Under the pieces are notes generated by a model that saw only the letters and a list, made by a program, of their open reading frames with translations, had not been told where the DNA came from and did no database searches. From NCBI RefSeq assembly GCF_900111745.1, contig NZ_FOIJ01000019.1, forward strand, positions 62,001 to 126,000: DNA of 64,000 nucleotides. Reading direction: 5' to 3'. Positions 1-64,000 of this stretch are shown in pieces. Position 1 is the first letter of the stretch, and the number at the start of each line of letters is the position of its first letter. A program made the position numbers and the translations under genes. This stretch comes from Stigmatella erecta (lineage in GTDB: Bacteria > Myxococcota > Myxococcia > Myxococcales > Myxococcaceae).

Positions 1-252
1 CGCAGGGCGCTGCTGCCCTTCGGGTTGCTCTTCCACACCGGCATCATTTTCTTCCATGGGTTGATCAGCTTCGCGCTGATCATGTTCGGTGCGCTCGTCC
101 TGCTGCTGCGCCCGTACGATGAGGCGTTCCGCTTCGCGTGGCTGCGCTCCCGGCTGCCCCGGCTCCAGCCGCGCTCAGCCCGCGCGGAAGAAAAGGAAGT
201 ACAGCAGTCCGGACAGGGCGAGCGAAACGGCGACGGAGCCCAGGCAGCCTAG
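1..252 (+). CDS. C-terminal fragment of an HTTM-family membrane protein (5' end outside window)
   Basis: The reading frame is open from base 1 and stops at 250-252, so only the last 83 codons are present. The fragment begins with a hydrophobic helix (LLFHTGIIFFHGLISFAL) that runs into a second one (IMFGALVLLLRP) and then a charged tail. This pattern matches the last membrane helices of HTTM-domain proteins (the family of vitamin K-dependent gamma-carboxylase and its bacterial relatives), integral inner-membrane proteins of mostly unknown substrate. No catalytic residue lies in the visible part, so the family call rests on the hydrophobic pattern alone. The last 24 residues are low-complexity and overlap a possible small membrane gene on the other strand. 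Confidence 0.5.
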   Translation, partial: RRALLPFGLLFHTGIIFFHGLISFALIMFGALVLLLRPYDEAFRFAWLRSRLPRLQPRSARAEEKEVQQSGQGERNGDGAQAA

Positions 253-276
253 CTTGTTCGAGAAGAAGAAAAACAT
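175..276 (-). CDS. Possible 33-residue single-pass membrane peptide
   Basis: Starting at the ATG at 276-274, the product begins MFFFFSNKLGCLGS and continues as one hydrophobic helix that ends FLFFRAG. Very short proteins with an SNKLGCLGS-type start followed by one membrane segment recur in high-GC bacteria, as I recall. The same frame stays open upstream to 438, but that extension is Arg/Pro/Cys-rich and looks like antisense noise, so the short start is preferred. No strong ribosome binding site is visible. It overlaps the 3' end of the convergent HTTM gene by 78 bases. The function is unknown. Confidence 0.35.
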   Translation of the reverse strand: MFFFFSNKLGCLGSVAVSLALSGLLYFLFFRAG

Positions 277-464
277 GCCCCGAAGGTAGGGGCGGCCGCG
301 CGGGATGCAGCCTTCGGTCAGGGGAAGGCAGCGGGGAATGTGCGGAGCCCGACAGGGGAGCATGCGGCCGCACAGGCCTGTGGCGAAGCGTTGGGCATGC
401 ATCAAATCGAAGGACAGGGTCTCCTGCCAGGAATCCAAGGCATCACGCCTCAGGGAGACCTTTC

Positions 465-3400
465 ATGCGTTTGCCGTTCACACGTTCGCGGGCCGGAGGG
501 CTTCTGCTCGCCGCGCTGGTCAGCTGTGCGCCCCCATCGTCCAACGAGGGGCACCAGGCCGCTGGCGCCTCACGGGCTGCTCTGAACCCATTGCAGCCGC
601 AACTGCTGGCCTCCGCGTCCGCCGTGCCTTCCGATGGGCTCGCGTATGTGACGCTCACCGTCACCCCGCGCGGTCCGGACGGACAGGCCCTGGGCACGGG
701 GCTCCACGTCGAGGTGCTGAGCAGTGATGGCCTCGTCACCCTGGGAGGGCCGGGCACCTCGGCCTGTACCGTCAACGCTCCCTCCGCCGCGTGTCTGACG
801 GCGGTGGACTCGGGGGCGGGGAGCTATGTCGTCACGGCCAGGAGCGCCACGCCGCTGTCCCCGGTGGCCTTCTCCGCCACCGTCACCGATGCGAATGGCA
901 CCACGCTGCTGCCGGACACGGCGGACGTCACGTTCGACTCCAGCCAGTTCCAGGGGGGCCCCGGGTGCACGGGCGCCTGCGGCACCACCGTCACCAGCGG
1001 CAGCGTGACGGTGACCGCGAACCACGCCGCGGGCCGGAACCTCTACATCACCGGAGGCACCGTCACCTTCGATGCCACCACCGTGGGCCAGACCTTCGGC
1101 GACATCTTCATCACGGGCGGCACGGTGACGCATCTGCAGGCCACCAACGCCGCGATGTTCAAGCTCGACATCCTCACCGGCTCGTGGAACCTCCTGGGCG
1201 GCACGGTCAACACCTCGAACAAGGGGTACGGCATGACCTGTCATGCCAATGGCTCCTGCAGCGGCAATGGGCTGGTCAGCTTCGGCCCCAACGGGACGCC
1301 CTCCGCCGCCTTGGCCAGCACCAGCCGGTTCTACGGCGCGAGCCACGGGGGCATGGGGTCCGGCAACTACCGGGTCAACATGTCCGGTGCCGCCAACACC
1401 CACGCGGGCAATGCCGGGCCGACCTACGGGGACTACCGCGACCCGAAGTTTCCGGGGGCCACCAACAGCACTTACTCCGGCATTCACGGAGGCGGGGTCG
1501 CGCGCATCACCTCGGCGGGCACGTGCGTGCTGGCGGGCACCGCGTCCATCAGCGCGAACTCCTCGTTCAATGGCGCGGGAGGCTCCATCAACCTCCGGTG
1601 CCGGGGCATCACCTCGGCGGGGTGGACGGGGACCATCACCGCGGATGGTGGCGCCGCTTCCGGGAACTCCTCGATTCCCGAAGGGGCCGGAGGCGGGGGC
1701 CGCATCGCGCTGGTCTCCACCGGGGACGCCGCGACCCTGACCGGCGCGGTGAGCTACCCGCCGGTGAACCTCACCGCCCGGGTTCACGCCTTCGGGGGAG
1801 CGCCCGCCAACTCCAGCTACGTGTTTGGCGCGGGCGGGGCGGGGACCCTCTATCTCAAGCACAGCGGGTTGGCGTACGGCGACCTCATCGTCGCCAACAA
1901 CTCCCCCGCGCACTACATGAACGAGGGCACGACCCGGCTGCCCGCGATCGCCGGGACGATCAACAGCGCCGCCGCGGCGGGGGCCACCTCGCTGCCGGTC
2001 ACCATCGCCAGCACGAGCTTCAACGCGACCCACTACGACAACGCCGGGGCACCGGTCATCACCAACCCCCCGCTGACCCAGAACACGGCCCCCTCGTCCT
2101 CGGCGGCCTTCAATGGGGTGTTCGAGGGCGGGTGGCTGCGGCCCGACATCACCGCCGCGGGCGGGGCGCTGTTCGACCCCTCGAACCTGGTGCGCATCAC
2201 CGCCAACGCGGTGGGCACCCTGACGGTGACGGCGGCCCCCTCCGATATCGCCGCGGGCGCGTTCTTCCGGAGCGTGGAGGTGCTGGACCACCTCGATGTG
2301 CTCGGCAACGCGATGCTCGAGACCAACGGTGACCTCTACGTCCTGTCGGGCAACACGGCGAACTCCGGGGCCAGCACGATGACCGTGAACGGCCTGGTGC
2401 TCTTCGACACGACGGCGGGCAGGACGGGACGCATCGAATACGCGGGGGGCGTGGTCAACGTCGTGCAGAGCACCCAGGTGATGCCCCCGGTCGCGGGCGC
2501 CACGCTCGTCGCCGGCAACGTCGAGGTCTCCGGGAGCGGGGCGATCACCGTGCCCGCCATTGTCGCGTCGAACGAGGTCATCCTGAATGGCGGCACGCTG
2601 ACCACCAACTCCCTCGTGGCGAGCCGCTATGTGCAGACCGCCGGTGTCCTCCGGCATTACCCTCCGCTGTTCAAGACCTCGCCCGCGGCGGCGGTGGTGT
2701 ACGGGCTCCAGGTGACATTGGGGGATACTTTTTCCCTCTCGGGTGGCTCGGTCGATGTCTCGGGGCTCGGCTACCCGATGGCGACCGATCCGCAAGGGGC
2801 GCCACAGATCGCTTGGGGATTCGGAGCGAATGGTCCCTCGTCCGCGGCCGGCGTGGTGAATGGCTATGGCGCCAGCCACGGCGGCGTGGGAGGCGGGTAC
2901 ACGAGCGGCGCCCGGGGCATGGCCTACGGTGACTACCGGGACCCCCGGTATCCGGGAGGGGCCGCGGCGACCGTGGGCGGCTCGCCGGCCTACCTCTCGT
3001 TCAGCAGCCCCGGGGGCGGTGTCTTCCGCGTCACCGCCGCCGGCACCTGCACGCTGGGCGGCAGCTCCCTCGTCAAGGCCGACGCCGTGAGGTGGGGCTA
3101 TGAGTATGGCTCCGCCGGGGGCTCGGTCTCCTGGCGCTGCGGAGCCTTCGAGACCACCGGCTGGAACGGGACGATGTCCGCCAACGGAGCGAATGCCTAC
3201 ACCTCCAAATCCCTGGGGGGCACGCACGCCGGCGGGGGAGGCCGCATCGCGCTGGTGAGCACGGGGGGCGCGTCGAGCTTCACCGGCGCTCTGAGCTATC
3301 CGCTCCCGGTGAGCAATGCGCAGCTCCAGGCCAGGGGAGGCGCTGGCGTCAACGCCACGTACACCGACGGGGGCGCGGGGACGGTCTTCCTCAAGCACGC

Positions 3401-3827
3401 CGATGTGGCGTATGGCCAGTTGCTCGTCCGCAACAACAACCAGCCGCACTACGCCACGGGCGGGTTCACCCCCTTGCTCTCCATCGCGGGGACCCTCCAG
3501 AGCGCGGTGGCGGCCGGGGACACCACGCTGGGCGTGACCATCACTAGCACGCCGTCCCATGGCTCGGCCGCCTTCAACCAGGTGCTCGCCGGCCTGTGGC
3601 TTCGTCCGGACACCAGCGTGAACAGCGGCAGCTTGCCCGCGGACAACCTGGTCCGGGTCTCCGGCAACACCTTCGTGAGCTCCACGCTGACCCAGCTGAC
3701 CGTCTCGCCGGCCCTGGCCGCGGCGCCGGCCGGAGCGAGCTTCAAGAGCGTGGACCTCTTCGATGTCTACACCGTCGGGGGAGGCGCCGTCGTGCAGACG
3801 CAAGGCGACATCTACATCGTCCCTTAG
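465..3827 (+). CDS. Large secreted (probable lipo-) protein with internally duplicated Gly-rich module
   Basis: The start is the ATG at 465, which gives a short basic N-terminus, a hydrophobic core and a lipobox-like LVSC with Cys21; AGGGAGACC a few bases upstream is an acceptable ribosome binding site. Residues about 45-155 resemble an invasin/Ig-like (Big-1) beta domain. Two long homologous modules follow, near residues 280-640 and 790-1120. Each carries YGASHGG, YGDYRDP, a GTC..L.G block, a GGGGRIALVSTG block and an AG(T)LYLKH/VFLKH block. The composition (Gly, Ala, Thr, Ser, few Lys) fits an extracellular or surface beta-rich protein of 1120 residues. No enzymatic motif was recognised. 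A predatory, adhesion or matrix role is only a guess. Confidence 0.75.
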   Translation: MRLPFTRSRAGGLLLAALVSCAPPSSNEGHQAAGASRAALNPLQPQLLASASAVPSDGLAYVTLTVTPRGPDGQALGTGLHVEVLSSDGLVTLGGPGTSACTVNAPSAACLTAVDSGAGSYVVTARSATPLSPVAFSATVTDANGTTLLPDTADVTFDSSQFQGGPGCTGACGTTVTSGSVTVTANHAAGRNLYITGGTVTFDATTVGQTFGDIFITGGTVTHLQATNAAMFKLDILTGSWNLLGGTVNTSNKGYGMTCHANGSCSGNGLVSFGPNGTPSAALASTSRFYGASHGGMGSGNYRVNMSGAANTHAGNAGPTYGDYRDPKFPGATNSTYSGIHGGGVARITSAGTCVLAGTASISANSSFNGAGGSINLRCRGITSAGWTGTITADGGAASGNSSIPEGAGGGGRIALVSTGDAATLTGAVSYPPVNLTARVHAFGGAPANSSYVFGAGGAGTLYLKHSGLAYGDLIVANNSPAHYMNEGTTRLPAIAGTINSAAAAGATSLPVTIASTSFNATHYDNAGAPVITNPPLTQNTAPSSSAAFNGVFEGGWLRPDITAAGGALFDPSNLVRITANAVGTLTVTAAPSDIAAGAFFRSVEVLDHLDVLGNAMLETNGDLYVLSGNTANSGASTMTVNGLVLFDTTAGRTGRIEYAGGVVNVVQSTQVMPPVAGATLVAGNVEVSGSGAITVPAIVASNEVILNGGTLTTNSLVASRYVQTAGVLRHYPPLFKTSPAAAVVYGLQVTLGDTFSLSGGSVDVSGLGYPMATDPQGAPQIAWGFGANGPSSAAGVVNGYGASHGGVGGGYTSGARGMAYGDYRDPRYPGGAAATVGGSPAYLSFSSPGGGVFRVTAAGTCTLGGSSLVKADAVRWGYEYGSAGGSVSWRCGAFETTGWNGTMSANGANAYTSKSLGGTHAGGGGRIALVSTGGASSFTGALSYPLPVSNAQLQARGGAGVNATYTDGGAGTVFLKHADVAYGQLLVRNNNQPHYATGGFTPLLSIAGTLQSAVAAGDTTLGVTITSTPSHGSAAFNQVLAGLWLRPDTSVNSGSLPADNLVRVSGNTFVSSTLTQLTVSPALAAAPAGASFKSVDLFDVYTVGGGAVVQTQGDIYIVP

Positions 3828-3840
3828 GCGCCGCTGGGTT

Positions 3841-3898
3841 CATGGGCCCTCAACCCGTGTAGAACGTCCCGGTTCCGTTCCACCGAAGAGGGCCCATG
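3841..3898. promoter_or_regulatory. Perfect 11-bp inverted repeat whose right arm holds a start codon
   Basis: CATGGGCCCTC (3841-3851) is repeated as its exact reverse complement GAGGGCCCATG (3888-3898), with 36 bases between. The right arm contains the ATG at 3896 that opens the GFA-family gene; the left arm begins 13 bases after the stop of the preceding gene. In RNA the pairing would hide that ATG. It could be a terminator-like stem for the upstream gene, a translational control, or an operator. Confidence 0.4.
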
Positions 3899-4351
3899 TC
3901 CCACCCGATGTCCAACAACGCCCCCCTCCTGGCTGGACAGTGCCTCTGTGGCGCTGTCCAGTACGAGGTGGCCGATGCCTTCGTGTACGCCGCCAACTGC
4001 CACTGTTCGCAGTGCCGCCGGGCAACGGGCTCCGCCTTCAAGCCCTTCGCCGGCATCGCTCGCGAGAAGCTGCGTGTGGTCCAGGGCGAGGAGCGCCTGC
4101 TCCTCTATGGGGGCGCGGAGAATCACGACGCGCACTGCAAGCACTGCGGCTCGCTCCTGTACTCCGTGGTGCGGGACGGCGCCTATGTCCACGTCACCTT
4201 GGGCACGCTGAAGGAGGGGCCCTCCCTCCGGCCCACCGAGCACATCTTCGTTGGCTCGAAGGCGCCCTGGTTCACCATCACAGACGGTCTGCCGCAGTAC
4301 GCCGAGCACGCGGTGGGCGCGCCGTTGAACGCGGCCGCGGGCGAGGAGTAG
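3896..4351 (+). CDS. GFA-family (glutathione-dependent formaldehyde-activating/CENP-V-like) zinc protein
   Basis: This 151-residue protein has the full cysteine pattern of the GFA/CENP-V fold: Cys16 and Cys18 (CLC), Cys35, Cys37 and Cys40 (CHCSQC), and Cys81 and Cys84 (CKHC). These bind the structural and catalytic zinc sites in family members. In the type enzyme the domain is linked to glutathione and formaldehyde handling, but most bacterial homologues have no proven substrate, so only a cytosolic metal-binding role is supported. Two ATG codons are possible, at 3896 and 3905. The first sits inside an inverted repeat, so 3905 (MSNNAPLL) is a real alternative; all zinc ligands are kept either way. 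It appears to be a single-gene unit. Confidence 0.85.
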   Translation: MSHPMSNNAPLLAGQCLCGAVQYEVADAFVYAANCHCSQCRRATGSAFKPFAGIAREKLRVVQGEERLLLYGGAENHDAHCKHCGSLLYSVVRDGAYVHVTLGTLKEGPSLRPTEHIFVGSKAPWFTITDGLPQYAEHAVGAPLNAAAGEE

Positions 4352-4463
4352 GCCGAGGGGGTCACACCGGAGCTGTCGAGTGGGAAACGGAGACTGCTCC
4401 ACCGAGGGCTTGATGCGGTGACGTGTCATCCCCACCTTGGCCGCGCTCGGGGTAGGAGTGGCA

Positions 4464-5660
4464 ATGGCTCAGCGTCCGTGGGTGTCCTTCGGGGTAGCGG
4501 TATTCCTGGGGCTGGTGGGATGTGCATCTCCTCCAGAGGAGAACGTGGCAGGGGAGGAAGGAGCGCCACCTGGCGAGGCCCTCCCCGTGCAGGGGCCTCC
4601 CACCGAGGAGGCGGCTCCCGGCGCGGGTCCGGAGCTGCCCCAGCAAGAGGCTCCGTCCGGTTCACCCGAGGCCCTGTGTCCGGCGGCCAACTTGGGCGCG
4701 ACGCCCACCGAGGCCATCGTGGACCCACGGCCCAACCCCCGGATCTGCGCGTTTTCTCCGGACGGGTGCGACGCCCACCGCCCGTCTCACGCCCGGCGAG
4801 CGGTTCCCCGCCCCTGCCGGGTCTGGGACCCGACGCCCTACAGCTCCGGGGACTACCGGCTCCAGCATGATGCCTCCGGGCGCCTCACCCAGATCGAGGG
4901 GCCCAGAGAGTGGTATGAGGGCTTCACCTACGACGCCTGTGGCCGCCTGACCCAGTATGGCAAGTCGCCGCTCGGCTCGATGAGCACCTATTTCGATGAG
5001 TGGGAGTGGACCGCGGAGGGCCAGTTCCTCCGGTGGCGATTCTCGCAAAACTCCTGGGACCAGGACTTGTCCGTGGAGCGGGATGCCCAGGGCACGCTCC
5101 TGGGCGCTGCACGGACTCATGAGTTCAATGGGCCCTATGTGACGGAGAAGCACGCTTACACGTTGGACGCGCAGGGGCGTATCGCGCGCACGGAAGCCAT
5201 CTCCCGGAACCCGGAGGGCCAACTGACCGAGCGCGCATGGCAGGAGACACGGCGCTACGGCGCATCGGGCGCGCTGGAGGAGATCCGCCGCGAATCGAGC
5301 GGGAAGCTGTCCTGGGTGCAGGAGTTCTCCCAGGGCCGCAGGGTCCGGCACGCCGGCGGGGATGGAAGCTGGGAGACGCGGTGGACCTATGGTCTGTCCG
5401 GAGAACTCCTGGCCTACTCCAACCAGAGCCAGACCCAGCGGCTCCAGGTGAGCTACCAGTACGGCGAGGACGGCCGGTTGCTCCGGACGGTCGAGACCGT
5501 CCAGGCCCGGACGGCCACGGGCTGGAGCGAATCACAGCATCTCTCCGAATACAGCTATGCCGGGGACGGGCGCATCCTCTCCCGGAAGGACCGGACCGGG
5601 ACCTTGGCGTATACCTATGTGTATGAGTACACCTGCGAGCCGGACGCGTCCGGTCCGTGA
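4464..5660 (+). CDS. YD/RHS-repeat-like lipoprotein
   Basis: The ATG at 4464 follows GGTAGGAGTGGCA, a good ribosome binding site, and gives MAQRPWVSFGVAVFLGLVGC: a signal peptide with lipobox LVGC and lipidated Cys20. An acidic Pro/Glu/Gly-rich linker follows to about residue 75. The remainder to residue 398 is a run of short beta-hairpin repeats of the YD type, for example YRLQHDASGRLTQIEG, YDACGRLTQYG, YTLDAQGRIARTE and YQYGEDGRLLRTVE. YD repeats form shells or surface fibres in Rhs/TcC proteins. Here there is no toxin domain and no core protease motif, so a cell-surface scaffold is more likely than a polymorphic toxin. It is convergent with the next gene, with 3 bases between the stops. 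Confidence 0.75.
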   Translation: MAQRPWVSFGVAVFLGLVGCASPPEENVAGEEGAPPGEALPVQGPPTEEAAPGAGPELPQQEAPSGSPEALCPAANLGATPTEAIVDPRPNPRICAFSPDGCDAHRPSHARRAVPRPCRVWDPTPYSSGDYRLQHDASGRLTQIEGPREWYEGFTYDACGRLTQYGKSPLGSMSTYFDEWEWTAEGQFLRWRFSQNSWDQDLSVERDAQGTLLGAARTHEFNGPYVTEKHAYTLDAQGRIARTEAISRNPEGQLTERAWQETRRYGASGALEEIRRESSGKLSWVQEFSQGRRVRHAGGDGSWETRWTYGLSGELLAYSNQSQTQRLQVSYQYGEDGRLLRTVETVQARTATGWSESQHLSEYSYAGDGRILSRKDRTGTLAYTYVYEYTCEPDASGP

Positions 5661-5663
5661 GGC

Positions 5664-6401
5664 CTACGGAAGCGACGGGGCGGCTTGAGGAAAGCGCTCC
5701 GGCGAGGCCAGGACGGGAGGAAGGCTGCTGGCCAGCGCGAAGACGTTCTGCTCCAGGAACCGCATGATCGCGCTGGTGTGCGAGGACATGTCGATCATCT
5801 GCAGGAGCCGGGCGCCCGTCTCGATGGCGGGCAGGGCACCCAGGGTGTGCTCCATGTTCTGCCTCAAGGTCGTCCCCCGCGGCGGCGAGAAGGGACCGTG
5901 GCAGAAGGAGTCCTGGATCAGGTGAAGCAGAATCCCCGCGGCGCGCCGGGGGACATCGCGGGTGTTCAGGAGCGTCTGGAACTGCCACGTGCAGGCGCTC
6001 TGAAGGAAGAACTGGAGGCCCTCGCACCGCGGGGGGCAGGAGGGCGCTTTCTGCCCCAACGCCAGCTCGACGGCGAGCCGGGACCCTTCGAACACCTTGG
6101 ACACCCGGCACGTCTTCAGCTCGACACATGTGACCCGGGACTCCTCGGGCCAGCTCACCCCGCGGAGGAACTCCTGCGCTCCCGGAGGGGGCTCGCGAGG
6201 GCCGGTGGAGCCCGGCATGTCCCACTCGGGAAGCGACCCCAGCGCGATGCCGCCGAGCAGGCGTCCCCCCGTGTAGCGCGGGTTCTTCGCCTGGGCTGTC
6301 TCCAGCGCCCGCCTCAGCGTGAGCAGCGTCATGCTTTCATGCAAAGTCTTGGCGCAGTCCCAAGAGCCCACGGCTTCCGGAAACGTCTGGTGGAGCGGCA
6401 T
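5664..6401 (-). CDS. Uncharacterised 245-residue protein with an HLIQDSFCHG motif
   Basis: The start at 6401 (MPLHQTFPEAVGSWDC) is chosen because AGGGG lies about 8 bases upstream; an ATG at 6437 has no such signal. The protein has no signal peptide and no membrane helix. Near the C-terminal third it contains GILLHLIQDSFCHGPF. This resembles the H-x-x-x-D-S/SxHxH zinc segment seen in phospholipase C/P1-nuclease-like proteins and in some bacterial proteins annotated only as hypothetical. The remaining zinc ligands of those families were not found, so enzymatic activity is not claimed. Cysteines are frequent for a cytosolic protein. Confidence 0.6.
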   Translation of the reverse strand: MPLHQTFPEAVGSWDCAKTLHESMTLLTLRRALETAQAKNPRYTGGRLLGGIALGSLPEWDMPGSTGPREPPPGAQEFLRGVSWPEESRVTCVELKTCRVSKVFEGSRLAVELALGQKAPSCPPRCEGLQFFLQSACTWQFQTLLNTRDVPRRAAGILLHLIQDSFCHGPFSPPRGTTLRQNMEHTLGALPAIETGARLLQMIDMSSHTSAIMRFLEQNVFALASSLPPVLASPERFPQAAPSLP

Positions 6402-6603
6402 GTGTGACCCCTGCTCACGTCCGTGACAGGAGTTCATTCTAAACCGTGGCAAAGCCAGGCGGCAAGCCAGCCCCCGGGTGTCTGTCAATGAGGAAAGCTC
6501 TGGAACCGAGGCAAAGACACACTCGATAAGACAATTCAAAGGAGTGCGCGTCCAGCAGGCAATCCGTGTCTGGCGGGCGGCTCCGGGTTCCTGCCGCGCG
6601 GGG

Positions 6604-7824
6604 CTACTCCGTCCGCATGGCCTCCACCGGATCCAGCTTCGCCGCGCGCGCGGCCGGGTAGATGCCGAAGCCCAGGCCCACCCCACAGCTCATCGCCAGC
6701 GACAGCAGCACCGACCAGGTGGGCACCTCGGTGGGCAGGTCCATCACCCAGCGCGCCAGGTGGGACAGGCCGATGCCCAGCCCCACGCCCAGCAGGCCGC
6801 CGGCCAGCGACAGCACCACCGCCTCGGTGGCGAACTGCGCCAGGATGCGCCGCTTCCGGGCCCCCAGCGCCTTGCGGATGCCGATCTCCCGCGTCCGCTC
6901 CGTCACCGCCACGAGCATGATGTTGAGGATGCCAATGCCGCCCACGAGCAGGGACAGCAGGCACACGCCGAAGCTGGCCACGGAGATGACCTGGGACATG
7001 CTGTTGAACATCTCCGTGCTGCTCTCGTTGGAGAACACGAAGAAGTCATCCGCCTGGGTGGGCTTGAGCCCATGCCGCCGCCGCATGAGCAGGGACACCT
7101 CGTCCTGCGCCCGCTGGATGACCTCTGCGGACTGCGCCTGGATGCTCACCCGGTAGTCCCTCACCCCGAACATCGTGCGGAAGACCGTCAGCGGCATCAG
7201 CACCTGGTTGTCCGGGTTGCCCATGCCCATGAAGCTGCCGCGCCGCTTGAGCACCCCCACCACCTGGAAGCCTCGCCCCTGGATGCGCAGCGTCTGGCCC
7301 ACGGCCTCGCCCCCCGGGAACAACGTGCTCGCCAGGTCCGCGCCAATCACCGCCACGCGCCGGGCATCCAGGTGCTCGGTCTCCGTGAAGGCCCGCCCCG
7401 TGGCCACCGTGACGGCGTTCGTCAGGAAGTACTCCGGGGTCCCCGCCCAGACGCTCACGTTGGGGCGCGATTCGCGCAGCGGCGTGGAGACCTTCTGGCC
7501 TCCCCGGGAGTCCTCCGCCGCGGCCCTCAACACCGAGGGCAGGGTCCGGATGGCCTCCAGGTCCCGCTCGTTGAGCCGGGGCCGCCGGGCCAGCTCCGCC
7601 AGGGGCAGGTCTCCTCCGAACGGCAGCCGCTGCACCTGAAAGCAGTTGGCGCCCAGCTCGGACATGTTCTCGGTGACCTGGTTGTGCAGCCCCTGGATGA
7701 GCCCCATCATCGCCACCACGGTGGTGGAGCCGATGACGATGCCCAGCAGCGTCAGGAAGGAGCGCAAGGGATTGGAGAGGAACGTCCCCAGCGCCAGCCT
7801 CAATGTGTCCCAGACCGCCATCAT
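6604..7824 (-). CDS. MacB-type ABC transporter permease (second of a pair)
   Basis: The 406-residue protein has the MacB/FtsX architecture: an N-terminal membrane helix (about 20-43, RSFLTLLGIVIGSTTVVAMM), a periplasmic MacB_PCD domain (about 45-275), three C-terminal helices, and the signature VGGIGILNIMLVAVTERTREIGIRKALGARKR on the cytoplasmic side. Family members are mechanotransmission permeases that drive lipoprotein, toxin or peptide traffic across the periplasm with an ATPase and often a TolC/MacA-type partner. It starts 15 bases after the stop of a paralogous permease and is surely co-transcribed with it. No ATPase or adaptor gene is next to it in this window. The start could be either of two adjacent ATG codons (7824 or 7821). 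Confidence 0.9.
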   Translation of the reverse strand: MMAVWDTLRLALGTFLSNPLRSFLTLLGIVIGSTTVVAMMGLIQGLHNQVTENMSELGANCFQVQRLPFGGDLPLAELARRPRLNERDLEAIRTLPSVLRAAAEDSRGGQKVSTPLRESRPNVSVWAGTPEYFLTNAVTVATGRAFTETEHLDARRVAVIGADLASTLFPGGEAVGQTLRIQGRGFQVVGVLKRRGSFMGMGNPDNQVLMPLTVFRTMFGVRDYRVSIQAQSAEVIQRAQDEVSLLMRRRHGLKPTQADDFFVFSNESSTEMFNSMSQVISVASFGVCLLSLLVGGIGILNIMLVAVTERTREIGIRKALGARKRRILAQFATEAVVLSLAGGLLGVGLGIGLSHLARWVMDLPTEVPTWSVLLSLAMSCGVGLGFGIYPAARAAKLDPVEAMRTE

Positions 7825-7839
7825 GGCCGCCGTCTCCCG

Positions 7840-9066
7840 TCACTCATGGCGGAGCGCTTCCACCGGATCCAGGTTCGCCGCCCGCGCCGCCGGCCAGATG
7901 CCGAACAGCAGCCCCACCATCGCCGCGAAGCCCACGCCGAACACCACCGTCAGGGGCTCCACCGCCGCCGCCAGCGGCGTGATGAAGGACACGGTGCGCG
8001 CCAGCCCCAGCCCCACCCCCGTGCCCAGCGTGCCCCCCACGGCGGACACGCACGAGGCCTCCATCAGGAACTGCAGGACGATGGTGCGCTTGCGCGCGCC
8101 CATGGCCCGCCGGATGCCAATCTCCCGCGTCCGCTCCCGCACCGACACCAGCATGATGTTCATGATGCCGATGCCGCCCACCAGCATCGTGATGAAGCCC
8201 ACGCCGATCGCCACGCCGTAGAGCGCGCCGGTGAGCTGGGCGTAGATGTTGGCCAGCTGCTCGGGGCGGTTGATGGCGAAGTCATCGGGCGTGCCGGGCG
8301 GCGTGTTGCGCGCGCGCCGCAGCACGGAGGTGAGCTCGTCCTGCACCGTGAGCACGTTGTCGGGAGAGTCCACGGCCACCGCGATGTTGGGCGAGCGCCG
8401 CTTGCCGAAGTGCGCCAGGAACGTGCGCGAGGGCACCAGCACCACCATGTCCTGGTTCTCGCCCAGGATGGTGCCCTTGGGCTCCAGCGTGCCGACCACC
8501 CGGTAGGACTTGCCCTCCAGCAGGAAGCGGTGTCCCAGCGGGTTGATGCCCGCGAAGAGCGTGCGCACCAGCTCCGCGCCGATGACGGCCACCGCCGCCC
8601 GCTCGTCCAGGTCCGTCTCGGTGAAGAAGCGGCCGCTGCTCACGGTGAAGGACGACACGGCGGCGTAGTCGGGCGTGGTGCCCACCACCGTCAACGCGCC
8701 CATCCTCCGCTCCAGGAAGAGGCCCTCGCCCTGCTGGAAGAAGACGGGCGCGGCGGCCAGCACGTGCTCGGAGCCGTTGCGCACCACCTCCACCAGGTCC
8801 ACCGACAAGTCCTTGCGGTTGCGGTACGCCCACCAGTCCCCCTGGAGCGTCCAGGGGAACTTGGACACCTGGAGGGTGTTGGCGCCAATGTGGGAGAGCT
8901 GCTCCGAGAAGGAGTGGTTGATGCCCTGGATGATGCCGAGGATGGCCAGCAGCGTGCAGACGCCCACGCCAATGCCCACCGTCGTCAGCACCGTCCGCAG
9001 GCGGTTGGACTTGAGCGAGAACAGGGCGATCCGCGCCCCCTCCCACACGTCGACCCGGAAGCTCAC
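7840..9066 (-). CDS. MacB-type ABC transporter permease (first of a pair)
   Basis: This 408-residue protein is paralogous to the next gene, with the same order of parts: N-terminal helix (about 20-43), periplasmic domain, three C-terminal helices, and the GGIGIMNIMLVSVRERTREIGIRRAMGARKR signature. The C-termini of the two proteins are almost interchangeable (AARAANLDPVEALRHE and AARAAKLDPVEAMRTE), whereas the periplasmic domains diverge strongly. This suggests a heterodimeric exporter or lipoprotein-transport complex in which each half has a different periplasmic contact. The ATPase must be encoded elsewhere or shared. Upstream lies a gap of about 100 bases to the V4R-like gene on the same strand. 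Confidence 0.9.
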   Translation of the reverse strand: MSFRVDVWEGARIALFSLKSNRLRTVLTTVGIGVGVCTLLAILGIIQGINHSFSEQLSHIGANTLQVSKFPWTLQGDWWAYRNRKDLSVDLVEVVRNGSEHVLAAAPVFFQQGEGLFLERRMGALTVVGTTPDYAAVSSFTVSSGRFFTETDLDERAAVAVIGAELVRTLFAGINPLGHRFLLEGKSYRVVGTLEPKGTILGENQDMVVLVPSRTFLAHFGKRRSPNIAVAVDSPDNVLTVQDELTSVLRRARNTPPGTPDDFAINRPEQLANIYAQLTGALYGVAIGVGFITMLVGGIGIMNIMLVSVRERTREIGIRRAMGARKRTIVLQFLMEASCVSAVGGTLGTGVGLGLARTVSFITPLAAAVEPLTVVFGVGFAAMVGLLFGIWPAARAANLDPVEALRHE

Positions 9067-9163
9067 ACGAAGACCTCTCTGCGCCGGTGGGCCGTGGGGG
9101 TGTCCCTACGGCGGAGGGGGGCGGCAGGGGCTCTACGGGTGGGGCACCGGGCGATTGCGTGCC

Positions 9164-9703
9164 TCACCAATGGAGTTGATAGAGGCAGGCCGGGGCGCCC
9201 TGGGTGCGGCAGCCCTCCGGCGCGTGCGTGAAGCGCAGCCGGAACGCCTCCTGGGGGGGGAAGCGCTCGAAGAGCGACTCCAGCAGGCCCTGGTCATACT
9301 CACAGGGATAGGGGTTGTCGCACCGCACGCGCGCGGAGCGGCCGCCCTGGGGCTGGGAGTGATAGCCGCCCACGTCTCCCTGCCCCCGGTGCCGCGTCTG
9401 GTAGGCCTGGTTGAGCGAGGCCAGCGCCGCCGGGAAAGAGCCCACGGTGGGCAGGAAGGCGATGTGCTTGGCGCTGAGCCGGCCGAGGGAGTGGAGGGTG
9501 TAGGGCCCCATCTGCGACCGGATGTCGTTCAGGCACTTCAGCAGTGTCTGGATGGGATACCACTCCTGCTGCACGAGGGAGGGAATGCCATGCTCGGCGA
9601 GGATGCGCCGCGTCTCCTGAGACAGGTGCCCCAGCGCCTCCATCAGCGCCCGCGCCGTCCCGCTCTGGATCTCGATACCCGATACATTGAAAGGGTTTGA
9701 CAT
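9164..9703 (-). CDS. V4R-like small-ligand-binding domain protein
   Basis: The 179-residue protein has no signal peptide or membrane helix. Its C-terminal half has the pattern CDNPYPCEYDQGLLESLF...FRLRFTHAPEGCRTQGAPACLYQLHW. The closing C-x-x-x-G-x-x-x-C-x-Y-x-x-x-W arrangement is typical of V4R/heme-NO-binding-related single-domain proteins, which are common in myxobacteria and often accompany signalling genes. The N-terminal half (LVQQEWYPIQTLLKCLNDI, TLHSLGRLSAKHIAFLP) fits the helical part of such folds. I infer a cytosolic ligand or metal sensor; the ligand is unknown. A nested inverted repeat just upstream may control it. Confidence 0.6.
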   Translation of the reverse strand: MSNPFNVSGIEIQSGTARALMEALGHLSQETRRILAEHGIPSLVQQEWYPIQTLLKCLNDIRSQMGPYTLHSLGRLSAKHIAFLPTVGSFPAALASLNQAYQTRHRGQGDVGGYHSQPQGGRSARVRCDNPYPCEYDQGLLESLFERFPPQEAFRLRFTHAPEGCRTQGAPACLYQLHW

Positions 9704-9766
9704 GGCGGCCCCTGGTTCCCAGACATGCAGTCAAGCATGTCCACCCGAAAGGGCTCAAGGGCCGCC
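9704..9766. promoter_or_regulatory. Nested inverted repeats between aldehyde dehydrogenase and the V4R-like gene
   Basis: The outer arms GGCGGCCC (9704-9711) and GGGCCGCC (9759-9766) are perfect complements. Inside them GACATGC (9722-9728) and GCATGTC (9735-9741) form a second perfect 7-bp palindrome with a 6-base spacer. The element lies directly upstream of the V4R-like gene start (9703) and downstream of the dehydrogenase stop. It could be a terminator or an operator for the V4R-like gene. Confidence 0.4.
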
Positions 9767-9772
9767 CAGGGA

Positions 9773-11155
9773 TTAGAAGGACAGCCGGAAGTGGATGGAT
9801 TTGGGGCGGGTGAGCTGGTCAAAGCCCAGCGCGCTCAGGCTGTGGCCCCGCCCCGAGTTCTTCACGCCCACCCAGGGCAGCGCCGGGTCCACCGAGTCGC
9901 AGCGGTTCATGTAGACCGTGCCGTATTCCAGCTGGGTGGCGAAGCGCGCGGCGCGCTCCCGGTCCTGGGTCCAGACGCTCGCGGTCAGGCCCAGCTCCGA
10001 GCGGTTCATCCGCTCCAGGGCCTCCTCGTCCGAGTCCACCGGGCACAGGGGCAAGAAGGGCCCGAAGGACTCCTGTTGCATCAGCCGCATCGAGTCATCC
10101 AGGTCCGTGAGGAGCGTGGCCTCGAAGAACCGGCCCTTGCCCTCCACGTGGGTCCGCTTGCCTCCCGCCACCACGCGCGCGCCCTTGGCGCGGGCCTCCT
10201 CCACCAGGCGCTCCAGCTCGGCCGGGTGGTTGGGCTGGGCGATGGGGCCCAGGGTCGTCCGCGGGCTCATCGGGTCGCCCATCACATACCCGCGCACGAG
10301 CGCCTCGCACGCCTCGGTGAAGCGGGCGTAGAGCGAGCGGTGCACGTAGACGCGCTCCACCGCGCAGCAGCTCTGCCCGGCGTTGTAGAGGGCCCCGTCC
10401 ACCACGTTCTCCACCGTCTTCGTGAAGTCACAGTCCGGCGCCACGTAGGCGGGGTCGTTTCCGCCCAGCTCCAGCCCCATGTGGCGGAAGCGGCCTGCGC
10501 CCGCCTCGGCGAGCCGCTGCCCGCCGTACACCGAGCCCGTGAACACCACATGGTCCACGCGGGCATCGCCCACCATGCGCTCGCTGGTGGGGTGGTCGCA
10601 GTGCATGGCCTGCACGAGGTGCGCGGGCGCGCCGGCCTCGGAGAAGGCGCGGGCGAAGTGCTCGCCGCACAGGGGCGAGCGGGGCGAGTGCTTCACCACC
10701 ACCGCATTGCCCGCCAGCACCGCGGGCACCACCACGTTCACCGCGGTGAGCAGCGGGTAGTTCCACGCGGGCAGGTCCAGGACGACGCCCAGGGGCTCCT
10801 TGACGATGCGCCGCTCGAAGCCGGGCTTGGGCAGCAGGATGTCCGCGAGCGAGGCCTCCGCGATGGAAATCATGTAGCGGGCGCGCTCGGCCATGCCGCC
10901 CACCTCGTTGCGCGCCTGGGCGAGCGGCTTGCCCATCATCCGGCTGATGTCCCGGGCGATGCTGTCCGCCTGGGCCTCCATGGCGGCCACCATTCGCTCA
11001 CACCAGGCCTTGCGCTCGGCCAGGGAGGCCGTGCGCGCGGTCCGGGCGGCGGCGCGGGCCTGGTCGAGCACGGTGTTGACGGCGGCCTCGTCCGCCAGGG
11101 GAACCGTGCAGGCCACATCGCCCGTGTACGGGTTGTCGACGGTCAGGAGAGTCAT
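9773..11155 (-). CDS. NAD(P)-dependent aldehyde dehydrogenase
   Basis: The 460-residue protein shows the ALDH superfamily hallmarks: cofactor-binding PAWNYPLL and VVVKHSPRSPL, FTGSVYGG, the general-base Glu229 in LELGGNDP, and the catalytic Cys263 in GQSCCAVE, followed by FGPFLPL. It oxidises an aldehyde to the acid with NAD(P)+ in the cytosol; the substrate cannot be read from sequence, although the profile resembles succinate-semialdehyde or medium-chain aldehyde enzymes. A GTG 9 bases upstream is in frame but overlaps a TAGCGT -10 element, so the ATG at 11155 is taken as the start, probably of a leaderless mRNA. It is transcribed in the same direction as the upstream serine dehydratase but has its own promoter signal. 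Confidence 0.92.
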   Translation of the reverse strand: MTLLTVDNPYTGDVACTVPLADEAAVNTVLDQARAAARTARTASLAERKAWCERMVAAMEAQADSIARDISRMMGKPLAQARNEVGGMAERARYMISIAEASLADILLPKPGFERRIVKEPLGVVLDLPAWNYPLLTAVNVVVPAVLAGNAVVVKHSPRSPLCGEHFARAFSEAGAPAHLVQAMHCDHPTSERMVGDARVDHVVFTGSVYGGQRLAEAGAGRFRHMGLELGGNDPAYVAPDCDFTKTVENVVDGALYNAGQSCCAVERVYVHRSLYARFTEACEALVRGYVMGDPMSPRTTLGPIAQPNHPAELERLVEEARAKGARVVAGGKRTHVEGKGRFFEATLLTDLDDSMRLMQQESFGPFLPLCPVDSDEEALERMNRSELGLTASVWTQDRERAARFATQLEYGTVYMNRCDSVDPALPWVGVKNSGRGHSLSALGFDQLTRPKSIHFRLSF

Positions 11156-11162
11156 GGCCGCC

Positions 11163-11168
11163 ACGCTA
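11163..11168 (-). promoter_or_regulatory. -10-like element TAGCGT before the aldehyde dehydrogenase
   Basis: TAGCGT on the minus strand is 7 bases before the ATG at 11155, and no Shine-Dalgarno sequence lies between. Transcription would begin within a base or two of the start codon. Confidence 0.4.
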
Positions 11169-11239
11169 ATGCGTTCCGCCGGGCGGGGCTCGGCGGACGG
11201 CGCTTCCCGGGGCCCCGTGCGTTGGCTCTTGGACGGAGC

Positions 11240-11260
11240 GCGGGCCCGCGAAGGGCCCGC
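11240..11260 (-). terminator. GC-rich hairpin directly after the serine dehydratase
   Basis: GCGGGCCC (11240-11247) and GGGCCCGC (11253-11260) form a perfect 8-bp stem with a 5-base loop, three bases past the stop of the serine dehydratase. There is no U-tract, so it would be a weak intrinsic terminator or a 3'-end stabiliser. Confidence 0.45.
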
Positions 11261-11263
11261 CGC

Positions 11264-12676
11264 TCAGCACTCCGGCAGGCCCACGCTGAGGTTGGACACC
11301 TCGAGCACATTGACGGCGAGCCCTCCGCGCGCCGTCTCCTTGTATTTGTCTTTCATGTCGCGCCCCGTGTCGCGCATGGTCTTGATGACCTTGTCGAGGC
11401 TCACGAAGTGCGTGCCGTCGCCCGAGAGCGCCATGCGCGCGGCATTGATGGCTTTGACCGAGGCCATGGCGTTGCGCTCGATGCACGGCACCTGCACCAG
11501 CCCGCCAATGGGGTCACACGTGAGCCCCAGGTTGTGCTCCATGGCGATCTCCGCCGCGTTCTCCACCTGGCGCGGCGAGCCGCCCAGCACCTCGGTGAGC
11601 GCGCCCGCCGCCATGGAGCACGCGCTGCCCACCTCGCCCTGGCAGCCCACCTCCGCGCCGCTGATGGAGGCATTCTCCTTGTAGAGGACGCCAATGGCGC
11701 CCGCGGTCAGCAGGAAGCGGACGACGCCGGCCTCGTCCGCGCCGGGCACGAAGCGCCAGTAGTAGTGCAGCAGGGCGGGGATGATGCCCGCGGCCCCGTT
11801 GGTGGGCGCCGTCACCACGCGCCCCCCGGCGGCGTTCTCCTCGTTCACCGCCAGGGCGTAGAGGTTCACCCAGTCGAGCACGGTCAGCGGGTTGGTGAGC
11901 CCTGCCTCGGGCCGGCTCAGCAGGCGCTGGTAGAGCTTCGAGGCGCGGCGCTCCACCTTGAGCCCGCCGGGCAGGGTGCCCGGGGTTTCACAGCCCCGCT
12001 TCACGCAGGCCTGCATCACGCCCCAGATGCGCAGCAGCCCCGCGCGGATGTCCGCCTCCGGGCGCCAGGCCTTCTCGTTCTCCATCATCACGCCGCTGAT
12101 GGGCAGCCGCTCGCGCTCGCAGTGCTCCAGCAGCTCGGCCGCGGAGTGGAAGGCCAAGCGCTGCGGCGTCTCATCCTCGCGCACGGGGGACTGGCCGGCC
12201 GTGGCCTCCTCGTTCACCACGAAGCCGCCGCCCACCGAGTAATAGGTCCGCGTGGAGAGCTCCGCGCCGGCCGCGTCCCCGGCCCAGAAGCGCATGCCGT
12301 TGGGGTGGAAGGGCAGGGAGCGGCGGCGGTGCAGCACCAGGTGCTCTCCTTCGCGGAAGACCACCTGGCGCTGGCCCAGGACGTCGATGCGCCCCGCGGC
12401 CCGCCACTGGCCCAGCCGTGCGGGGATGCCCTCCACGTCCACGTCCTCGGGCGTCTCCCCGAGCAGGCCGAGCACCACCGCCTTGTCGCTGCCGTGGCCC
12501 TTGCCCGTGGCCCCCAGCGAGCCGAACAGCTCGACCTTGAGCCGGGCCAGGCGCTCGAGCTTCCCTTCCTCCCGCAGGCTCGACGCGAACATCCGCGCGG
12601 CCCGCATGGGGCCCACCGTGTGGGAGCTGGAGGGACCGATGCCGATCTTGAAAAGGTCGAAGACGCTGACGGCCAT
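11264..12676 (-). CDS. sdaA: L-serine ammonia-lyase (iron-sulfur L-serine dehydratase)
   Basis: The 470-residue single-chain enzyme converts L-serine to pyruvate and ammonia using a [4Fe-4S] cluster. Visible signatures are the N-terminal [20 protein letters not shown] and [14 protein letters not shown] of the beta domain, and [20 protein letters not shown] plus [12 protein letters not shown] of the alpha domain, which contain the conserved cluster-binding cysteines with the expected ten-residue spacing in the last pair. [18 protein letters not shown] and [11 protein letters not shown] are also family-typical, and the length is standard for the fused form. The ATG at 12676 begins the canonical N-terminus and sits 8 bases after a TATGGT element. 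It probably feeds amino-acid carbon into pyruvate, which suits an organism that lives on peptides. Confidence 0.96.
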
Positions 12677-12684
12677 GGGGCGGC

Positions 12685-12690
12685 ACCATA
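12685..12690 (-). promoter_or_regulatory. -10-like element TATGGT before sdaA
   Basis: TATGGT on the minus strand ends 8 bases before the sdaA ATG, with GCCGCCCC between and no ribosome binding site. This is consistent with a leaderless or near-leaderless transcript. Confidence 0.45.
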
Positions 12691-12727
12691 GCCCCACCCC
12701 GGGCCGTCCCTTCAACGGCGCGCTGCG

Positions 12728-13847
<1,120 letters not shown>

Positions 13848-14001
13848 CCAGGACCAGAAAGAAATGCCTGCGCCCTGTCCGGATGTAGGCCGGTGAGCAG
13901 CCGGCCAGGACACCCCTCGGGGCGCCCGCATCGTCCCAGGGGCAGCGGCCAGGCGTCCGGCGTGAGGCTTCTTCCCAGGGGGGCTGTCAGGTACGTCTTT
14001 G

Positions 14002-14027
14002 CCTTCCCATGTAGGTTTTCGGGAAGG
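14002..14027 (-). terminator. Stem-loop after the GT2 glycosyltransferase
   Basis: CCTTCCC (14002-14008) and GGGAAGG (14021-14027) pair perfectly around a 12-base loop, about 20 bases past the glycosyltransferase stop. There is no U-tract, so the terminator call is tentative. Confidence 0.35.
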
Positions 14028-14047
14028 GGGCCGCGGGTCTGTTCCCC

Positions 14048-14767
14048 TCAGCGCGTCACGGTGTACTTGGCGATGACGTAGAGGGCGCGCACGCCGTCCT
14101 TCCAGCCAATCTTCTTGCCCTCCTCGTAGGTGCGGCCGTGGTAGCTGATGGGCACCTCGTACACCCGCCAGCGGCCGCGGGCGATCTTCGCGGTGACTTC
14201 GGGCTCGAAGCCGAACCGCTCCTCGTGGACCCGGATCGAGCGCAGCACCTCGCCGCGGAAGGCCTTGTAGCAGGTCTCCATGTCCGTGAGGTTCAGCCCG
14301 GTGGACATGTTGGAGAGCGTGGTGAGCAGGTTGTTCATCACCGTGTGCCAGAAGTAGAGCACCCGGCGCGGCGTGCCGGTGAAGCGGCTGCCGTAGACGA
14401 CGTCCGCCTCGCCATCGAGGATGGGCTGGATGACCCGGGGGATGTCGCGCGGGTCGTACTCGAGGTCCGCGTCCTGGACGATGACGATGTCCCCGGTGGC
14501 CTCGGAGAAGCCGCGCCGCAGCGCCGCGCCCTTGCCCTGGTTGTGGGGCTGGAAGAGCACGCGCACCTCGTTGCGGTTGCGAGGGGTGCCGCCCAGCATC
14601 TCCAGGCCCCGGGTGGCCAGCTCCTGGAGCAGCTCCCGGCTTCCGTCCCGGGAGCAGTCATCCACGAGCACCAGCTCCTTGGGGAAGTCCACCGCGATGC
14701 AGCGCCGCAGCAGCTCCGCCAGGGTGGGCAGTTCGTTGTAGACCGGGATGACGAGCGAGACGAGCAT
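14048..14767 (-). CDS. Family 2 glycosyltransferase, dolichyl/polyprenyl-phosphate sugar synthase type
   Basis: The 239-residue soluble GT-A enzyme starts MLVSLVIPVYNELPTL and contains VLVDDCSRDGS, the metal-binding DxD (Asp99-Ala-Asp101 in VQDADLEYDP), DVVYGSRFTG and a C-terminal GFEPEVTAKIARGRWRVYEVPISYHGRTYEEGKKIGWKDG. This combination is typical of DPM1-like enzymes that move a sugar from a nucleotide donor to a polyprenyl phosphate on the cytoplasmic side of the membrane. It lacks the C-terminal membrane helices of the long form. The product would serve cell-surface glycan or protein glycosylation. Neighbouring genes give no pathway clue. Confidence 0.88.
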   Translation of the reverse strand: MLVSLVIPVYNELPTLAELLRRCIAVDFPKELVLVDDCSRDGSRELLQELATRGLEMLGGTPRNRNEVRVLFQPHNQGKGAALRRGFSEATGDIVIVQDADLEYDPRDIPRVIQPILDGEADVVYGSRFTGTPRRVLYFWHTVMNNLLTTLSNMSTGLNLTDMETCYKAFRGEVLRSIRVHEERFGFEPEVTAKIARGRWRVYEVPISYHGRTYEEGKKIGWKDGVRALYVIAKYTVTR

Positions 14768-14816
14768 GGCGCGCGTCCATACCCGATTTCGCCGCCGGAG
14801 GCGGAGTTTTCCGCCG

Positions 14817-15593
14817 CTACGGCGGGGGGGGCGCCGGCGTGGCCTCGGGGGCCGTTTGGGGCTCCGCGTAGATGAGGACCGACTGACCCTGCTCCGGCGC
14901 CGCGGCCGGAGCCCCCGGGGCGGGGGCGGAGGGGCGCTCCGGGGGCGCCTTCTTGCGCCGGCTGGCCACGCCCTCGTCGATGGCGAAGAAGCCCGAGGAG
15001 GGCAGCTCCTCGAAGGACTCCGGGGGCTGGGCGGCGGAGCAGTCGATGAACCGGTCCAGCACGTACACCAGGGCGCGCTGGCGCTGTTGATCCGAGAGGT
15101 TCAGGGCCGCCTTGGCCGACTCGCCGGTGAGGGCCACCACGGTGGCCTCGGCCATGAGCGGCTGGGCGCTGGAGGCGAGCGTCATCTGGGTGAAGACCTT
15201 GTAGCCCACCACCCAGTGGCGCTCGGCGCGGGCGCGCACGGTGAGGATCTCCGCCGGATCATCGAGCGTCTTGGTGGCCGCGGCCGTCAGCGCGCCCACC
15301 GCGCCCACCACGGCGGAGGCGCGCCGGGCGATGGGCTTGGTGAGGAAGGCCGCCAGCAGGCTGCCCGCCGCGCCCGCCGAGGTGCCCATCAGCAGCAGGA
15401 AGTCCGAGGTGAGCATGGCGTTCTGGGCGCGCTCCCGGTCCCGGTTGATGCGGGTGACACAGGCGCGGGCACTGTCCGCCAGGCGCTCGTCGAGCGTCTC
15501 CGGCAGCTGCACCGCCGAGGGGCCCACGCTGCGGCAGGCGGCGGCGCCCGTCCCGAGGGCGGCGAGGAGGAGGAAGCGGTTGAGCCGGTTCAT
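14817..15593 (-). CDS. Lipoprotein of unknown function
   Basis: The 258-residue product has a lipoprotein signal: basic MNRLNR, a hydrophobic core and lipobox GAAAC with Cys20. A second hydrophobic stretch (about 65-105, LLLMGTSAGAAGSLLAAFLTK and AVVGAVGALTAAATK) suggests membrane-embedded hairpins. The C-terminus is a Pro/Ala-rich tail (PERPSAPAPGAPAAAPEQ). No known domain was recognised. It lies between the PLP decarboxylase and the GT2 gene on the same strand with gaps of about 48 bases, so the three may form one transcript. Confidence 0.7.
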   Translation of the reverse strand: MNRLNRFLLLAALGTGAAACRSVGPSAVQLPETLDERLADSARACVTRINRDRERAQNAMLTSDFLLLMGTSAGAAGSLLAAFLTKPIARRASAVVGAVGALTAAATKTLDDPAEILTVRARAERHWVVGYKVFTQMTLASSAQPLMAEATVVALTGESAKAALNLSDQQRQRALVYVLDRFIDCSAAQPPESFEELPSSGFFAIDEGVASRRKKAPPERPSAPAPGAPAAAPEQGQSVLIYAEPQTAPEATPAPPPP

Positions 15594-15641
15594 GGTGTCA
15601 GTCTCCCAGATACCCAGCGGACGTGCCCGCGCGCCGTGTGT

Positions 15642-17081
15642 TCACGCGGCCTGGCGCAGTGTTTCGAGCAGGGCATGGAGGTCCGCCTCCGAGGTCAGCG
15701 GGTTGATGAGCGTCGTCCGGAGGTGAACACCCCGGGGCAGGGTGGTCTGCACCAGGTAGAAGTCCCCCCGGGTGACGAGCCGCTCGCGCAGGTGGGTCTG
15801 GAGCGCATCCCACTCGGAGGGGGGCAGGCCCGCGGGGGTGTGCCGGAAGCAGACAATGTTGCACCCGGGCTCCACCGCCAGCTCGAAGTCCGGGGCGGCC
15901 TGGAGCATCGCGGCGAAGCGGCGGGTGAGGGCGAAGGTGGCCGCCACGTAGTCCGAGAAGAAGCGGGTGCCCAGCAGGCTCAGGCACGTGTAGAGCTTGA
16001 GGGCCATCATCTCCTTGGTACATTCCAGCGTGCGCAGCCCGATGTCGCTCCAGCGCCGCGTGTCCTGGCCGTGGAACAGGTAGCTGGCCTCCTGGGCGAA
16101 GGCCTCGAAGGAGCGCGAGCCCTCGCGGAAGAGCACCGCGGTGATGAGGGCGGGCATCAGCATCATCTTGTGCGCGTCCCACACCACCGAGTCCGCGCGC
16201 TCGATGCCCTTCACGCGGGGGCGGTCCCCGGGGCTGAGCACGGCGGAGGCGCCGTGGGCCCCATCCACGTGGAACCAGAGCCCCTGGCGCTCGCAGAAGT
16301 CCGCCACGGCCTCCAGCGGATCAAACGCGCCGGTGGCGGTGGAGCCGGCGCAGGCCACCACGGCGATGGGGCGGCGGCCGGCCTTCAGGGCACGCGCCCG
16401 GGCCTCCTCCAGGGCCTCGGGGCGCAGCCGGAAGTGGGCGTCCACGGGCACGGGGGTGACGCCCTCGGTGCCCCAGCCCATCACCTTCACGGACCGGGCG
16501 ATGCAGTAGTGGGCCGTCTCCGGGACGAGCACCGTGAGCGGGGGGCCCGCGGCGGAGCCCCCGCCCCAGGCGTCGTAGCCGGCCCGGGCCTGGCGCGCGG
16601 CCAGCAGCGCGGTGAGGTTGCCCGCCGAGCCCCCCGAGGTGAGCACCCCGCCGCTGCCCTCGGGCAGCCCGAGCTGGCCGGCCATCCAGCGCAGCACCGA
16701 GTGCTCCATGGCGCTGGAGGCGGGCCCCATCTCGTACACGGCCATGCCGTTGTTGAGCAGCGAGGAGACGAAGTCGCACAGCGCCGCCAGCGGCAGCGGG
16801 GCCGTCACCTGGTGGCCGATGTAGCGCGGGTGGTGCAGGTGGTTGGAGGCGGACAGGACGCGCTCCATGAGCCCGGACAGCTCCCCGGTGGGCTCGGCGG
16901 GGAAGTCCCCCGGAAACCGCGTGAGGCTCTCCGCCGGGGGGAGCCAGGGCAGCACGGGCAGGTGCGCCCCGTGGGTGGCCCGCGACAGGTAGTCGGCGAG
17001 CTGATCCACCAGCTGGTGGCCCTGGCGGCGGAAGTGCTCGGCATCGTAGGCGGCGGCGACGCGGTCTCGGTAGCTCGGCAT
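15642..17081 (-). CDS. Group II pyridoxal-phosphate-dependent amino-acid decarboxylase
   Basis: The 479-residue enzyme has the group II fold: HHPRYIGHQVTAPLPLAALCDFV at the active-site entrance, LTSGGSAGNLTALLAARQ for the phosphate, His191 for ring stacking, the PLP-pyridine Asp273 in FHVDGAHGAS, and the Schiff-base Lys305 in WDAHKMMLMP. Family members decarboxylate aromatic amino acids, glutamate, diaminobutyrate or cysteine sulfinate; the DAHKMM version is nearest to the diaminobutyrate/glutamate-like branch, but the substrate is not provable from sequence. The ATG at 17081 lies 8 bases after a TACGGT element. The role could be amine or siderophore precursor synthesis, or acid tolerance. 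No biosynthetic partner is adjacent. Confidence 0.9.
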   Translation of the reverse strand: MPSYRDRVAAAYDAEHFRRQGHQLVDQLADYLSRATHGAHLPVLPWLPPAESLTRFPGDFPAEPTGELSGLMERVLSASNHLHHPRYIGHQVTAPLPLAALCDFVSSLLNNGMAVYEMGPASSAMEHSVLRWMAGQLGLPEGSGGVLTSGGSAGNLTALLAARQARAGYDAWGGGSAAGPPLTVLVPETAHYCIARSVKVMGWGTEGVTPVPVDAHFRLRPEALEEARARALKAGRRPIAVVACAGSTATGAFDPLEAVADFCERQGLWFHVDGAHGASAVLSPGDRPRVKGIERADSVVWDAHKMMLMPALITAVLFREGSRSFEAFAQEASYLFHGQDTRRWSDIGLRTLECTKEMMALKLYTCLSLLGTRFFSDYVAATFALTRRFAAMLQAAPDFELAVEPGCNIVCFRHTPAGLPPSEWDALQTHLRERLVTRGDFYLVQTTLPRGVHLRTTLINPLTSEADLHALLETLRQAA

Positions 17082-17089
17082 GGCCCGGC

Positions 17090-17095
17090 ACCGTA
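17090..17095 (-). promoter_or_regulatory. -10-like element TACGGT before the PLP decarboxylase
   Basis: TACGGT on the minus strand ends 8 bases before the ATG at 17081, with GCCGGGCC between. The placement matches that at sdaA and fits a leaderless transcript. Confidence 0.4.
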
Positions 17096-17158
17096 AACCA
17101 AACCGGGGCACACCCCCATGGGGATGTGCCCCGGCGCCGCGGCCTTCCGGCCGGGAAC

Positions 17159-18940
17159 TCAGTGAGGCGAGAGCAGCGGCGAGTCGAACACGCGCACGAG
17201 GCAGCTCTGGTTGGCCACGCTGTCCAGGTGCTGGGCGCGGTCACGGATCTCGAAGAAGGGCCGGACGGTGCCGTTGAACGGATCGGACACGTTGAAGGGC
17301 GTGTTGGGGTTGGTCATGCCCGCGGCCAGGAAGCCGGAGAGCCCGCCGGCCTGGTTGATGTGGGTGAAGTTCGTGAGGGTCTCCCGCCCATGGCAGCTGT
17401 TGCAGCTGTTCAGGGAGAACTGGTGCCGGGCCTGGTTGTTGGCGATGCCCGAGGCTTTCCACCAGGTGGAGGCGGGGGTGGGCACCTTGGGGTTGGCGCC
17501 CAGGAAGGGCGCGGACGCGAACGCGGTGGGCACCGTGTAGGTGTTGGCGAGGATGGCCGCCGTGTTGGCGTTGATGAAGTTCGCCAGGGTGGCGGTGTTG
17601 TTGAGCGCATCGCCCGGCGTGAGCGCCACGGTGCCCTCCTTCAGGAGGTTGGGGTTGGCGCTGGTAGGATCAAACCGGAACTCCCGCAGCTCCCAGGGGC
17701 TGGCGAGCATGAAGTCGTTGGTGCGGATCTGGTTGATGGCGCTGCCGTTGGGCTTGGCGGGGGCCGCGTTGGCCACCACCACCTGCTGGGTGAGGTTCGT
17801 GAGCGCCGCGTTGTAGGCCGCGCTGCCCAGCACCAGGCTGCTGCTGGAGAGGTTGAGCCACTGCTGGGCCCAGGTGCGCACCTCGGAGCAGACGCTCTTG
17901 GGCACGCCGTACTCGAAGATGATGAGGAAGGGCTGCGCGGTGCAGGTGCCGGTCCGGTTCACCGCCGCGAACACGAACCGCAGCTCACCGCCATTGTTGC
18001 CGCCCCGGCCCCCGTAGCCCGCGGGGCCCGTGCCCTTGCCCAGGTCCAACCGGTTGACGATGGCCACCAGCTTGAAGGGGGCCTTGGTCATGTCCAGCTG
18101 GCCGTTCACGCGGGGCCAGCTGTTGAGGATCTGCGTCAGCATGCCGGTGCGCGCCGGGACGGTCCACCCGTTGATGCTCTGGTTCACCGTCCACAGCTTC
18201 AGCCACTGCTCGGTGAACACGGCCGGCGGCACGGTGCCGTTGGCCATCTGCGTCATCAGGTGGTTGAACGTCCACGGGCCTGCGGGGTTGCCCGCGTTCG
18301 TGCACGGGTTGTAGGTGCGGGTGGGATCGTTGACGACGCCCGTGTGGGTGATGATGAGCGAGGCGGCCGGCTTCACGGCGAGCGTGATGCCCCCGGGATT
18401 CAGGGGCACGGGGACGCCCGGCCGGATGAACTCGGGCGTGAGGGGGCTCAGCACCCGCTCGCTCACGAGGGCCCGGTTGTCGAAGGTGGCCCAGGTGAGC
18501 GGCTCCGTGGCTTCTTCCTGGAACCTCGCGATGCGCTCCTGCTCCTTGCGCAGCGAGTCGAAGTCGACGGAGCCAATGGCCGAGAAGATGCCGTCCCCGG
18601 CCTTCTCGTCGCCTTCGGTGCCCTCATCGCGCAGGACGATGGGCTTGTCCGTGTCCGAGGAGAGGGGCACCTCGCGGAAGAGCCCCTCCTGCCCCTTGGC
18701 GAGCCGGACCCGGAGCAGGCTCCGGGTGTTGGCGGAGAGCTCGTTGTCGAGGCCGATGGCCTCCAGCGATTCGACGCGCGGCGTGGGCTTGGCCTCCTCC
18801 GCGGCCTGCTCCTGGTGCTCCACGGCGGGGGCCGGGGAGAGCTCGTCCTCGGGGCCCGCGCAGCCCAGTTGCAGGGACAGGGCAAGGACTCCAGAGCAGG
18901 CCCACTTCAGGGCCAGGGTACGCTTCGGCGATGACGTCAT
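17159..18940 (-). CDS. Exported lipoprotein with a C-terminal c-type heme motif
   Basis: The ATG at 18940 is preceded by CGGGAG and yields MTSSPKRTLALKWACSGVLALSLQLGC, a lipoprotein signal with lipobox and Cys27. The 593-residue mature part contains an early domain (about 60-160) and a long Asn/Thr-rich beta region. Near residue 512 it has CNSCHGRET, a CxxCH heme c attachment site, followed by an FTHINQ segment. Proteins of this architecture are frequent in myxobacterial genomes and generally unassigned. A periplasmic or outer-membrane redox or substrate-binding role is inferred from the single heme site. It is divergent from the type II NADH dehydrogenase, which is also a redox gene, but a link between them is unproven. 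Confidence 0.8.
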   Translation of the reverse strand: MTSSPKRTLALKWACSGVLALSLQLGCAGPEDELSPAPAVEHQEQAAEEAKPTPRVESLEAIGLDNELSANTRSLLRVRLAKGQEGLFREVPLSSDTDKPIVLRDEGTEGDEKAGDGIFSAIGSVDFDSLRKEQERIARFQEEATEPLTWATFDNRALVSERVLSPLTPEFIRPGVPVPLNPGGITLAVKPAASLIITHTGVVNDPTRTYNPCTNAGNPAGPWTFNHLMTQMANGTVPPAVFTEQWLKLWTVNQSINGWTVPARTGMLTQILNSWPRVNGQLDMTKAPFKLVAIVNRLDLGKGTGPAGYGGRGGNNGGELRFVFAAVNRTGTCTAQPFLIIFEYGVPKSVCSEVRTWAQQWLNLSSSSLVLGSAAYNAALTNLTQQVVVANAAPAKPNGSAINQIRTNDFMLASPWELREFRFDPTSANPNLLKEGTVALTPGDALNNTATLANFINANTAAILANTYTVPTAFASAPFLGANPKVPTPASTWWKASGIANNQARHQFSLNSCNSCHGRETLTNFTHINQAGGLSGFLAAGMTNPNTPFNVSDPFNGTVRPFFEIRDRAQHLDSVANQSCLVRVFDSPLLSPH

Positions 18941-19054
18941 GGGGGAACTCCCGGGGAATGGCTCTGGCGCTGCTTGTGCACCGCCTGGGCCAAGGCCTCC
19001 GGGAAGGGGCGCCAGCAGGAGCGCGGGGGCTCGCCCCCTCGCCTGTGTGACATG

Positions 19055-19100
19055 CCCTGTTACAAGGCCATGAAACACCGTGACTTTTCACGTTACAGGG
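19055..19100. promoter_or_regulatory. Nested palindromes in the divergent ndh / heme-lipoprotein region
   Basis: CGTGACTTTTCACG (19079-19092) is a perfect 5-bp palindrome around CTTT. It lies inside wider arms CCCTGTTAC (19055-19063) and GTTACAGGG (19092-19100), complementary in eight of nine positions. It sits in a 269-base region between two divergent genes, 110-155 bases before ndh, and could be an operator for either. No other feature was seen in that region. Confidence 0.35.
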
Positions 19101-19209
19101 CCGCCTGGAGCCGCTTGCTCCGAGGGCAGGCAGCCGTGCGCCGGCAGGGGGTGGAAGAAAAGCACGAGGAGGCTGGCTTGCCCCGATCGGACACCCCACC
19201 TTTTCCGGC

Positions 19210-20580
19210 ATGGAAAACACCCCGAAAAGGCATCATGTCGTCATCGTGGGCGCCGGTTTCGGCGGGTTGCAGGCCGCGCAGAAGCTGAAGAAAGCCCCCG
19301 TGGATGTGACGGTCGTGGACCGGTACAACCACCACCTGTTCCAGCCTCTGCTCTACCAGGTGGCGACCGCCGTGCTCAGCCCGGGGGAGATCGCCACGCC
19401 CATCCGCTCCGTGCTCAAGGGCCAGAACACCACCGTGCTGCTCGCCGAGGCTCAGTCGGTGGACCTGCAGCGCAAGGTGCTCGTGTGCGGGGGCGGAGAG
19501 ATCGCCTATGACACGCTGGTGCTCGCCGCGGGCGCCACGCACTCGTACTTTGGCCACCCGGAGTGGAGCCAGTTCGCCCCGGGCCTCAAGACCATTGACG
19601 ATGCGCGCAACATCCGCGAGCGCATCCTGGTGGCGCTGGAGGCGGCGGAGCGGGAGCCGGATCCCGCGCGCCAGCGCGAGTGGCTCACCTTCGTCATCGT
19701 GGGCGCGGGCCCCACGGGCGTGGAGCTGGCCGGGGCGCTGGCGTACATGACCCGGCACTCGCTGCCCAAGGAGTACCGCCGCGTCGATGTCTCCAAGGCC
19801 CGCGTGCTCCTGCTGGAGGGGCTGCCCCGGGTGCTCAACACCTACCCGGAGGAGCTGTCCGAGCGCGCGCGCAGGGACCTGGAGAACCTGGGCGTGGAGG
19901 TGCGCACCGGCACGATGGTCACCGCCATGGATGACCTGGGCGTGAGCGTGGGAGACACCCGCATCGCGGCGCGCACGGTGCTCTGGGGGGCCGGCGTGGC
20001 CGCCTCCCCGCTGGCGCGCACGCTCGGGGTGCCGCTGGACAAGGCGGGCCGGGTCAAGGTCGCGCCCACGCTCACGGTGCCCGGCCACGAGGACGTCTTC
20101 GTGATTGGCGACCTGGCCTCGCTCGTCCAGGACGGCAAGCCCGTGCCCGGCATCGCCCCGGCGGCCATGCAGATGGGCAGGCACGTGGCGAAGAACATCC
20201 GCCTGCGGCTCGAAGGCCAGCCCCTGGAGCCGTTCCACTATGCGGACAAGGGCTCCTTCGCCGTCATCGGCCGGGGCTCGGCGATTGGCGTGCTCTTCGA
20301 CAAGGTCCGCATGCGCGGCTTCCTGGCCTGGTCCATGTGGCTGGGCATCCACCTGACCTTCCTGGTGGGCTTCCGCAACAAGGCGGTCGTCTTGGTGCAG
20401 TGGGCGTACACGTACCTCACGCGGCGGCGGGACGTACGGCTCATCACCGGGCTGCACCCCCAGAAGCTGCCCTCCATGCAGCGCACCCTGCCCACCGTCC
20501 CGGCGTTGGCCAAGGAGGAAGATGCGGCGGCATTCCCGGTCCCCAGGGCCGGGGACAAGGAGCCCGCGCCCCTGCATTGA
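19210..20580 (+). CDS. ndh: Type II NADH:quinone oxidoreductase
   Basis: The 456-residue flavoprotein transfers electrons from NADH to quinone at the inner membrane without pumping protons. It shows an FAD-binding GxGxxG at the N-terminus (VVIVGAGFGGLQAAQ), an NADH-binding GxGxxG (FVIVGAGPTGVELAGAL), the conserved HHLFQPLLYQVATAVLSPGEIA, and the FAD-closing VFVIGDLASL...PGIAPAAMQMGRHVAKNI. The C-terminal part (FLAWSMWLGIHLTFLVGFRNKAVVLVQWAYTYLT) is the amphipathic membrane-anchoring region of NDH-2. Length and order are standard. It is a single gene followed by a stable hairpin, with a divergent heme lipoprotein upstream. Confidence 0.94.
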   Translation: MENTPKRHHVVIVGAGFGGLQAAQKLKKAPVDVTVVDRYNHHLFQPLLYQVATAVLSPGEIATPIRSVLKGQNTTVLLAEAQSVDLQRKVLVCGGGEIAYDTLVLAAGATHSYFGHPEWSQFAPGLKTIDDARNIRERILVALEAAEREPDPARQREWLTFVIVGAGPTGVELAGALAYMTRHSLPKEYRRVDVSKARVLLLEGLPRVLNTYPEELSERARRDLENLGVEVRTGTMVTAMDDLGVSVGDTRIAARTVLWGAGVAASPLARTLGVPLDKAGRVKVAPTLTVPGHEDVFVIGDLASLVQDGKPVPGIAPAAMQMGRHVAKNIRLRLEGQPLEPFHYADKGSFAVIGRGSAIGVLFDKVRMRGFLAWSMWLGIHLTFLVGFRNKAVVLVQWAYTYLTRRRDVRLITGLHPQKLPSMQRTLPTVPALAKEEDAAAFPVPRAGDKEPAPLH

Positions 20581-20589
20581 GGCCCCGCC

Positions 20590-20625
20590 CCTCCCAGGCA
20601 CCCGGCCAACCAGGGGCCTGGGAGG
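20590..20625 (+). terminator. Strong stem-loop after ndh
   Basis: CCTCCCAGGC (20590-20599) and GCCTGGGAGG (20616-20625) form a perfect 10-bp stem with a 16-base loop, 10 bases past the ndh stop. No U-run follows, but the position and strength fit a transcription end or mRNA 3' protection. Confidence 0.5.
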
Positions 20626-20685
20626 AGGCTCCTGGCTATGCGGTGCTCCCGGACCTCCCCACCTTTCCCGGAGAGGAGGTAGCCC

Positions 20686-21000
20686 ATGGCATGGACAGAT
20701 TCCCCGCTGGAGCGGCGCTCCATCCAGTCTGGCATGCGCGTGCAGACCGAGGATGGCTCGCGGCTGGGACGGGTGAGGGTGATTGGCCGCGAGGCGATCT
20801 ACGTGAGGCCCTGGCGCTTCTCGCGCCGCGAGTTCCAGGTCCCCCTGGACCGGGTGACCCGGGTGACGGGGCGGGGGGTGATTGTGGCCGGTGGCCCGCC
20901 CGCGCCCTTCCAGCGCGCGGGACAGGCCTCCCTCCATGAGGTGGTCACCTACATCCACCCGCTCACCGAGCCTCCCACCCCGGGACAGGGCCCCGTCTGA
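20686..21000 (+). CDS. Small PRC-barrel/DUF2171-like protein
   Basis: The 104-residue protein starts after a clear ribosome binding site (GGAGAGGAGGTAGCCC). The central part (SGMRVQTEDGSRLGRVRVIGREAIYVRPWRFSRREFQVPLDRV) has the small beta-barrel pattern of DUF2171/PRC-barrel proteins: a V-x-x-x-D/E-G-x-x-L/I-G-x-V opening followed by a basic strand and a conserved arginine-rich patch. Such domains are cytosolic and have been tied to RNA or protein contacts in other families; no role is established for this one. The C-terminal 20 residues are Pro/Gly-rich. It may be co-transcribed with dapD, which begins 50 bases later. Confidence 0.7.
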   Translation: MAWTDSPLERRSIQSGMRVQTEDGSRLGRVRVIGREAIYVRPWRFSRREFQVPLDRVTRVTGRGVIVAGGPPAPFQRAGQASLHEVVTYIHPLTEPPTPGQGPV

Positions 21001-21050
21001 GCCGCCCAGGAATGCGGCGGACGGGACGGATTTGTGCTTCATAAGGGGCC

Positions 21051-21875
21051 ATGTCCTCCATGGAAGCACTGTCCCAGAAGGTGTCCGAGGCATTCGCCGA
21101 CCGGACGAAGCTGAAGGAAGAGGCCTATGCCGCCGCCGTGCGGGAGACGCTGGCCCTGCTGGACGCGGGCACGCTGCGCGTGGCCGAGAAGGGCCCCGAG
21201 GGCTGGCGCGTCAACGCCTGGGTGAAGGAGGCCATCCTCCTGTACTTCGCCGTGTCGCAGATGCAGGTGATGGAGGTGGGGCCCTTCGAGTTCCACGACA
21301 AGGTCCCCCTGAAGAAGGGGCTGGAGGCCGCGGGCGTGCGCGTGGTGCCTCCGGGCGTGGTGCGCTATGGCGCCTTCGTGGAGAAGGGCGCCGTGGTGAT
21401 GCCCGGCTACGTGAACATCGGCGCCCGCGTGGGCGCGGGCACCATGGTGGACACCTGGGCCACGGTGGGCAGCTGCGCGCAGGTGGGCCGCCACGTGCAC
21501 CTGTCCGGAGGCGTCGGGCTGGGGGGCGTGCTCGAGCCGCCCACCGCCTCGCCCGTCATCATCGAGGACGGCGCCTTCATTGGCAGCCGCTGCATCGTCG
21601 TCGAGGGCGTGGTGGTGGAGGAGGAGGCCGTGCTGGGCGCCAACGTGGTGCTCACCGCGTCCACGCAGATCATCGACGTCACCGGCCCCGAGGAGCGCAT
21701 TCACAAGGGCCGCGTACCCGCGCGAAGCGTGGTCATCCCAGGAATGCGAGAGAAACAGTTTCCCTCGGGGAAGTATGGTGTTCCTTGCGCGCTCATCATT
21801 GGTCAACGGACGAAGAGCACGGACCAGAAGACCAGCCTCAACGCCGCGCTGCGCGACTTCGCGGTGGCGGTATGA
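21051..21875 (+). CDS. dapD: 2,3,4,5-tetrahydropyridine-2,6-dicarboxylate N-succinyltransferase
   Basis: DapD adds succinyl from succinyl-CoA to tetrahydrodipicolinate, the entry step of the succinylase branch of lysine and diaminopimelate synthesis in the cytosol. The 274-residue protein has the family layout: a helical N-terminal domain with ...GWRVNAWVKEAILLYFAVSQM, then the left-handed beta-helix with hexapeptide repeats (VVPPGVVRYGAFVEKGAVVMPGYVNIGARVGAGTMVDTWATVGSCAQVG), and a C-terminal helix (GKYGVPCALIIGQRTKSTDQKTSLNAALRDF). An ATG three codons later (21060) is a possible alternative start. The matching desuccinylase dapE is 1.2 kb downstream on the same strand, so two steps of one pathway are nearly adjacent. 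Confidence 0.96.
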   Translation: MSSMEALSQKVSEAFADRTKLKEEAYAAAVRETLALLDAGTLRVAEKGPEGWRVNAWVKEAILLYFAVSQMQVMEVGPFEFHDKVPLKKGLEAAGVRVVPPGVVRYGAFVEKGAVVMPGYVNIGARVGAGTMVDTWATVGSCAQVGRHVHLSGGVGLGGVLEPPTASPVIIEDGAFIGSRCIVVEGVVVEEEAVLGANVVLTASTQIIDVTGPEERIHKGRVPARSVVIPGMREKQFPSGKYGVPCALIIGQRTKSTDQKTSLNAALRDFAVAV

Positions 21876-21935
21876 CTCAGGGAAATCCACGACGGAACAC
21901 CATCCGTACAGAGGGGAACGTCTGGACGTGACCCG

Positions 21936-22571
21936 ATGAACCACCTGGATGACATTCTTCCTGACTTGCTGCTTCGCACCCTGCCTGCCGGCGAGCAGCG
22001 GGCCGCCGAGCAGCACCTGGCCACGTGCGAGCGTTGCCGCGCGGAAGCCCACCGGCTCTCCGCCACCCTGGAGGGATTGGACACCCTGACGGTGCCGGAG
22101 GACCCACCCCCGGGCGTTCTGGACCGCATCCTTCAAGAGATGGGAGGGCCCGGGCGCTTCCGCCGCTTCGCGAAGGAGATCGCCGCGTTCTTCGATGTTT
22201 CAGAAGAACAGGCCCTGCGCCTGCTGACGTCCTTGGACACCCCGGGGGCGTGGGTGCCGGGGCCCAGCCGGGGCATCCGGATGCTGCCGGTGGAGACCGG
22301 ACCGGCGAAGGCGGGGATGCTGGCGGCCTTCGTGCGGATGCAGCCCGGGGCCCGCTTTCCCCAGCACACCCACTTGGGGCGGGAGTGGAATTTTTTGCTG
22401 GAGGGCGGCATCCGCGAGAGTTCGGGCCGCGAGTTCTGGCCGGGCGAGGTGCTGGAGCGGGAGGAGGGCAGCGCCCACAGCTTCACCGCGCTGGAGGGGC
22501 CCGCCTGCACGGCTGCCACCCTGCTGGAGGGGGTGGCGAGCTTCGACGAGGAGCTGGGGAAGCCCGGGTAA
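21936..22571 (+). CDS. ChrR-like anti-sigma factor with zinc-binding N-terminus and cupin C-terminus
   Basis: The 211-residue protein has two domains. The N-terminal part carries the zinc anti-sigma motif HxxxCxxC (His27, Cys31, Cys34), which in ChrR and relatives sequesters an ECF sigma factor. The C-terminal cupin (about 105-205) shows a complete set of metal ligands: His144, His146, Glu150 (FPQHTHLGREWNFLLEG) and His181 (EGSAHSF). In Rhodobacter ChrR the cupin is needed for the singlet-oxygen response, which suggests a photo-oxidative or electrophile sensor here. No ECF sigma gene is adjacent, so the partner must be encoded elsewhere. It sits between dapD and dapE on the same strand. Confidence 0.85.
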   Translation: MNHLDDILPDLLLRTLPAGEQRAAEQHLATCERCRAEAHRLSATLEGLDTLTVPEDPPPGVLDRILQEMGGPGRFRRFAKEIAAFFDVSEEQALRLLTSLDTPGAWVPGPSRGIRMLPVETGPAKAGMLAAFVRMQPGARFPQHTHLGREWNFLLEGGIRESSGREFWPGEVLEREEGSAHSFTALEGPACTAATLLEGVASFDEELGKPG

Positions 22572-22623
22572 TCGCCTCGCGGGGAGGATTCACGGGGCCC
22601 CCTGCGAGCCCCATCTTGGCCGC

Positions 22624-23022
22624 ATGGCCACGCGACGCGAAAAGAATCCGGCAGGGGGACTCACCGCGGAGGGCCGCCGCGCCTTCAAGCGGCGGGACGG
22701 CTCGAACCTGAAGCCCGGGGTCAGGGGCAAGGCGGACACCCCGGAGAAGCTGCGGCGCAAAGGCTCCTTCCTGCGCCGGACCTTCGGACGCGCCACGCTG
22801 CCACCGCTCGTGAACAAGGAGGGCCAGCCGACCCGGCTGGCCCTGTCGGCCCACGCCTGGGGGGAGCCGGTGCCCAAGACGGAGGCCAGCGCCCGGCGCC
22901 TGGCCGCCAAGGGCGAGCGCCTCCTGGCGCGCTACAAGGCCGTCAAGCGCCCCGCCAGCGCGGGCAAGACGGTGCGGCGGCGGAGCACGAAGGCCCGTGC
23001 CCCGGCGGGCAAGCCGCGTTGA
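22624..23022 (+). CDS. Basic DUF6321-like protein of unknown function
   Basis: The 132-residue protein is very rich in Arg and Lys throughout. Its N-terminal half contains KNPAGGLTAEGRRAFKRRDGSNLKPGV, a conserved block that recurs in small bacterial proteins of the DUF6321 type, as I recall. It is followed by RRKGSFLRRTFGR. The C-terminal third is an Ala/Lys/Arg tail similar in composition to histone H1 or nucleoid-binding tails. Nucleic-acid binding is inferred from charge only. It lies between the anti-sigma gene and dapE with short gaps. Confidence 0.7.
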   Translation: MATRREKNPAGGLTAEGRRAFKRRDGSNLKPGVRGKADTPEKLRRKGSFLRRTFGRATLPPLVNKEGQPTRLALSAHAWGEPVPKTEASARRLAAKGERLLARYKAVKRPASAGKTVRRRSTKARAPAGKPR

Positions 23023-23071
23023 CCCACGGACGGTGAAGGGCAGAACAGCGGCTTCCGGGAGTGGGGTGCGC

Positions 23072-23077
23072 TAGGGT
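23072..23077 (+). promoter_or_regulatory. -10-like element TAGGGT before dapE
   Basis: TAGGGT ends 11 bases before the dapE ATG (23089) with no ribosome binding site between, so the leader would be about five bases. Confidence 0.35.
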
Positions 23078-23088
23078 GCAGGACTGCC

Positions 23089-24174
23089 ATGTCCCAGCTT
23101 GCCGCGCGTCTTGCCCAGTCCACGCTCTCGCTGTGCCGTATCGCCAGCCCCATCGGAGACGAGGGGCCCCTCGCGGATCACGTGGAGCGGTGGGCGCTGG
23201 AGCGCTTCCCCCGCAACGAGGTGTTCCGGGTGGGGCACTCGCTGTACGTGGGGCGCCTGGAGGACCCGCGGCCCACGGTCGCGCTGGTGGGGCACCTGGA
23301 CACCGTGCCCGGGCACCCGAGCAACAAGGAGGCACGGCTCGAGGGCGAGCGGGTGTTCGGGCTGGGCGCCTCGGACATGAAGGGCGGCCTGGCGGTGATG
23401 ATGGCGCTGGCGGAGGACCTGCCCCTGCGCGAGCTGCCGGTGAACCTCGGGCTCATCCTTTATGAGCGCGAGGAGGGGCCCTATGTGGAGAGCGGCCTGG
23501 GCCCGCTGTTCGACGCGTACCCGGCGCTGCGGAAGATTCGCTTCGGCATCGCCATGGAGCCCACGGACGGGCTGGTGCAGGTGGGGTGCGTGGGCACGCT
23601 GCACGCCACGCTGAAGTTCACGGGGCGCAACGCGCACTCGGCGCGGCCGTGGCAGGGCGAGAACGCCATTCACAAGGCGGGGCCCCTGCTCACGGAGCTG
23701 CTCGGGCGCCAGCGCGTGGAGGTGATGCACGCCGGCTTCCCGTTCTACGAGGTGATGAGCGTGACGATGGCGAGCGGGGGCCGCGCGCGCAACGTGGTGC
23801 CGGACGCGCTGGAGCTGAACCTCAACTACCGCTTCGCCCCGGGCCGAACCGTGGTCCAGGCGCAGGAGGACGTGATGGCGCTGGTGGCGGGGCGGGCGGA
23901 GGTGAGCTTCACGGACCTGTCGCCCAGCGGCCGGGTGTGCGCGGACAACGCCCTGTACCGCCAGCTCCTGGCGCTGACGGGGCTGCCCGCGGCCTCGAAG
24001 CAGGCCTGGACGGATGTGGCCCGCTTCGGGGAGTGGGGCGTGGACGCGGTGAACTACGGCCCCGGCGAGACGGCCCAGGCCCACCAGGCCAACGAGAGCG
24101 CCCCCATTCCGGCGCTGGCCGAGGCCTACGAGAAGCTCTCCGCGTTCCTCCGGGGCGCCCGGCCCGCGCTGTAG
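23089..24174 (+). CDS. dapE: Succinyl-diaminopimelate desuccinylase
   Basis: DapE hydrolyses N-succinyl-LL-diaminopimelate to LL-diaminopimelate and succinate, a step in lysine and peptidoglycan precursor synthesis. The 361-residue protein is an M20 metallopeptidase-fold enzyme. Metal and catalytic residues are visible: His69 and Asp71 (GHLDTVPGH), Asp96 (GASDMKGG), and the general base Glu128 with metal ligand Glu129 (YEREEGP). The dimerisation domain begins after GCVGTLHATLKFTGRNAHSARPWQGENAI, and the last metal histidine lies in AQAHQANESAPI. The presence of dapD upstream supports this call over other M20 peptidases. It has its own -10-like signal. Confidence 0.92.
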   Translation: MSQLAARLAQSTLSLCRIASPIGDEGPLADHVERWALERFPRNEVFRVGHSLYVGRLEDPRPTVALVGHLDTVPGHPSNKEARLEGERVFGLGASDMKGGLAVMMALAEDLPLRELPVNLGLILYEREEGPYVESGLGPLFDAYPALRKIRFGIAMEPTDGLVQVGCVGTLHATLKFTGRNAHSARPWQGENAIHKAGPLLTELLGRQRVEVMHAGFPFYEVMSVTMASGGRARNVVPDALELNLNYRFAPGRTVVQAQEDVMALVAGRAEVSFTDLSPSGRVCADNALYRQLLALTGLPAASKQAWTDVARFGEWGVDAVNYGPGETAQAHQANESAPIPALAEAYEKLSAFLRGARPAL

Positions 24175-24246
24175 CCGGACCTCCGGCGGCGGCCGGCTGA
24201 GAGCCATTGCAACGCCGGGGCGTGCACGGTTGGATGGGCGATTGTG

Positions 24247-24966
24247 ATGTCTTTCGCCCGTCTCCTGCTCCTGCTGCTGTGCCTCGTCTCCTTGGGGAGG
24301 GCCCAGGCCCAGACGCCCCCGGAGCCCACTCCGGCGCTCACCTCGCTCTACCCGCTCTGGGAGAACACCGGCTTCCTGCTGCGGCACCGGGGGTTGTACC
24401 TGGGCTCCAGCCAGGCGGAGCTGGGCCTCTTCGACGTGGCGCAGGTGGGCGTCCATCCGTTTTTCTTCGTCTTCCGGACCCTCAACGGCCACGCGAAGGT
24501 GCGGCTGCTGTCCGAGGAGCGGCTCTCGGTGGCGGCCCACGCGGAGGTGCTGGTGTTCCTGCCCGGGGCGGGGGAGGCCTTCGTCTCCAGCAACTACGTC
24601 TCCCGCGTGGACACGAGCGACTCCACGCTCACCGTCATCCCGATCGGGGCCACGGCCTCGTATGCCTTCACGCCCTGGCTCTACCTGCACGGCACCGCCA
24701 CGGTGATGAGCATGTTCGACCCGGGGCCCTTCGAGAACCGCGCCGTGCTGGGCACCACCGGGGTGGCCGAGGTGCTCGCGCTCCAGCACCACTCGGTGTC
24801 CTTGCACCTGGGCGAGGTGGGGTACTGGAACCATGACTTCTTCAGCCTGGGCGGCTCCTACCGCTACCGGCGGAGCTGGTTCGAGCTGAAGCTGGGCTAC
24901 TTCTACCGCTTCATGAAGGACGGCCGTCAGGGCAGCCCGCTGCTGGCGCTGGGGGTGTACCTGTGA
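24247..24966 (+). CDS. Exported protein, probable outer-membrane beta-barrel
   Basis: The 239-residue protein starts at the ATG at 24247 (a GTG at 24244 is the alternative). It has a signal peptide MSFARLLLLLLCLVSLGRAQAQ cleaved near AQAQ-TPPEP. The mature chain alternates short polar and aromatic strands (GLYLGSSQAELGLFDVAQVGVHPFFFVFRT, GSYRYRRSWFELKLGYFYRF) and ends with an aromatic/hydrophobic strand (LLALGVYL), features of outer-membrane barrels. No family was recognised. It overlaps the next gene by 4 bases, so the two are translationally coupled and probably act together at the cell envelope. Confidence 0.75.
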   Translation: MSFARLLLLLLCLVSLGRAQAQTPPEPTPALTSLYPLWENTGFLLRHRGLYLGSSQAELGLFDVAQVGVHPFFFVFRTLNGHAKVRLLSEERLSVAAHAEVLVFLPGAGEAFVSSNYVSRVDTSDSTLTVIPIGATASYAFTPWLYLHGTATVMSMFDPGPFENRAVLGTTGVAEVLALQHHSVSLHLGEVGYWNHDFFSLGGSYRYRRSWFELKLGYFYRFMKDGRQGSPLLALGVYL

Positions 24967-26483
24967 AGCGCCTTCTGTCCGTGCTGGCCCTGGGGCTGCT
25001 CGCCGCCACCGCCGCGTCCTGCGACTGGGAGCACTACGCGCTGATGAACAGCATTCCCGCCCGGGGCGACCCGGACCGCAACCCCGTGGTGCACGTGTAC
25101 CTGGGGCTGGATGGGCTGGGCCACCGCGCGGTGGTGCAGGCGCGGGAGCGGGGCGCCTTCCAGGGCTGGAACCTTGCGCGCTTCATCCCGATGTTTCCGG
25201 CCACCAGCGATGCGAGCTGGTCGCGCATCCTCCACGCGGAGCGCTTCGCGGGGTACGAGTACGGCCATTACGATCCCCTCAAGGACAAGGTCTACAACAA
25301 GGCCCTGGGAGGAATGCTCGTGCACCTGGTGCCGCCCCTGGAGGGCGTCTCCTTCATGGTGCCGGACTACGCCCTGACGCCCTCGTATTACGACGCGTTC
25401 GACTACCACGCGACGGCCTACCTCGATGCGCTCTGGAGCTATGACCGGCCGGTGTATGGCTATTACCGGGGGCTCGACAACCTCTTCGTGGCGCTGGCCG
25501 GGCGCAGCGAGACCCAGACAGACTTCTTCGCCTACGTGCTGGAGGCGGACGTCATCGGGCACATCCGCTCCGAGGCGGATGTGACGGAGGCGCTCGTGTC
25601 CTTGGGCCAGCGCATCGAGGAGTTCAAGCGCAACCACCCCGAGCGCACCTTCGTCTTCACCCTCTTTGGCGACCACGGGATGGATGGCGTGAAGAAGCCC
25701 ATCGCGAACGTCGTGGACTTCCGGGACCAGCTGGAGGCCGCGGGCGTGGTGTCCGTGGACTCGTTCAAGGACGCGGACCGGGAGCCAGGGCCCGCGGCGG
25801 TGACCATCCTCCATACCCGCACCACCTATGTCTCGATGCATGCCCGTCCGGAGAAGCTGGACGAGGTGGCGCGCCTGGCGTCGACCTGTGCCGCGGCGGA
25901 CCTCGTCTTCGCGCGGGGCCAGCCCCCCGCGCCGGATTACCCCGAAGGGCTCGTCTGGGTGAATGTCTGGCGGGAGGGCGCGCTCGTGGCGCGCTTTGGC
26001 TACGAGGCCGCCACGGACCAGTACTGGCTCCCGGCCGAGGGGGAGTGGGAGGCGCTGGACCTGCCCGTGTCCTTCGCCCCGGGCGCACGCCACGGCGTGT
26101 TCACCGACGAGGCCCTCTTCGCCCTGAGCGCGGACCGCACCTATCCGGACTTCTTCTTCCGGGCGCGGACGGCGTTCGAGCCCATCAGCGTGAAGTTCCC
26201 CGCCGACGCGGTGGTGTCCTTCCGGCCCGAGTTCATGTCGGTGGGCTTCAAGGCGCCCATCAGCAGCCTGAACGAGACGGGGACCGCGGGCAGCCACGGG
26301 GCGATGGATGCCCTGGGCAGCGTGGCCGCGCTGGTGTCCGAGGAGCGGGAGCTGCCCGCCGCCGTGCGCTCGGACACCTTGCTGGAGCTCTTCCCGCGCC
26401 TGGATGCCCACATGCGCAAGCGCGGGGTGACCCGGGTTCCCGGCGCGGAGGGCGCGGCACTGGACTACGGCGCGCTGCCCTGA
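24963..26483 (+). CDS. Alkaline-phosphatase-superfamily phosphodiesterase-like lipoprotein
   Basis: The 506-residue protein begins at a GTG that overlaps the previous stop (GTGA). The signal MKRLLSVLALGLLAATAASC ends in a lipobox with Cys20. Residues of the alkaline phosphatase/nucleotide pyrophosphatase superfamily can be placed in order: metal ligand Asp50 (YLGLDGLGH), nucleophile Thr81 or Ser82 (FPATSDASWSRIL), Asp196 and His200 (EADVIGHI), Asp237 and His238 (FGDHGMDG), and His445 (GSHGAMDA). All two-metal ligands therefore appear present, and an active periplasmic or outer-membrane phospho- or phosphonate esterase is expected. The substrate is unknown. Its 3' end overlaps the convergent methyltransferase-like gene by 19 bases. 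Confidence 0.85.
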   Translation: MKRLLSVLALGLLAATAASCDWEHYALMNSIPARGDPDRNPVVHVYLGLDGLGHRAVVQARERGAFQGWNLARFIPMFPATSDASWSRILHAERFAGYEYGHYDPLKDKVYNKALGGMLVHLVPPLEGVSFMVPDYALTPSYYDAFDYHATAYLDALWSYDRPVYGYYRGLDNLFVALAGRSETQTDFFAYVLEADVIGHIRSEADVTEALVSLGQRIEEFKRNHPERTFVFTLFGDHGMDGVKKPIANVVDFRDQLEAAGVVSVDSFKDADREPGPAAVTILHTRTTYVSMHARPEKLDEVARLASTCAAADLVFARGQPPAPDYPEGLVWVNVWREGALVARFGYEAATDQYWLPAEGEWEALDLPVSFAPGARHGVFTDEALFALSADRTYPDFFFRARTAFEPISVKFPADAVVSFRPEFMSVGFKAPISSLNETGTAGSHGAMDALGSVAALVSEERELPAAVRSDTLLELFPRLDAHMRKRGVTRVPGAEGAALDYGALP

Positions 26484-27160
26484 CGCTTCGCCCGGCGCCG
26501 CCGGGCCAGAAACAGCGTGTGGCGGGTGCCCCGGCCCTGGCCGGCGCGGCTCGAATGGAACTCGGCTGTGAAGCCCGCCTGGTCGAGCCTGCGGGTGAAG
26601 CGCTCATCGGGGCTCGCGCTCCACACGGCCAGCACCCCGCCGGGCTTCAGGGCCGCGTGGGCCGTGGCGAGCCCCGCGCTGTCATAGAGGCCCGCGTTGG
26701 AGGGCTGGGTCAGCCCCGAGGGGCCGTTGTCCACATCCAGCAGGATGGCATCCCACGGCCCGCCGCCGCGCATCACCCGCTTCACGTCCGCGGTCTCCAC
26801 GCGCACGCGCCCATCCTTCAGGGGCTCACCGGCCAGGGGCGCCAGGGGGCCCTGGTTCCATTCGACGATGGCCGGGGCCAGCTCGGCGACGACCACCTGC
26901 GCGTCCTCGGCCAGGACATCCAGCGTGGCCCGCAGCGTGTAGCCCAGCCCCAGGCCCCCCACGAGGACGCGGGCCCCGGGCGTGGCACGCAGGCCCTCGC
27001 AGCCGCGCCGCGCCAGCTCCTCCTCGGAGCCGTGGACGCGCGAGGACATGAGCTCCAGGCCGTTCACCCGGATGACGAACTCGCCATCCCGGTGGTGCAG
27101 CACGAATTCACCCTTGCCGCCGGGCACGGGCGCGCGCGCGAGGACCTCCCAAGGCTTCAT
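26465..27160 (-). CDS. Spermidine-synthase-like Rossmann-fold protein (SAM-dependent enzyme family)
   Basis: The 231-residue protein has the SpeE fold: a short N-terminal beta domain (EFVLHHRDGEFVIRVNGLELMSSRVHGSEEELA), the SAM-type loop VLVGGLGLGYTLRATLDV, the ribose-binding acidic strand VVVAELAPAIVEWN, and LLDVDNGPSG at the position of the catalytic Asp. Proteins like this (spermidine-synthase-like but shorter) are common in bacteria and are not proven aminopropyltransferases; a methyltransferase or polyamine role is possible. Its ATG overlaps the stop of the upstream AraC regulator (ATGA at 27157-27160), so both are made from one transcript. Confidence 0.8.
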   Translation of the reverse strand: MKPWEVLARAPVPGGKGEFVLHHRDGEFVIRVNGLELMSSRVHGSEEELARRGCEGLRATPGARVLVGGLGLGYTLRATLDVLAEDAQVVVAELAPAIVEWNQGPLAPLAGEPLKDGRVRVETADVKRVMRGGGPWDAILLDVDNGPSGLTQPSNAGLYDSAGLATAHAALKPGGVLAVWSASPDERFTRRLDQAGFTAEFHSSRAGQGRGTRHTLFLARRRRAKRQGSAP

Positions 27161-28053
27161 GAGGGCAGGGTATACCCGGCGCTGGCGTTGCGCCGCCAGG
27201 CCGCCGGGGTGAGGCCGTGCAGGCGCCGGAACAGGCGGATGAAGTGCGTCACGTCCGCGTAGCCCACCCGCTCGGCGATGATGTCCACGCGCTCGTCCGT
27301 GCCCCGGAGCCGCCGCCGGGCCTCGGCCATGCGGTATTCGAGGATCCACTCGCCCACCGTGCGCCCCGTGCCCTGCCGCACGGTGCTGGCCACGTGTGGG
27401 CCCGAGCGCCCCAGCGCCCGCGCCACGCTCGCGAGCGACAGCGGCTGGAGGCAGTGCGCTTCGATATAGGTGAGCGCCTGGCGCACGAGGCTCAAGCTGG
27501 GCGGCTCGGGAATGGCGGCCGGGGTGGCGATCCGCTCCAGCTCGACGAGCACCAACCGCAAGAGCGCCGCGCAGGCCTCCTCGTGGCCCCGGTCGCCCTG
27601 GAGCAGCTCCTGCTCGATGAGCCGCATCCACCGCTCCAGGCGCCGGCGCTGGGGAAGGGAAGGCCTCAAGACCGGGTGGCATCCCTCGCGGACCCGCAGC
27701 AGCGGGCCCAGCTTCAGGCCCCGCTCCTGGCCCCACCCCTGCTCGGAAGGAAAGGCCTCGGGGTGGAAGGCGAGGGCCCAGCCCTGGGCATCCCGGAAGT
27801 GCGCATGGCCGTGCGGATCTCCCGGAGGAATGAGGTGCACATCCCCCGCCCGGAGCACCAGCTCGCCCGTGTGCCGCACATGGGAGTGTCCCCGGGTGAG
27901 GAGCACGATGACCGCATAGGCGTGCGTATTGGTGGTGAGCTTGCGCGGAGCGGCTTGGGCGGAAGCCCTGTCATACCGTCCCACCCAGACCGGAAGCCGA
28001 TGGTTCAGGAACTGTTCCAGCGAAGGCAAAGGCTCACAGGAAGGGGACGGCAT
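27157..28053 (-). CDS. AraC-family transcriptional regulator with cupin sensor
   Basis: Starting at the ATG at 28053 (MPSPSCEPLPSLEQ), the 298-residue protein has an N-terminal AraC-binding-like cupin (about 20-135, with LRAGDVHLIPPGDPHGHAHF, the usual cupin strand turn) and a C-terminal pair of helix-turn-helices (LSLASVARALGRSGPHVASTVRQ and VDIIAERVGYADVTHFIRLFRRLHGLTPAAWR). Such regulators bind a sugar or small molecule and activate a neighbouring operon. It is divergent from the DUF5107/TPR gene (85 bases between starts) and overlaps the downstream methyltransferase-like gene, so these two are its likely targets. Confidence 0.9.
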   Translation of the reverse strand: MPSPSCEPLPSLEQFLNHRLPVWVGRYDRASAQAAPRKLTTNTHAYAVIVLLTRGHSHVRHTGELVLRAGDVHLIPPGDPHGHAHFRDAQGWALAFHPEAFPSEQGWGQERGLKLGPLLRVREGCHPVLRPSLPQRRRLERWMRLIEQELLQGDRGHEEACAALLRLVLVELERIATPAAIPEPPSLSLVRQALTYIEAHCLQPLSLASVARALGRSGPHVASTVRQGTGRTVGEWILEYRMAEARRRLRGTDERVDIIAERVGYADVTHFIRLFRRLHGLTPAAWRRNASAGYTLPS

Positions 28054-28124
28054 GGCCTGCTCGTAACCGCCAGGACCCAGGGCTTCAAGCGGTCTTTTCT
28101 TCCGGCCGCAGGGGTGGCATCTCC

Positions 28125-28130
28125 TACGAT
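28125..28130 (+). promoter_or_regulatory. -10-like element TACGAT before the DUF5107/TPR gene
   Basis: TACGAT ends 8 bases before the TTG at 28139. The spacing equals that at sdaA and the PLP decarboxylase and supports TTG as the start of a leaderless mRNA. Confidence 0.4.
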
Positions 28131-28138
28131 GTTCTCCC

Positions 28139-31100
28139 TTGCCTTTCATGAGCCCTGTCTCCGTCCGCCGCGCCACCGTCGAACTGCCCACCTACGCGCC
28201 TCAAGCGCCTGACCGCAATCCGATGTTCTTGGAGAAGCGCGTCTACCAGGGCTCCAGCGGCCGCATCTATCCGCTGCCGTTCATCGACCGGATCGCCGAG
28301 GAGCCTGTTCCGCGCCCGTGGGAGGCGGTGTTCCTGGAGAACGAGTACCTGCAGCTCATGCTGCTGCCCCAGTTAGGGGGCCGCATCCACCGGGCCGTCG
28401 ACAAGACGCACGGCTTCGACATGATCTACTACCAGCCGGTCATCAAGCCGGCGCTCGTGGGGCTGGCGGGCCCGTGGATCAGCGGTGGCATCGAGTTCAA
28501 CTGGCCCCAGCACCACCGCCCCTCCACGTTCATGCCGGCCGACGTCCACGTGGAGCAGGAGCCGGACGGCGCCATCACCGTCTGGATGTCGGAGCACGAC
28601 CCGATGGCCCGCATGAAGGGCATGCACGGCGTGCGGCTCCGGCCCGGCAGCGCGGTGCTCGAGCTCCGGGTGCGCGTCTACAACCGCACCGCCGATGTCC
28701 AGACGTTCCTCTGGTGGGCCAACGTCGCCGTCCGGGTCCACGAGCGCTACCAGTCCTTCTTCCCGCCGGACGTCTCCTACGTGGCGGACCATGCCAAGCG
28801 CGCCATGAGCACCTACCCGCGCGCCTCGGGCCCGTACTACGGCGTGGATTACGCGGCGCGGGCGCGGAAGGGGGTTCCCGCGCAGGAGCGGCCCCCGCGC
28901 TACCCGCCCGATGCCGCCGATGGCTTCACGCCTCCCTCCCCGGATGACCTGTCCTGGTACGCCAACATCCCCGTGCCCACCTCGTACATGTGCATGGGGA
29001 CGAAGGAGGACTTCTTCGGGGGCTACGACCACCGGGCCCGCGCGGGCATCGTTCACGTGGCGGACCACCACATCGCGCCCGGGAAGAAGCAGTGGACCTG
29101 GGGCAACCACGCGTTCGGGTATGCGTGGGACCGGTTGCTCACGGATCCGGATGCGAACGGAGAACATGCCCCGTACATCGAGCTGATGGCGGGGGTCTTC
29201 ACCGACAACCAGCCCGACTTTTCCTTCCTCCAGCCCGGGGAGACCAAGACCTGGAGCCAGTCCTGGTATCCGATCCGCGAGGTGGGCCCGGTTCAGCAGG
29301 CCAACCTCGATGCCGCCGTCCACCTGTCGGTCCAGGGAACGGACGTGAAGGTCGGGGTGGCGGCCCCGGCGCCGCTGTCCGGCGTGCGGATCCGGCTGGA
29401 GGCGCAGGGGCGCGTGCTGAAGCGGTGGACGCGGGAGCTGGGGCCGGACCGGCCCTTCACCGCCGTGGCCGCACTGCCTCCAGGAACCCGGAGAGAGGCG
29501 CTCACGGTCTCCGTCCGGACGAAGGAGGGCCGGGAGCTGGTGCGCTACACCCCGCCCCCGCCCACCCAGCGCCCTCTGCCCGAGGCCGCCACGGAGCCGC
29601 CCCTTCCCACCCATGTCGAGAGCGCGGATGCGCTGTACCTGACCGGCCTGCACCTGGAGCAATACCGGCATGCCACGCGCGCGCCGGAGGCCTACTGGCG
29701 CGAGGCACTCCGGCGCGATCCCGGGGACGCCCGCTGCCACACGGCGCTGGGCCGCTGGCACCTGCGGCGGGGCGAGCTGGCCGAGGCCGAAAAGCATCTG
29801 CGGGCCGCCGTGGCCCGGCTCACCGCGCGCAATCCCAACCCCGCCGATGGGGAGGCCCATTACCAACTGGGCCGGTGTCTGCGCCTGCGCGCCTGGGAGG
29901 CCCGGGAGGGGGCCGCCCCCACGTTGCGGCGAGACGCGGAGGAGGCTCTCCACAAGGCGGCCTGGAATCAGGCGTGGCGAGGGGCGTCCGCGCTGGCCCT
30001 GGCGGAGCTGGCCTGTCAGCGCCAGGACTGGCGGGCCGCGCTGTCGCAGGCCGAGGAGTCCCTGCGCCTGGATGCCCAGCAGCTCCGGGCGAGGGACCTG
30101 CGGGCGTTGATTCTCCGCCAGCTCGGGCGGGACGCGGAGGCTTCCGAGGCGCTGGCGGACACGCTCCGGATGGACCCCCTCGACTGGTGGGCGAGGGATC
30201 TGCGGGGCGAGACGCTGGCGTGTGACAATCAGGTCCGGTTGGATCTCGCCTGGGATTACGCGCACGCGGGCTTCTATGGGGAGGCGCGCCGCGTCCTCGA
30301 ACAGGCGCCCCCGGCGGCCGATGGGACGGCGCCCCTCCTCGCCTACACCCGCGCGTTCTTTCACGAGCAGGAGGGCCAAGCCCAGGACGCCAAACGCTTG
30401 CGCCGCGCCGCCCGCGAGGCCGATCCGGCGTATTGCTTTCCCGCGCGTCTGGAGGAGCTGTTCGTCCTGCGGGCGGCCCTCCGGGCGGAGCCGTCCGATG
30501 CCCGCGCGCCGTTCTTCCTGGGCCACCTTCTCTATGACCGGCGCCGTCACGGGGAAGCCATCGTGTGCTGGGAGCGCGCGGCACGCCAGGAGCCCGGCAA
30601 TGCCATCGCCTGGCGCAACCTGGGCATTGCCTATTACAACGTCCGCAAGCAGCCCACGCGCGCCCGCACCGCGTACGAGCGGGCCTTCCGGGCCAACCCC
30701 GGCGATGCCCGGCTGCTCTTCGAGAGGGATCAGCTGTGGAAGCGCCTGGGAGTGGCGCCCCGGCGCCGCCTGCGGGAGCTCGAACGGCACCTGTCCCTCG
30801 TGCGCCGGAGGGATGATCTCTCCATCGAGCTGTGCGCGCTCTATAACCAGACAGGGCAGGCCGCCCAGGCACAGGAGGTTCTCGCCTCCCGCAGGTTCCA
30901 ACCCTGGGAAGGGGGAGAAGGGCTGGTGCTGGGACAGCACTTGCGCACCCACCTCTTGCTGGGCCGGGCGGCGCTGGCCGCCGGGCGCGTGGAGGAGGCC
31001 CGGAAGCTCTTCGAGGTGGCCGGCTCCGCGCCCGCCCACCTGGGCGAAGCCCGGCACCTCCTGGCGAACCCCAGCGAGCTCGGCTTCTGGATGGGCGAGG

Positions 31101-31528
31101 CCCTCGCCGCGTCGGGAGACCCGGCCGGGGCCCGGCGCGCGTGGCAGGCAGCGGCTTCCTTCCGGGGGGACTTCCAGCAGATGGCCGTTCAGCCATTCTC
31201 GGAGATGACCTACTGGTCCGCGCTCGCGTCTGCGCGGCTGGGGAAGAAGGCCGAGTCGAAGCGCCTGCTCAAGGGGCTGCTGGAACATGCCCAGGCGCTG
31301 GCGTGGAAGCCCGCGGTGATCGACTACTTCGCCACCTCGCTGCCCGCGATGCTGCTGTTCGACGAGGAACTGGCCTTTCAGCAGGAGACGGCGGCCTTGT
31401 TTCTCGAAGCGCAGGCTCGCTCAGGGCTTGGCCAGAACGCGCGCGCCCGCAGGATCTTGACCGAAGTGCTGCGCCGTGAGCCGGGCCATGCGCTCGCTCA
31501 GGACTTGCTTGGCGAATGGGGACGGTGA
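28139..31528 (+). CDS. DUF5107 domain plus tetratricopeptide-repeat protein
   Basis: The product of 1129 residues (1126 if the ATG at 28148 is used) has two parts. The first 470 or so residues form a DUF5107 domain, recognisable from FLENEYLQLMLLPQLGGRIHRAVDKTHG, a galactose-mutarotase-like supersandwich start, and from GGIEFNWPQHHRPSTFMP and NHAFGYAWDRLLTD. The rest is a long array of TPR helices (for example AEKHLRAAVARL, WARDLRGETLAC, AIAWRNLGIAYYNVRKQPTRARTAYERAFRANPGDARLLFERD). Related domains bind or process carbohydrates, and the divergent AraC-cupin regulator fits a sugar-linked role. There is no signal peptide, so it is cytosolic. It ends 119 bases before the geosmin synthase; whether it belongs to that locus is open. 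Confidence 0.85.
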   Translation: MPFMSPVSVRRATVELPTYAPQAPDRNPMFLEKRVYQGSSGRIYPLPFIDRIAEEPVPRPWEAVFLENEYLQLMLLPQLGGRIHRAVDKTHGFDMIYYQPVIKPALVGLAGPWISGGIEFNWPQHHRPSTFMPADVHVEQEPDGAITVWMSEHDPMARMKGMHGVRLRPGSAVLELRVRVYNRTADVQTFLWWANVAVRVHERYQSFFPPDVSYVADHAKRAMSTYPRASGPYYGVDYAARARKGVPAQERPPRYPPDAADGFTPPSPDDLSWYANIPVPTSYMCMGTKEDFFGGYDHRARAGIVHVADHHIAPGKKQWTWGNHAFGYAWDRLLTDPDANGEHAPYIELMAGVFTDNQPDFSFLQPGETKTWSQSWYPIREVGPVQQANLDAAVHLSVQGTDVKVGVAAPAPLSGVRIRLEAQGRVLKRWTRELGPDRPFTAVAALPPGTRREALTVSVRTKEGRELVRYTPPPPTQRPLPEAATEPPLPTHVESADALYLTGLHLEQYRHATRAPEAYWREALRRDPGDARCHTALGRWHLRRGELAEAEKHLRAAVARLTARNPNPADGEAHYQLGRCLRLRAWEAREGAAPTLRRDAEEALHKAAWNQAWRGASALALAELACQRQDWRAALSQAEESLRLDAQQLRARDLRALILRQLGRDAEASEALADTLRMDPLDWWARDLRGETLACDNQVRLDLAWDYAHAGFYGEARRVLEQAPPAADGTAPLLAYTRAFFHEQEGQAQDAKRLRRAAREADPAYCFPARLEELFVLRAALRAEPSDARAPFFLGHLLYDRRRHGEAIVCWERAARQEPGNAIAWRNLGIAYYNVRKQPTRARTAYERAFRANPGDARLLFERDQLWKRLGVAPRRRLRELERHLSLVRRRDDLSIELCALYNQTGQAAQAQEVLASRRFQPWEGGEGLVLGQHLRTHLLLGRAALAAGRVEEARKLFEVAGSAPAHLGEARHLLANPSELGFWMGEALAASGDPAGARRAWQAAASFRGDFQQMAVQPFSEMTYWSALASARLGKKAESKRLLKGLLEHAQALAWKPAVIDYFATSLPAMLLFDEELAFQQETAALFLEAQARSGLGQNARARRILTEVLRREPGHALAQDLLGEWGR

Positions 31529-31537
31529 ACGCCCGCA

Positions 31538-31566
31538 GGTCACGGGCCGGTCAAAATGGGTCAAAA
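31538..31566 (+). promoter_or_regulatory. Triple GGTCA direct repeat upstream of the geosmin-encapsulin operon
   Basis: GGTCAC (31538), GGTCAAAA (31549) and GGTCAAAA (31559) follow one another at 11- and 10-base steps, so all three would face the same side of the helix. They lie in the 119-base gap upstream of the geosmin synthase, directly before a possible -35 box. This is the arrangement of an activator binding site. Confidence 0.45.
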
Positions 31567-31567
31567 G

Positions 31568-31597
31568 TTGGACGCTCAACAATCCCCGGCCTACCGT
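31568..31597 (+). promoter_or_regulatory. Possible sigma-70-type promoter of the geosmin-encapsulin operon
   Basis: TTGGAC (31568-31573) and TACCGT (31592-31597) are separated by 18 bases. Both match the consensus only partly. The predicted transcript would have a leader of about 45 bases that ends in the ribosome binding site GGGGGGAG. Confidence 0.3.
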
Positions 31598-31605
31598 CTG
31601 GTTAA

Positions 31606-33933
<2,328 letters not shown>

Positions 33934-33966
33934 GTTTCTTTCATTCAGACACAGAGAAGGTGACGC

Positions 33967-35373
33967 ATGGCGACTCCCGTGAAGACGGATGATGGGGCAG
34001 AGAAGCAGCAGATGAGCCTTGGGACGGATGCGGCGCGCCAACTGGCGACGACGACCAAGTCCGCCCCGCAGATGCAGGGCATTTCCTCCCGGTGGCTGCT
34101 GAAGCTGCTGCCGTGGGTGCAGGTCTCCGGCGGCATCTTCCGCCTCAACCGCCGGCTGAGCTACAACGTCGGCGACGGCCGCGTGTCCTTCACCAGCGTG
34201 GGCGCCAAGGTGCAGGTCATCCCGCAGGAGCTGCGGGAGCTGCCCCTGCTGCGCGGCTTCGCGGATGACGACGTGCTCGCCGGGCTGGCCTCGCGCTTCG
34301 AGCAGCGGGACTACAAGCCCGGGGACATCATCACCGAGGCGGGCAAGGAGGCCGACTCCATCTGCCTCATCGCCTACGGCAAGGTGAGCAAGATCGGCAA
34401 GGGCAAGTACGGCGACCAGACCGTGCTCGAGACGCTGGCCGAGGGCGACCACTACAGCTACCAGGCGCTGCTGGAGACCCAGGACTACTGGCAGTTCACC
34501 GCCAAGGCCGTCACCCCGGTCACGGCGCTGATCCTCCCGCAGGCCTCGTTCGAGGCGGTGGTCGCGCTCTCCCCGTCCCTCCAGCGGCACGTGGAGGAGT
34601 TCAAGGCCCGCTCCCGGAAGAAGAAGGACACCTCCGGCCAGGCCCCCATCGAGCTGGCGTCGGGACACCACGGCGAGCCCATCCTGCCGGGCACCTACGT
34701 GGATTACGAGACGCGGCCGCGCGAGTACGAGCTGAGCGTGGCCCAGACCGTGCTCCAGATTCACAGCCGCGTCGCGGACCTGTTCAACGACCCGATGAAC
34801 CAGACCGAGCAGCAGCTGCGGCTGACCGTCGAGGCGCTGAAGGAGCGCAAGGAGCACGAGCTCATCAACAACCGTGAGTTCGGCCTCCTGCACAACGCGG
34901 ACCTCAAGCAGCGCATCCAGACGCGCAGCGGGCCGCCGACCCCGGATGACATGGACGAGCTGCTGGCCACCGTGTGGAAGGACCCGTCCTTCTTCCTGGC
35001 CCACCCGCGCACCATCGCCGCGTTTGGCCAGGAGTGCAGCCGCCGGGGCATCTACCCCACCAGCATCGACATGGGCGGCAACATGGTGCCCGCCTGGCGC
35101 GGCATCCCCATCATGCCCTGCAACAAGATTCCCATCAGCGACGCGCGCACCAGCTCCATCCTGCTGATGCGCACCGGCGAGCACAACCAGGGCGTCATCG
35201 GCCTGCACCAGGCGGGCATCCCCGATGAGATCGAGCCCAGCCTCTCGGTCCGGTTCATGGGCATCAACGAGAAGGCGGTCATCTCCTACCTCGTCAGCAC
35301 CTACTTCTCCGCGGCGGTGCTCATCCCGGACGCGCTCGGCATCCTCGAGAACGCTGAGATCGGCCGCAACTAG
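33967..35373 (+). CDS. Family 2B encapsulin shell protein with cNMP-binding-like domain (EshA-like), paralogue A
   Basis: The 468-residue protein resembles EshA/SrpI-type family 2 encapsulins. Order: a flexible N-arm (1-35), start of the shell domain ([15 protein letters not shown], 39-85), an inserted cyclic-nucleotide-binding-like domain (about 91-215), then the HK97-type shell core (about 232-468) with [76 protein letters not shown] and [20 protein letters not shown]. Such proteins assemble into 60-subunit nanocompartments around a cargo enzyme. In the binding-like domain Tyr165 and Trp175 replace the Glu and Arg that hold cAMP in CRP. The gene follows geosmin synthase by 33 bases with GAAGGTGA before the ATG. 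It was formerly annotated as a Crp-type regulator in relatives, but there is no helix-turn-helix. Confidence 0.9.
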
Positions 35374-35420
35374 ACGCCGTCTGTCCACGGGCAGCTTGGA
35401 AAGAGTCGAGGGAGCATTTC

Positions 35421-36830
35421 ATGGCGAATCCTGTCCATTCGGCGGGTGGTGGTAAGGCCGAGGCGCAGCAGACCAGTTTGGGAACGGCGGCGGCCCGTCA
35501 GCTCACGACGGTCACCAAGTCGCGGCCGCAGATGGAGGGCATCTCCTCCCGGTGGCTGCTGAAGATGCTGCCCTGGGTGGAGGTGCCCGGCGGCACCTAC
35601 CGCGTCAACCGCCGGCTGACCTATGCGGTGGGCGATGGGCGCCTGAGCTTCAGCAACATCGGCGCCAAGGTGGAGGTGGTTCCCCAGGAGCTCCTGGAGC
35701 TGCCGCTGCTGCGCGGCCTGGAGGACGAGGGCGGCTTGCTCCAGGCCCTGGCCGGCCGGTTCGTTCAGCGGGAGTACAAGGCGGGGGACCTCATCGTCGA
35801 GGCCGGCAAGCCCGCGGACCACGTGTACCTGCTCGCCCACGGCAAGGCCAACAAGCTGAAGCAGGGCAAGTACGGCGACCCCGTCATCCTCGATGTCCTG
35901 GCCGACGGGGATCACTTCGGCGATCAGGCGCTGGTCGAGTCGAATGACCTGTGGCCCTTCACGGTCCAGGCGGTGACGCCGTGCATCGTGCTGGCGCTGC
36001 CGCAGCGGACTTTCGAGGAGATCATCCGGCAGTCGCCGGTGCTCCTCGCCCACGTGGCGGCCTACCAGGAGCGCCTGCGCAAGCCGCAGGACAAGGCCGG
36101 GCAGGCCTCCATCGAGCTGTCGGCGGGCCACCACGGCGAGCCGCGGCTGCCGGAGACCTTCGTCGACTACGAGCTCCGGCCCCGGGAGTACGAGCTGAAC
36201 GTGGCGCAGACGATGCTCCGGATTCACACCCGCGTCGCTGACCTGTTCAACAACCCGATGAACCAGCTCGATGAGCAGGTCCGGTTGACCGTCGAGGCCC
36301 TGCGCGAGCGGCAGGAGTACGAGATGATCAACAACCGCGACTTCGGGCTGCTGCACAACGCCGACCTGAAGCAGCGGGTCATCACCCGCAGCGGGCCGCC
36401 CACCCCGGATGACCTGGACGAGCTGCTGAGCCGGCGCCGGAAGTCCCGGTTCTTCCTGGCCCACCCCCGCGCCATCGCCGCCTTTGGCCGGGAGTGCACC
36501 CGCCGGGGGGTCTACCCCACCGGCGTCGAGGTGGAGGGCCGCAAGTTCATGGCCTGGCGCGGCGTGCCCCTGCTGCCCTGCGACAAGATTCCCATCTCCG
36601 ACAGCCGCACCACCTCCATCATCGTCATGCGCACGGGCAAGGATGACCAGGGCGTCGTCGGCCTGCACCAGACGGGCATTCCGGACGAAGTGGAGCCCGG
36701 GCTCTCCGTGCGGCGCATGGAGGTCAACGAGAAGGCCATCGCCTCCTACCTCGTCACCACCTACTTCTCCGCCGCCGTCCTCGTGCCCGATGCGCTCGGC
36801 GTGCTGGAGAACATCGAGCTGGGCGTCTAA
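35421..36830 (+). CDS. Family 2B encapsulin shell protein with cNMP-binding-like domain (EshA-like), paralogue B
   Basis: This 469-residue protein is a close paralogue of the preceding one, collinear over its whole length. The N-arm, shell start ([15 protein letters not shown]), inserted domain (about 94-215) and shell core ([76 protein letters not shown]) are all kept. Differences cluster in the N-arm, the inserted domain and the segment after PTPDD ([13 protein letters not shown] here). The canonical Glu is Asp168 and the Arg is Trp178. Two non-identical shell genes beside one terpene cyclase match the two-component encapsulin described for 2-methylisoborneol synthase in Streptomyces griseus, so mixed shells are likely. 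The ATG is preceded by GGGAG. It is convergent with a LysR gene 3 bases away. Confidence 0.9.
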
Positions 36831-36833
36831 GAC

Positions 36834-37739
36834 TCAGGGCCGCTCCGCCGTCACCTCCCGGGCCACGTCCACGAAGGCCCGGAAGGCTGGCGAGACCTGC
36901 GCGCGGCTGGGGAAGTACAGGAAGAACCCGTCCACCCAGGCCGCGTAGGGTTCGAGGACCAGGCGAAGGGTGCCGCGCTTCAAGAGCGGCTCCACGGTTG
37001 GCTCGAACGTGTACATGAGCCCCAGGCCTGCCTCCGCCATCCCGTGCAGCACGGCGGGGTCGTTGGAGATGAGGGCGCCCCGGACCGGGATGCGCCACTG
37101 CTTCTTTCCGCGCTCCAGCTCCCAGGCGTAAAGGGTGCCGTGGGATGCGAGCCGGAAGCTCAGGCAGTCGTGCGTGAGCAGGTCCTCGGGGCGCTGAGGC
37201 GTGCCCCGGCGCTTGAGGTAGGCCGGGGCCCCCACCACGACGAAGCGGAAGCCCTTCGACAGCCGCACCTGCACCATGTCCTTCTGGATGGTCTCGGACA
37301 TGCGGATGCCCGCGTCGAATTGCTTCTCCACGATGTCCACGAACTGGTCCTCGACGCGCACCTCCACCTCCACCTGGGGATGGCGCGCCATGAAGCGCCG
37401 GAGGATGGGCAGCACGAAGGACTCCACGGCGAAGCTGGGAACGGACAGCCGCACCCGCCCGGTGAGCTCGCCGGGCCGGGCCACCGCCGTCTTCAGGGCC
37501 TCGAGCGCCTGGTCCACGGCCGGCCCCGCGGACTCCAGCAGCCGCTGGCCCGCCTCGGTCAGCGAGACGCTCCGGGTGGTCCGGGTGAGCAGCGGCACCC
37601 CAAGCCTAGCCTCCAGCTGGCGGATGGATTGGCTCAGCGCGGAAGGGGAGATGCCCAGGCTGGCGGCGGCCACGGTGAAGCTCCGCTGACGGCCCACGGC
37701 CAGGAAGGCATTCAGGGCATTGAGGGGGGTGGAGGCCAT
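36834..37739 (-). CDS. LysR-family transcriptional regulator
   Basis: The 301-residue protein has the LysR N-terminal winged helix-turn-helix (FLAVGRQRSFTVAAASLGISPSALSQSIRQLEARLGVPLLTRTTRSVSLTEAG, residues 12-63) and a LysR substrate-binding domain of the PBP2-CrgA type (from about 92, VRLSVPSFAVESFVLPILRRFMARHPQVEVEV). It is divergent from an alcohol dehydrogenase gene, with starts 115 bases apart and a T-N11-A palindrome at its own start, so autoregulation and control of the dehydrogenase are expected. The inducer is unknown. Its stop nearly touches that of encapsulin paralogue B, but convergent placement gives no reason to link it to that operon. Confidence 0.92.
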   Translation of the reverse strand: MASTPLNALNAFLAVGRQRSFTVAAASLGISPSALSQSIRQLEARLGVPLLTRTTRSVSLTEAGQRLLESAGPAVDQALEALKTAVARPGELTGRVRLSVPSFAVESFVLPILRRFMARHPQVEVEVRVEDQFVDIVEKQFDAGIRMSETIQKDMVQVRLSKGFRFVVVGAPAYLKRRGTPQRPEDLLTHDCLSFRLASHGTLYAWELERGKKQWRIPVRGALISNDPAVLHGMAEAGLGLMYTFEPTVEPLLKRGTLRLVLEPYAAWVDGFFLYFPSRAQVSPAFRAFVDVAREVTAERP

Positions 37740-37757
37740 TGTGAAGTTTTCCTACAA
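37739..37757. promoter_or_regulatory. LysR-type T-N11-A palindrome
   Basis: TTGT (37739-37742), eleven bases and ACAA (37754-37757) form the typical LysR binding pattern. It overlaps the first base of the lysR start codon and lies in the divergent lysR/adh region, a usual place for autoregulation. Confidence 0.45.
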
Positions 37758-37853
37758 GGCGTGTGTCGATTCCACCCGTTTCGAAAGCCAGGCCCCGGAC
37801 GCATGATTTCTCCCGTTGGGTTTCACACCCCTGTCTTCCGAGGAGAGCCGTCC

Positions 37854-38900
37854 ATGATTTCCGCCCGTGGTTACGCCGCCCAGAACGCGAAGTCCCCCCT
37901 GGCCCCGTTCCAGTTCGAGCGCCGGGAGCCCGGCGCGCGGGACGTGCAGATTGAAATCCTTTTCTGTGGGGTCTGCCACTCGGACCTCCACCAGGCCCGG
38001 AACGAGTGGGGCGGCTCGCTGTACCCCATGGTGCCGGGCCATGAAATCGTGGGCCGCGTGGTCCGCGTGGGGGCCGAGGTCCAGAAGTTCAAGGCTGGCG
38101 ATCTGGCCGGGGTCGGCTGCATGGTCGACTCGTGCCGCACGTGCGGAAGCTGCCAGGAGGGGCTCGAGCAGTACTGCGAGGCGGGCAACACCCTGACGTA
38201 CAACGCCAAGGAGCGGGATGGCCGGACGCTCACCCAGGGGGGCTACTCCGACGCCATCGTGGTGGACGAGGCCTTCGTGCTGAAGATTCCCGCGAACCTG
38301 GACCTGGCGGGCGCCGCCCCCTTGCTGTGCGCGGGCATCACCACGTACTCGCCGCTCCGCCACTGGAAGGTGAAGCCGGGCCAGCGCATCGGCGTGGTGG
38401 GGCTGGGCGGGTTGGGCCACATGGGCGTGAAGCTCGCGCGCGCCATGGGGGCCCAGGTCACCGTGTTCAGCCACACGGACCGGAAGAAGCAGGATGCGCT
38501 CCGGCTGGGCGCTCACGAGGTGGTGGTGTCCTCGAACCCGGACGAGATGGCCGCCCAGGCCGGGCGGTTCGACTTCATCCTCGATACCGTCTCGGCCCAG
38601 CATGACATCAACGCCTACCTGAACCTCCTGCGGCGCGACGGGACCGTGGTGCTGGTGGGGGCGCCCGAGAAGCCCCTGCCCGTCAACGCCTTCTCGCTGC
38701 TGGCCGGGCGCAAGGGCCTCTTCGGCTCGGGCATCGGCGGCATCCAGGAGACGCAGGAGATGCTCGACTTCTGCGCCCAGCACGGCATCGTCTCCGACAT
38801 CGAGCTGATCCCCATCCAGCAGATCAACGAGGCCTACGAGCGGCTGCTGAAGGGCGATGTGAAGTACCGCTTCGTCATCGACATGAAGAGCCTGCGGTGA
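37854..38900 (+). CDS. Zinc-dependent NAD(P)-dependent alcohol dehydrogenase
   Basis: The ATG at 37854 follows GAGGAGAGCC and gives a 348-residue medium-chain dehydrogenase. Catalytic zinc ligands lie in FCGVCHSDLH and PGHEIVG; structural zinc cysteines lie in CRTCGSCQEGLEQYC; the coenzyme loop is VGLGGLGHMGVKLARAMGA. The layout is nearest to cinnamyl-alcohol or YahK/AdhC-like aldehyde reductases, which are generally NADPH-dependent and broad in substrate. It is divergent from a LysR regulator that probably controls it. Confidence 0.93.
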   Translation: MISARGYAAQNAKSPLAPFQFERREPGARDVQIEILFCGVCHSDLHQARNEWGGSLYPMVPGHEIVGRVVRVGAEVQKFKAGDLAGVGCMVDSCRTCGSCQEGLEQYCEAGNTLTYNAKERDGRTLTQGGYSDAIVVDEAFVLKIPANLDLAGAAPLLCAGITTYSPLRHWKVKPGQRIGVVGLGGLGHMGVKLARAMGAQVTVFSHTDRKKQDALRLGAHEVVVSSNPDEMAAQAGRFDFILDTVSAQHDINAYLNLLRRDGTVVLVGAPEKPLPVNAFSLLAGRKGLFGSGIGGIQETQEMLDFCAQHGIVSDIELIPIQQINEAYERLLKGDVKYRFVIDMKSLR

Positions 38901-38906
38901 GCGGCC

Positions 38907-39887
38907 CTACCCGCGCGTGAGCGCGGGCACCACCTTGGCCCCGAAGGCTTCGATGAAGGGCGCCTGCTCGCGGTTGACGTTGTGCAGGTAGAGCCGGTCG
39001 AAGCCCAGGCAGGCGTCCTCGCCGAGCCAGTCGAGGTGCTGCTGGAGGCTGGAGGAGATGCGCACCGCCCCCTCCAGGTCCTGCGGCTGCACCGTGTGGG
39101 CCAGCTCCTCGAAGTGCGCGGGGCTCCGCAGGTCGCTGAGCACCGCGCTGGGGAAGATGTTCGCGCCCCACTGCCGCAGGGCGCCCTGGCGCGCGCGCGC
39201 CTCGTCCGGGGCGTAGGAGAGCTGCACCTTGAGGAACATGGGCTTGCCCTCGCCGCCGCCCCGGCGGAACGCCTCCACCACCTGGCGCAGCGCTTCCGGA
39301 GGCCTGGAGACGGTGATGAGCCCATCGGCCCAGCTTCCCACCCACTCCGCCGTCTTCGGGGTGATGGCCGCGCCCACCAGCAGGGGCGCCTGCGCGGGCC
39401 GGGTGTAGAGCTTCGCCCCCTCCACCGTCACGAGCCCCCGGTGCGTCACCGTCTCGCCGCGGAAGAGGGCGCGCATGATGTCCACGCACTCGCGCAGCCG
39501 CGCGTTGCGCTGGTCCTTGGCGGGCCAGCCCTGGCCGGTGATGGCCTCGTTGAGGAACTGGCCGCTGCCGAGCGCCACCCAGGCCCGCCCCGGGAACATC
39601 TCGCCCAGGGTGCCCAGCGCCTGCGCGATGAGCGCGGGGTGGTAGCGCTGGCCCGGTGCGTTCACCGCCCCCATGGAGAGCCGCGTGACGGCGAGCGCCG
39701 CGCCCATGAAGGACCAGACGAAGCCGCTCTGTCCCTGGGCCTCCGTCCAGGGGTGGAAGTGGTCGGAGTTGAGGAGGGCTTGGAAGCCTGCCTCCTCCGC
39801 CTTTCGCACCAGGCCGAGCAACTCGCTGGGGGGAAACTGTTCGTGGGAGGCGTGGTAGCCGACCTGCAGTCTGGGGACGCCGTTCAT
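38907..39887 (-). CDS. LLM-class flavin-dependent oxidoreductase (luciferase-like)
   Basis: The 326-residue protein has the bacterial luciferase-like TIM-barrel pattern: VGYHASHEQFPPSELLGLVRKAEEAGFQALLNSDHFHPW at the N-terminus, VALGSGQFLNEAITGQGWPAKDQRNARLRECVDIMRALFRGE, and LLVGAAITPKTAEWVGSWADGLITVSRP. The family uses FMN or F420; this subgroup is usually annotated as a non-F420 flavin oxidoreductase, and no F420 gene is in the window. Substrates are unknown. The start at 39887 (MNGVPRLQVGYHAS) gives the standard length. It is convergent with the alcohol dehydrogenase, with 6 bases between. Confidence 0.85.
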   Translation of the reverse strand: MNGVPRLQVGYHASHEQFPPSELLGLVRKAEEAGFQALLNSDHFHPWTEAQGQSGFVWSFMGAALAVTRLSMGAVNAPGQRYHPALIAQALGTLGEMFPGRAWVALGSGQFLNEAITGQGWPAKDQRNARLRECVDIMRALFRGETVTHRGLVTVEGAKLYTRPAQAPLLVGAAITPKTAEWVGSWADGLITVSRPPEALRQVVEAFRRGGGEGKPMFLKVQLSYAPDEARARQGALRQWGANIFPSAVLSDLRSPAHFEELAHTVQPQDLEGAVRISSSLQQHLDWLGEDACLGFDRLYLHNVNREQAPFIEAFGAKVVPALTRG

Positions 39888-39922
39888 CGCCGGGCATCTA
39901 AGCGGGAAGAACGGGCTCCGGG

Positions 39923-39928
39923 TACACT
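39923..39928 (+). promoter_or_regulatory. -10-like element TACACT before the STAS-like gene
   Basis: TACACT ends 8 bases before the GTG at 39937 and favours that codon over the later ATG at 39970. Confidence 0.35.
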
Positions 39929-39936
39929 GTCCTTCC

Positions 39937-40371
39937 GTGCGTTCTCCGTCCGCTGACTGGCCAACACCCATGGGACTGAATCTGTTGTACGCGAGCGAAC
40001 ACCTGGACCTTCACCACGCGGACTCGGAGCGGTGGCTCTACGCCGACTGGAAGGGGTACCTGTCCGTCGACATGGTGAAGGGCGGCTGCGAGGAGATGCT
40101 GCGCTACCTCACCCGGCTGAAGCTGGCCAAGGTGTTGAACGACAACTCCCACATGACGGGCGCCTGGATCGGGGCCGCCGACTGGCTGGCGAAAGAGTGG
40201 TTTCCGAGGATGCGGCAGGCCGGCCTGCGCCACTTCGCCTGGGTCCCGTCTCCCTATCCGCTGAGCCGCCTCGCCGCGCTCACGGCCCTGCGACAGGCCG
40301 TCCTGGGCCCCGCCGAGCTGTTCGGCACCGTCGAGGCCGCCGCCGCCTGGCTGCGGGTACAGCCGTTCTGA
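39937..40371 (+). CDS. STAS/SpoIIAA-like domain protein
   Basis: The GTG at 39937 is chosen because a TACACT element sits 8 bases upstream; the ATG at 39970 (MGLNLLYASEHLDLHH) is the alternative and would remove 11 residues. The protein of 144 residues resembles the STAS/SEC14-like superfamily seen in myxobacteria: an N-terminal beta hairpin ending in WLYADWKGYLSVDMVKGGCEEMLRYLTRLKLAKVLNDNSHMTGAW, then LAKEWFPRMRQAGLRHFAWVPSP and a final helix FGTVEAAAAWLRVQPF. Such domains are small cytosolic signalling or lipid/nucleotide-binding modules. No phosphorylatable serine motif was evident. It is convergent with the zinc-ribbon gene. Confidence 0.65.
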   Translation: MRSPSADWPTPMGLNLLYASEHLDLHHADSERWLYADWKGYLSVDMVKGGCEEMLRYLTRLKLAKVLNDNSHMTGAWIGAADWLAKEWFPRMRQAGLRHFAWVPSPYPLSRLAALTALRQAVLGPAELFGTVEAAAAWLRVQPF

Positions 40372-40375
40372 GGCG

Positions 40376-40389
40376 GCCGGGCCCCCGGC
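40376..40389. terminator. Compact GC stem between convergent genes
   Basis: GCCGGG (40376-40381) and CCCGGC (40384-40389) pair with only two bases between, immediately between the stops of the STAS-like and zinc-ribbon genes. It could serve both directions. No U-tract is present. Confidence 0.3.
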
Positions 40390-40390
40390 T

Positions 40391-41074
40391 TCACTCCAGC
40401 AGGTGGGAGGCCGCGGTCTTGAACAGCCAGGTGATGCCCATCGAGACCGCATCCGCCATCACGTCCTCGTTGCCCGTGAGGTAGATGCCCAGGGCGGGGG
40501 CGAGCGCCGGGCTGGCCCGGGCCAGCTCGATGTCGAAGGGCGCGGCCCCTGCGGGCGCGCAGCTGCCGCAGTACAGCTTGTTGTCATAGGTGAAGGTGTG
40601 CTTGAGCAGCTGCTTGCGCTGGCACGCGGAGCAGGGGGCCTTCTTGAGCGTCTTCAGCAACTCCTGCGTCGTCACCACCGGCTTGCGGGGGCGGTTCTCC
40701 GCGGCGATCTGTTGCAGCCGCTCCAGCCCGCTGGAGTCCAGCGCCATGCCGTTGCAGCTGGGGCAGATGTCCATCCGGAGGCCGTGCACCTTGGCCACCG
40801 CCAGCGGCGCGGTGCCGCACGGCGGGCAGGCGGGCGCGTCATGCCCGCAGCGCGGGCACTGGGCCACGTAGGACAATGACGCGTTGCAGTGCTTGCACTG
40901 TCCGGGTTTGCCCTTCGTCCGCTGGGCGAGCACGGAGGCCGCCTCGGTGCCCACCAGGTTCACCAGGCTCTCCCCCTCGAACCAGAGCGAGGCGCACTTG
41001 GTGCACTTCTCCCGGGGCAAGCCATTGGTAAAGGTGGGGGACATCTTTCCAAAGCAGAACGGGCAGGGATTCAT
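40391..41074 (-). CDS. Multi-zinc-ribbon (TFIIB-type) protein
   Basis: The 227-residue protein is built from Cys4 zinc ribbons: CPFC...CTKC (residues 4-27), CKHC...CPRC, CPPC...CPSC (LRMDICPSCNGMALDSSGLERL, a zf-TFIIB signature) and CSAC...CGSC. The C-terminal 50 residues contain a weak hydrophobic helix (DAVSMGITWLFKTAASHLLE). Proteins with this layout are common and unassigned; a nucleic-acid or protein-protein contact role is inferred from the ribbons. A TAGACT -10-like element lies 24 bases upstream, back to back with that of the divergent kinase, so the two genes share a compact promoter region. Confidence 0.8.
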   Translation of the reverse strand: MNPCPFCFGKMSPTFTNGLPREKCTKCASLWFEGESLVNLVGTEAASVLAQRTKGKPGQCKHCNASLSYVAQCPRCGHDAPACPPCGTAPLAVAKVHGLRMDICPSCNGMALDSSGLERLQQIAAENRPRKPVVTTQELLKTLKKAPCSACQRKQLLKHTFTYDNKLYCGSCAPAGAAPFDIELARASPALAPALGIYLTGNEDVMADAVSMGITWLFKTAASHLLE

Positions 41075-41098
41075 GGGGGCTCCGCGGGGGGCCCGTGA

Positions 41099-41104
41099 AG
41101 TCTA
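41099..41104 (-). promoter_or_regulatory. -10-like element TAGACT of the zinc-ribbon gene
   Basis: TAGACT on the minus strand is 24 bases before the start at 41074 and would give a short leader. An identical hexamer faces the other way at 41136. Confidence 0.35.
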
Positions 41105-41135
41105 GCCCAGGTGCGGCCCCGCGGCCTCCTGCTGC

Positions 41136-41141
41136 TAGACT
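41136..41141 (+). promoter_or_regulatory. -10-like element TAGACT before the PEGA kinase
   Basis: TAGACT ends 9 bases before the TTG at 41151. No other start codon in this frame fits the kinase N-terminus, so the signal supports TTG initiation. Confidence 0.4.
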
Positions 41142-41150
41142 GAGCCCACC

Positions 41151-42764
41151 TTGAGCGACGGCACCGTCACCCCTTTCGGCAAGTACGAGCTGCTCGAACG
41201 CCTGGGCGCCGGAGGGATGGCGGTGGTCTACCGGGCCCGCTACACCGCCGCGCCGGGCATCTCCAAGCCCGTGGTCATCAAGCGCGTGCTGGGCCACTAC
41301 GCGGAGGATCCCGCCTTCGTGGAGATGTTCGTCCACGAGGCGCGCATCTCCGTGGGGCTCAATCACGGCAACATCGTGCAGGTCTTCGACTTCGGGCAGG
41401 TGGGGGACGAGTACTTCCTGGCCATGGAGCTGGTCGACGGGCAGCCGCTCTCCCGCCTGCTCAAGAAGGCCGAGGCCCTGGGGCTGGCGCAGCTGCCCCC
41501 GCCGCTGGCGGTGAATATCGCCATCGAGATGTGCAAGGGCTTGCACCATGCCCACACGCGCACGGATGAGCGGGGGCGCCCCCTGGGGCTCGTGCACCGG
41601 GACATCTCTCCGGACAACGTGCTCGTCAGCTACGAGGGCGAGGTGAAGATCTCCGACTTCGGCATCGCCAAGGCCCAGCTCGCGGGCCGGCCGGTGACGG
41701 AGTCCGGCGTGGTGAAGGGCAAGTTCCGCTACCTCTCGCCGGAGCAGGCGTGCGCGGAGAAGGAGCTCGACGCGCGCTCGGACGTCTACGCCGTGGGGGT
41801 GGTGCTCTACCGCATGCTCTGCGGCCGGCTGCCCACCGAGGGCCACGAGTACGCCGTCATGCACCGCATCGTCGAGGGGCGGCTCACCCCGCCGCGCGAG
41901 CTCAACCCCGGCCTGGAGGAAGAGCTCGTGCAGATCCTCCAGGAGGCGCTGGCCACCGACCGCGAGGCCCGCATTCCGGACATGGAGGCCCTGCACCTGC
42001 GGCTCTCCCAGTGGACGGCGGCCATGGCGCCGATGTTTCCCGTCCATACCCTGAAGCACCTGACGGCCCTGCTGTGCGAGGACGAGCTGACGGCGCGGGG
42101 CCGGCCGCCCCAGCTGCCGCCGAAGTTCCGGGAGCAGGTGGCCCGGTGGAGCTCCCAGCAGCAGCGCAAGCCCCGCCCCCCGCAGGAGCCGCCCACGCCG
42201 TGGCCCGGCACCCCGGCGGCTGGCAGCGCGCGCCCGGAGACGGCCTCCGAGGCGACGCGGCCGGTCCGGCGGGTGGCCCGGGCGGAGCCCCGGAAGGCGT
42301 GGGGCCGGCCCGAAGGGGCACTCGACGGCGAGACCCGGGAGCTGGCCCCCGTGGTCCGGGAGGCCCCGGGCCGGAGGGCTTCCCCGGCCGCGAGCGCCGT
42401 CGCCCCGCCGGATGGCTACGCGAAGGCGGTGGGCGTGCTGATGAATCTGCCCCACTGGCGCCTGCTCGCCGCGGGCGCCGTGCTGGCGGTGATGCTCTTC
42501 AAGATCGCCGTGGCGTATTTCGGGTGGGGGACGCCCCCGCTGGTGATCCGCTCGGATCCGCCGGGCGCGCTGGTGAGCGTGGACCACACGTTCAAGGGCA
42601 CAACGCCCCTGGAGCTTCCGGACGTCTCACGCGGCGAGCCGCACACGCTGGAGCTGACCCGGCAGGGGATGAAGGTGTGGTCCCGCCGCTTCGAGCCCGG
42701 CACGTTGTCCGAGCGGCTCGACGTCACGTTGGAGCCGGTGAACCCGCTCCAGCGGGGGCCTTGA
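41151..42764 (+). CDS. Membrane Ser/Thr protein kinase with C-terminal PEGA domain
   Basis: The 537-residue Hanks-type kinase starts at a TTG just before the first conserved strand (TPFGKYELLERLGAGGMAVVY). Catalytic parts: P-loop Gly19-Gly22, Lys44 (VVIKRV), HRD at 149-151 with Asp151, and DFG at 169-171. The catalytic loop reads HRDISPDN, with Ser in place of the usual Lys, a variant I recall from myxobacterial kinases. A Pro/Arg-rich linker (about 330-425) leads to one membrane helix (about 436-455) and an extracytoplasmic PEGA domain (IRSDPPGALVSVDHTFKGTTPLELP). It likely senses the envelope and phosphorylates cytosolic targets. It is convergent with a small protein 3 bases away. Confidence 0.93.
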   Translation: MSDGTVTPFGKYELLERLGAGGMAVVYRARYTAAPGISKPVVIKRVLGHYAEDPAFVEMFVHEARISVGLNHGNIVQVFDFGQVGDEYFLAMELVDGQPLSRLLKKAEALGLAQLPPPLAVNIAIEMCKGLHHAHTRTDERGRPLGLVHRDISPDNVLVSYEGEVKISDFGIAKAQLAGRPVTESGVVKGKFRYLSPEQACAEKELDARSDVYAVGVVLYRMLCGRLPTEGHEYAVMHRIVEGRLTPPRELNPGLEEELVQILQEALATDREARIPDMEALHLRLSQWTAAMAPMFPVHTLKHLTALLCEDELTARGRPPQLPPKFREQVARWSSQQQRKPRPPQEPPTPWPGTPAAGSARPETASEATRPVRRVARAEPRKAWGRPEGALDGETRELAPVVREAPGRRASPAASAVAPPDGYAKAVGVLMNLPHWRLLAAGAVLAVMLFKIAVAYFGWGTPPLVIRSDPPGALVSVDHTFKGTTPLELPDVSRGEPHTLELTRQGMKVWSRRFEPGTLSERLDVTLEPVNPLQRGP

Positions 42765-42766
42765 GG

Positions 42767-43021
42767 TTAGGCCCCGTCGCGCGCGAGCTGCTCCTGGATG
42801 GCGCGCAGCAGCGCCTCGTCCGGGAGCCCTTTCTCCCAGTGGCCGGGCAGCTCCACCCGCACCGACTTGGCGCCCCCGCTGGGGGTGCAGACGACGTGGA
42901 AGCGGTTCCCGGCGCCCTCGACGCGCGCCGCCTCGGTCTTCTCCGCGTCCTTGCCCAGCCCCGCGAAGGCCTGGATGCAGCTCCACCGGATCCCTTCCGC
43001 GTCCGTTACCTCCCGAGGCAT
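42767..43021 (-). CDS. Small uncharacterised protein, 84 residues
   Basis: The protein starts MPREVTDAEGIRWSCIQAFAGLG, has a beta-rich middle (NRFHVVCTPSGGAKSVRVELPGHWEKGL) and ends in a short helix (PDEALLRAIQEQLARDG). It has no signal peptide, membrane segment or known domain. Codon use and third-base GC fit a real gene, and it has its own ATG with the kinase convergent on it. No function can be given. Confidence 0.65.
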   Translation of the reverse strand: MPREVTDAEGIRWSCIQAFAGLGKDAEKTEAARVEGAGNRFHVVCTPSGGAKSVRVELPGHWEKGLPDEALLRAIQEQLARDGA

Positions 43022-43200
43022 GCCGTGCTCCCCACTCTCATGATTTCCTTCTCAGGTAGGGCCCGCCGCGGGCGTCATCATCTGGACGCGTGTTCAGACG
43101 GTTCCCGAGAGGGGGCGGAGGAAGGCGCGCGGCCTTTGGGTTCGAGCCCCTCGGATTGACGCTCCCAGTCACGTGGGATATGGCTCGTGTGAACCGTAAA

Positions 43201-43215
43201 TGAGAATGATTCTCA
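43201..43215. promoter_or_regulatory. Fur box in front of tonB
   Basis: TGAGAAT-G-ATTCTCA is a perfect 7-1-7 inverted repeat that differs from the Fur consensus TGATAAT-N-ATTATCA at one symmetric position only. It overlaps an ATG at 43200, which suggests that the true tonB start lies downstream. Iron repression of tonB and probably the following PepSY gene is expected. Confidence 0.75.
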
Positions 43216-43223
43216 GTCGTAGC

Positions 43224-44033
43224 ATGGAACTGCACGCGCCCGGCCCTGGCGAAGTCCAGGAGGCCTCGGCCCGCGAGCGGCTCTTCCGCATGGGGGAGCC
43301 GTCCCGGGGCGAGCGCGAGCGGTGGGGCTGGGCGTTGGTTCTCGCGGTGCTCGTTCATGGGGCGGGGGTGGGGCTCTGGTTGATGATGCCCGCCGAGGCC
43401 CGGCAGGTGGCTCCGCCCGAGGCTCCGCCCGAGCTGGTGTTCATGCAGTTCGCGCCGCCGCCGGCCGCCAGCGCCCCGGCCCCGCAGCCGGTGCAGGCCG
43501 AGCGGGTGAAGCCGCGCACGAAGGTGCTCACCCCGCAGCCGGTGATCCCCCGGACCATTCCGCAGGAGCCTCCCAAGGAAGTGCCCGTCGAGGCGCCCGT
43601 GGAGCCCGAGCCCGCCGTGGCCGCGCCGGAGGTGGCCGCCGAGGCGGCGCCCGTGGCGGACAGCGCCGGCGTGACCGGGGGTGTGGCGGGGGGCGTGGTG
43701 AATGGCCAGGAGGGTGGGCTCGTGGGCGCCACCGGAGACGCGCTGCAGTTGAAGCAGGTGGCGCGCGCCCCAGGGGTGCTCCAGCAGGTGCCTCCCCGCT
43801 ATCCCCGGGCCGCCCGGAGCGAGGGCATCGAGGGGCTCGTCCTGGTGCGCGTCATCATTGGTACCGATGGGCGCATCGAGCCTGGCAGCATGCAGGTTCT
43901 CCGCTCCGTGGCCGCGCTCGACGAGGCGGCCCTGGCCGCCGTCAGTCAGTGGCGCTTCTCGCCCGCCCTGGGCCACCAGGGCAAGCCCGTGCGCGTCATC
44001 GTCGAGATCCCCATTCAGTTCTCCCTGAAGTGA
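43224..44033 (+). CDS. tonB: TonB energy-transducing protein
   Basis: The 269-residue protein has a short cytoplasmic N-terminus, a signal anchor (residues about 34-55, WGWALVLAVLVHGAGVGLWLMM), a Pro/Glu/Ala-rich periplasmic spacer (to about 165, with VPVEAPVEPEPAVAAPEVAAE) and a C-terminal TonB domain (VPPRYPRAARSEGIEGLVLVRVIIGTDGRIE, WRFSPALGHQGKPVRVIVEIPIQFSLK). It transmits proton-motive force to outer-membrane receptors for iron chelates or other ligands. An ATG at 43200 would fall inside the Fur box, so the ATG at 43224 is used; 43290 is another option. No exbB or exbD is adjacent. The next gene is 44 bases downstream and probably in the same iron-controlled transcript. Confidence 0.9.
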   Translation: MELHAPGPGEVQEASARERLFRMGEPSRGERERWGWALVLAVLVHGAGVGLWLMMPAEARQVAPPEAPPELVFMQFAPPPAASAPAPQPVQAERVKPRTKVLTPQPVIPRTIPQEPPKEVPVEAPVEPEPAVAAPEVAAEAAPVADSAGVTGGVAGGVVNGQEGGLVGATGDALQLKQVARAPGVLQQVPPRYPRAARSEGIEGLVLVRVIIGTDGRIEPGSMQVLRSVAALDEAALAAVSQWRFSPALGHQGKPVRVIVEIPIQFSLK

Positions 44034-44077
44034 AGCGCGCGGGCTGGGCTCACCGCCCCAGCCGCGCATGAGCCGCC

Positions 44078-45268
44078 ATGCGCCTCAGCGTCCGTTCCTT
44101 CCTGTTCTGGCCCCACCTCGTCGCGGGCCTTCTCGCCGGGCTCATCATCGGCGTCATGTGCTTCACGGGCGTCGCGCTCGCCTTCGAGCATCAGATCCTC
44201 GACTGGGCGGATCAGCAGGCGCGGCAGGTGGCCGTGCCCTCGCCGGGCGCGCCCCGCCTGCCCATGGATGCGCTGGTCTCCCGCGTGCGCGCCGCCCGCC
44301 CCGAGACGCCGCCCTCGGCGGTGACGGAGTACCCCGAGCCCACCCTGGCGGTGATGGTGAGCACCGGCCGGGGGATGGGCGTCTATGTGAATCCCTACAC
44401 GGGCGAGGTGCGCGACTGGGGCGCCCCGGGCTGGCGCGCGTTCCTTCAGACGATGGAGTCCTGGCACCGGTGGCTGGGCACGGAAGGCGACAGCCGCCCC
44501 ATCGGCAAGGCCCTCACCGGCGCGAGCAATGCCCTGTTCCTGTTCCTGGGCGTGACGGGCCTCTACCTGTGGATGCCGCGCAAGTGGACGCGGCGCCTCC
44601 TGCGGCCGTCGATCTGGTACCGGCGCGGGCTCAAGGGCAAGGCGCGCGACTGGAACTGGCACAACGTCACCGGCTTCTGGCTGCTGCCCGTGCTCATCGT
44701 CCTGACGGCCACGGGCATGGTCATCTCCTACAAGGGGATTTCGGATCTTGTCTTCACGTTGGCCGGGGAGACGCCGCCCGCCACCGGGGGGCCTCCGCCT
44801 GGACGCCCCGTTCAGGTGCCCGTGCCGCCGCCGGACAGCGCGCCCGTGGCCCTCGAGGCGGCCTTCGCCCAGGCCCGCAAGCAGCTTCCCGCCTGGGAGA
44901 GCATCAACCTGAGGCTGGGAGGCGGTGGGGGGAAGAAGGGCGCAGGGGAAGGGCTCTCCGCCCTGACCTTCGCCATCCGTGAGCCGGAGGGCTGGCCCCC
45001 CTTCGCGGCGACGCAGGTGTTCGTGGATCCCTACACCGCCCAGGTGCTGCGCCAGGATGCCTTCGCGGATCTCTCCACCGGCAACCGGGTGCGCCGGTGG
45101 CTGCGCTTCCTGCACACGGGCGAGGCGCTGGGCCTCCCCGGCCAGTTCATCGCCGCCCTCGCCTCGCTGGGTGGCCTGCTCCTCGTGTGGACCGGCTTCG
45201 CCCTGTCCTGGCGCCGCTTCTTCCCGGCCAAGCGCCCGGTGTCCGAGCAGGGCGGAACCACGCCCTAG
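44078..45268 (+). CDS. PepSY-domain iron-regulated membrane protein (ferric reductase-like)
   Basis: The 396-residue inner-membrane protein has four membrane segments: HLVAGLLAGLIIGVMCFTGVALAF (about 13-38), NALFLFLGVTGLYLWM, VTGFWLLPVLIVLTATGMVISY and FIAALASLGGLLLVWTGFALSW. It also has two PepSY-type extracytoplasmic loops (VYVNPYTGEVRDWG and VFVDPYTAQVLRQDAF). This is the layout of the PepSY-TM family (PiuB/FsrB-like), often found in iron-uptake operons where it reduces iron from siderophores. Its place after the Fur-boxed tonB supports that role; the electron donor is unknown. It ends about 75 bases before a convergent outer-membrane gene. Confidence 0.88.
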   Translation: MRLSVRSFLFWPHLVAGLLAGLIIGVMCFTGVALAFEHQILDWADQQARQVAVPSPGAPRLPMDALVSRVRAARPETPPSAVTEYPEPTLAVMVSTGRGMGVYVNPYTGEVRDWGAPGWRAFLQTMESWHRWLGTEGDSRPIGKALTGASNALFLFLGVTGLYLWMPRKWTRRLLRPSIWYRRGLKGKARDWNWHNVTGFWLLPVLIVLTATGMVISYKGISDLVFTLAGETPPATGGPPPGRPVQVPVPPPDSAPVALEAAFAQARKQLPAWESINLRLGGGGGKKGAGEGLSALTFAIREPEGWPPFAATQVFVDPYTAQVLRQDAFADLSTGNRVRRWLRFLHTGEALGLPGQFIAALASLGGLLLVWTGFALSWRRFFPAKRPVSEQGGTTP

Positions 45269-45343
45269 GTCTCTCTCTCCCTGAGTCAGCCGGTCCGGGG
45301 GCTCAAGGACGACAGCTGCGCCTCCTGCGGCTCGGGGGGCCGG

Positions 45344-46588
45344 CTAGCGCCAGAAGCCCAGCGAGAAGCCGACGTTGGTGTAGCGCCGGGCCAGGTCGAA
45401 CGAGGTGCTGAAGGACCAGTCTTGCCAGTAGCGGAAGAGGAACAGCTCGAAGCCCCCGGTGAGGTGCGGCCGGGGCGCCTGGCCCTCGAAGGGCGAGGGC
45501 TCCACGAAGAGCCCCAGCCGCGTGCGCACCCGCCCGGGCCACGAGTCGTGCTCGGCCCCCACGCGCGGCTGGAGCAGCATCGCGCTGCCCACGTTCTCCG
45601 GCTGCTCGTCGAAGGAGGCCACCGAGCGCAGCGCCACCGCGCGCTCCACGCTGGAGATGAAGTCCACCTGGCCCGAGACGAGCAACGTGCCCGTGGGCAT
45701 GTCCTGCAGTTCCTCGGGCGGCACGTTCAGCTCGCCGTTCTCCAGGAACTGCCGCCGCGCCGCCGGGGACAGCCGGTTGTAGCGCTCCGCCCCCTCGCCG
45801 AAGCGCCGGCTCACCCCCACGGAGAGCACCGCCGGCGACACCACCCCCGAGTAGATGGGGCGGCCCCCCAGCACCGGCAGCTGGCCGTCCGCCCGCTGCC
45901 AGGTGCCCACCACCTCCGGCCGCACCGCGATGCCGATCCGGTACGGGCGCCCGTGCGGCCGGAACAGCAGATCCAACGACAGCCCCGTGCCCCCGTAGCG
46001 CCACTCCTCTGCGCCCTGGGAGAGCGTGGCCTGCCCCGCGTAGAGCCCCATCGAGACGATGAAGTCGTCCTGGCCGAACGCCACCGCCCCCGCCAGCGCC
46101 GAGTGCGTGACGGACACCTGGATGTAGTCCTGCGAGCGGCACTCCGGCGTGGCGCAGTAGCTCACCGAGCGCGTGCGCAGGAACGTGCCCACGCCGAACT
46201 GCTTGTACTGGAGCAGGAGCCCCAGCAGGTACTGGCGGCTCCGGGGCGCCAGGTCCGCCAGCCCGTCGTTGTCCAGGTCCTGCCGCCGCCGGTTGGACAG
46301 CGGCACGTCCAGCAGCGAGAAGGTGACGCCCACGTCCCAGTCCCGCTCCAGCCCCGGCGCCCGGTGCGCCAGCGCCGCCAGGTTGCCGGCGAACCCCGCC
46401 GTCCCCTCGGCGATCCCCGCGAAGGCGCCCCCCATCGCCACCATGCGCGTGGAGCCCATCAGCACCCCGGGGTTCAGGTACAGCCGCTCCGGCCGGGGCT
46501 CGGGCTCCGGGGCGGGCACGTCCTGGGCCTCGGCGGCCAGGGCGGTGGCGAGCACGGCGAGGCATCCCAGCAAAGGCATCCGGCGCAT
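45344..46588 (-). CDS. Outer-membrane beta-barrel protein, unknown role
   Basis: The 414-residue protein has a signal peptide (MRRMPLLGCLAVLATALAAEAQD) and a mature part with many short amphipathic strands and an aromatic C-terminal end (LARRYTNVGFSLGFWR), as outer-membrane barrels have. An early conserved block (LYLNPGVLMGSTRMVAMGGAFAGIAEGTAGFAGNLAAL) resembles the plug or first strands of FadL/PorV-like transporters. It ends a minus-strand run that starts with glpK, 18 bases after the pterin dehydratase. Substrate unknown. The upstream CGGAGA before the ATG at 46588 is a plausible ribosome binding site. Confidence 0.8.
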   Translation of the reverse strand: MRRMPLLGCLAVLATALAAEAQDVPAPEPEPRPERLYLNPGVLMGSTRMVAMGGAFAGIAEGTAGFAGNLAALAHRAPGLERDWDVGVTFSLLDVPLSNRRRQDLDNDGLADLAPRSRQYLLGLLLQYKQFGVGTFLRTRSVSYCATPECRSQDYIQVSVTHSALAGAVAFGQDDFIVSMGLYAGQATLSQGAEEWRYGGTGLSLDLLFRPHGRPYRIGIAVRPEVVGTWQRADGQLPVLGGRPIYSGVVSPAVLSVGVSRRFGEGAERYNRLSPAARRQFLENGELNVPPEELQDMPTGTLLVSGQVDFISSVERAVALRSVASFDEQPENVGSAMLLQPRVGAEHDSWPGRVRTRLGLFVEPSPFEGQAPRPHLTGGFELFLFRYWQDWSFSTSFDLARRYTNVGFSLGFWR

Positions 46589-46606
46589 GGGGGCATCTCC
46601 GGGCCG

Positions 46607-46915
46607 CTACTGGCCCGAGGTCTCCTTGAAGAGGCGGTCCGCCTCGGCCGCCAGGTTCGTGTCCCGCGACGTGAGCCCTCCCGCGTCATGCGTGACGAGC
46701 GCCAGCGTCACCTTGCGCCAGCGGATGTCGATGTCCGGGTGGTGGTCCGCGCGCTCCGCGGCCTGGCCCACCCGCTCCACGAAGGCAATGCCCGTGAGGA
46801 ACGCCGGGAACGCGTAGGTGCGGCGGAGCATGCCCCCCTCATGCGTCCACCCGGGGTGGCCGGTGAGGAAGGACTGGAGGGCTTCGGCGGTCAACAGCGT
46901 GCGGTCGGGAGGCAT
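46607..46915 (-). CDS. phhB: Pterin-4a-carbinolamine dehydratase
   Basis: The 102-residue protein is a standard PCD: it recycles 4a-hydroxytetrahydrobiopterin formed by aromatic amino-acid hydroxylases. The active-site block RADHHPDIDIRWRKVTLALVTHDAGGLTSRD (about residues 55-88) carries the two conserved histidines of the HHP motif, Trp and the closing TH-x-x-G-G-L-T motif. The start at 46915 is preceded by CAGGAG. No phenylalanine hydroxylase is in the window. It sits in the middle of a minus-strand run with gaps of 35 and 18 bases, so co-transcription is likely although the neighbours are not in the same pathway. Confidence 0.92.
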   Translation of the reverse strand: MPPDRTLLTAEALQSFLTGHPGWTHEGGMLRRTYAFPAFLTGIAFVERVGQAAERADHHPDIDIRWRKVTLALVTHDAGGLTSRDTNLAAEADRLFKETSGQ

Positions 46916-46950
46916 GGCAGGGGCTCCTGGGAGAGGGGGAAGGGACAGCG

Positions 46951-48312
46951 TCACGGCAAGGCGGGAGGCAGGGTCAGCACCCGGAGGCTGGGGAGCCCCG
47001 TCCCGGTGCTGTCCCTGGGGGGCGTTCCCCACAGCAGCTTGCCCGAGGCCCGGGCGCCGGAGAGCCCCGAGTCGAGGTACTCCAGCACGATGCGCTGGCG
47101 CGCCGCATCGTAGACGGGCCGCAGGACATGGGGCGGCGCGAGCGAGGGGCGCGGCGCGCCCGACAGCAGCTGGGGGCTCGCCAGGACCGGGGAGACGCTG
47201 GGACTCCGTTGCTGCGCCGTGTCCTGGGCCAGGTTCCAGGGCAGGGACAGGGTGGCGCGCTGCACGAGCCCCGCCTCCGTCCACGCGTGCCAGCCCAACA
47301 GCATGGGGCCGAGCCCGCCGCTCCCGTTCCGCAGCCACAGCCCCCCGGGCTCGAAGCCCTCCACCGTGCCCTCGAACGGCGTGCAGGGCGTGGCCGTGCG
47401 CTCGAGGCGGCCGTTCACCAGGGTGTAGGGGCAGGCCTCGTTGGCATAAGAAGAGGCGCGCGGGAGGACCCGCGCGGCGATGGCCAGCGTGTTTCCCACG
47501 CGCAGCAGCAGCCCCGTGGGGCCCCCGGCCCGCGCGGGGGAGACGGCCAGGCCCGTGTTCCAGAGCGTGGGGGCTCCGCCGGTGAGCCCCGTCCCGTCGA
47601 AGGTGACGCGCTGGAGCGTCTCCGCGTGGAGCGTGATCAGCTCGTCCTCGGTGGCCAGCAGGGACTCCACCTTGCCCTGGGTGTGCGCCCAGGTGCCGGT
47701 GAGCGTGAGCGCCGTGCCCGTGTCCACGTAGCGTTGGATCCGCTCCGGCTCCATCAGCCACACCACGTCCCCGGCCACGGCGAAGCGCCCCTGGGGCGTG
47801 GTGAGCACGCGGGTACCATCCTCGCGCAGCACGAACGGCCCGCACGTCCAGGCCCCGCGCGTGGTGGCCTCCAGCGCGTCACACCCGAAGGGCAACGTCC
47901 GCGGCTGCGTCTCGGCCGAGCGGTCCCGGGCCGCATGGATGTCATAGAGCATCGAGCCCCCCAGGGGCTCGAACGCGCCGCGCAGGCGGTAGCTGCCGGC
48001 CTCCCCGGCGGTGAACGCGATGGCGCCCGACAGGGGCTGGGCCGGGTCGAACCGGGTCTCGGCTTCGATGGGCTGGCCGTCCGGGCCCTGCACGTCCACG
48101 AGCAAGGAGGAGGGCGTCTTGGGCGCTTCCTCACACCCCAGCAGGAGGGGGGACAGGGACAGGTTCGTGCGAGCCCCCACCAGCGTCAGGGCCGGGGTGA
48201 GGGGCTGCACCTGCGTGCCCTCGTTGAGGCACTGGCCGGAAGGGCACCCCGGCAGGCTCGCCAGCAGCAGGGGCAGGGTCAGGAGGCGTTTCCAGGGGAG
48301 GGCCATGGGCAT
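46951..48312 (-). CDS. Paralogous lipoprotein 2 (unknown, pair with the next)
   Basis: The 453-residue product (or 451 from the ATG at 48306) has a lipoprotein signal with lipobox SLPGC and Cys23. It is collinear with the adjacent upstream lipoprotein: shared segments include HAARDRS-x-ET, CPYTLVNGRLERTA, RYVDTGT-x-L-x-LTGTW, VTFDGTGLTGG/VAFDGTALTGG and a closing LEYLDSGL block. The fold looks like a beta-propeller or repeated beta-sandwich (RFAVAGDVVWLMEP, LLLRVGNTLAIAARVL). No known family was recognised. The pair is clearly a tandem duplication and lies 32 bases downstream of its partner. Confidence 0.75.
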   Translation of the reverse strand: MPMALPWKRLLTLPLLLASLPGCPSGQCLNEGTQVQPLTPALTLVGARTNLSLSPLLLGCEEAPKTPSSLLVDVQGPDGQPIEAETRFDPAQPLSGAIAFTAGEAGSYRLRGAFEPLGGSMLYDIHAARDRSAETQPRTLPFGCDALEATTRGAWTCGPFVLREDGTRVLTTPQGRFAVAGDVVWLMEPERIQRYVDTGTALTLTGTWAHTQGKVESLLATEDELITLHAETLQRVTFDGTGLTGGAPTLWNTGLAVSPARAGGPTGLLLRVGNTLAIAARVLPRASSYANEACPYTLVNGRLERTATPCTPFEGTVEGFEPGGLWLRNGSGGLGPMLLGWHAWTEAGLVQRATLSLPWNLAQDTAQQRSPSVSPVLASPQLLSGAPRPSLAPPHVLRPVYDAARQRIVLEYLDSGLSGARASGKLLWGTPPRDSTGTGLPSLRVLTLPPALP

Positions 48313-48344
48313 CCGGGCTCGGGCAGAGGAGGAAGGGGGCACTG

Positions 48345-49688
48345 TCACGGCAAGGCCTGTGGCCGCGAGAGGACGCGCAGGCCCGTGAGCGGACTTCCGG
48401 AGGTGAAAGCCGTGGTCCGGCCCCACAGCAGGGTGGACGAGGCCTGGGGCAGCCCCAGGCCCGAGTCCAGGTACTCCAGCAGCAGGCGCCTCTGCACGGC
48501 GTCATACGCCGGCATCAGGGCGTGGGGGGGGCGGAGCGTGCGGCCCAGGCTGGAGGGGAAGGTCTGGCTGGAGGTCAGCACCGGGACGGAGGTGTTCTTC
48601 CCCTCGGCCGTCAGGGAGAACGTCTGCAGCCCGTTCAGGCTCAGCGCGGCGCGCGGCATGAGCCCCCCGGGTGTCCACTCGTGGTAGCTCAGGGTGGGGG
48701 GGGTCGAGAACTCCTCCACCCACAGCCCGCCCGGCTCGTAGCCCGCCACGGTCCCGTTGAACCCCGTGCAGGCGGAGGCCGTGCGCTCGAGGCGGCCGTT
48801 CACCAGGGTGTAGGGGCAGGCCTGGTGGGAGAACGAGGAGCTGGAGCCGAAGGGCCGGCCGGCGGCGATGGCCAGCGTGTCCCCCGCGCGCATCAGCACG
48901 GCCTGGGGCCCCAGCCCGGAAGGCAGCTCCGTGCCCGTGGCCCAGCGCGTGGGGCCTCCGCCCGTGAGCGCCGTGCCGTCGAAGGCCACGTGCTGGACCG
49001 TCTGGCCATGGAGCGCCACGAGCGTCTCCGGCGTGGCCAGCACCGCCTCCACCTTGCCCTCGGCATGGGGCCAGGTTCCCGTGAGCACCAGCTCCGTGCC
49101 CGTGTCCACGTAGCGCTCGAACCGCTGGGGCTCCATCCGCCACACCACCTCGCCGGCCACGGCGAGGCGGCTGCCGGGGAAGCTGCGCACGAGGGTGCCC
49201 TCGCGCAGCACGCGCGCGTCGCAGACCCATGCGCCGGCCTGGGTGCGCTCCAGCGTGCCGCACTCGAAGGGCAGCAGGACGGGGGCCGTCTCCCCGGAGC
49301 GGTCCCGGGCCGCGTGGAGGTCCGCCTGGATGATGCCCCCCACCGGATCGAACGCGGCGAAGAGGTGGTAGCGGCCCGCCTGTTGCGGCAGGAAGTGGAG
49401 GACGCTCAAGGTGGGGGTGGCCGGATCAAACGCCTTCTGGACCGGGACGGGCAGGTTGTCCGGGCCGGAGAGCTCCACCGCCAGGGAGGAGGGGCGCGTC
49501 TGCTCCGGCGAGCACCCTGGCATCGCCGCCTGGACCATCACGCGCGCGGGCGCCCCCACCAGCACCAGCTCCATGACGAAGGGCTGCGGCGCCGGGCCCT
49601 CGGCGCAGCCGATGGGGTCCGGGCAGCCCGGCAGGCCCGCGAGCAGCGCCAGGGCCCCGAGCGGGGCCAGGAGGCGCCCGGGGCTCAT
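48345..49688 (-). CDS. Paralogous lipoprotein 1 (unknown, coupled to glpK)
   Basis: The 447-residue protein begins MSPGRLLAPLGALALLAGLPGC, a lipoprotein signal with Cys22, and runs in parallel with lipoprotein 2 over its length. Its ATG overlaps the glpK stop (ATGA at 49685-49688), so it is translated as the second cistron after glycerol kinase. It has a Cys-containing early domain (CSPEQTRPSSLAVELSGPDNLPVPVQKAFDP) and then propeller-like beta repeats (SRLAVAGEVVWRMEPQRFERYVDTG). The link to glycerol metabolism is only positional. No enzymatic motif is visible. Confidence 0.75.
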   Translation of the reverse strand: MSPGRLLAPLGALALLAGLPGCPDPIGCAEGPAPQPFVMELVLVGAPARVMVQAAMPGCSPEQTRPSSLAVELSGPDNLPVPVQKAFDPATPTLSVLHFLPQQAGRYHLFAAFDPVGGIIQADLHAARDRSGETAPVLLPFECGTLERTQAGAWVCDARVLREGTLVRSFPGSRLAVAGEVVWRMEPQRFERYVDTGTELVLTGTWPHAEGKVEAVLATPETLVALHGQTVQHVAFDGTALTGGGPTRWATGTELPSGLGPQAVLMRAGDTLAIAAGRPFGSSSSFSHQACPYTLVNGRLERTASACTGFNGTVAGYEPGGLWVEEFSTPPTLSYHEWTPGGLMPRAALSLNGLQTFSLTAEGKNTSVPVLTSSQTFPSSLGRTLRPPHALMPAYDAVQRRLLLEYLDSGLGLPQASSTLLWGRTTAFTSGSPLTGLRVLSRPQALP

Positions 49689-51169
49689 GCCCGCTCCACC
49701 GCGCGCTTCCACTTGTCCAGGTGCCGCTGGCGCACCTCGGGTTTCATCCGGGGCTTGAAGGTGCGCTCGGCCTTCCACGCGCGGCGGATGGCCTCCGGGC
49801 TGCTCCACACCCCGGCGCCCAGCCCGCCCAGGAAGGCCGCGCCCAGGCTCGTCGTCTCCAGGTTGCGCGGGCGCACCACCGGGGTGCCCAGCACGTCCGC
49901 CTGGTACTGCATGAGCAGGTTGTTGGCCGCCGCGCCCCCGTCCACCTTGAAGGCGGGGATGTCCCGGCCACTGTCGTGGCGCATCGCGTCCGCCAGGTCG
50001 TGAATCTGCAGCGCCATGCCCTCCAGCACCGCGCGCGCCAGGTGCGCCACCGTGGTGGAGCGGTCGATGCCCGCGAACAGCCCGCGCGCCTCCGGGCGCC
50101 AGTGCGGCGCGCCCAGCCCCGCCAGCGCCGGCACGAAGACGACGTCCCCGGAGTCCTTCACGCTCTCGGCCAGCGCCTCGATGTCCGGGGCGCGCTTGAT
50201 GACCTTGAGCCCATCGCGCAGCCACTGCACCGCGGCCCCCGCGATGAAGGAGCTGCCCTCCAGCGCATAGCTGGTGCGCTCGCCCAGGCGCCACGCCACC
50301 GTGGTGAGCAGCCCCGCGGTGGAGCGCACCGGCGTGCTCCCGGTGTTCATCAGCAGGAAGGCCCCCGTGCCGTAGGTGCACTTGGACTCGCCGGGCTCGA
50401 AGCAGGCCTGGCCGAAGAGCGCCGCCTGCTGGTCGCCCGCCATGCCCGAGATGGGGATGCCATCCGGCAGGCTCTTCATCCCCTTCGTGGTGCCGTACAC
50501 CTCCGCCGAGCCGCGAATCTGCGGCAGGCACGCGGCCGGCACGCCCAGGAGCGCCCGCAGCTCGTCATCCCAGGTGAGCGAGCGCAGGTCCATGAGCAGC
50601 GTGCGGCTGGCGTTGGACACGTCGGTGACGTGCACCGCGCCCCCGGTGAGCTGATAGACGAGCCACGTGTCGATGGTGCCGAAGCACACCTCGCCCTTCT
50701 CCGCGCGCGCCCGGGCCCCCTTCACGTGCTCGAACAGCCAGGTGAGCTTGGTGCCCGAGAAGTATGGATCCAACACCAGCCCCGTCACCTCGCGCACCCG
50801 GGGCTCCACGCCGCGCGCCTTGAGCCCCTGGCAGATGTCCGCGGTGCGCCGGTCCTGCCACACGATGGCCCGCGCCAGCGGCTTGCCCGTCCCGCGGTGC
50901 CACAGGCCTGTGGTTTCCCGCTGGTTGGTGATGCCCACCGCGGCGATGTCCTGCCCCTTGAGCCCCGCGTCCCGCAGCGCCCGGCTGATGCAGAATTCGC
51001 TGGAGGCCCAAATTTCCTCCAGGTCGTGCTCCACCCACGAGGGCTTGGGGAAGTGCTGGGTGAACTCGCGGTAGGAGCGGCCCACCACCTGGAGCCGCGC
51101 GTCGAGGATGGTGACGTGCGTGCCGGTGGTGCCCTGATCGATCGCCAGGACGTGCTTCGCCTTCGCCAT
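49685..51169 (-). CDS. glpK: Glycerol kinase
   Basis: The 494-residue FGGY-family kinase phosphorylates glycerol to sn-glycerol 3-phosphate in the cytosol. Family motifs: phosphate-1 AIDQGTTGTHVTILD, glycerol-binding TNQRETTGLWHR and WQDRRT, ISGMAGDQQAALFGQACFEPGESKCTYGTGAFLL, and adenosine motif FKVDGGAAANNLLMQYQADVLGTPVVRP. The length is standard. A strong GGAGGAGG precedes the ATG at 51169. No glpF or glpD gene is adjacent; the following cistrons are two exported lipoproteins. Confidence 0.97.
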   Translation of the reverse strand: MAKAKHVLAIDQGTTGTHVTILDARLQVVGRSYREFTQHFPKPSWVEHDLEEIWASSEFCISRALRDAGLKGQDIAAVGITNQRETTGLWHRGTGKPLARAIVWQDRRTADICQGLKARGVEPRVREVTGLVLDPYFSGTKLTWLFEHVKGARARAEKGEVCFGTIDTWLVYQLTGGAVHVTDVSNASRTLLMDLRSLTWDDELRALLGVPAACLPQIRGSAEVYGTTKGMKSLPDGIPISGMAGDQQAALFGQACFEPGESKCTYGTGAFLLMNTGSTPVRSTAGLLTTVAWRLGERTSYALEGSSFIAGAAVQWLRDGLKVIKRAPDIEALAESVKDSGDVVFVPALAGLGAPHWRPEARGLFAGIDRSTTVAHLARAVLEGMALQIHDLADAMRHDSGRDIPAFKVDGGAAANNLLMQYQADVLGTPVVRPRNLETTSLGAAFLGGLGAGVWSSPEAIRRAWKAERTFKPRMKPEVRQRHLDKWKRAVERA

Positions 51170-51249
51170 GAATGTCCTCCTCCGGGCCTTGCCGGATGGC
51201 CGGACACCTTAGCCGAGGCCGAGGAGTGGGCAGGATGGCTTCGAGGGTT

Positions 51250-51255
51250 TAACCT
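51250..51255 (+). promoter_or_regulatory. -10-like element TAACCT before the FHA gene
   Basis: TAACCT ends 9 bases before the ATG at 51265, with a run of G between that might also serve as a weak ribosome binding site. Confidence 0.3.
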
Positions 51256-51264
51256 GGGGGGGCC

Positions 51265-51795
51265 ATGCCGTCCGTGCACCAGCTCCGCCCCTTCGCTGAA
51301 GCCCCTCTGGAGGCCTTCCGGGCCGCGTCCGGGCCGGTGGCCCTCATTCAGCAGCCGCCGGACCCCGTCTTCCAGCGGGTGGCGCGCCAGCTCGGCGAGG
51401 GGCGCACCGTGGTCATGGCCCACCGCACCCGGCTGGTGGAGCGGCTCCTGGCCATGCTCCAGGGCTTCCACCACCTGGAAGTCCACCTGCTCCAGCCCCG
51501 CCGGGATGGGGAGGTCTTCACTGTAGGACGGTTGGATACCTGTGTGCTGGTGGTGCCGGACCCGTCCGTCTCCAAGCTCCACGCCATGCTGCGCTGGAAC
51601 GCGCAGGAGAACCGCTGCACGGTGGTGGACGCGGGCTCGATGAACGGCACCTTCGTCAACGCCGTGCCGCTGGGCGCCCAGCAGGAGCTGACGCTCAACG
51701 ACGGGGATGCGCTGGCCTTCGGGGACTCGCAGTTCCTCTACGTGCACATCGAGACGCTGCACGCGCACCTGCGGCTGCTGCAGGACCCCTCGTAG
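51265..51795 (+). CDS. FHA-domain protein
   Basis: The 176-residue protein has an N-terminal helical part (about 1-75) and a C-terminal forkhead-associated domain with the phosphothreonine-binding signature residues: FTVGRLDTCVLVVPDPSVSKLHAMLRW (Gly-Arg and Ser-x-x-His) and VDAGSMNGTFVNAVPL (Asn-Gly). FHA domains bind phosphothreonine on partners of Ser/Thr kinases, and such kinases are abundant in myxobacteria; one is encoded 8.5 kb upstream. The binding partner is unknown. It is a single gene, divergent from glpK. Confidence 0.9.
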   Translation: MPSVHQLRPFAEAPLEAFRAASGPVALIQQPPDPVFQRVARQLGEGRTVVMAHRTRLVERLLAMLQGFHHLEVHLLQPRRDGEVFTVGRLDTCVLVVPDPSVSKLHAMLRWNAQENRCTVVDAGSMNGTFVNAVPLGAQQELTLNDGDALAFGDSQFLYVHIETLHAHLRLLQDPS

Positions 51796-51853
51796 GACGG
51801 GCGCCCCCCGCGGCAGGGGCTTCCCCCGCGAGAGGCGTCTGCCCGCGCCCGCA

Positions 51854-52075
51854 TCAGTAGACGCGGCGCCGGTTCATCAGGCTGCGCGTGAGGTAGGCGG
51901 CGGCGCCGCCCATGGCCATGCGGCCCAGGGAGCCCCCGAAGAAGCCGGAGGAGGGGGCGCGCCGGTAGCCCCGGCCGTAGGAGGAGCTCCAACTGCTGGA
52001 GGAGCCGCGGCCATAGCCGTAGCTGCGGCGAGAGGCGAGACCGAGGGCGCTCAACAGGTTTCCGAGAATGGCCAT
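51854..52075 (-). CDS. Small Gly/Ser/Tyr/Arg-rich protein, 73 residues
   Basis: The start at 52075 is preceded by CGGAG, and the product begins MAILGNLLSALGLASRRS. A central low-complexity part (YGYGRGSSSSWSSSYGRGYRR) leads to GGSLGRMAMGGAAAYLTRSLMNRR. The N-terminal helix and the C-terminal glycine-alanine helix are mildly hydrophobic, so a membrane-associated or surface protein is possible. The longer frame reaching 52141 adds only unrelated residues. Function unknown. Confidence 0.6.
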   Translation of the reverse strand: MAILGNLLSALGLASRRSYGYGRGSSSSWSSSYGRGYRRAPSSGFFGGSLGRMAMGGAAAYLTRSLMNRRRVY

Positions 52076-52312
52076 GACGTGACTCCGGTGAAGGGTGGCT
52101 CCCTGTCCCAGGCCCAGCGCCGGAGCGGGAGTGCTCCACAAGGTGGCCTCTCACCGGGGGCGGGACAGCCCTGGGGGGCTCCTTCGCGCCCGGCCCTTTC
52201 TGGGACTGACAGGGCGGACGGGGCCTGCCTGCCTGCCCGCCGGGGGCCCAGCGGCCATGCCTACTTTTGAACCCATGGGCGGCGTGCCGCGTGCCCGGGA
52301 GGTTCCAAGGCC

Positions 52313-53737
52313 ATGGCTCACATCACGGACATCCCAACCGGTGGGGCCTCGGCCCTGCCCCCGCAGGTCTCCACCGCCAAGATTTCCCTGGTGGCCGCCG
52401 TGGCCGCGCTGGGCGGGTTCCTCTTCGGGTTCGACACCTCGGTCATCAACGGGGCCGTGGGCGCGCTGCAGTCCACCTTCGCTGCGAGCCCCTGGGCCAC
52501 GGGCCTCGCCGTCTCCTCCGCGCTGGTGGGCTCCGCGGTGGGCGCCTTCTTCGCGGGCTCCCTGGCGGACCGGATCGGCCGCGCGCGCACCATGGGGGCG
52601 GCCTCGCTCCTGTTCGTCATCAGCGCGCTCGGCTCCGGCCTGTGCTTCAGCCTGTGGGACTTGAGCGCCTGGCGGCTGCTGGGCGGCGTGGCCATTGGCA
52701 TGGCCAGCGTGGTGGCGCCCGCGTACATCGCCGAGATCGCCCCCGCGCACCTGCGGGGCCGGCTCGGGGCGCTGCAGCAGCTGGCCATCGTCATTGGCAT
52801 CTTCGCCGCGCTGCTCGGAGACTATGCGCTGGCCACCCGCGCGGGCTCGGCCACGGAGCCGCTCTGGTTCGGCGTCGCCGCCTGGCGCTGGATGTTCTGG
52901 TCCGCGCTGCCCGCCGCGGCCCTCTACGGCATCGGCGCCCTCTTCATCCCCGAGTCCCCGCGCTACCTCGTCGCCCGGGGCAACGAGACGCAGGCGCTCG
53001 CCGTGCTGCGCGGCCTCGTGGGGGACTCGGCGCCCTCCAAGGTGGTGGAGATCCGCCGCTCGCTGCGCACCGAGGCGGTGCCGCGCTTCAGGGACTTGCG
53101 CGGGCCGCGCTTCGGCCTGCTGCCCATCGTCTGGGTGGGCATCCTCCTGGCGATGCTCCAGCAGTTCGTGGGCATCAACGTCATCTTCTACTACTCGAGC
53201 GTGCTGTGGCAGGCGGTGGGCTTCTCCGAGAAGGACTCGCTGGCCATCACCGTCATCACCAGCTTCACCAACATCGTCACCACCCTCATCGCCATCGCGT
53301 GCGTGGACCGCTTCGGGCGCAAGCCGCTGCTCCTCGCGGGCTCCCTCGGCATGGCGCTCACGCTGGGGGGCCTGGCGTACCTGTTCGGCACCGCGGGCCT
53401 GGATGCCCAGGGCAACCCGGTGCTCCAGGGCAGCCGGGGGATGCTGGCGCTCATCTGCGCCAACGCCTACGTGTTCAGCTTCGGCTTCTCGTGGGGCCCC
53501 GTCGTCTGGGTGCTGCTCGGGGAGATGTTCCCCAACCGCATCCGCGCCCTGGCCCTGTCCATCGCCGCCGCGGCGCAGTGGGGGGCCAACTTCGCGGTGT
53601 CCGCCACCTTCCCCTCGCTCAAGGGGGTGGGGCTGGGGTGGGCCTACGGGCTGTACACCACCGCCGCCGTGCTCTCGCTCTTCTTCGCCTGGCGCTACAT
53701 CCGCGAGACGAAGGGCAAGGAGCTGGAGCAGATGTAG
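52313..53737 (+). CDS. Sugar-porter MFS transporter
   Basis: The 474-residue protein has twelve predicted membrane helices and the sugar-porter signatures: GGFLFGFDTSVINGAVG in helix 1, ADRIGRART in the loop after helix 2, APAHLRGRLGALQQLAIVIG in helices 4-5, PESPRYLVARG before the central loop, QQFVGINVIFYYS in helix 7, and DRFGRKPLLL after helix 8. It is a proton symporter for a monosaccharide or polyol of the xylose/galactose/inositol type; the exact sugar is not predictable. It is a single gene preceded by CGGGAGGTTCCAAGG. Confidence 0.93.
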   Translation: MAHITDIPTGGASALPPQVSTAKISLVAAVAALGGFLFGFDTSVINGAVGALQSTFAASPWATGLAVSSALVGSAVGAFFAGSLADRIGRARTMGAASLLFVISALGSGLCFSLWDLSAWRLLGGVAIGMASVVAPAYIAEIAPAHLRGRLGALQQLAIVIGIFAALLGDYALATRAGSATEPLWFGVAAWRWMFWSALPAAALYGIGALFIPESPRYLVARGNETQALAVLRGLVGDSAPSKVVEIRRSLRTEAVPRFRDLRGPRFGLLPIVWVGILLAMLQQFVGINVIFYYSSVLWQAVGFSEKDSLAITVITSFTNIVTTLIAIACVDRFGRKPLLLAGSLGMALTLGGLAYLFGTAGLDAQGNPVLQGSRGMLALICANAYVFSFGFSWGPVVWVLLGEMFPNRIRALALSIAAAAQWGANFAVSATFPSLKGVGLGWAYGLYTTAAVLSLFFAWRYIRETKGKELEQM

Positions 53738-53744
53738 CGGGGCT

Positions 53745-54563
53745 TCAGGAGAGGTGCTCCATCGCCTGGAGGCGCTGGAGCACCTCGTGGGGGTGCTGCA
53801 CTTCGGCGAGCCGGTCCGCCAGCCCCAGGCTCGCCAGCCGCGCCACGTGCGTCAATTGGAGACGGGCGATCCGCCCCCCCTCCCGGCTCAGGAGCACCAC
53901 CACCAGCCGCAGCGGCTGCTCATCCGGCGTCTCCGCCCGGAGCGGCCGGGCCAGCGTCACCAGCGCCGCCACGGTGGGCCCGTCCGCCAGGGAGGCCCGC
54001 GGCACGGCCACGCCATTGCCCACGGCGCTGGAGACCTGCTCCTCGCGCCGCAGCAGGTGGGTGGCCAGCGCCGCCGCGCCCGTGCCCGGCACGGCGGACG
54101 CCAGGCGCCCGGCGGCGACATCCAGCGCGTCCTCCAGCCGGGAACAGGACAGCTGGAGCACGAGCCGCTCCGGGGTGAGCAGCGGCGCCAGGGTGAGCGG
54201 CGGCTCCTCCCGGAGGGCGTCCCGCGAGGGAAACTCCGCGTCGAGCAACTGCCGCAGGCGCGCCAGCTGCGGGCCGGTGAGCTTCCGCCGGGCGATCTCC
54301 AGGAACAGCGGGCCCGCGCCGGGCTCCTGCTCCAGGTAGTTCGCCATGAGGGGGCTGACCTGATGGGCCACGTCCATCAGCAGCGTGGGCGGGATGTCCA
54401 GCTCCCGGGCGATGGCGGAGATGCGCGCGGGGGTGGGCACCGCGTCCAGCCCGTGCTCCACCCGGCTGAGGTAGGCGCTCGACACCCCGATGCGCTTGGC
54501 GAGATCCCTCAGCGAGAGGCCCGCGTCCACCCGCAGCAGCCGCAGCGTGGCCCCGACGTGCAT
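53745..54563 (-). CDS. XRE-type regulator with a degenerate PTS EIIA type-2 domain
   Basis: The 272-residue protein starts at 54563 (MHVGATLRLLRVDAGLSLRDLAKRIGVSSAYLSRVEHG), a classic HTH_3 helix-turn-helix (residues 1-62). After a helical linker, residues about 125-270 form a mannitol/fructose-type EIIA domain (LLTPERLVLQL, LLRREEQVSSAVGNGVAVPRASLADGPTVAALVTLARPL). At the site where EIIA has its phospho-accepting His (PHA), this protein has Arg189 (PRA), so it cannot be phosphorylated in the normal way. It probably reads another signal or acts constitutively. It starts one base after the stop of the CPA2 antiporter gene, so it is expected to regulate, or be co-regulated with, ion transport. 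Confidence 0.85.
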   Translation of the reverse strand: MHVGATLRLLRVDAGLSLRDLAKRIGVSSAYLSRVEHGLDAVPTPARISAIARELDIPPTLLMDVAHQVSPLMANYLEQEPGAGPLFLEIARRKLTGPQLARLRQLLDAEFPSRDALREEPPLTLAPLLTPERLVLQLSCSRLEDALDVAAGRLASAVPGTGAAALATHLLRREEQVSSAVGNGVAVPRASLADGPTVAALVTLARPLRAETPDEQPLRLVVVLLSREGGRIARLQLTHVARLASLGLADRLAEVQHPHEVLQRLQAMEHLS

Positions 54564-54564
54564 A

Positions 54565-56721
54565 TCAGGAGGCGCCCTCGGCGGGCATGTCTCCCACCGC
54601 TGCGGAGGCCACCGCCGGGGCGGCCGACGCCCGCGGGTGGCGGACGATGAGCAACGAGCCGGGCGCGTCGCGGATGATGCGCTCGCGCGACAGGCCGAAG
54701 AGCCGGTCCTCCAGGCCCCACTCGGAGCCGGCCCCAATCACCGTCAAGTCGTAGCCCTGCGAGGCCTCGGCCAGCGCCGCCTCCTCGGGCGAGTCGTTCT
54801 CCACGACCTTGAAGCGCACCTGGCCCAGCTCCTGGGGGAAGAGCTCCTCCACCAGCGCGCGGCCCCGGGGGCCCTGCGAGGCGCTGCCCGGCGCGGTGAC
54901 GTGCAGCACCGTCACCTCGGCGCCCGTGTGCCGCAGGATGCGCCGCGCCAGCGCGAGCGCCTGCCGGTCATTCTGGCTGCCGATGAAGGGCACCAGCACC
55001 CGCTTGGTCTCGGACAGGCCGCGGTCCACCAGCACCGCCACGCTCGTGGTGGCCTCGCGCATCACCTCGTGCACGGTGCCGCCCAGCCGCGTGCGGCTGA
55101 ACAGCGGCTTGTGCCAGCCGAGCAGCACCAGGTCCGCGCGCTTGGCCTCGGCGGTGCGGCAGATGTCCGCGGAGGGCTCCGAGGAGACGAACGACAGCGA
55201 GCGCACCGCCAGCTCCAGGCGCTTGGCGCTGGAGAGCAGCGGCGCGAGCGCGCCCTCGTCCGGGGGCCGGGGCTCGTGCAGCCGGTGCATGCTGGAGCGC
55301 TCGGCGGAGATGAGGTGCAGGGCGTAGAGCTGGGCGTTCTCCGCGGCGCTGCCGCCGGTGCCGGTGAGCGCCCGCCCCAGGGCCGCCATGCCCGGGCCCG
55401 CCTGGCCGTGGGAGACGCACATCAGCACGGTGAAGGGCGCGGGGCCGGTGGCCACCGGGGGCAGATCCACCCTGTCCCGGGCGATCTCCGCGGTGGGGTA
55501 GATCCAGTTGAGCAGCGGCGAGGTGATGAACGTCGTCACCAGCGCCATCACCACCATCATGGTGAAGAGGGTGGGGGAGATGACGCCCAGGTCCAGGCCG
55601 ATGTTGAGCACGATGAGCTCCATCAACCCGCGGGTGTTCATCAGCACGCCCACGGCGCTGGCCTCGCGCCAGCGCAGGCCGGTGAGCCGCGCCGCCACCG
55701 TGCTGCCGCCGAACTTGCCCAGGCAGGCCAGCAGGATGATGAGCCCGCACATGGCCCACGCATCCACGCTGTTGAGCAGCCCCACCTGCGTGCGCAGGCC
55801 GCTGTAGGCGAAGAAGACGGGCAGGAGCAGCACCACCGCCACGTCCTCGAGCCGCTCCGCCAGCGCATCGGCGAGCCCGCCCTCCTTGGGGATGACGGCG
55901 CCGAAGAGGAAGGCGCCGAACAGCGCGTGGATGCCGATGAGCTCCGTGGCCCAGCTGGAGGCCAGCAGCAGGATCAGCGTGCCCGCCACGACGTTCTGGG
56001 TGAGCCCGTCCTTGCTGGCCACCCGCGCGCCCAGCCGCGAGAGGAACGGCCGCACCACCAGCAGCATGAAGACGATGTAGAGCAGCGCGAACAGCGTGGT
56101 GATGCCCGCGCCGGTGAGGCTCGAGGCCCGCACGATGGACACCACGAAGGCAAGCAAGCACCACGCCGTCACGTCATCCACCGCCGCGCAGGTGATGCTG
56201 ATGACGCCTACCCGCGACTGGAGCAGGCCGCGCTCGCTGAGGATGCGCGCCAGCACCGGGAAGGCGGTGATGCTCATCGCCACGCCCATGAAGAGCACGA
56301 ACGACAGGAAGGGCACCTCGGGGGACGACAGGGCGCGGTAGAGCCACAGGGCGCTGGCGCCCGCGCCCAGGATGAACGGGACGATGATGCTGGAGTGGCT
56401 GATGGCCACCGAGCTGTGGCCCCGCCCCTGGAGCAGCTTCGGATCCAGCTCCAGCCCGATGAGGAACATGAAGAGGATGAGCCCCACCTGGCTGAGCATC
56501 TTCAGCACCGGCAGCGAGCTGTCCGGGAAGAGGCTGTGCATCAGGTCCGGCGCCAGCCAGCCGAGCAGCGAGGGGCCCAGCATCACGCCCGCGACGACTT
56601 CCGCGATGACCAGGGGCTGGCCCAGCCATCGCGTCACTTTGCCGATGAGCCGGGAGAGCCCGATGATGACGATGAGCTGCACGATGAGCACCGTGAGCGG
56701 GTTCTGGGCCAGTCCGTGCAT
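54565..56721 (-). CDS. CPA2-type cation/proton antiporter with tandem UspA domains
   Basis: The 718-residue protein has two parts. Residues 1 to about 395 form the KefB/NhaA-like membrane domain, with about twelve helices and the ion-site motif TCAAVDDVTAWC. Residues about 410-560 and 575-700 are two UspA-like domains, each with an ATP-loop-like stretch (ADLVLLGWHKPLFSRTRLGGTVHEVMREATTSVAVLV and YDLTVIGAGSEWGLEDRLFGLSRERIIRDAPGSLLIV). Usp regulatory tails on CPA2 carriers are known and may sense nucleotides. It exchanges Na+ or K+ for protons across the inner membrane. The ATG at 56721 follows a strong AAGGAG. A degenerate EIIA-type regulator follows at once. Confidence 0.9.
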   Translation of the reverse strand: MHGLAQNPLTVLIVQLIVIIGLSRLIGKVTRWLGQPLVIAEVVAGVMLGPSLLGWLAPDLMHSLFPDSSLPVLKMLSQVGLILFMFLIGLELDPKLLQGRGHSSVAISHSSIIVPFILGAGASALWLYRALSSPEVPFLSFVLFMGVAMSITAFPVLARILSERGLLQSRVGVISITCAAVDDVTAWCLLAFVVSIVRASSLTGAGITTLFALLYIVFMLLVVRPFLSRLGARVASKDGLTQNVVAGTLILLLASSWATELIGIHALFGAFLFGAVIPKEGGLADALAERLEDVAVVLLLPVFFAYSGLRTQVGLLNSVDAWAMCGLIILLACLGKFGGSTVAARLTGLRWREASAVGVLMNTRGLMELIVLNIGLDLGVISPTLFTMMVVMALVTTFITSPLLNWIYPTAEIARDRVDLPPVATGPAPFTVLMCVSHGQAGPGMAALGRALTGTGGSAAENAQLYALHLISAERSSMHRLHEPRPPDEGALAPLLSSAKRLELAVRSLSFVSSEPSADICRTAEAKRADLVLLGWHKPLFSRTRLGGTVHEVMREATTSVAVLVDRGLSETKRVLVPFIGSQNDRQALALARRILRHTGAEVTVLHVTAPGSASQGPRGRALVEELFPQELGQVRFKVVENDSPEEAALAEASQGYDLTVIGAGSEWGLEDRLFGLSRERIIRDAPGSLLIVRHPRASAAPAVASAAVGDMPAEGAS

Positions 56722-56825
56722 CGTCTCTCCTTGGACCAAAGGGTGATAAGGAAGCACTTATCAACCATGTCCAGAGGCGTCAACCCACGGTCTTCCGGAC
56801 CGTTGGGTGGCCGCGTGCGCGCGGA

Positions 56826-58016
56826 TCATCGCGGGGGCCGGGAGGCCTCGGGCGCGTCCCCGTAGCCCGTCAGCTCCACGTAGCCCCGGCCCGTCACCGG
56901 CTGGCCCGCGCGCGTGCCCGTGAACGTCACCGCGCCTTCCCAGTAGAGGACGACCACGGGCAGCTCCTGATCCGCCTGGGCCGGGAGGATGTCGAGCTCG
57001 AGCCCCTGCGAGGGCACCGCGAGGTGCCAGCGCGAGGGATACGCCACGCCGCTGCGCGGACTCTTCCACGTGTCGCGCACCTCGAGCCTCACGTCCTCGC
57101 GCTTCAGCTGCACGGCGGCGCCCTGCGGCGGCACGAAGGAGCCCGCGCTGCGCGGGGCCACCGCGCCGTCGCGCTGGCGCAGCTGGTAGTACATGAGCTC
57201 GGTGCTGTCCGAGAGCTGGAGGGCGAACCAGTCCCAGCCAATCTGCGAGGCGTCGAGCCCCACGGTGCTCCACTCGCGGTCCATCCAGCTCGCGCCCGTC
57301 ACCGCGTGCGTGCGCCCCTCCACCGTCACCGTGCCACGCGAGGGCATGCGCGTGAGCGAGTAGTAATAGGAGGCGCCCTCGCCGGCCCCCTTCTGGCTCA
57401 GCCCCTGGTTGCCCTGGAGCACGGGCGGCTTGCCCTCCTCCAGCTCCAGCGCCAGGTCCACGCCCTCCGCCGCCGCCACCAGGCGCATGGGCAGCGCCCC
57501 GTCCTTCACGGCCCGCGCCTCCCAGTCCTCCAGCCACACCCGGAAGGGCTGCGTCTGGGCCCCCGCGAGCCCCAGCGCCGCGCGGTTGAACCGCTGGAAG
57601 ACATGGAAGCGCTTCGCCTCGATGTCCGACAGCGCGAAGTGGCCCATGTAGAGCTGGCGCGTGCCCCACTCGGAGGCGCGCTCCGGGGCCGTGGGGGCCA
57701 GCGCGTTGCGGAACAGCGTGAGCTGGTAGCCGAAGGCGCGCCCCTCCGCCGTCTGCAGGTTGCCCGTCCAGTACCACCACTCGGTGCGGAACGCCTCGTG
57801 GGGCCCGTGGTCCTCGGGGAAGTGGAACGGCCGGACCTCCAGGGCGCGCGCGTAGCCCGTGTCCCCGCCGCCCGTCTGGCCCAGCAGCGAGGCCACCGTG
57901 AGGCCCGGGGCCGGCGGCGGCGCGGGCGGCTCGCGCGTGACGAGGAACACCCCCCCGGCCAGCATCGCCAGCACCGCCCCCACCCCCCGCACGAGCCCCT
58001 TGCCGCCACGCTGCAT
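56826..58016 (-). CDS. AttH/CrtC-like lipocalin-type protein of an ABC operon
   Basis: The 396-residue protein has an N-terminal signal anchor (GAVLAMLAGGVFLVT) and the AttH/carotenoid-hydratase-like double lipocalin domain, recognised from ALEVRPFHFPEDHGPHEAFRTEWWYWTGNLQ, GYQLTLFRNAL, YSLTRMPSRGTVTVEGRTHAVTGASWMDREWS and VGLDASQIGWDWFALQL. In Agrobacterium the attEFGH locus pairs such a protein with an ABC ATPase and permeases; the same set is present here (this gene, the large permease, the ATPase). The mature protein is probably periplasmic and binds a lipid-like ligand. It begins 3 bases after the permease stop. Confidence 0.85.
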   Translation of the reverse strand: MQRGGKGLVRGVGAVLAMLAGGVFLVTREPPAPPPAPGLTVASLLGQTGGGDTGYARALEVRPFHFPEDHGPHEAFRTEWWYWTGNLQTAEGRAFGYQLTLFRNALAPTAPERASEWGTRQLYMGHFALSDIEAKRFHVFQRFNRAALGLAGAQTQPFRVWLEDWEARAVKDGALPMRLVAAAEGVDLALELEEGKPPVLQGNQGLSQKGAGEGASYYYSLTRMPSRGTVTVEGRTHAVTGASWMDREWSTVGLDASQIGWDWFALQLSDSTELMYYQLRQRDGAVAPRSAGSFVPPQGAAVQLKREDVRLEVRDTWKSPRSGVAYPSRWHLAVPSQGLELDILPAQADQELPVVVLYWEGAVTFTGTRAGQPVTGRGYVELTGYGDAPEASRPPR

Positions 58017-58019
58017 GGC

Positions 58020-60560
58020 CTACTCCTCCCGAAGGGCCAACGCCGGGTTGGCGCGGGACATTCGCCACGCGGGGTACAGCCCCGCGAGCCCCGCGGCAGC
58101 CAGGGCCAGCCCCACCGCCTGGAGCAGCACCCCCGGGGTGACGGCGAGCTGGAGCGTCCACCCGAAGGAGCGCTGGTTGATGACGTGCACGAGGATGTAC
58201 GCGAGAGCCAGCCCCAGCGGCACGGCGAACAGGCCCGCCAGCAGCCCGAGCAGCCCCGTCTGGAGCGAGACGAGCCCCCAGAGCTGACCCGGCGTCAGCC
58301 CGGTGGCGCGCAGCACGGCGAACTCCCGGGCCCGCTCGAGCTGGAGCGCCATCAGCGCGCTGAGCACGCCCACGAAGGCCACCCCCACCGCGAGCAGCCG
58401 CAGCACCTGGGTGATGGTGAAGGTGCGGTCGAACACCTCCAGCGAGCCCTCGCGCAGCACGCGGTTGGAGCGCACGTGGACGAGTTGCCTGTCGCCCACG
58501 CGCGCGCGCACCCGCTCCACCAGCGCATCCACGTCCTGCCCGGGCGCGGCGTAGAGCGCCAGGCCCGTCACGCCCCGGTCCTCGAAGGCGGCCTCGTAGG
58601 TGGCGCGCGTCATGAGCACCGCGCCCACGTCCGAGCCGAAGTCGTAGTACACGCCGCGCACCCGGAAGTCGCGCGGCCCCCGGTCCGTGCGCAGCCGCAC
58701 CGTGCTGCCCCGGTGCACGTGGCGGTGCACGCTCAGGGGCTCGGAGACGATGAGCGTGTCCGGGGCCTCCAGCTCGCGCCACACCGTGTCCGCGTCGCCC
58801 TCCTTGAAGCGGTAGGCGCGCGGGAGACCCGGCGGAAACCCGATGGCCGTCAGGTCCGTGGCAACGCCGTCCACGTCCACCTTCACCGAGCGGAGGGTGG
58901 AGTGGGCCGCCACGCCCGGCGTCCCGGCCAGGTGCCCGGCCAGGCCCGGGACGAAGGCGCTGTCCCCGCGCCGGGCCATGAGCGAGGGCGGGGAGGCGTA
59001 AATGTCCGCCTGGAGCGAGGACTCCAGCCACTCGGCCACCGTGCCGCGGAAGCTGGCCACCATGAGGCCCACGCCCACGGTGGTGGACACGGCGATCATC
59101 AGCGCCGCCAGCGCCACGGAGGTGCGGCTCAGGCTCGTGCGCACCCCGCGCGCCGCCATGCGCCCCAGCAGCCCGAACACCGCGCCCAGCGGGCGGGCCG
59201 CGCCGAGCACCAGCTTCCCGGTCGTCCACGGCACCAGCAGCGCCGCGCCGAGCTGCACGCAGAACAGGCCCACGTACGCCGGCGGCAGCGCCTGGGTGGG
59301 CAGCACCAGCAGCCCCGCGCCCGCGCCCAGCACGAGCAGCCCCCACAGGGCGAGCCGCGGCGCGCGGCCCCGGGCCAGGTCCTCCGAGGCGGAGCGGCGC
59401 ATCGTGGTGGCCGGGGGCGAGCGCGCGGCCTCCCACGCGGGCACGAGCGCCGCGCCCAGCGTGGCCCCCAGCCCCAGCGCCACGCCCTTGGCGAACAGCA
59501 GTGGCTCCAGCGACAGCCGGCGCACGCTCACCACGAAGTACAAGTCGTTGAGGGTCTGCGTGACGAGCCCCACGAGCCCCCGGCCCAGCAGCACCCCCAG
59601 CAGGAGCCCCGCCGCGGTGCCCACCGCGCCGAGCAGCGCGGCCTCGCCGAGCACCAGGGCGAACAGCTCCCCGCGGGTGATGCCCAGGGCCCGCAGCCGC
59701 CCGAGCTGCCCGCGCCGCTGCACCACCGAGAAGGTCATCGTGTTGTAGATGAGGAACATGCCCACCACGAGCGCCAGCAGGGACAGCGCGGTGAGGTTGG
59801 TGCGGAAGGCCCGCGTCATCTGCTCCACGGTGTGGCCGCGCGAGGCGGCGCGCAGCAGCTCCACGCCCGGCGGCAGCCCCTGCCGCAGCCGGGCCGCTTC
59901 CGCCGCGTCCCCGAGCTTCAAGTCGATGCGGGACAGGCGCCCGGTGAGGCCGAGCACCTCCTGGGCGGTGGACACATCGGCGAGAATCAACCCCTCCAGG
60001 GCCCGGCGGGTGCGCGCGTCGGAAGGGGTGAGGAGGCCGAGCACACGCAGCGTCCGGAGCTGGCCGCCCACCGCCACCTGGAAAGAAGCTCCCGGCGCCG
60101 GCGCGCCCACCAGCCGCGCCGTCTCCGCCGTCATCAGCACCGTGCCCGGCTCGGTGAGGAGCGAGGCGAGCCGGGGGCCCTGCCGGTCCGACACGTAGGG
60201 CCGGAAGGGCTCCTCGGAGAAGGGGTCCACGCCCAGGAGCGTGAGGGGGCGGCGGTCCCCCTGGGCGGCCCGCACATGGCCCTCCACCACGGGGGCGGAG
60301 GGGGGCATGCCGGGGCGCAACCGCAGCGCGCTATATAAGGATGCGGGCAAGCCCGTGGGCCCCCCGGTGAGCTGGTGCGTGGCCTGGCCCGCCACCGTGC
60401 TGGTGGACTGCTCGAAGGCCTGGAGGGCGCTGTGGCTCGCCAGGTCGATGGAGACCACCACCGCCACGCCCAGCGCGATGCCCAGCAGCGACAGGGCGGT
60501 GAGCCACGGGTGGCTCCCCAGGTGGCGGGCGCTGGCGCGCGCGAGCAGCCGCCGGCTCAT
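58020..60560 (-). CDS. Large FtsX-type ABC permease (two FtsX domains)
   Basis: The 846-residue protein has ten predicted membrane helices in two FtsX sets (four after the first soluble domain, including LALVVGMFLIYNTMTFSVVQRRGQLGRLRALGITRGELFALVL, and a final group with LLRLLAVGVAFVGVLSALMALQLERAREFAVLRATGLTPGQLWGLV) and two large periplasmic loops. In attEFGH the two permeases are separate proteins; here they seem joined into one chain. It works with the adjacent ATPase in lipoprotein or lipid traffic rather than solute uptake. It starts 4 bases inside the ATPase stop (ATGA overlap), so the subunits are co-translated. Confidence 0.88.
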   Translation of the reverse strand: MSRRLLARASARHLGSHPWLTALSLLGIALGVAVVVSIDLASHSALQAFEQSTSTVAGQATHQLTGGPTGLPASLYSALRLRPGMPPSAPVVEGHVRAAQGDRRPLTLLGVDPFSEEPFRPYVSDRQGPRLASLLTEPGTVLMTAETARLVGAPAPGASFQVAVGGQLRTLRVLGLLTPSDARTRRALEGLILADVSTAQEVLGLTGRLSRIDLKLGDAAEAARLRQGLPPGVELLRAASRGHTVEQMTRAFRTNLTALSLLALVVGMFLIYNTMTFSVVQRRGQLGRLRALGITRGELFALVLGEAALLGAVGTAAGLLLGVLLGRGLVGLVTQTLNDLYFVVSVRRLSLEPLLFAKGVALGLGATLGAALVPAWEAARSPPATTMRRSASEDLARGRAPRLALWGLLVLGAGAGLLVLPTQALPPAYVGLFCVQLGAALLVPWTTGKLVLGAARPLGAVFGLLGRMAARGVRTSLSRTSVALAALMIAVSTTVGVGLMVASFRGTVAEWLESSLQADIYASPPSLMARRGDSAFVPGLAGHLAGTPGVAAHSTLRSVKVDVDGVATDLTAIGFPPGLPRAYRFKEGDADTVWRELEAPDTLIVSEPLSVHRHVHRGSTVRLRTDRGPRDFRVRGVYYDFGSDVGAVLMTRATYEAAFEDRGVTGLALYAAPGQDVDALVERVRARVGDRQLVHVRSNRVLREGSLEVFDRTFTITQVLRLLAVGVAFVGVLSALMALQLERAREFAVLRATGLTPGQLWGLVSLQTGLLGLLAGLFAVPLGLALAYILVHVINQRSFGWTLQLAVTPGVLLQAVGLALAAAGLAGLYPAWRMSRANPALALREE

Positions 60561-61258
60561 GGCCGCCCCGTCCGCTCGATGAGCCGGCCCGCCTCCAGCA
60601 CGAAGGTGCGGTCGGCCCGGGCGGCCAGCGCCTCGTCATGCGAGACGACGAGGGCGCACGCATCGCCCCGGCGGATGAGCTCTTCCAGGAGGTCCAACAC
60701 CTGGAGGCCCGTCTTCTCGTCCAGGTTGCCGGTGGGCTCGTCCGCGAGCAGCAGGGGCGGGGCGTGCGCGAGCGCCCGGGCCACCGCCACGCGCTGCTGC
60801 TCGCCGCCGGACAGCCGGTCCGGGAAGCTGCGCTCGCGCCCGCCGAGCCCCACGCGGCCGAGCAGCGCCTTCACGCGCGCGTCCACCTCCGCGCCGGGGC
60901 GGCCGAGCAGCTCCAGCGGCAGCCGCACGTTCTCCTCCACCGTGAGCGTGGGCAGCAGGTTGAAGGCCTGGAAGACGAAGCCGATGCGCTCGCGGCGCAG
61001 GAGCGTCCGCTCGCGCTCGCTCAGGGTGGCCAGGTCCTTGCCCTCCACGCGCACCTGCCCCCGCGTGGGCAAGTCGATGCCGCTGATGAGGTTGAGCAGC
61101 GTGGACTTGCCCGAGCCGCTGCGGCCCAGCAGCACGGTGAACTCGCCCCGGTGCAGGGTGAGGGCCGCGCCGGTGAGCACCTCGCGCGTGGCCTCGCCCT
61201 CGGAGTAGGCCTTGGTGACGTCTCTCAGCTCGATGACGGCGGACGGAGGGGAGGACAT
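60557..61258 (-). CDS. ABC transporter ATPase (LolD/AttE-like)
   Basis: The 233-residue ATPase has Walker A GRSGSGKST (45-53), Q-loop FVFQAFNLLPTLTVEENV, signature LSGGEQQRV (149-157), Walker B LLLADEPT and the H-loop VVSHD. The sequence is in the MacB/LolD subgroup, which powers FtsX-type permeases at the inner membrane. It is the first gene of a three-gene operon with the double-FtsX permease and the AttH-like protein. A TAGTGT element lies 12 bases before its ATG. Confidence 0.95.
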   Translation of the reverse strand: MSSPPSAVIELRDVTKAYSEGEATREVLTGAALTLHRGEFTVLLGRSGSGKSTLLNLISGIDLPTRGQVRVEGKDLATLSERERTLLRRERIGFVFQAFNLLPTLTVEENVRLPLELLGRPGAEVDARVKALLGRVGLGGRERSFPDRLSGGEQQRVAVARALAHAPPLLLADEPTGNLDEKTGLQVLDLLEELIRRGDACALVVSHDEALAARADRTFVLEAGRLIERTGRP

Positions 61259-61270
61259 GCGCGGTGCCGC

Positions 61271-61276
61271 ACACTA
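61271..61276 (-). promoter_or_regulatory. -10-like element TAGTGT of the attEFGH-like operon
   Basis: TAGTGT on the minus strand ends 12 bases before the ATPase ATG at 61258; the leader would be about six bases and has no ribosome binding site. Confidence 0.35.
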
Positions 61277-61290
61277 GCCGCCCCGGGCGC

Positions 61291-62130
61291 TCAGAGCGCG
61301 GAGGAAGCCACGCCCAGCTCCGGCGGGTCCAGGCGCTCGTTGCGCCCGCGCAGGGCGTGCAGGAACGCGCCCACCTCCAGGGCCAGCCGCGGCCCGCCGC
61401 GGTCCCGGGGGATGATGTGGTAGCCCTCCTGGAGCGAGAGCACGCGCACCGAGGCGGCCCCGGTGAGCTGCTGGGCGAGCCACGGCCCGCCCTCGGGGTC
61501 CACCACGTGGTCCTGCTGGGCCACCGCCACCAGGGTGGGGCAGCGCACGCGCGGGGCGAGCACCTGGGCGGAGGCCTGGAGCGTCCACACGTCGTTGAGC
61601 CGCGCGGTGGGGAAGGCCTTCAGGATGGGGGCCTCGGCCAGGGCCACCGGGTCGCTCAGGTCGGTGCTGTCCTTGGGCACCCAGGGCTTCACCCACTCCA
61701 GCAGGCCCGTGTGCCGCAGCCCCTTGAGCAGCGCCATCTTCGGCCCCTTGAAGCGCGCCGCGGGGGCGATGAGCACCAGCCCGTGCACCCCCTCGGGGAA
61801 CTGGGCCGCCAGCCCCAGGGCGAGCAGCGCCCCCATGGACAGCCCCGCGACGAACACCCGCCGGAAGCCCGAGAGCGAGTGCAGCGCCTCGGCGGCGGCC
61901 TGCTCCCAGTCGCGGTGGTTCACCTCCAGCAAGGCCTCGGGCGTGGTGCCATGGCCCGGCAGGCGGGGGGCCTTCACGTACAGGCCCTGGGCCGCCAGGG
62001 CCTCGCCCAGGGGGAGCATCTCCCAGGGGCTTCCGGTGAACCCATGCAGCAGCAGACAGGCGTCGTCGCCTCGGCCCAGCTCGAAGGGGGCGGTCTTCCC
62101 GGGATCCATCCAGCGTCCGTGCACGTTCAC
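61291..62130 (-). CDS. Alpha/beta-hydrolase (carboxylesterase/lipase-like)
   Basis: The 279-residue enzyme starts at a GTG (62130). It has the oxyanion-loop HGFTGSPWEM, the nucleophile elbow GLSMGA (Ser98), a late Asp in AVAQQDHVVDP and a His in EGYHIIPRDRGG, so the catalytic triad is complete. The pattern resembles thermostable carboxylesterase Est30 or monoacylglycerol lipases, which cleave short- to medium-chain esters in the cytosol. A TAGCGT element 6 bases upstream sets the start. It is divergent from the secreted protein gene that precedes hemF, and a perfect palindrome lies in that promoter region. Confidence 0.9.
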   Translation of the reverse strand: MNVHGRWMDPGKTAPFELGRGDDACLLLHGFTGSPWEMLPLGEALAAQGLYVKAPRLPGHGTTPEALLEVNHRDWEQAAAEALHSLSGFRRVFVAGLSMGALLALGLAAQFPEGVHGLVLIAPAARFKGPKMALLKGLRHTGLLEWVKPWVPKDSTDLSDPVALAEAPILKAFPTARLNDVWTLQASAQVLAPRVRCPTLVAVAQQDHVVDPEGGPWLAQQLTGAASVRVLSLQEGYHIIPRDRGGPRLALEVGAFLHALRGRNERLDPPELGVASSAL

Positions 62131-62136
62131 AGGGGG

Positions 62137-62142
62137 ACGCTA
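62137..62142 (-). promoter_or_regulatory. -10-like element TAGCGT before the alpha/beta-hydrolase
   Basis: TAGCGT on the minus strand ends 6 bases before the GTG at 62130, which places +1 on the start codon itself. Confidence 0.4.
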
Positions 62143-62148
62143 GTCACG

Positions 62149-62166
62149 ATAACGCCAAAGCGTTAT
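62149..62166. promoter_or_regulatory. Perfect 7-4-7 palindrome in the divergent hydrolase / hemF-operon region
   Basis: ATAACGC (62149-62155), CAAA and GCGTTAT (62160-62166) form a complete inverted repeat just upstream of the hydrolase -10, at the position of a -35 or repressor site. It could control both divergent units. Confidence 0.45.
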
Positions 62167-62228
62167 GCCGAGTGCCTTTTGTCAGACATTAATCCGCGGC
62201 ATCTCGCGGCTTTTCGTCTGGAGTCCTC

Positions 62229-63050
62229 ATGACGCGTAGCGCTGGCCTCTCCGCTCGGTCCATCGCAGACTGGGGGCGCGTGTACTCCTTTCTCCTCCTG
62301 CTCCTGGTGGTGCTGGTGGCCCCGGCGGCCTCGGCCGCCTGTGCGGAGGGGGGGGTGCACTTGTTCCCCCGGCCGGGCGCCGTCCTTCCCACCAACACGC
62401 GCCTGCTCTTGGAGGGGGTCGGCACGGCGCGGGCGCTGGTGGAGGCGCTGCCGGGCAAGACGATTCGCCTGCAGACGGGCGGCCACGAGGTGCGCGCGCG
62501 CGTGCAGCGCGGGTGGACGAGCACCCTGAACCGCGCCACCGTGGTGCTCAAGCTCGACGGGCTGCTCTTGCCGGACCGCGTCTACACGCTGCGGCTGGAC
62601 GACGTGCTGCCGCGCACGGTGGCGCTCCTCAACGGCTCGGCCACCACGGTCCAGCCCGAGTGGCTCTCGGGCAAGGGCCCCGACAAGACGGCCCCCATCT
62701 GGCTCAAGCGCCCGGCGGTGTCCGAGGGCTTCTCGCGGCGCTCCGAGCAGGGGACCACGCGCTACCTGCGGCTGACGTTGTCCGCGCGGGAAGAGAGCCC
62801 CACCTACATGGTGGTGACGCTGACGCGCAAGCGCTCGGGGGCCGCGGCGCAGCACTACGTGGTGCCGGTGGTGAACGGCACGGCGCAGCTGGGCCACGAG
62901 CCGTGCAGCGGGGCCTTCGCGCTGGAGGATGGGAAGAGCTACCGGGCGCGCGTGGAGGTGTTCGACGCGGCGGGGAACCTCGCCCCGGCGGTGCCGCCCA
63001 TGGACTTCGAGGCGCCGTCGGCGCCTCCCGGAAATGAGGAGGGACCATGA
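62229..63050 (+). CDS. Secreted protein of unknown function, coupled to hemF
   Basis: The 273-residue protein has a signal peptide (hydrophobic VYSFLLLLLVVLVAPAASA, cleaved near ASA-ACAEG). The mature part looks like two Ig-like or beta-sandwich domains: GGVHLFPRPGAVLPTNTRLLLEGVG to LPDRVYTLRLDD, and TRYLRLTLSAREESPTYMVVTLTRKRSG to YRARVEVFDAAGNLAP. No enzyme motif was seen. The stop overlaps the hemF ATG (ATGA at 63047-63050), so the two are translated together although no functional link to heme synthesis is evident. Confidence 0.75.
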   Translation: MTRSAGLSARSIADWGRVYSFLLLLLVVLVAPAASAACAEGGVHLFPRPGAVLPTNTRLLLEGVGTARALVEALPGKTIRLQTGGHEVRARVQRGWTSTLNRATVVLKLDGLLLPDRVYTLRLDDVLPRTVALLNGSATTVQPEWLSGKGPDKTAPIWLKRPAVSEGFSRRSEQGTTRYLRLTLSAREESPTYMVVTLTRKRSGAAAQHYVVPVVNGTAQLGHEPCSGAFALEDGKSYRARVEVFDAAGNLAPAVPPMDFEAPSAPPGNEEGP

Positions 63051-63970
63051 CGTTGGACCTGGAGAAGGTGGAGCGCCTGAAGGGGCGGATGTCGGAGTTC
63101 ATCCAGCAACTGCAGAATGAGATCTGCACGGGGCTGGAGGCGCTCGATGGCTCGGCGCGCTTCCGCGAGGACGCCTGGGAGCGCGCGGGCGGCGGTGGCG
63201 GGCGCTCGCGGGTGCTGGAGGGCGGCACCGTGCTGGAGAAGGCCGGGGTGAACATCTCGGTGGTGCACGGCCAGCTGGAGGAGGCGTTCGCGAGCAGGCT
63301 CCAGGGCGAGGGCCTGCACTTCTGGGCCGGCGGCCTGTCGCTGGTGCTCCACCCGCGCAACCCGCACGTGCCCACCGTGCACGCCAACTTCCGCTTCATC
63401 CACCAGGGGTCCAAGGCGTGGTTCGGCGGGGGCGCGGACCTGACGCCCTACTACCTCTATGACGAGGACGCGGTGCACTTCCACCGCACGCTGAAGGCCG
63501 CGTGTGACCAGCACGACCCTTCCTACTATCCGAAGTTCAAGAGCACCTGCGACAAGTACTTCTACCTGCGCCACCGCGAGGAGTGCCGGGGCATCGGCGG
63601 GCTGTTCTTCGAGGACCTGGGCGGGGCGGACCTGGAGCGCGAGCTGGCGTTCGTGATGGACGCGGGGCGGGCGTTCCTGCCGGCGTACCTGCCCATCGCC
63701 GAGCGCCGCAAGCACACGCCGTACACCGAGCCGCAGCGCTTCTGGCAGGAGGTGCGGCGCGGGCGCTACGTGGAGTTCAACCTCGTGTACGACCGGGGCA
63801 CGGTGTTCGGCCTGGAGACGAAGGGGCGCACCGAGTCCATCCTCATGTCGCTGCCGCCCCAGGTGCGGTGGCTCTATGATCACCACCCGGTGCCGGGCAC
63901 CGAGGAGGCGCGGCTGCTGGAAGTGCTGCGCCACCCCCGGGACTGGGCCGCTGGCGGCCAGGAAGGGTAG
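63047..63970 (+). CDS. hemF: Oxygen-dependent coproporphyrinogen III oxidase
   Basis: HemF oxidatively decarboxylates coproporphyrinogen III to protoporphyrinogen IX in heme synthesis, using O2 and no metal cofactor. The 307-residue protein shows the family blocks GVNISVVHGQLEEAFA, VHANFRFIHQGSKAWFGGGADLTPYYLYDEDAVHFHRTLKAACDQHDPSYYPKFKSTCDKYFYLRHREECRGIGGLFFEDL, and RGRYVEFNLVYDRGTVFGLETKGRTESILMSLPPQVRWLYDH. The full length is present and ends at 63970. The ATG overlaps the stop of the preceding secreted-protein gene. Confidence 0.97.
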   Translation: MTLDLEKVERLKGRMSEFIQQLQNEICTGLEALDGSARFREDAWERAGGGGGRSRVLEGGTVLEKAGVNISVVHGQLEEAFASRLQGEGLHFWAGGLSLVLHPRNPHVPTVHANFRFIHQGSKAWFGGGADLTPYYLYDEDAVHFHRTLKAACDQHDPSYYPKFKSTCDKYFYLRHREECRGIGGLFFEDLGGADLERELAFVMDAGRAFLPAYLPIAERRKHTPYTEPQRFWQEVRRGRYVEFNLVYDRGTVFGLETKGRTESILMSLPPQVRWLYDHHPVPGTEEARLLEVLRHPRDWAAGGQEG

Positions 63971-64000
63971 GGCGCGCCCGTGACGACGACGCGGGAGGCG

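Follow-up and report, generated by a model that had tools for sequence, protein, structure and literature searches.

Clade-specific loss of the phospho-histidine in a family of XRE-EIIA regulators, probable autorepressors of a cation/proton antiporter operon in Myxococcaceae

DNA-binding regulators carrying an EIIA-type domain are represented by the PRD regulators of the MtlR, LicR and LevR type. The regulator described here differs from them in its DNA-binding domain. Neither a PRD (12 hits, E of 0.1 or lower) nor an EIIB domain was among its Pfam hits, and it falls outside the PRD regulators. It resembles SinR and the HTH_3-type XRE regulators with an added sensor (for example XRE-cupin proteins) in its N-terminal XRE helix-turn-helix (HTH), its probable role as a local regulator and a palindromic site; unlike in the XRE-cupin type, its sensor is a PTS EIIA domain. 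The EIIA family is shared with PtsN (EIIANtr; E. coli 1a6j, Burkholderia 3urr and 4gqx), whereas the fusion to an XRE domain and the loss of the phospho-His in one clade (the Arg clade) are not.

PtsN also links EIIA proteins to ion transport. In E. coli, unphosphorylated PtsN governs K+ transport through contact with TrkA, KdpD and YcgO (PMC13104625). YcgO, a K+/H+ antiporter, is inhibited when PtsN binds it, and phosphorylation weakens the binding (PMC11808508). The YcgO-PtsN pair thus combines an EIIA-type protein with a cation/proton antiporter, as does the operon studied here. However, YcgO is a CPA1 antiporter with putative RCK and CorC domains and no Usp domains, and it is inhibited post-translationally, whereas our locus holds a Usp-tailed antiporter and a transcription regulator in one operon; the precedent is one by analogy. 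Among the open-access papers listed, none dealt with an XRE-EIIA regulator or with this operon.

The window is a stretch of 64,000 nucleotides from Stigmatella erecta, and the features of the locus are collected in Table 1. The regulator frame is open upstream to a TTG at 54737, and the conserved start is the ATG given in the table.

Table 1. Features of the antiporter-regulator locus (positions in the window)
Feature	Position	Strand	Basis or remark
XRE-EIIA regulator gene (272 aa)	53745..54563, including stop	-	ATG at 54563 and stop ending at 53745; ATG start in 60/60 full orthologues, then H-x-GAT
XRE helix-turn-helix domain, residues 3-62	54378..54557	-	PF13560/PF01381
Type-2 EIIA (PtsN-like) domain, residues 128-263	53775..54182	-	PF00359
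Arg189 codon CGG at the phospho-His place	53997..53999	-	codon and alignment
Cation/proton antiporter gene, C-terminal Usp domains	54565..56721	-	conserved start ATG 56721 rather than GTG 56757
Cytoplasmic tail with two Usp stretches (best 584-706)	54640..55467, left boundary approximate	-	Pfam
Ribosome-binding site AGGAGA of antiporter gene	56726..56731	-	inferred
Predicted operator TGATAAG-N6-CTTATCA, perfect inverted repeat	56744..56763	.	conserved palindrome
Candidate -10 (ATAAGT or TAAGTG, 16 or 17 nt after -35), inside operator	56755..56761	-	inferred
-35 element TTGACG of antiporter promoter	56778..56783	-	sequence; promoter activity inferred

The N-terminal domain matched HTH_31 and HTH_3 at E about 1e-12, with 49.3 bits for HTH_31 (cut-off 27) and 48.3 bits for HTH_3 (cut-off 23), which places the protein in the XRE family. 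Consistently, SinR chains matched this part in a profile search against the PDB (E 5.3e-7). For the C-terminal part, the initial annotation had proposed a type-2 EIIA pattern in which Arg189, not His, follows Pro, and both observations are borne out. PTS_EIIA_2 scored 35.9 bits, above its gathering cut-off of 27, and the motif reads LLRREEQVSSAVGNGVAVPRA, with Arg189 directly after Pro188. PtsN chains of the PDB matched the EIIA domain with a 14-row profile (E 1.5e-17 for 4gqx) and placed their own PH motif over residue 189, so that Arg stands where PTS_EIIA_2 has its phospho-His. The regulator is not a PtsN equivalogue, scoring 39.5 versus 138.7 bits for TIGR01419 and 32.8 versus 221 bits for PRK10896. 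An AlphaFold2 model built from six sequences had a mean pLDDT of 58.1 for the whole regulator and 57.2 for the EIIA part; with this low-pLDDT model Foldseek ranked PtsN 3urr at the top (E 4e-3, probability 1.00, TM 0.48), and nothing reached E 0.001. The structural result agrees with the sequence assignment and is given no further weight. The window protein retains both its DNA-binding and its EIIA domain. Residue 189 cannot take phosphate from HPr or NPr in this species, and the dead phosphotransfer module that had been proposed for this DNA-binding protein stands for the window species but not for the family.

Of 96 Myxococcaceae genomes searched, 61 contain an orthologue of the regulator. 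When 195 genomes from across the phylum were searched with a profile, the same 61 were returned, with one more genome (G128), whose match covers only profile positions 111-259, the EIIA part, and is not a fused relative. Among these 195 genomes, the fused XRE-EIIA protein occurs in one family only. A mobile or phage origin was considered and rejected, as the viral contigs and plasmids searched contained no relative. The window protein and the 60 others, taken with their flanks, carry at residue 189 His (53), Arg (4), Tyr (2), Cys (1) or Phe (1). The initial annotation had suggested aligning the family to see whether Arg is fixed across myxobacteria, and it is not. It had also named close homologues with His, together with evidence of phosphorylation, as what would overturn its reading. 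The first half of this is provided: close His homologues exist, including that of G006, which by grouping belongs to the same genus as the window. None of G006, G060, G079 and G083 is among the eight non-His rows.

On a tree built without site 189, in which two rows are less than half filled, the residues at this site require no fewer than four switches between His and another residue. Three are losses in the crown (the tree minus two outgroup rows), Arg having arisen once and Tyr twice, and one is a change between crown and outgroup whose direction the tree does not set. The two Tyr rows are separate on the tree and both belong to the Corallococcus set, and the Cys and Phe rows are the two outgroup species. 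Repeated loss of the phospho-His place in this regulator family is a new point.

These losses would fit an EIIA domain that is phosphate-independent throughout the family and has served as a dimerisation or contact domain since the fusion, with His as a half-kept relic. Besides the three crown losses and the outgroup Cys and Phe, this reading draws on the rate of change at the site: in the crown, site 189 changes three times against an EIIA median of four, 61 of the 140 EIIA columns change no more often, and the site is less fixed than G182, which never changes, or V187 and P188, which change once each. (The HTH is stricter, with a median change of 0 and 41 of 63 columns, residues 3-65, unchanged.) In addition, the GST stretch, kept in 41/41 PtsN rows, is not kept in the regulator family. 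PtsN of the same family of bacteria (40 fetched loci and the own-genome copy) served as the yardstick here; it evolves slowly, with 56.6-98.7% identity to the own-genome copy, and also has its His in 41/41 rows. In contrast, the codons argue that His has been held. Codon 189 changes 14 times for three amino-acid changes, a ratio of 0.21 versus an EIIA median of 0.39 (46 of 140 EIIA columns have a ratio as low or lower), and selection seems to hold His in most lineages. In a separate count over the crown His rows, nine changes between CAC and CAT occurred with His kept. Together with His in 53 of the 61 orthologues, these synonymous changes rule out the strong form, a family-wide dead module, and leave the phosphate-independent reading unlikely. 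From these sequence comparisons, His seems to be under selection in most lineages and yet dispensable in several.

An argument from the second EIIA His was tried and dropped. The corresponding place, residue 233, which we take to be that of E. coli His120, is Arg in 43/61 and His in 8/61 regulators, and His in 41/41 PtsN rows. As a separate observation, H239 in the LxHVARLA stretch is conserved in 60/61 orthologues, more than the phospho-His place; the profile alignment puts Leu at this position in the E. coli PtsN chain.

The four Arg proteins, from the window, G003, G004 and G005, form a single clade with an SH-aLRT of 100, and use three Arg codons (CGG, CGT twice and AGG). On this tree Arg is one derived change, and the loss of His to Arg is specific to a four-species clade. 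Four separate genomes with three codons in one such clade leave practically no room for Arg189 as an artefact of sequencing or assembly, or as a peculiarity of one strain. Loss of the PTS as the cause of the His loss is likewise ruled out. EI matches were found in 90 of 92 and HPr matches in 91 of 92 family genomes, with an EIIA match in at least 90 of the 92, and the window's genome has four EI, four HPr and at least three other EIIA matches, its PtsN retaining the His. The same genome also contains a 956-aa open frame joining EIIA, HPr and EI domains (G000:C1:363057-364598).

The Arg clade differs from most other sets in how fast its EIIA domain diverges. The ratio of EIIA to antiporter protein divergence is 4.46 [2.96-5.88] in the Arg clade, against 1.07-2.62 in eight other sets without the four Arg species, all but one of them within 1.07-1.67. 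The exception is a His set, presumably Myxococcus xanthus-like, whose ratio of 2.62 [1.77-3.62] overlaps the interval of the Arg clade. When G020 was grouped with the four Arg species, the ratio was 2.03. The HTH of the Arg clade is nearly identical (p-distance 0.016), with a mean dN of 0.007, compared with 0.144 for the EIIA domain and 0.145 for the linker. This contrast would suit an EIIA domain that is decaying dead weight in the Arg clade, on a protein that works as a plain HTH repressor. However, none of the four genes is interrupted over its 272 codons, Arg is kept through the codon changes, and dN/dS of the EIIA domain is 0.43, below 1, within the 0.12-0.44 of the other sets and level with the 0.44 of the Corallococcus set (14 species, two with Tyr), all obtained by simple pairwise counting, uncorrected for base bias. 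Decay is thus improbable. Given intact reading frames in all four species and an Arg encoded in three different ways, the input domain of the Arg clade is read as being under relaxed or redirected constraint with DNA binding kept, as far as divergence patterns can suggest.

The surroundings of the pair also set the four Arg species apart. Glycerol kinase, FHA, MFS sugar porter, CrtC lipocalin and FtsX genes lie beside it in the window (49685-60560) and in the three other Arg genomes, and no match to these neighbours was found beside the pair in the other 57 loci, mostly inspected over about 7 kb per side, some less. Since the neighbours match only there, the pair has a private neighbourhood in the Arg clade; this and the His loss coincide in the same four species.

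The gene upstream of the regulator had been labelled a CPA2 antiporter with tandem UspA tails. Its exchanger domain is clear (PF00999, 201.4 bits against a cut-off of 26.2) and it has two Usp stretches, but it scored 147 bits with the curated CPA2 subfamily model TIGR00932, below the cut-off of 238.3; CPA2 is a fair label below curated level. Its longest ORF begins at GTG 56757, within the predicted operator. The regulator starts one base after the antiporter gene (TGA-T-ATG), as first reported. In 60/60 loci with an upstream flank, window included, the antiporter lies directly upstream of the regulator on the same strand, with a gap of -1 to 99 nt (five of the 60 gaps come from one of two methods only, the motif of the second having missed them). 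The locus of the 61st orthologue, in G080, is broken by a contig end and was left out of this count. Antiporter and regulator are therefore a fixed two-gene unit, a further new point. An apparent in-frame fusion of the two in G112 (gap -819) was discarded as an alignment running through the stop; the real gap is 12 nt. On the tree, the operon copy of G112 (L060), a genome coded g23, is placed with that of G002, which has a different genus code, and apart from the other g23 copies; this position suggests horizontal transfer of the unit.

Antiporter matches also occur in genomes that lack the regulator. Among 14 of the 35 regulator-less genomes (16 genomes searched, including two controls), five gave an antiporter match at E 1e-80 or better and nine gave none at that level. 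The match in G011 has 59% identity and no regulator in the 1.3 kb after it. G066, G021 and G064 have 57-62% identity, the match running from residue 4 to no further than 447 of 718; G062 has 40% identity.

The region upstream of 56721 had been proposed as a place to look for binding of the regulator, and a conserved palindrome was found there. Its core TAAG-N6-CTTA occurs in 59 of 60 antiporter promoters, whereas shuffling the mononucleotides of the 200-nt upstream regions would give 0.03, and the 60th promoter (G065) has by eye an inverted repeat whose arms are 7 nt apart. TTGAC stands 23-24 nt before TAAG in 56 of the 59 core-bearing promoters, and the inverted repeat overlaps the expected -10 of the antiporter promoter. 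A palindrome over the -10, which we regard as a predicted operator, is also a new point; repression is suggested by this position, not proven. When whole genomes were searched, 53 of the 57 that bear the regulator contained the exact TGRTAAG-N6-CTTAWCR, as against 0 of 35 without the regulator. Of the four regulator-bearing genomes that lack an exact site, G059 and G060 have it with one mismatch and the others are the two outgroup species. Usually the exact site is single in a regulator-bearing genome, and in the window's genome 56744-56763 is the sole place of the palindrome even when one mismatch is allowed. An operator-like site is thus conserved over the operon promoter, and the pattern is what a one-target autorepressor would leave. 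Together with the fixed two-gene unit, this palindrome strengthens the tie of regulator to antiporter that had first been drawn from adjacency.

The palindrome might instead belong to another regulator, with the XRE-EIIA protein acting elsewhere. The co-occurrence of palindrome and regulator is supportive but not independent, because operon and site tend to be jointly absent: the exact site is missing from all regulator-less genomes, but nine of the 14 tested also gave no antiporter match, so another protein could use the palindrome. What speaks against this is that there is usually one exact site per genome and that it lies in the promoter of the regulator's own operon, even where the neighbourhoods differ. 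We consider this alternative decidedly improbable.

The reading we favour, with some reserve, is that of a dedicated autorepressor of the antiporter-regulator operon, with a PtsN-like EIIA domain as input and the phospho-input lost in the Arg clade. We infer DNA binding, repression, phosphorylation in the His species and a contact between EIIA and antiporter. The frozen XRE domain, probably dimeric, would bind the inverted repeat; the bound protein would lie over the -10 of the sole evident promoter, and the antiporter would stay at a low level until the EIIA domain receives a signal. This domain would descend from a PtsN-like EIIA. In the His species, most of those examined, HPr may switch the EIIA domain by passing phosphate to it. 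In the Arg clade, the change from His to Arg would fix the protein in an unphosphorylated-like state and uncouple the operon from PTS flux, leaving contact or dimerisation through the EIIA fold as input, possibly with the Usp tail of the antiporter. An EIIA without His would be in the contact-competent state; the input would therefore be phosphate-tunable with His and contact-only in the Arg clade. The initial annotation had suggested a sensor converted to another input or to protein contact. This agrees with the impossibility of a phospho-His at residue 189 in the window species, but the loss is specific to a clade and not family-wide.

A bolder version is an antiporter-sensing switch, in which an XRE repressor captured a PtsN-like EIIA, docking on the Usp tail couples transport to transcription, and an overlaid phosphate input was shed independently in several lineages, giving a contact switch at one residue; we regard it as speculative and unlikely. 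Overall, the feature is real and well conserved, and the dead site is a clade-specific loss among probable antiporter-operon autorepressors. The natural replacements of His by Arg and Tyr (Cys and Phe in the outgroup) offer a natural experiment on how a bacterial switch can be rewired. Because an EIIA-DNA-binding fusion, an antiporter operon, a predicted operator and natural His replacements come together, whether EIIA needs phosphate to signal is directly testable in cultivated myxobacteria.

Exact sites in two places were seen in two genomes, G033 and G075. In the Corallococcus group, the second site of G075 is exact (L126 1501-1520; G075:C7:2636849-2636868) and lies by eye about 50 nt before an ORF resembling an ECF-type sigma factor; a second site with one mismatch occurs at G071:C1:9746511-9746530. 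The second site in G075 and G071 is a possible second target of the regulator. In G033, which groups with Archangium lansinium, the second exact operator-like site is at G033:C36:15371-15390 and reads TGATAAGTACCCACTTAACA.
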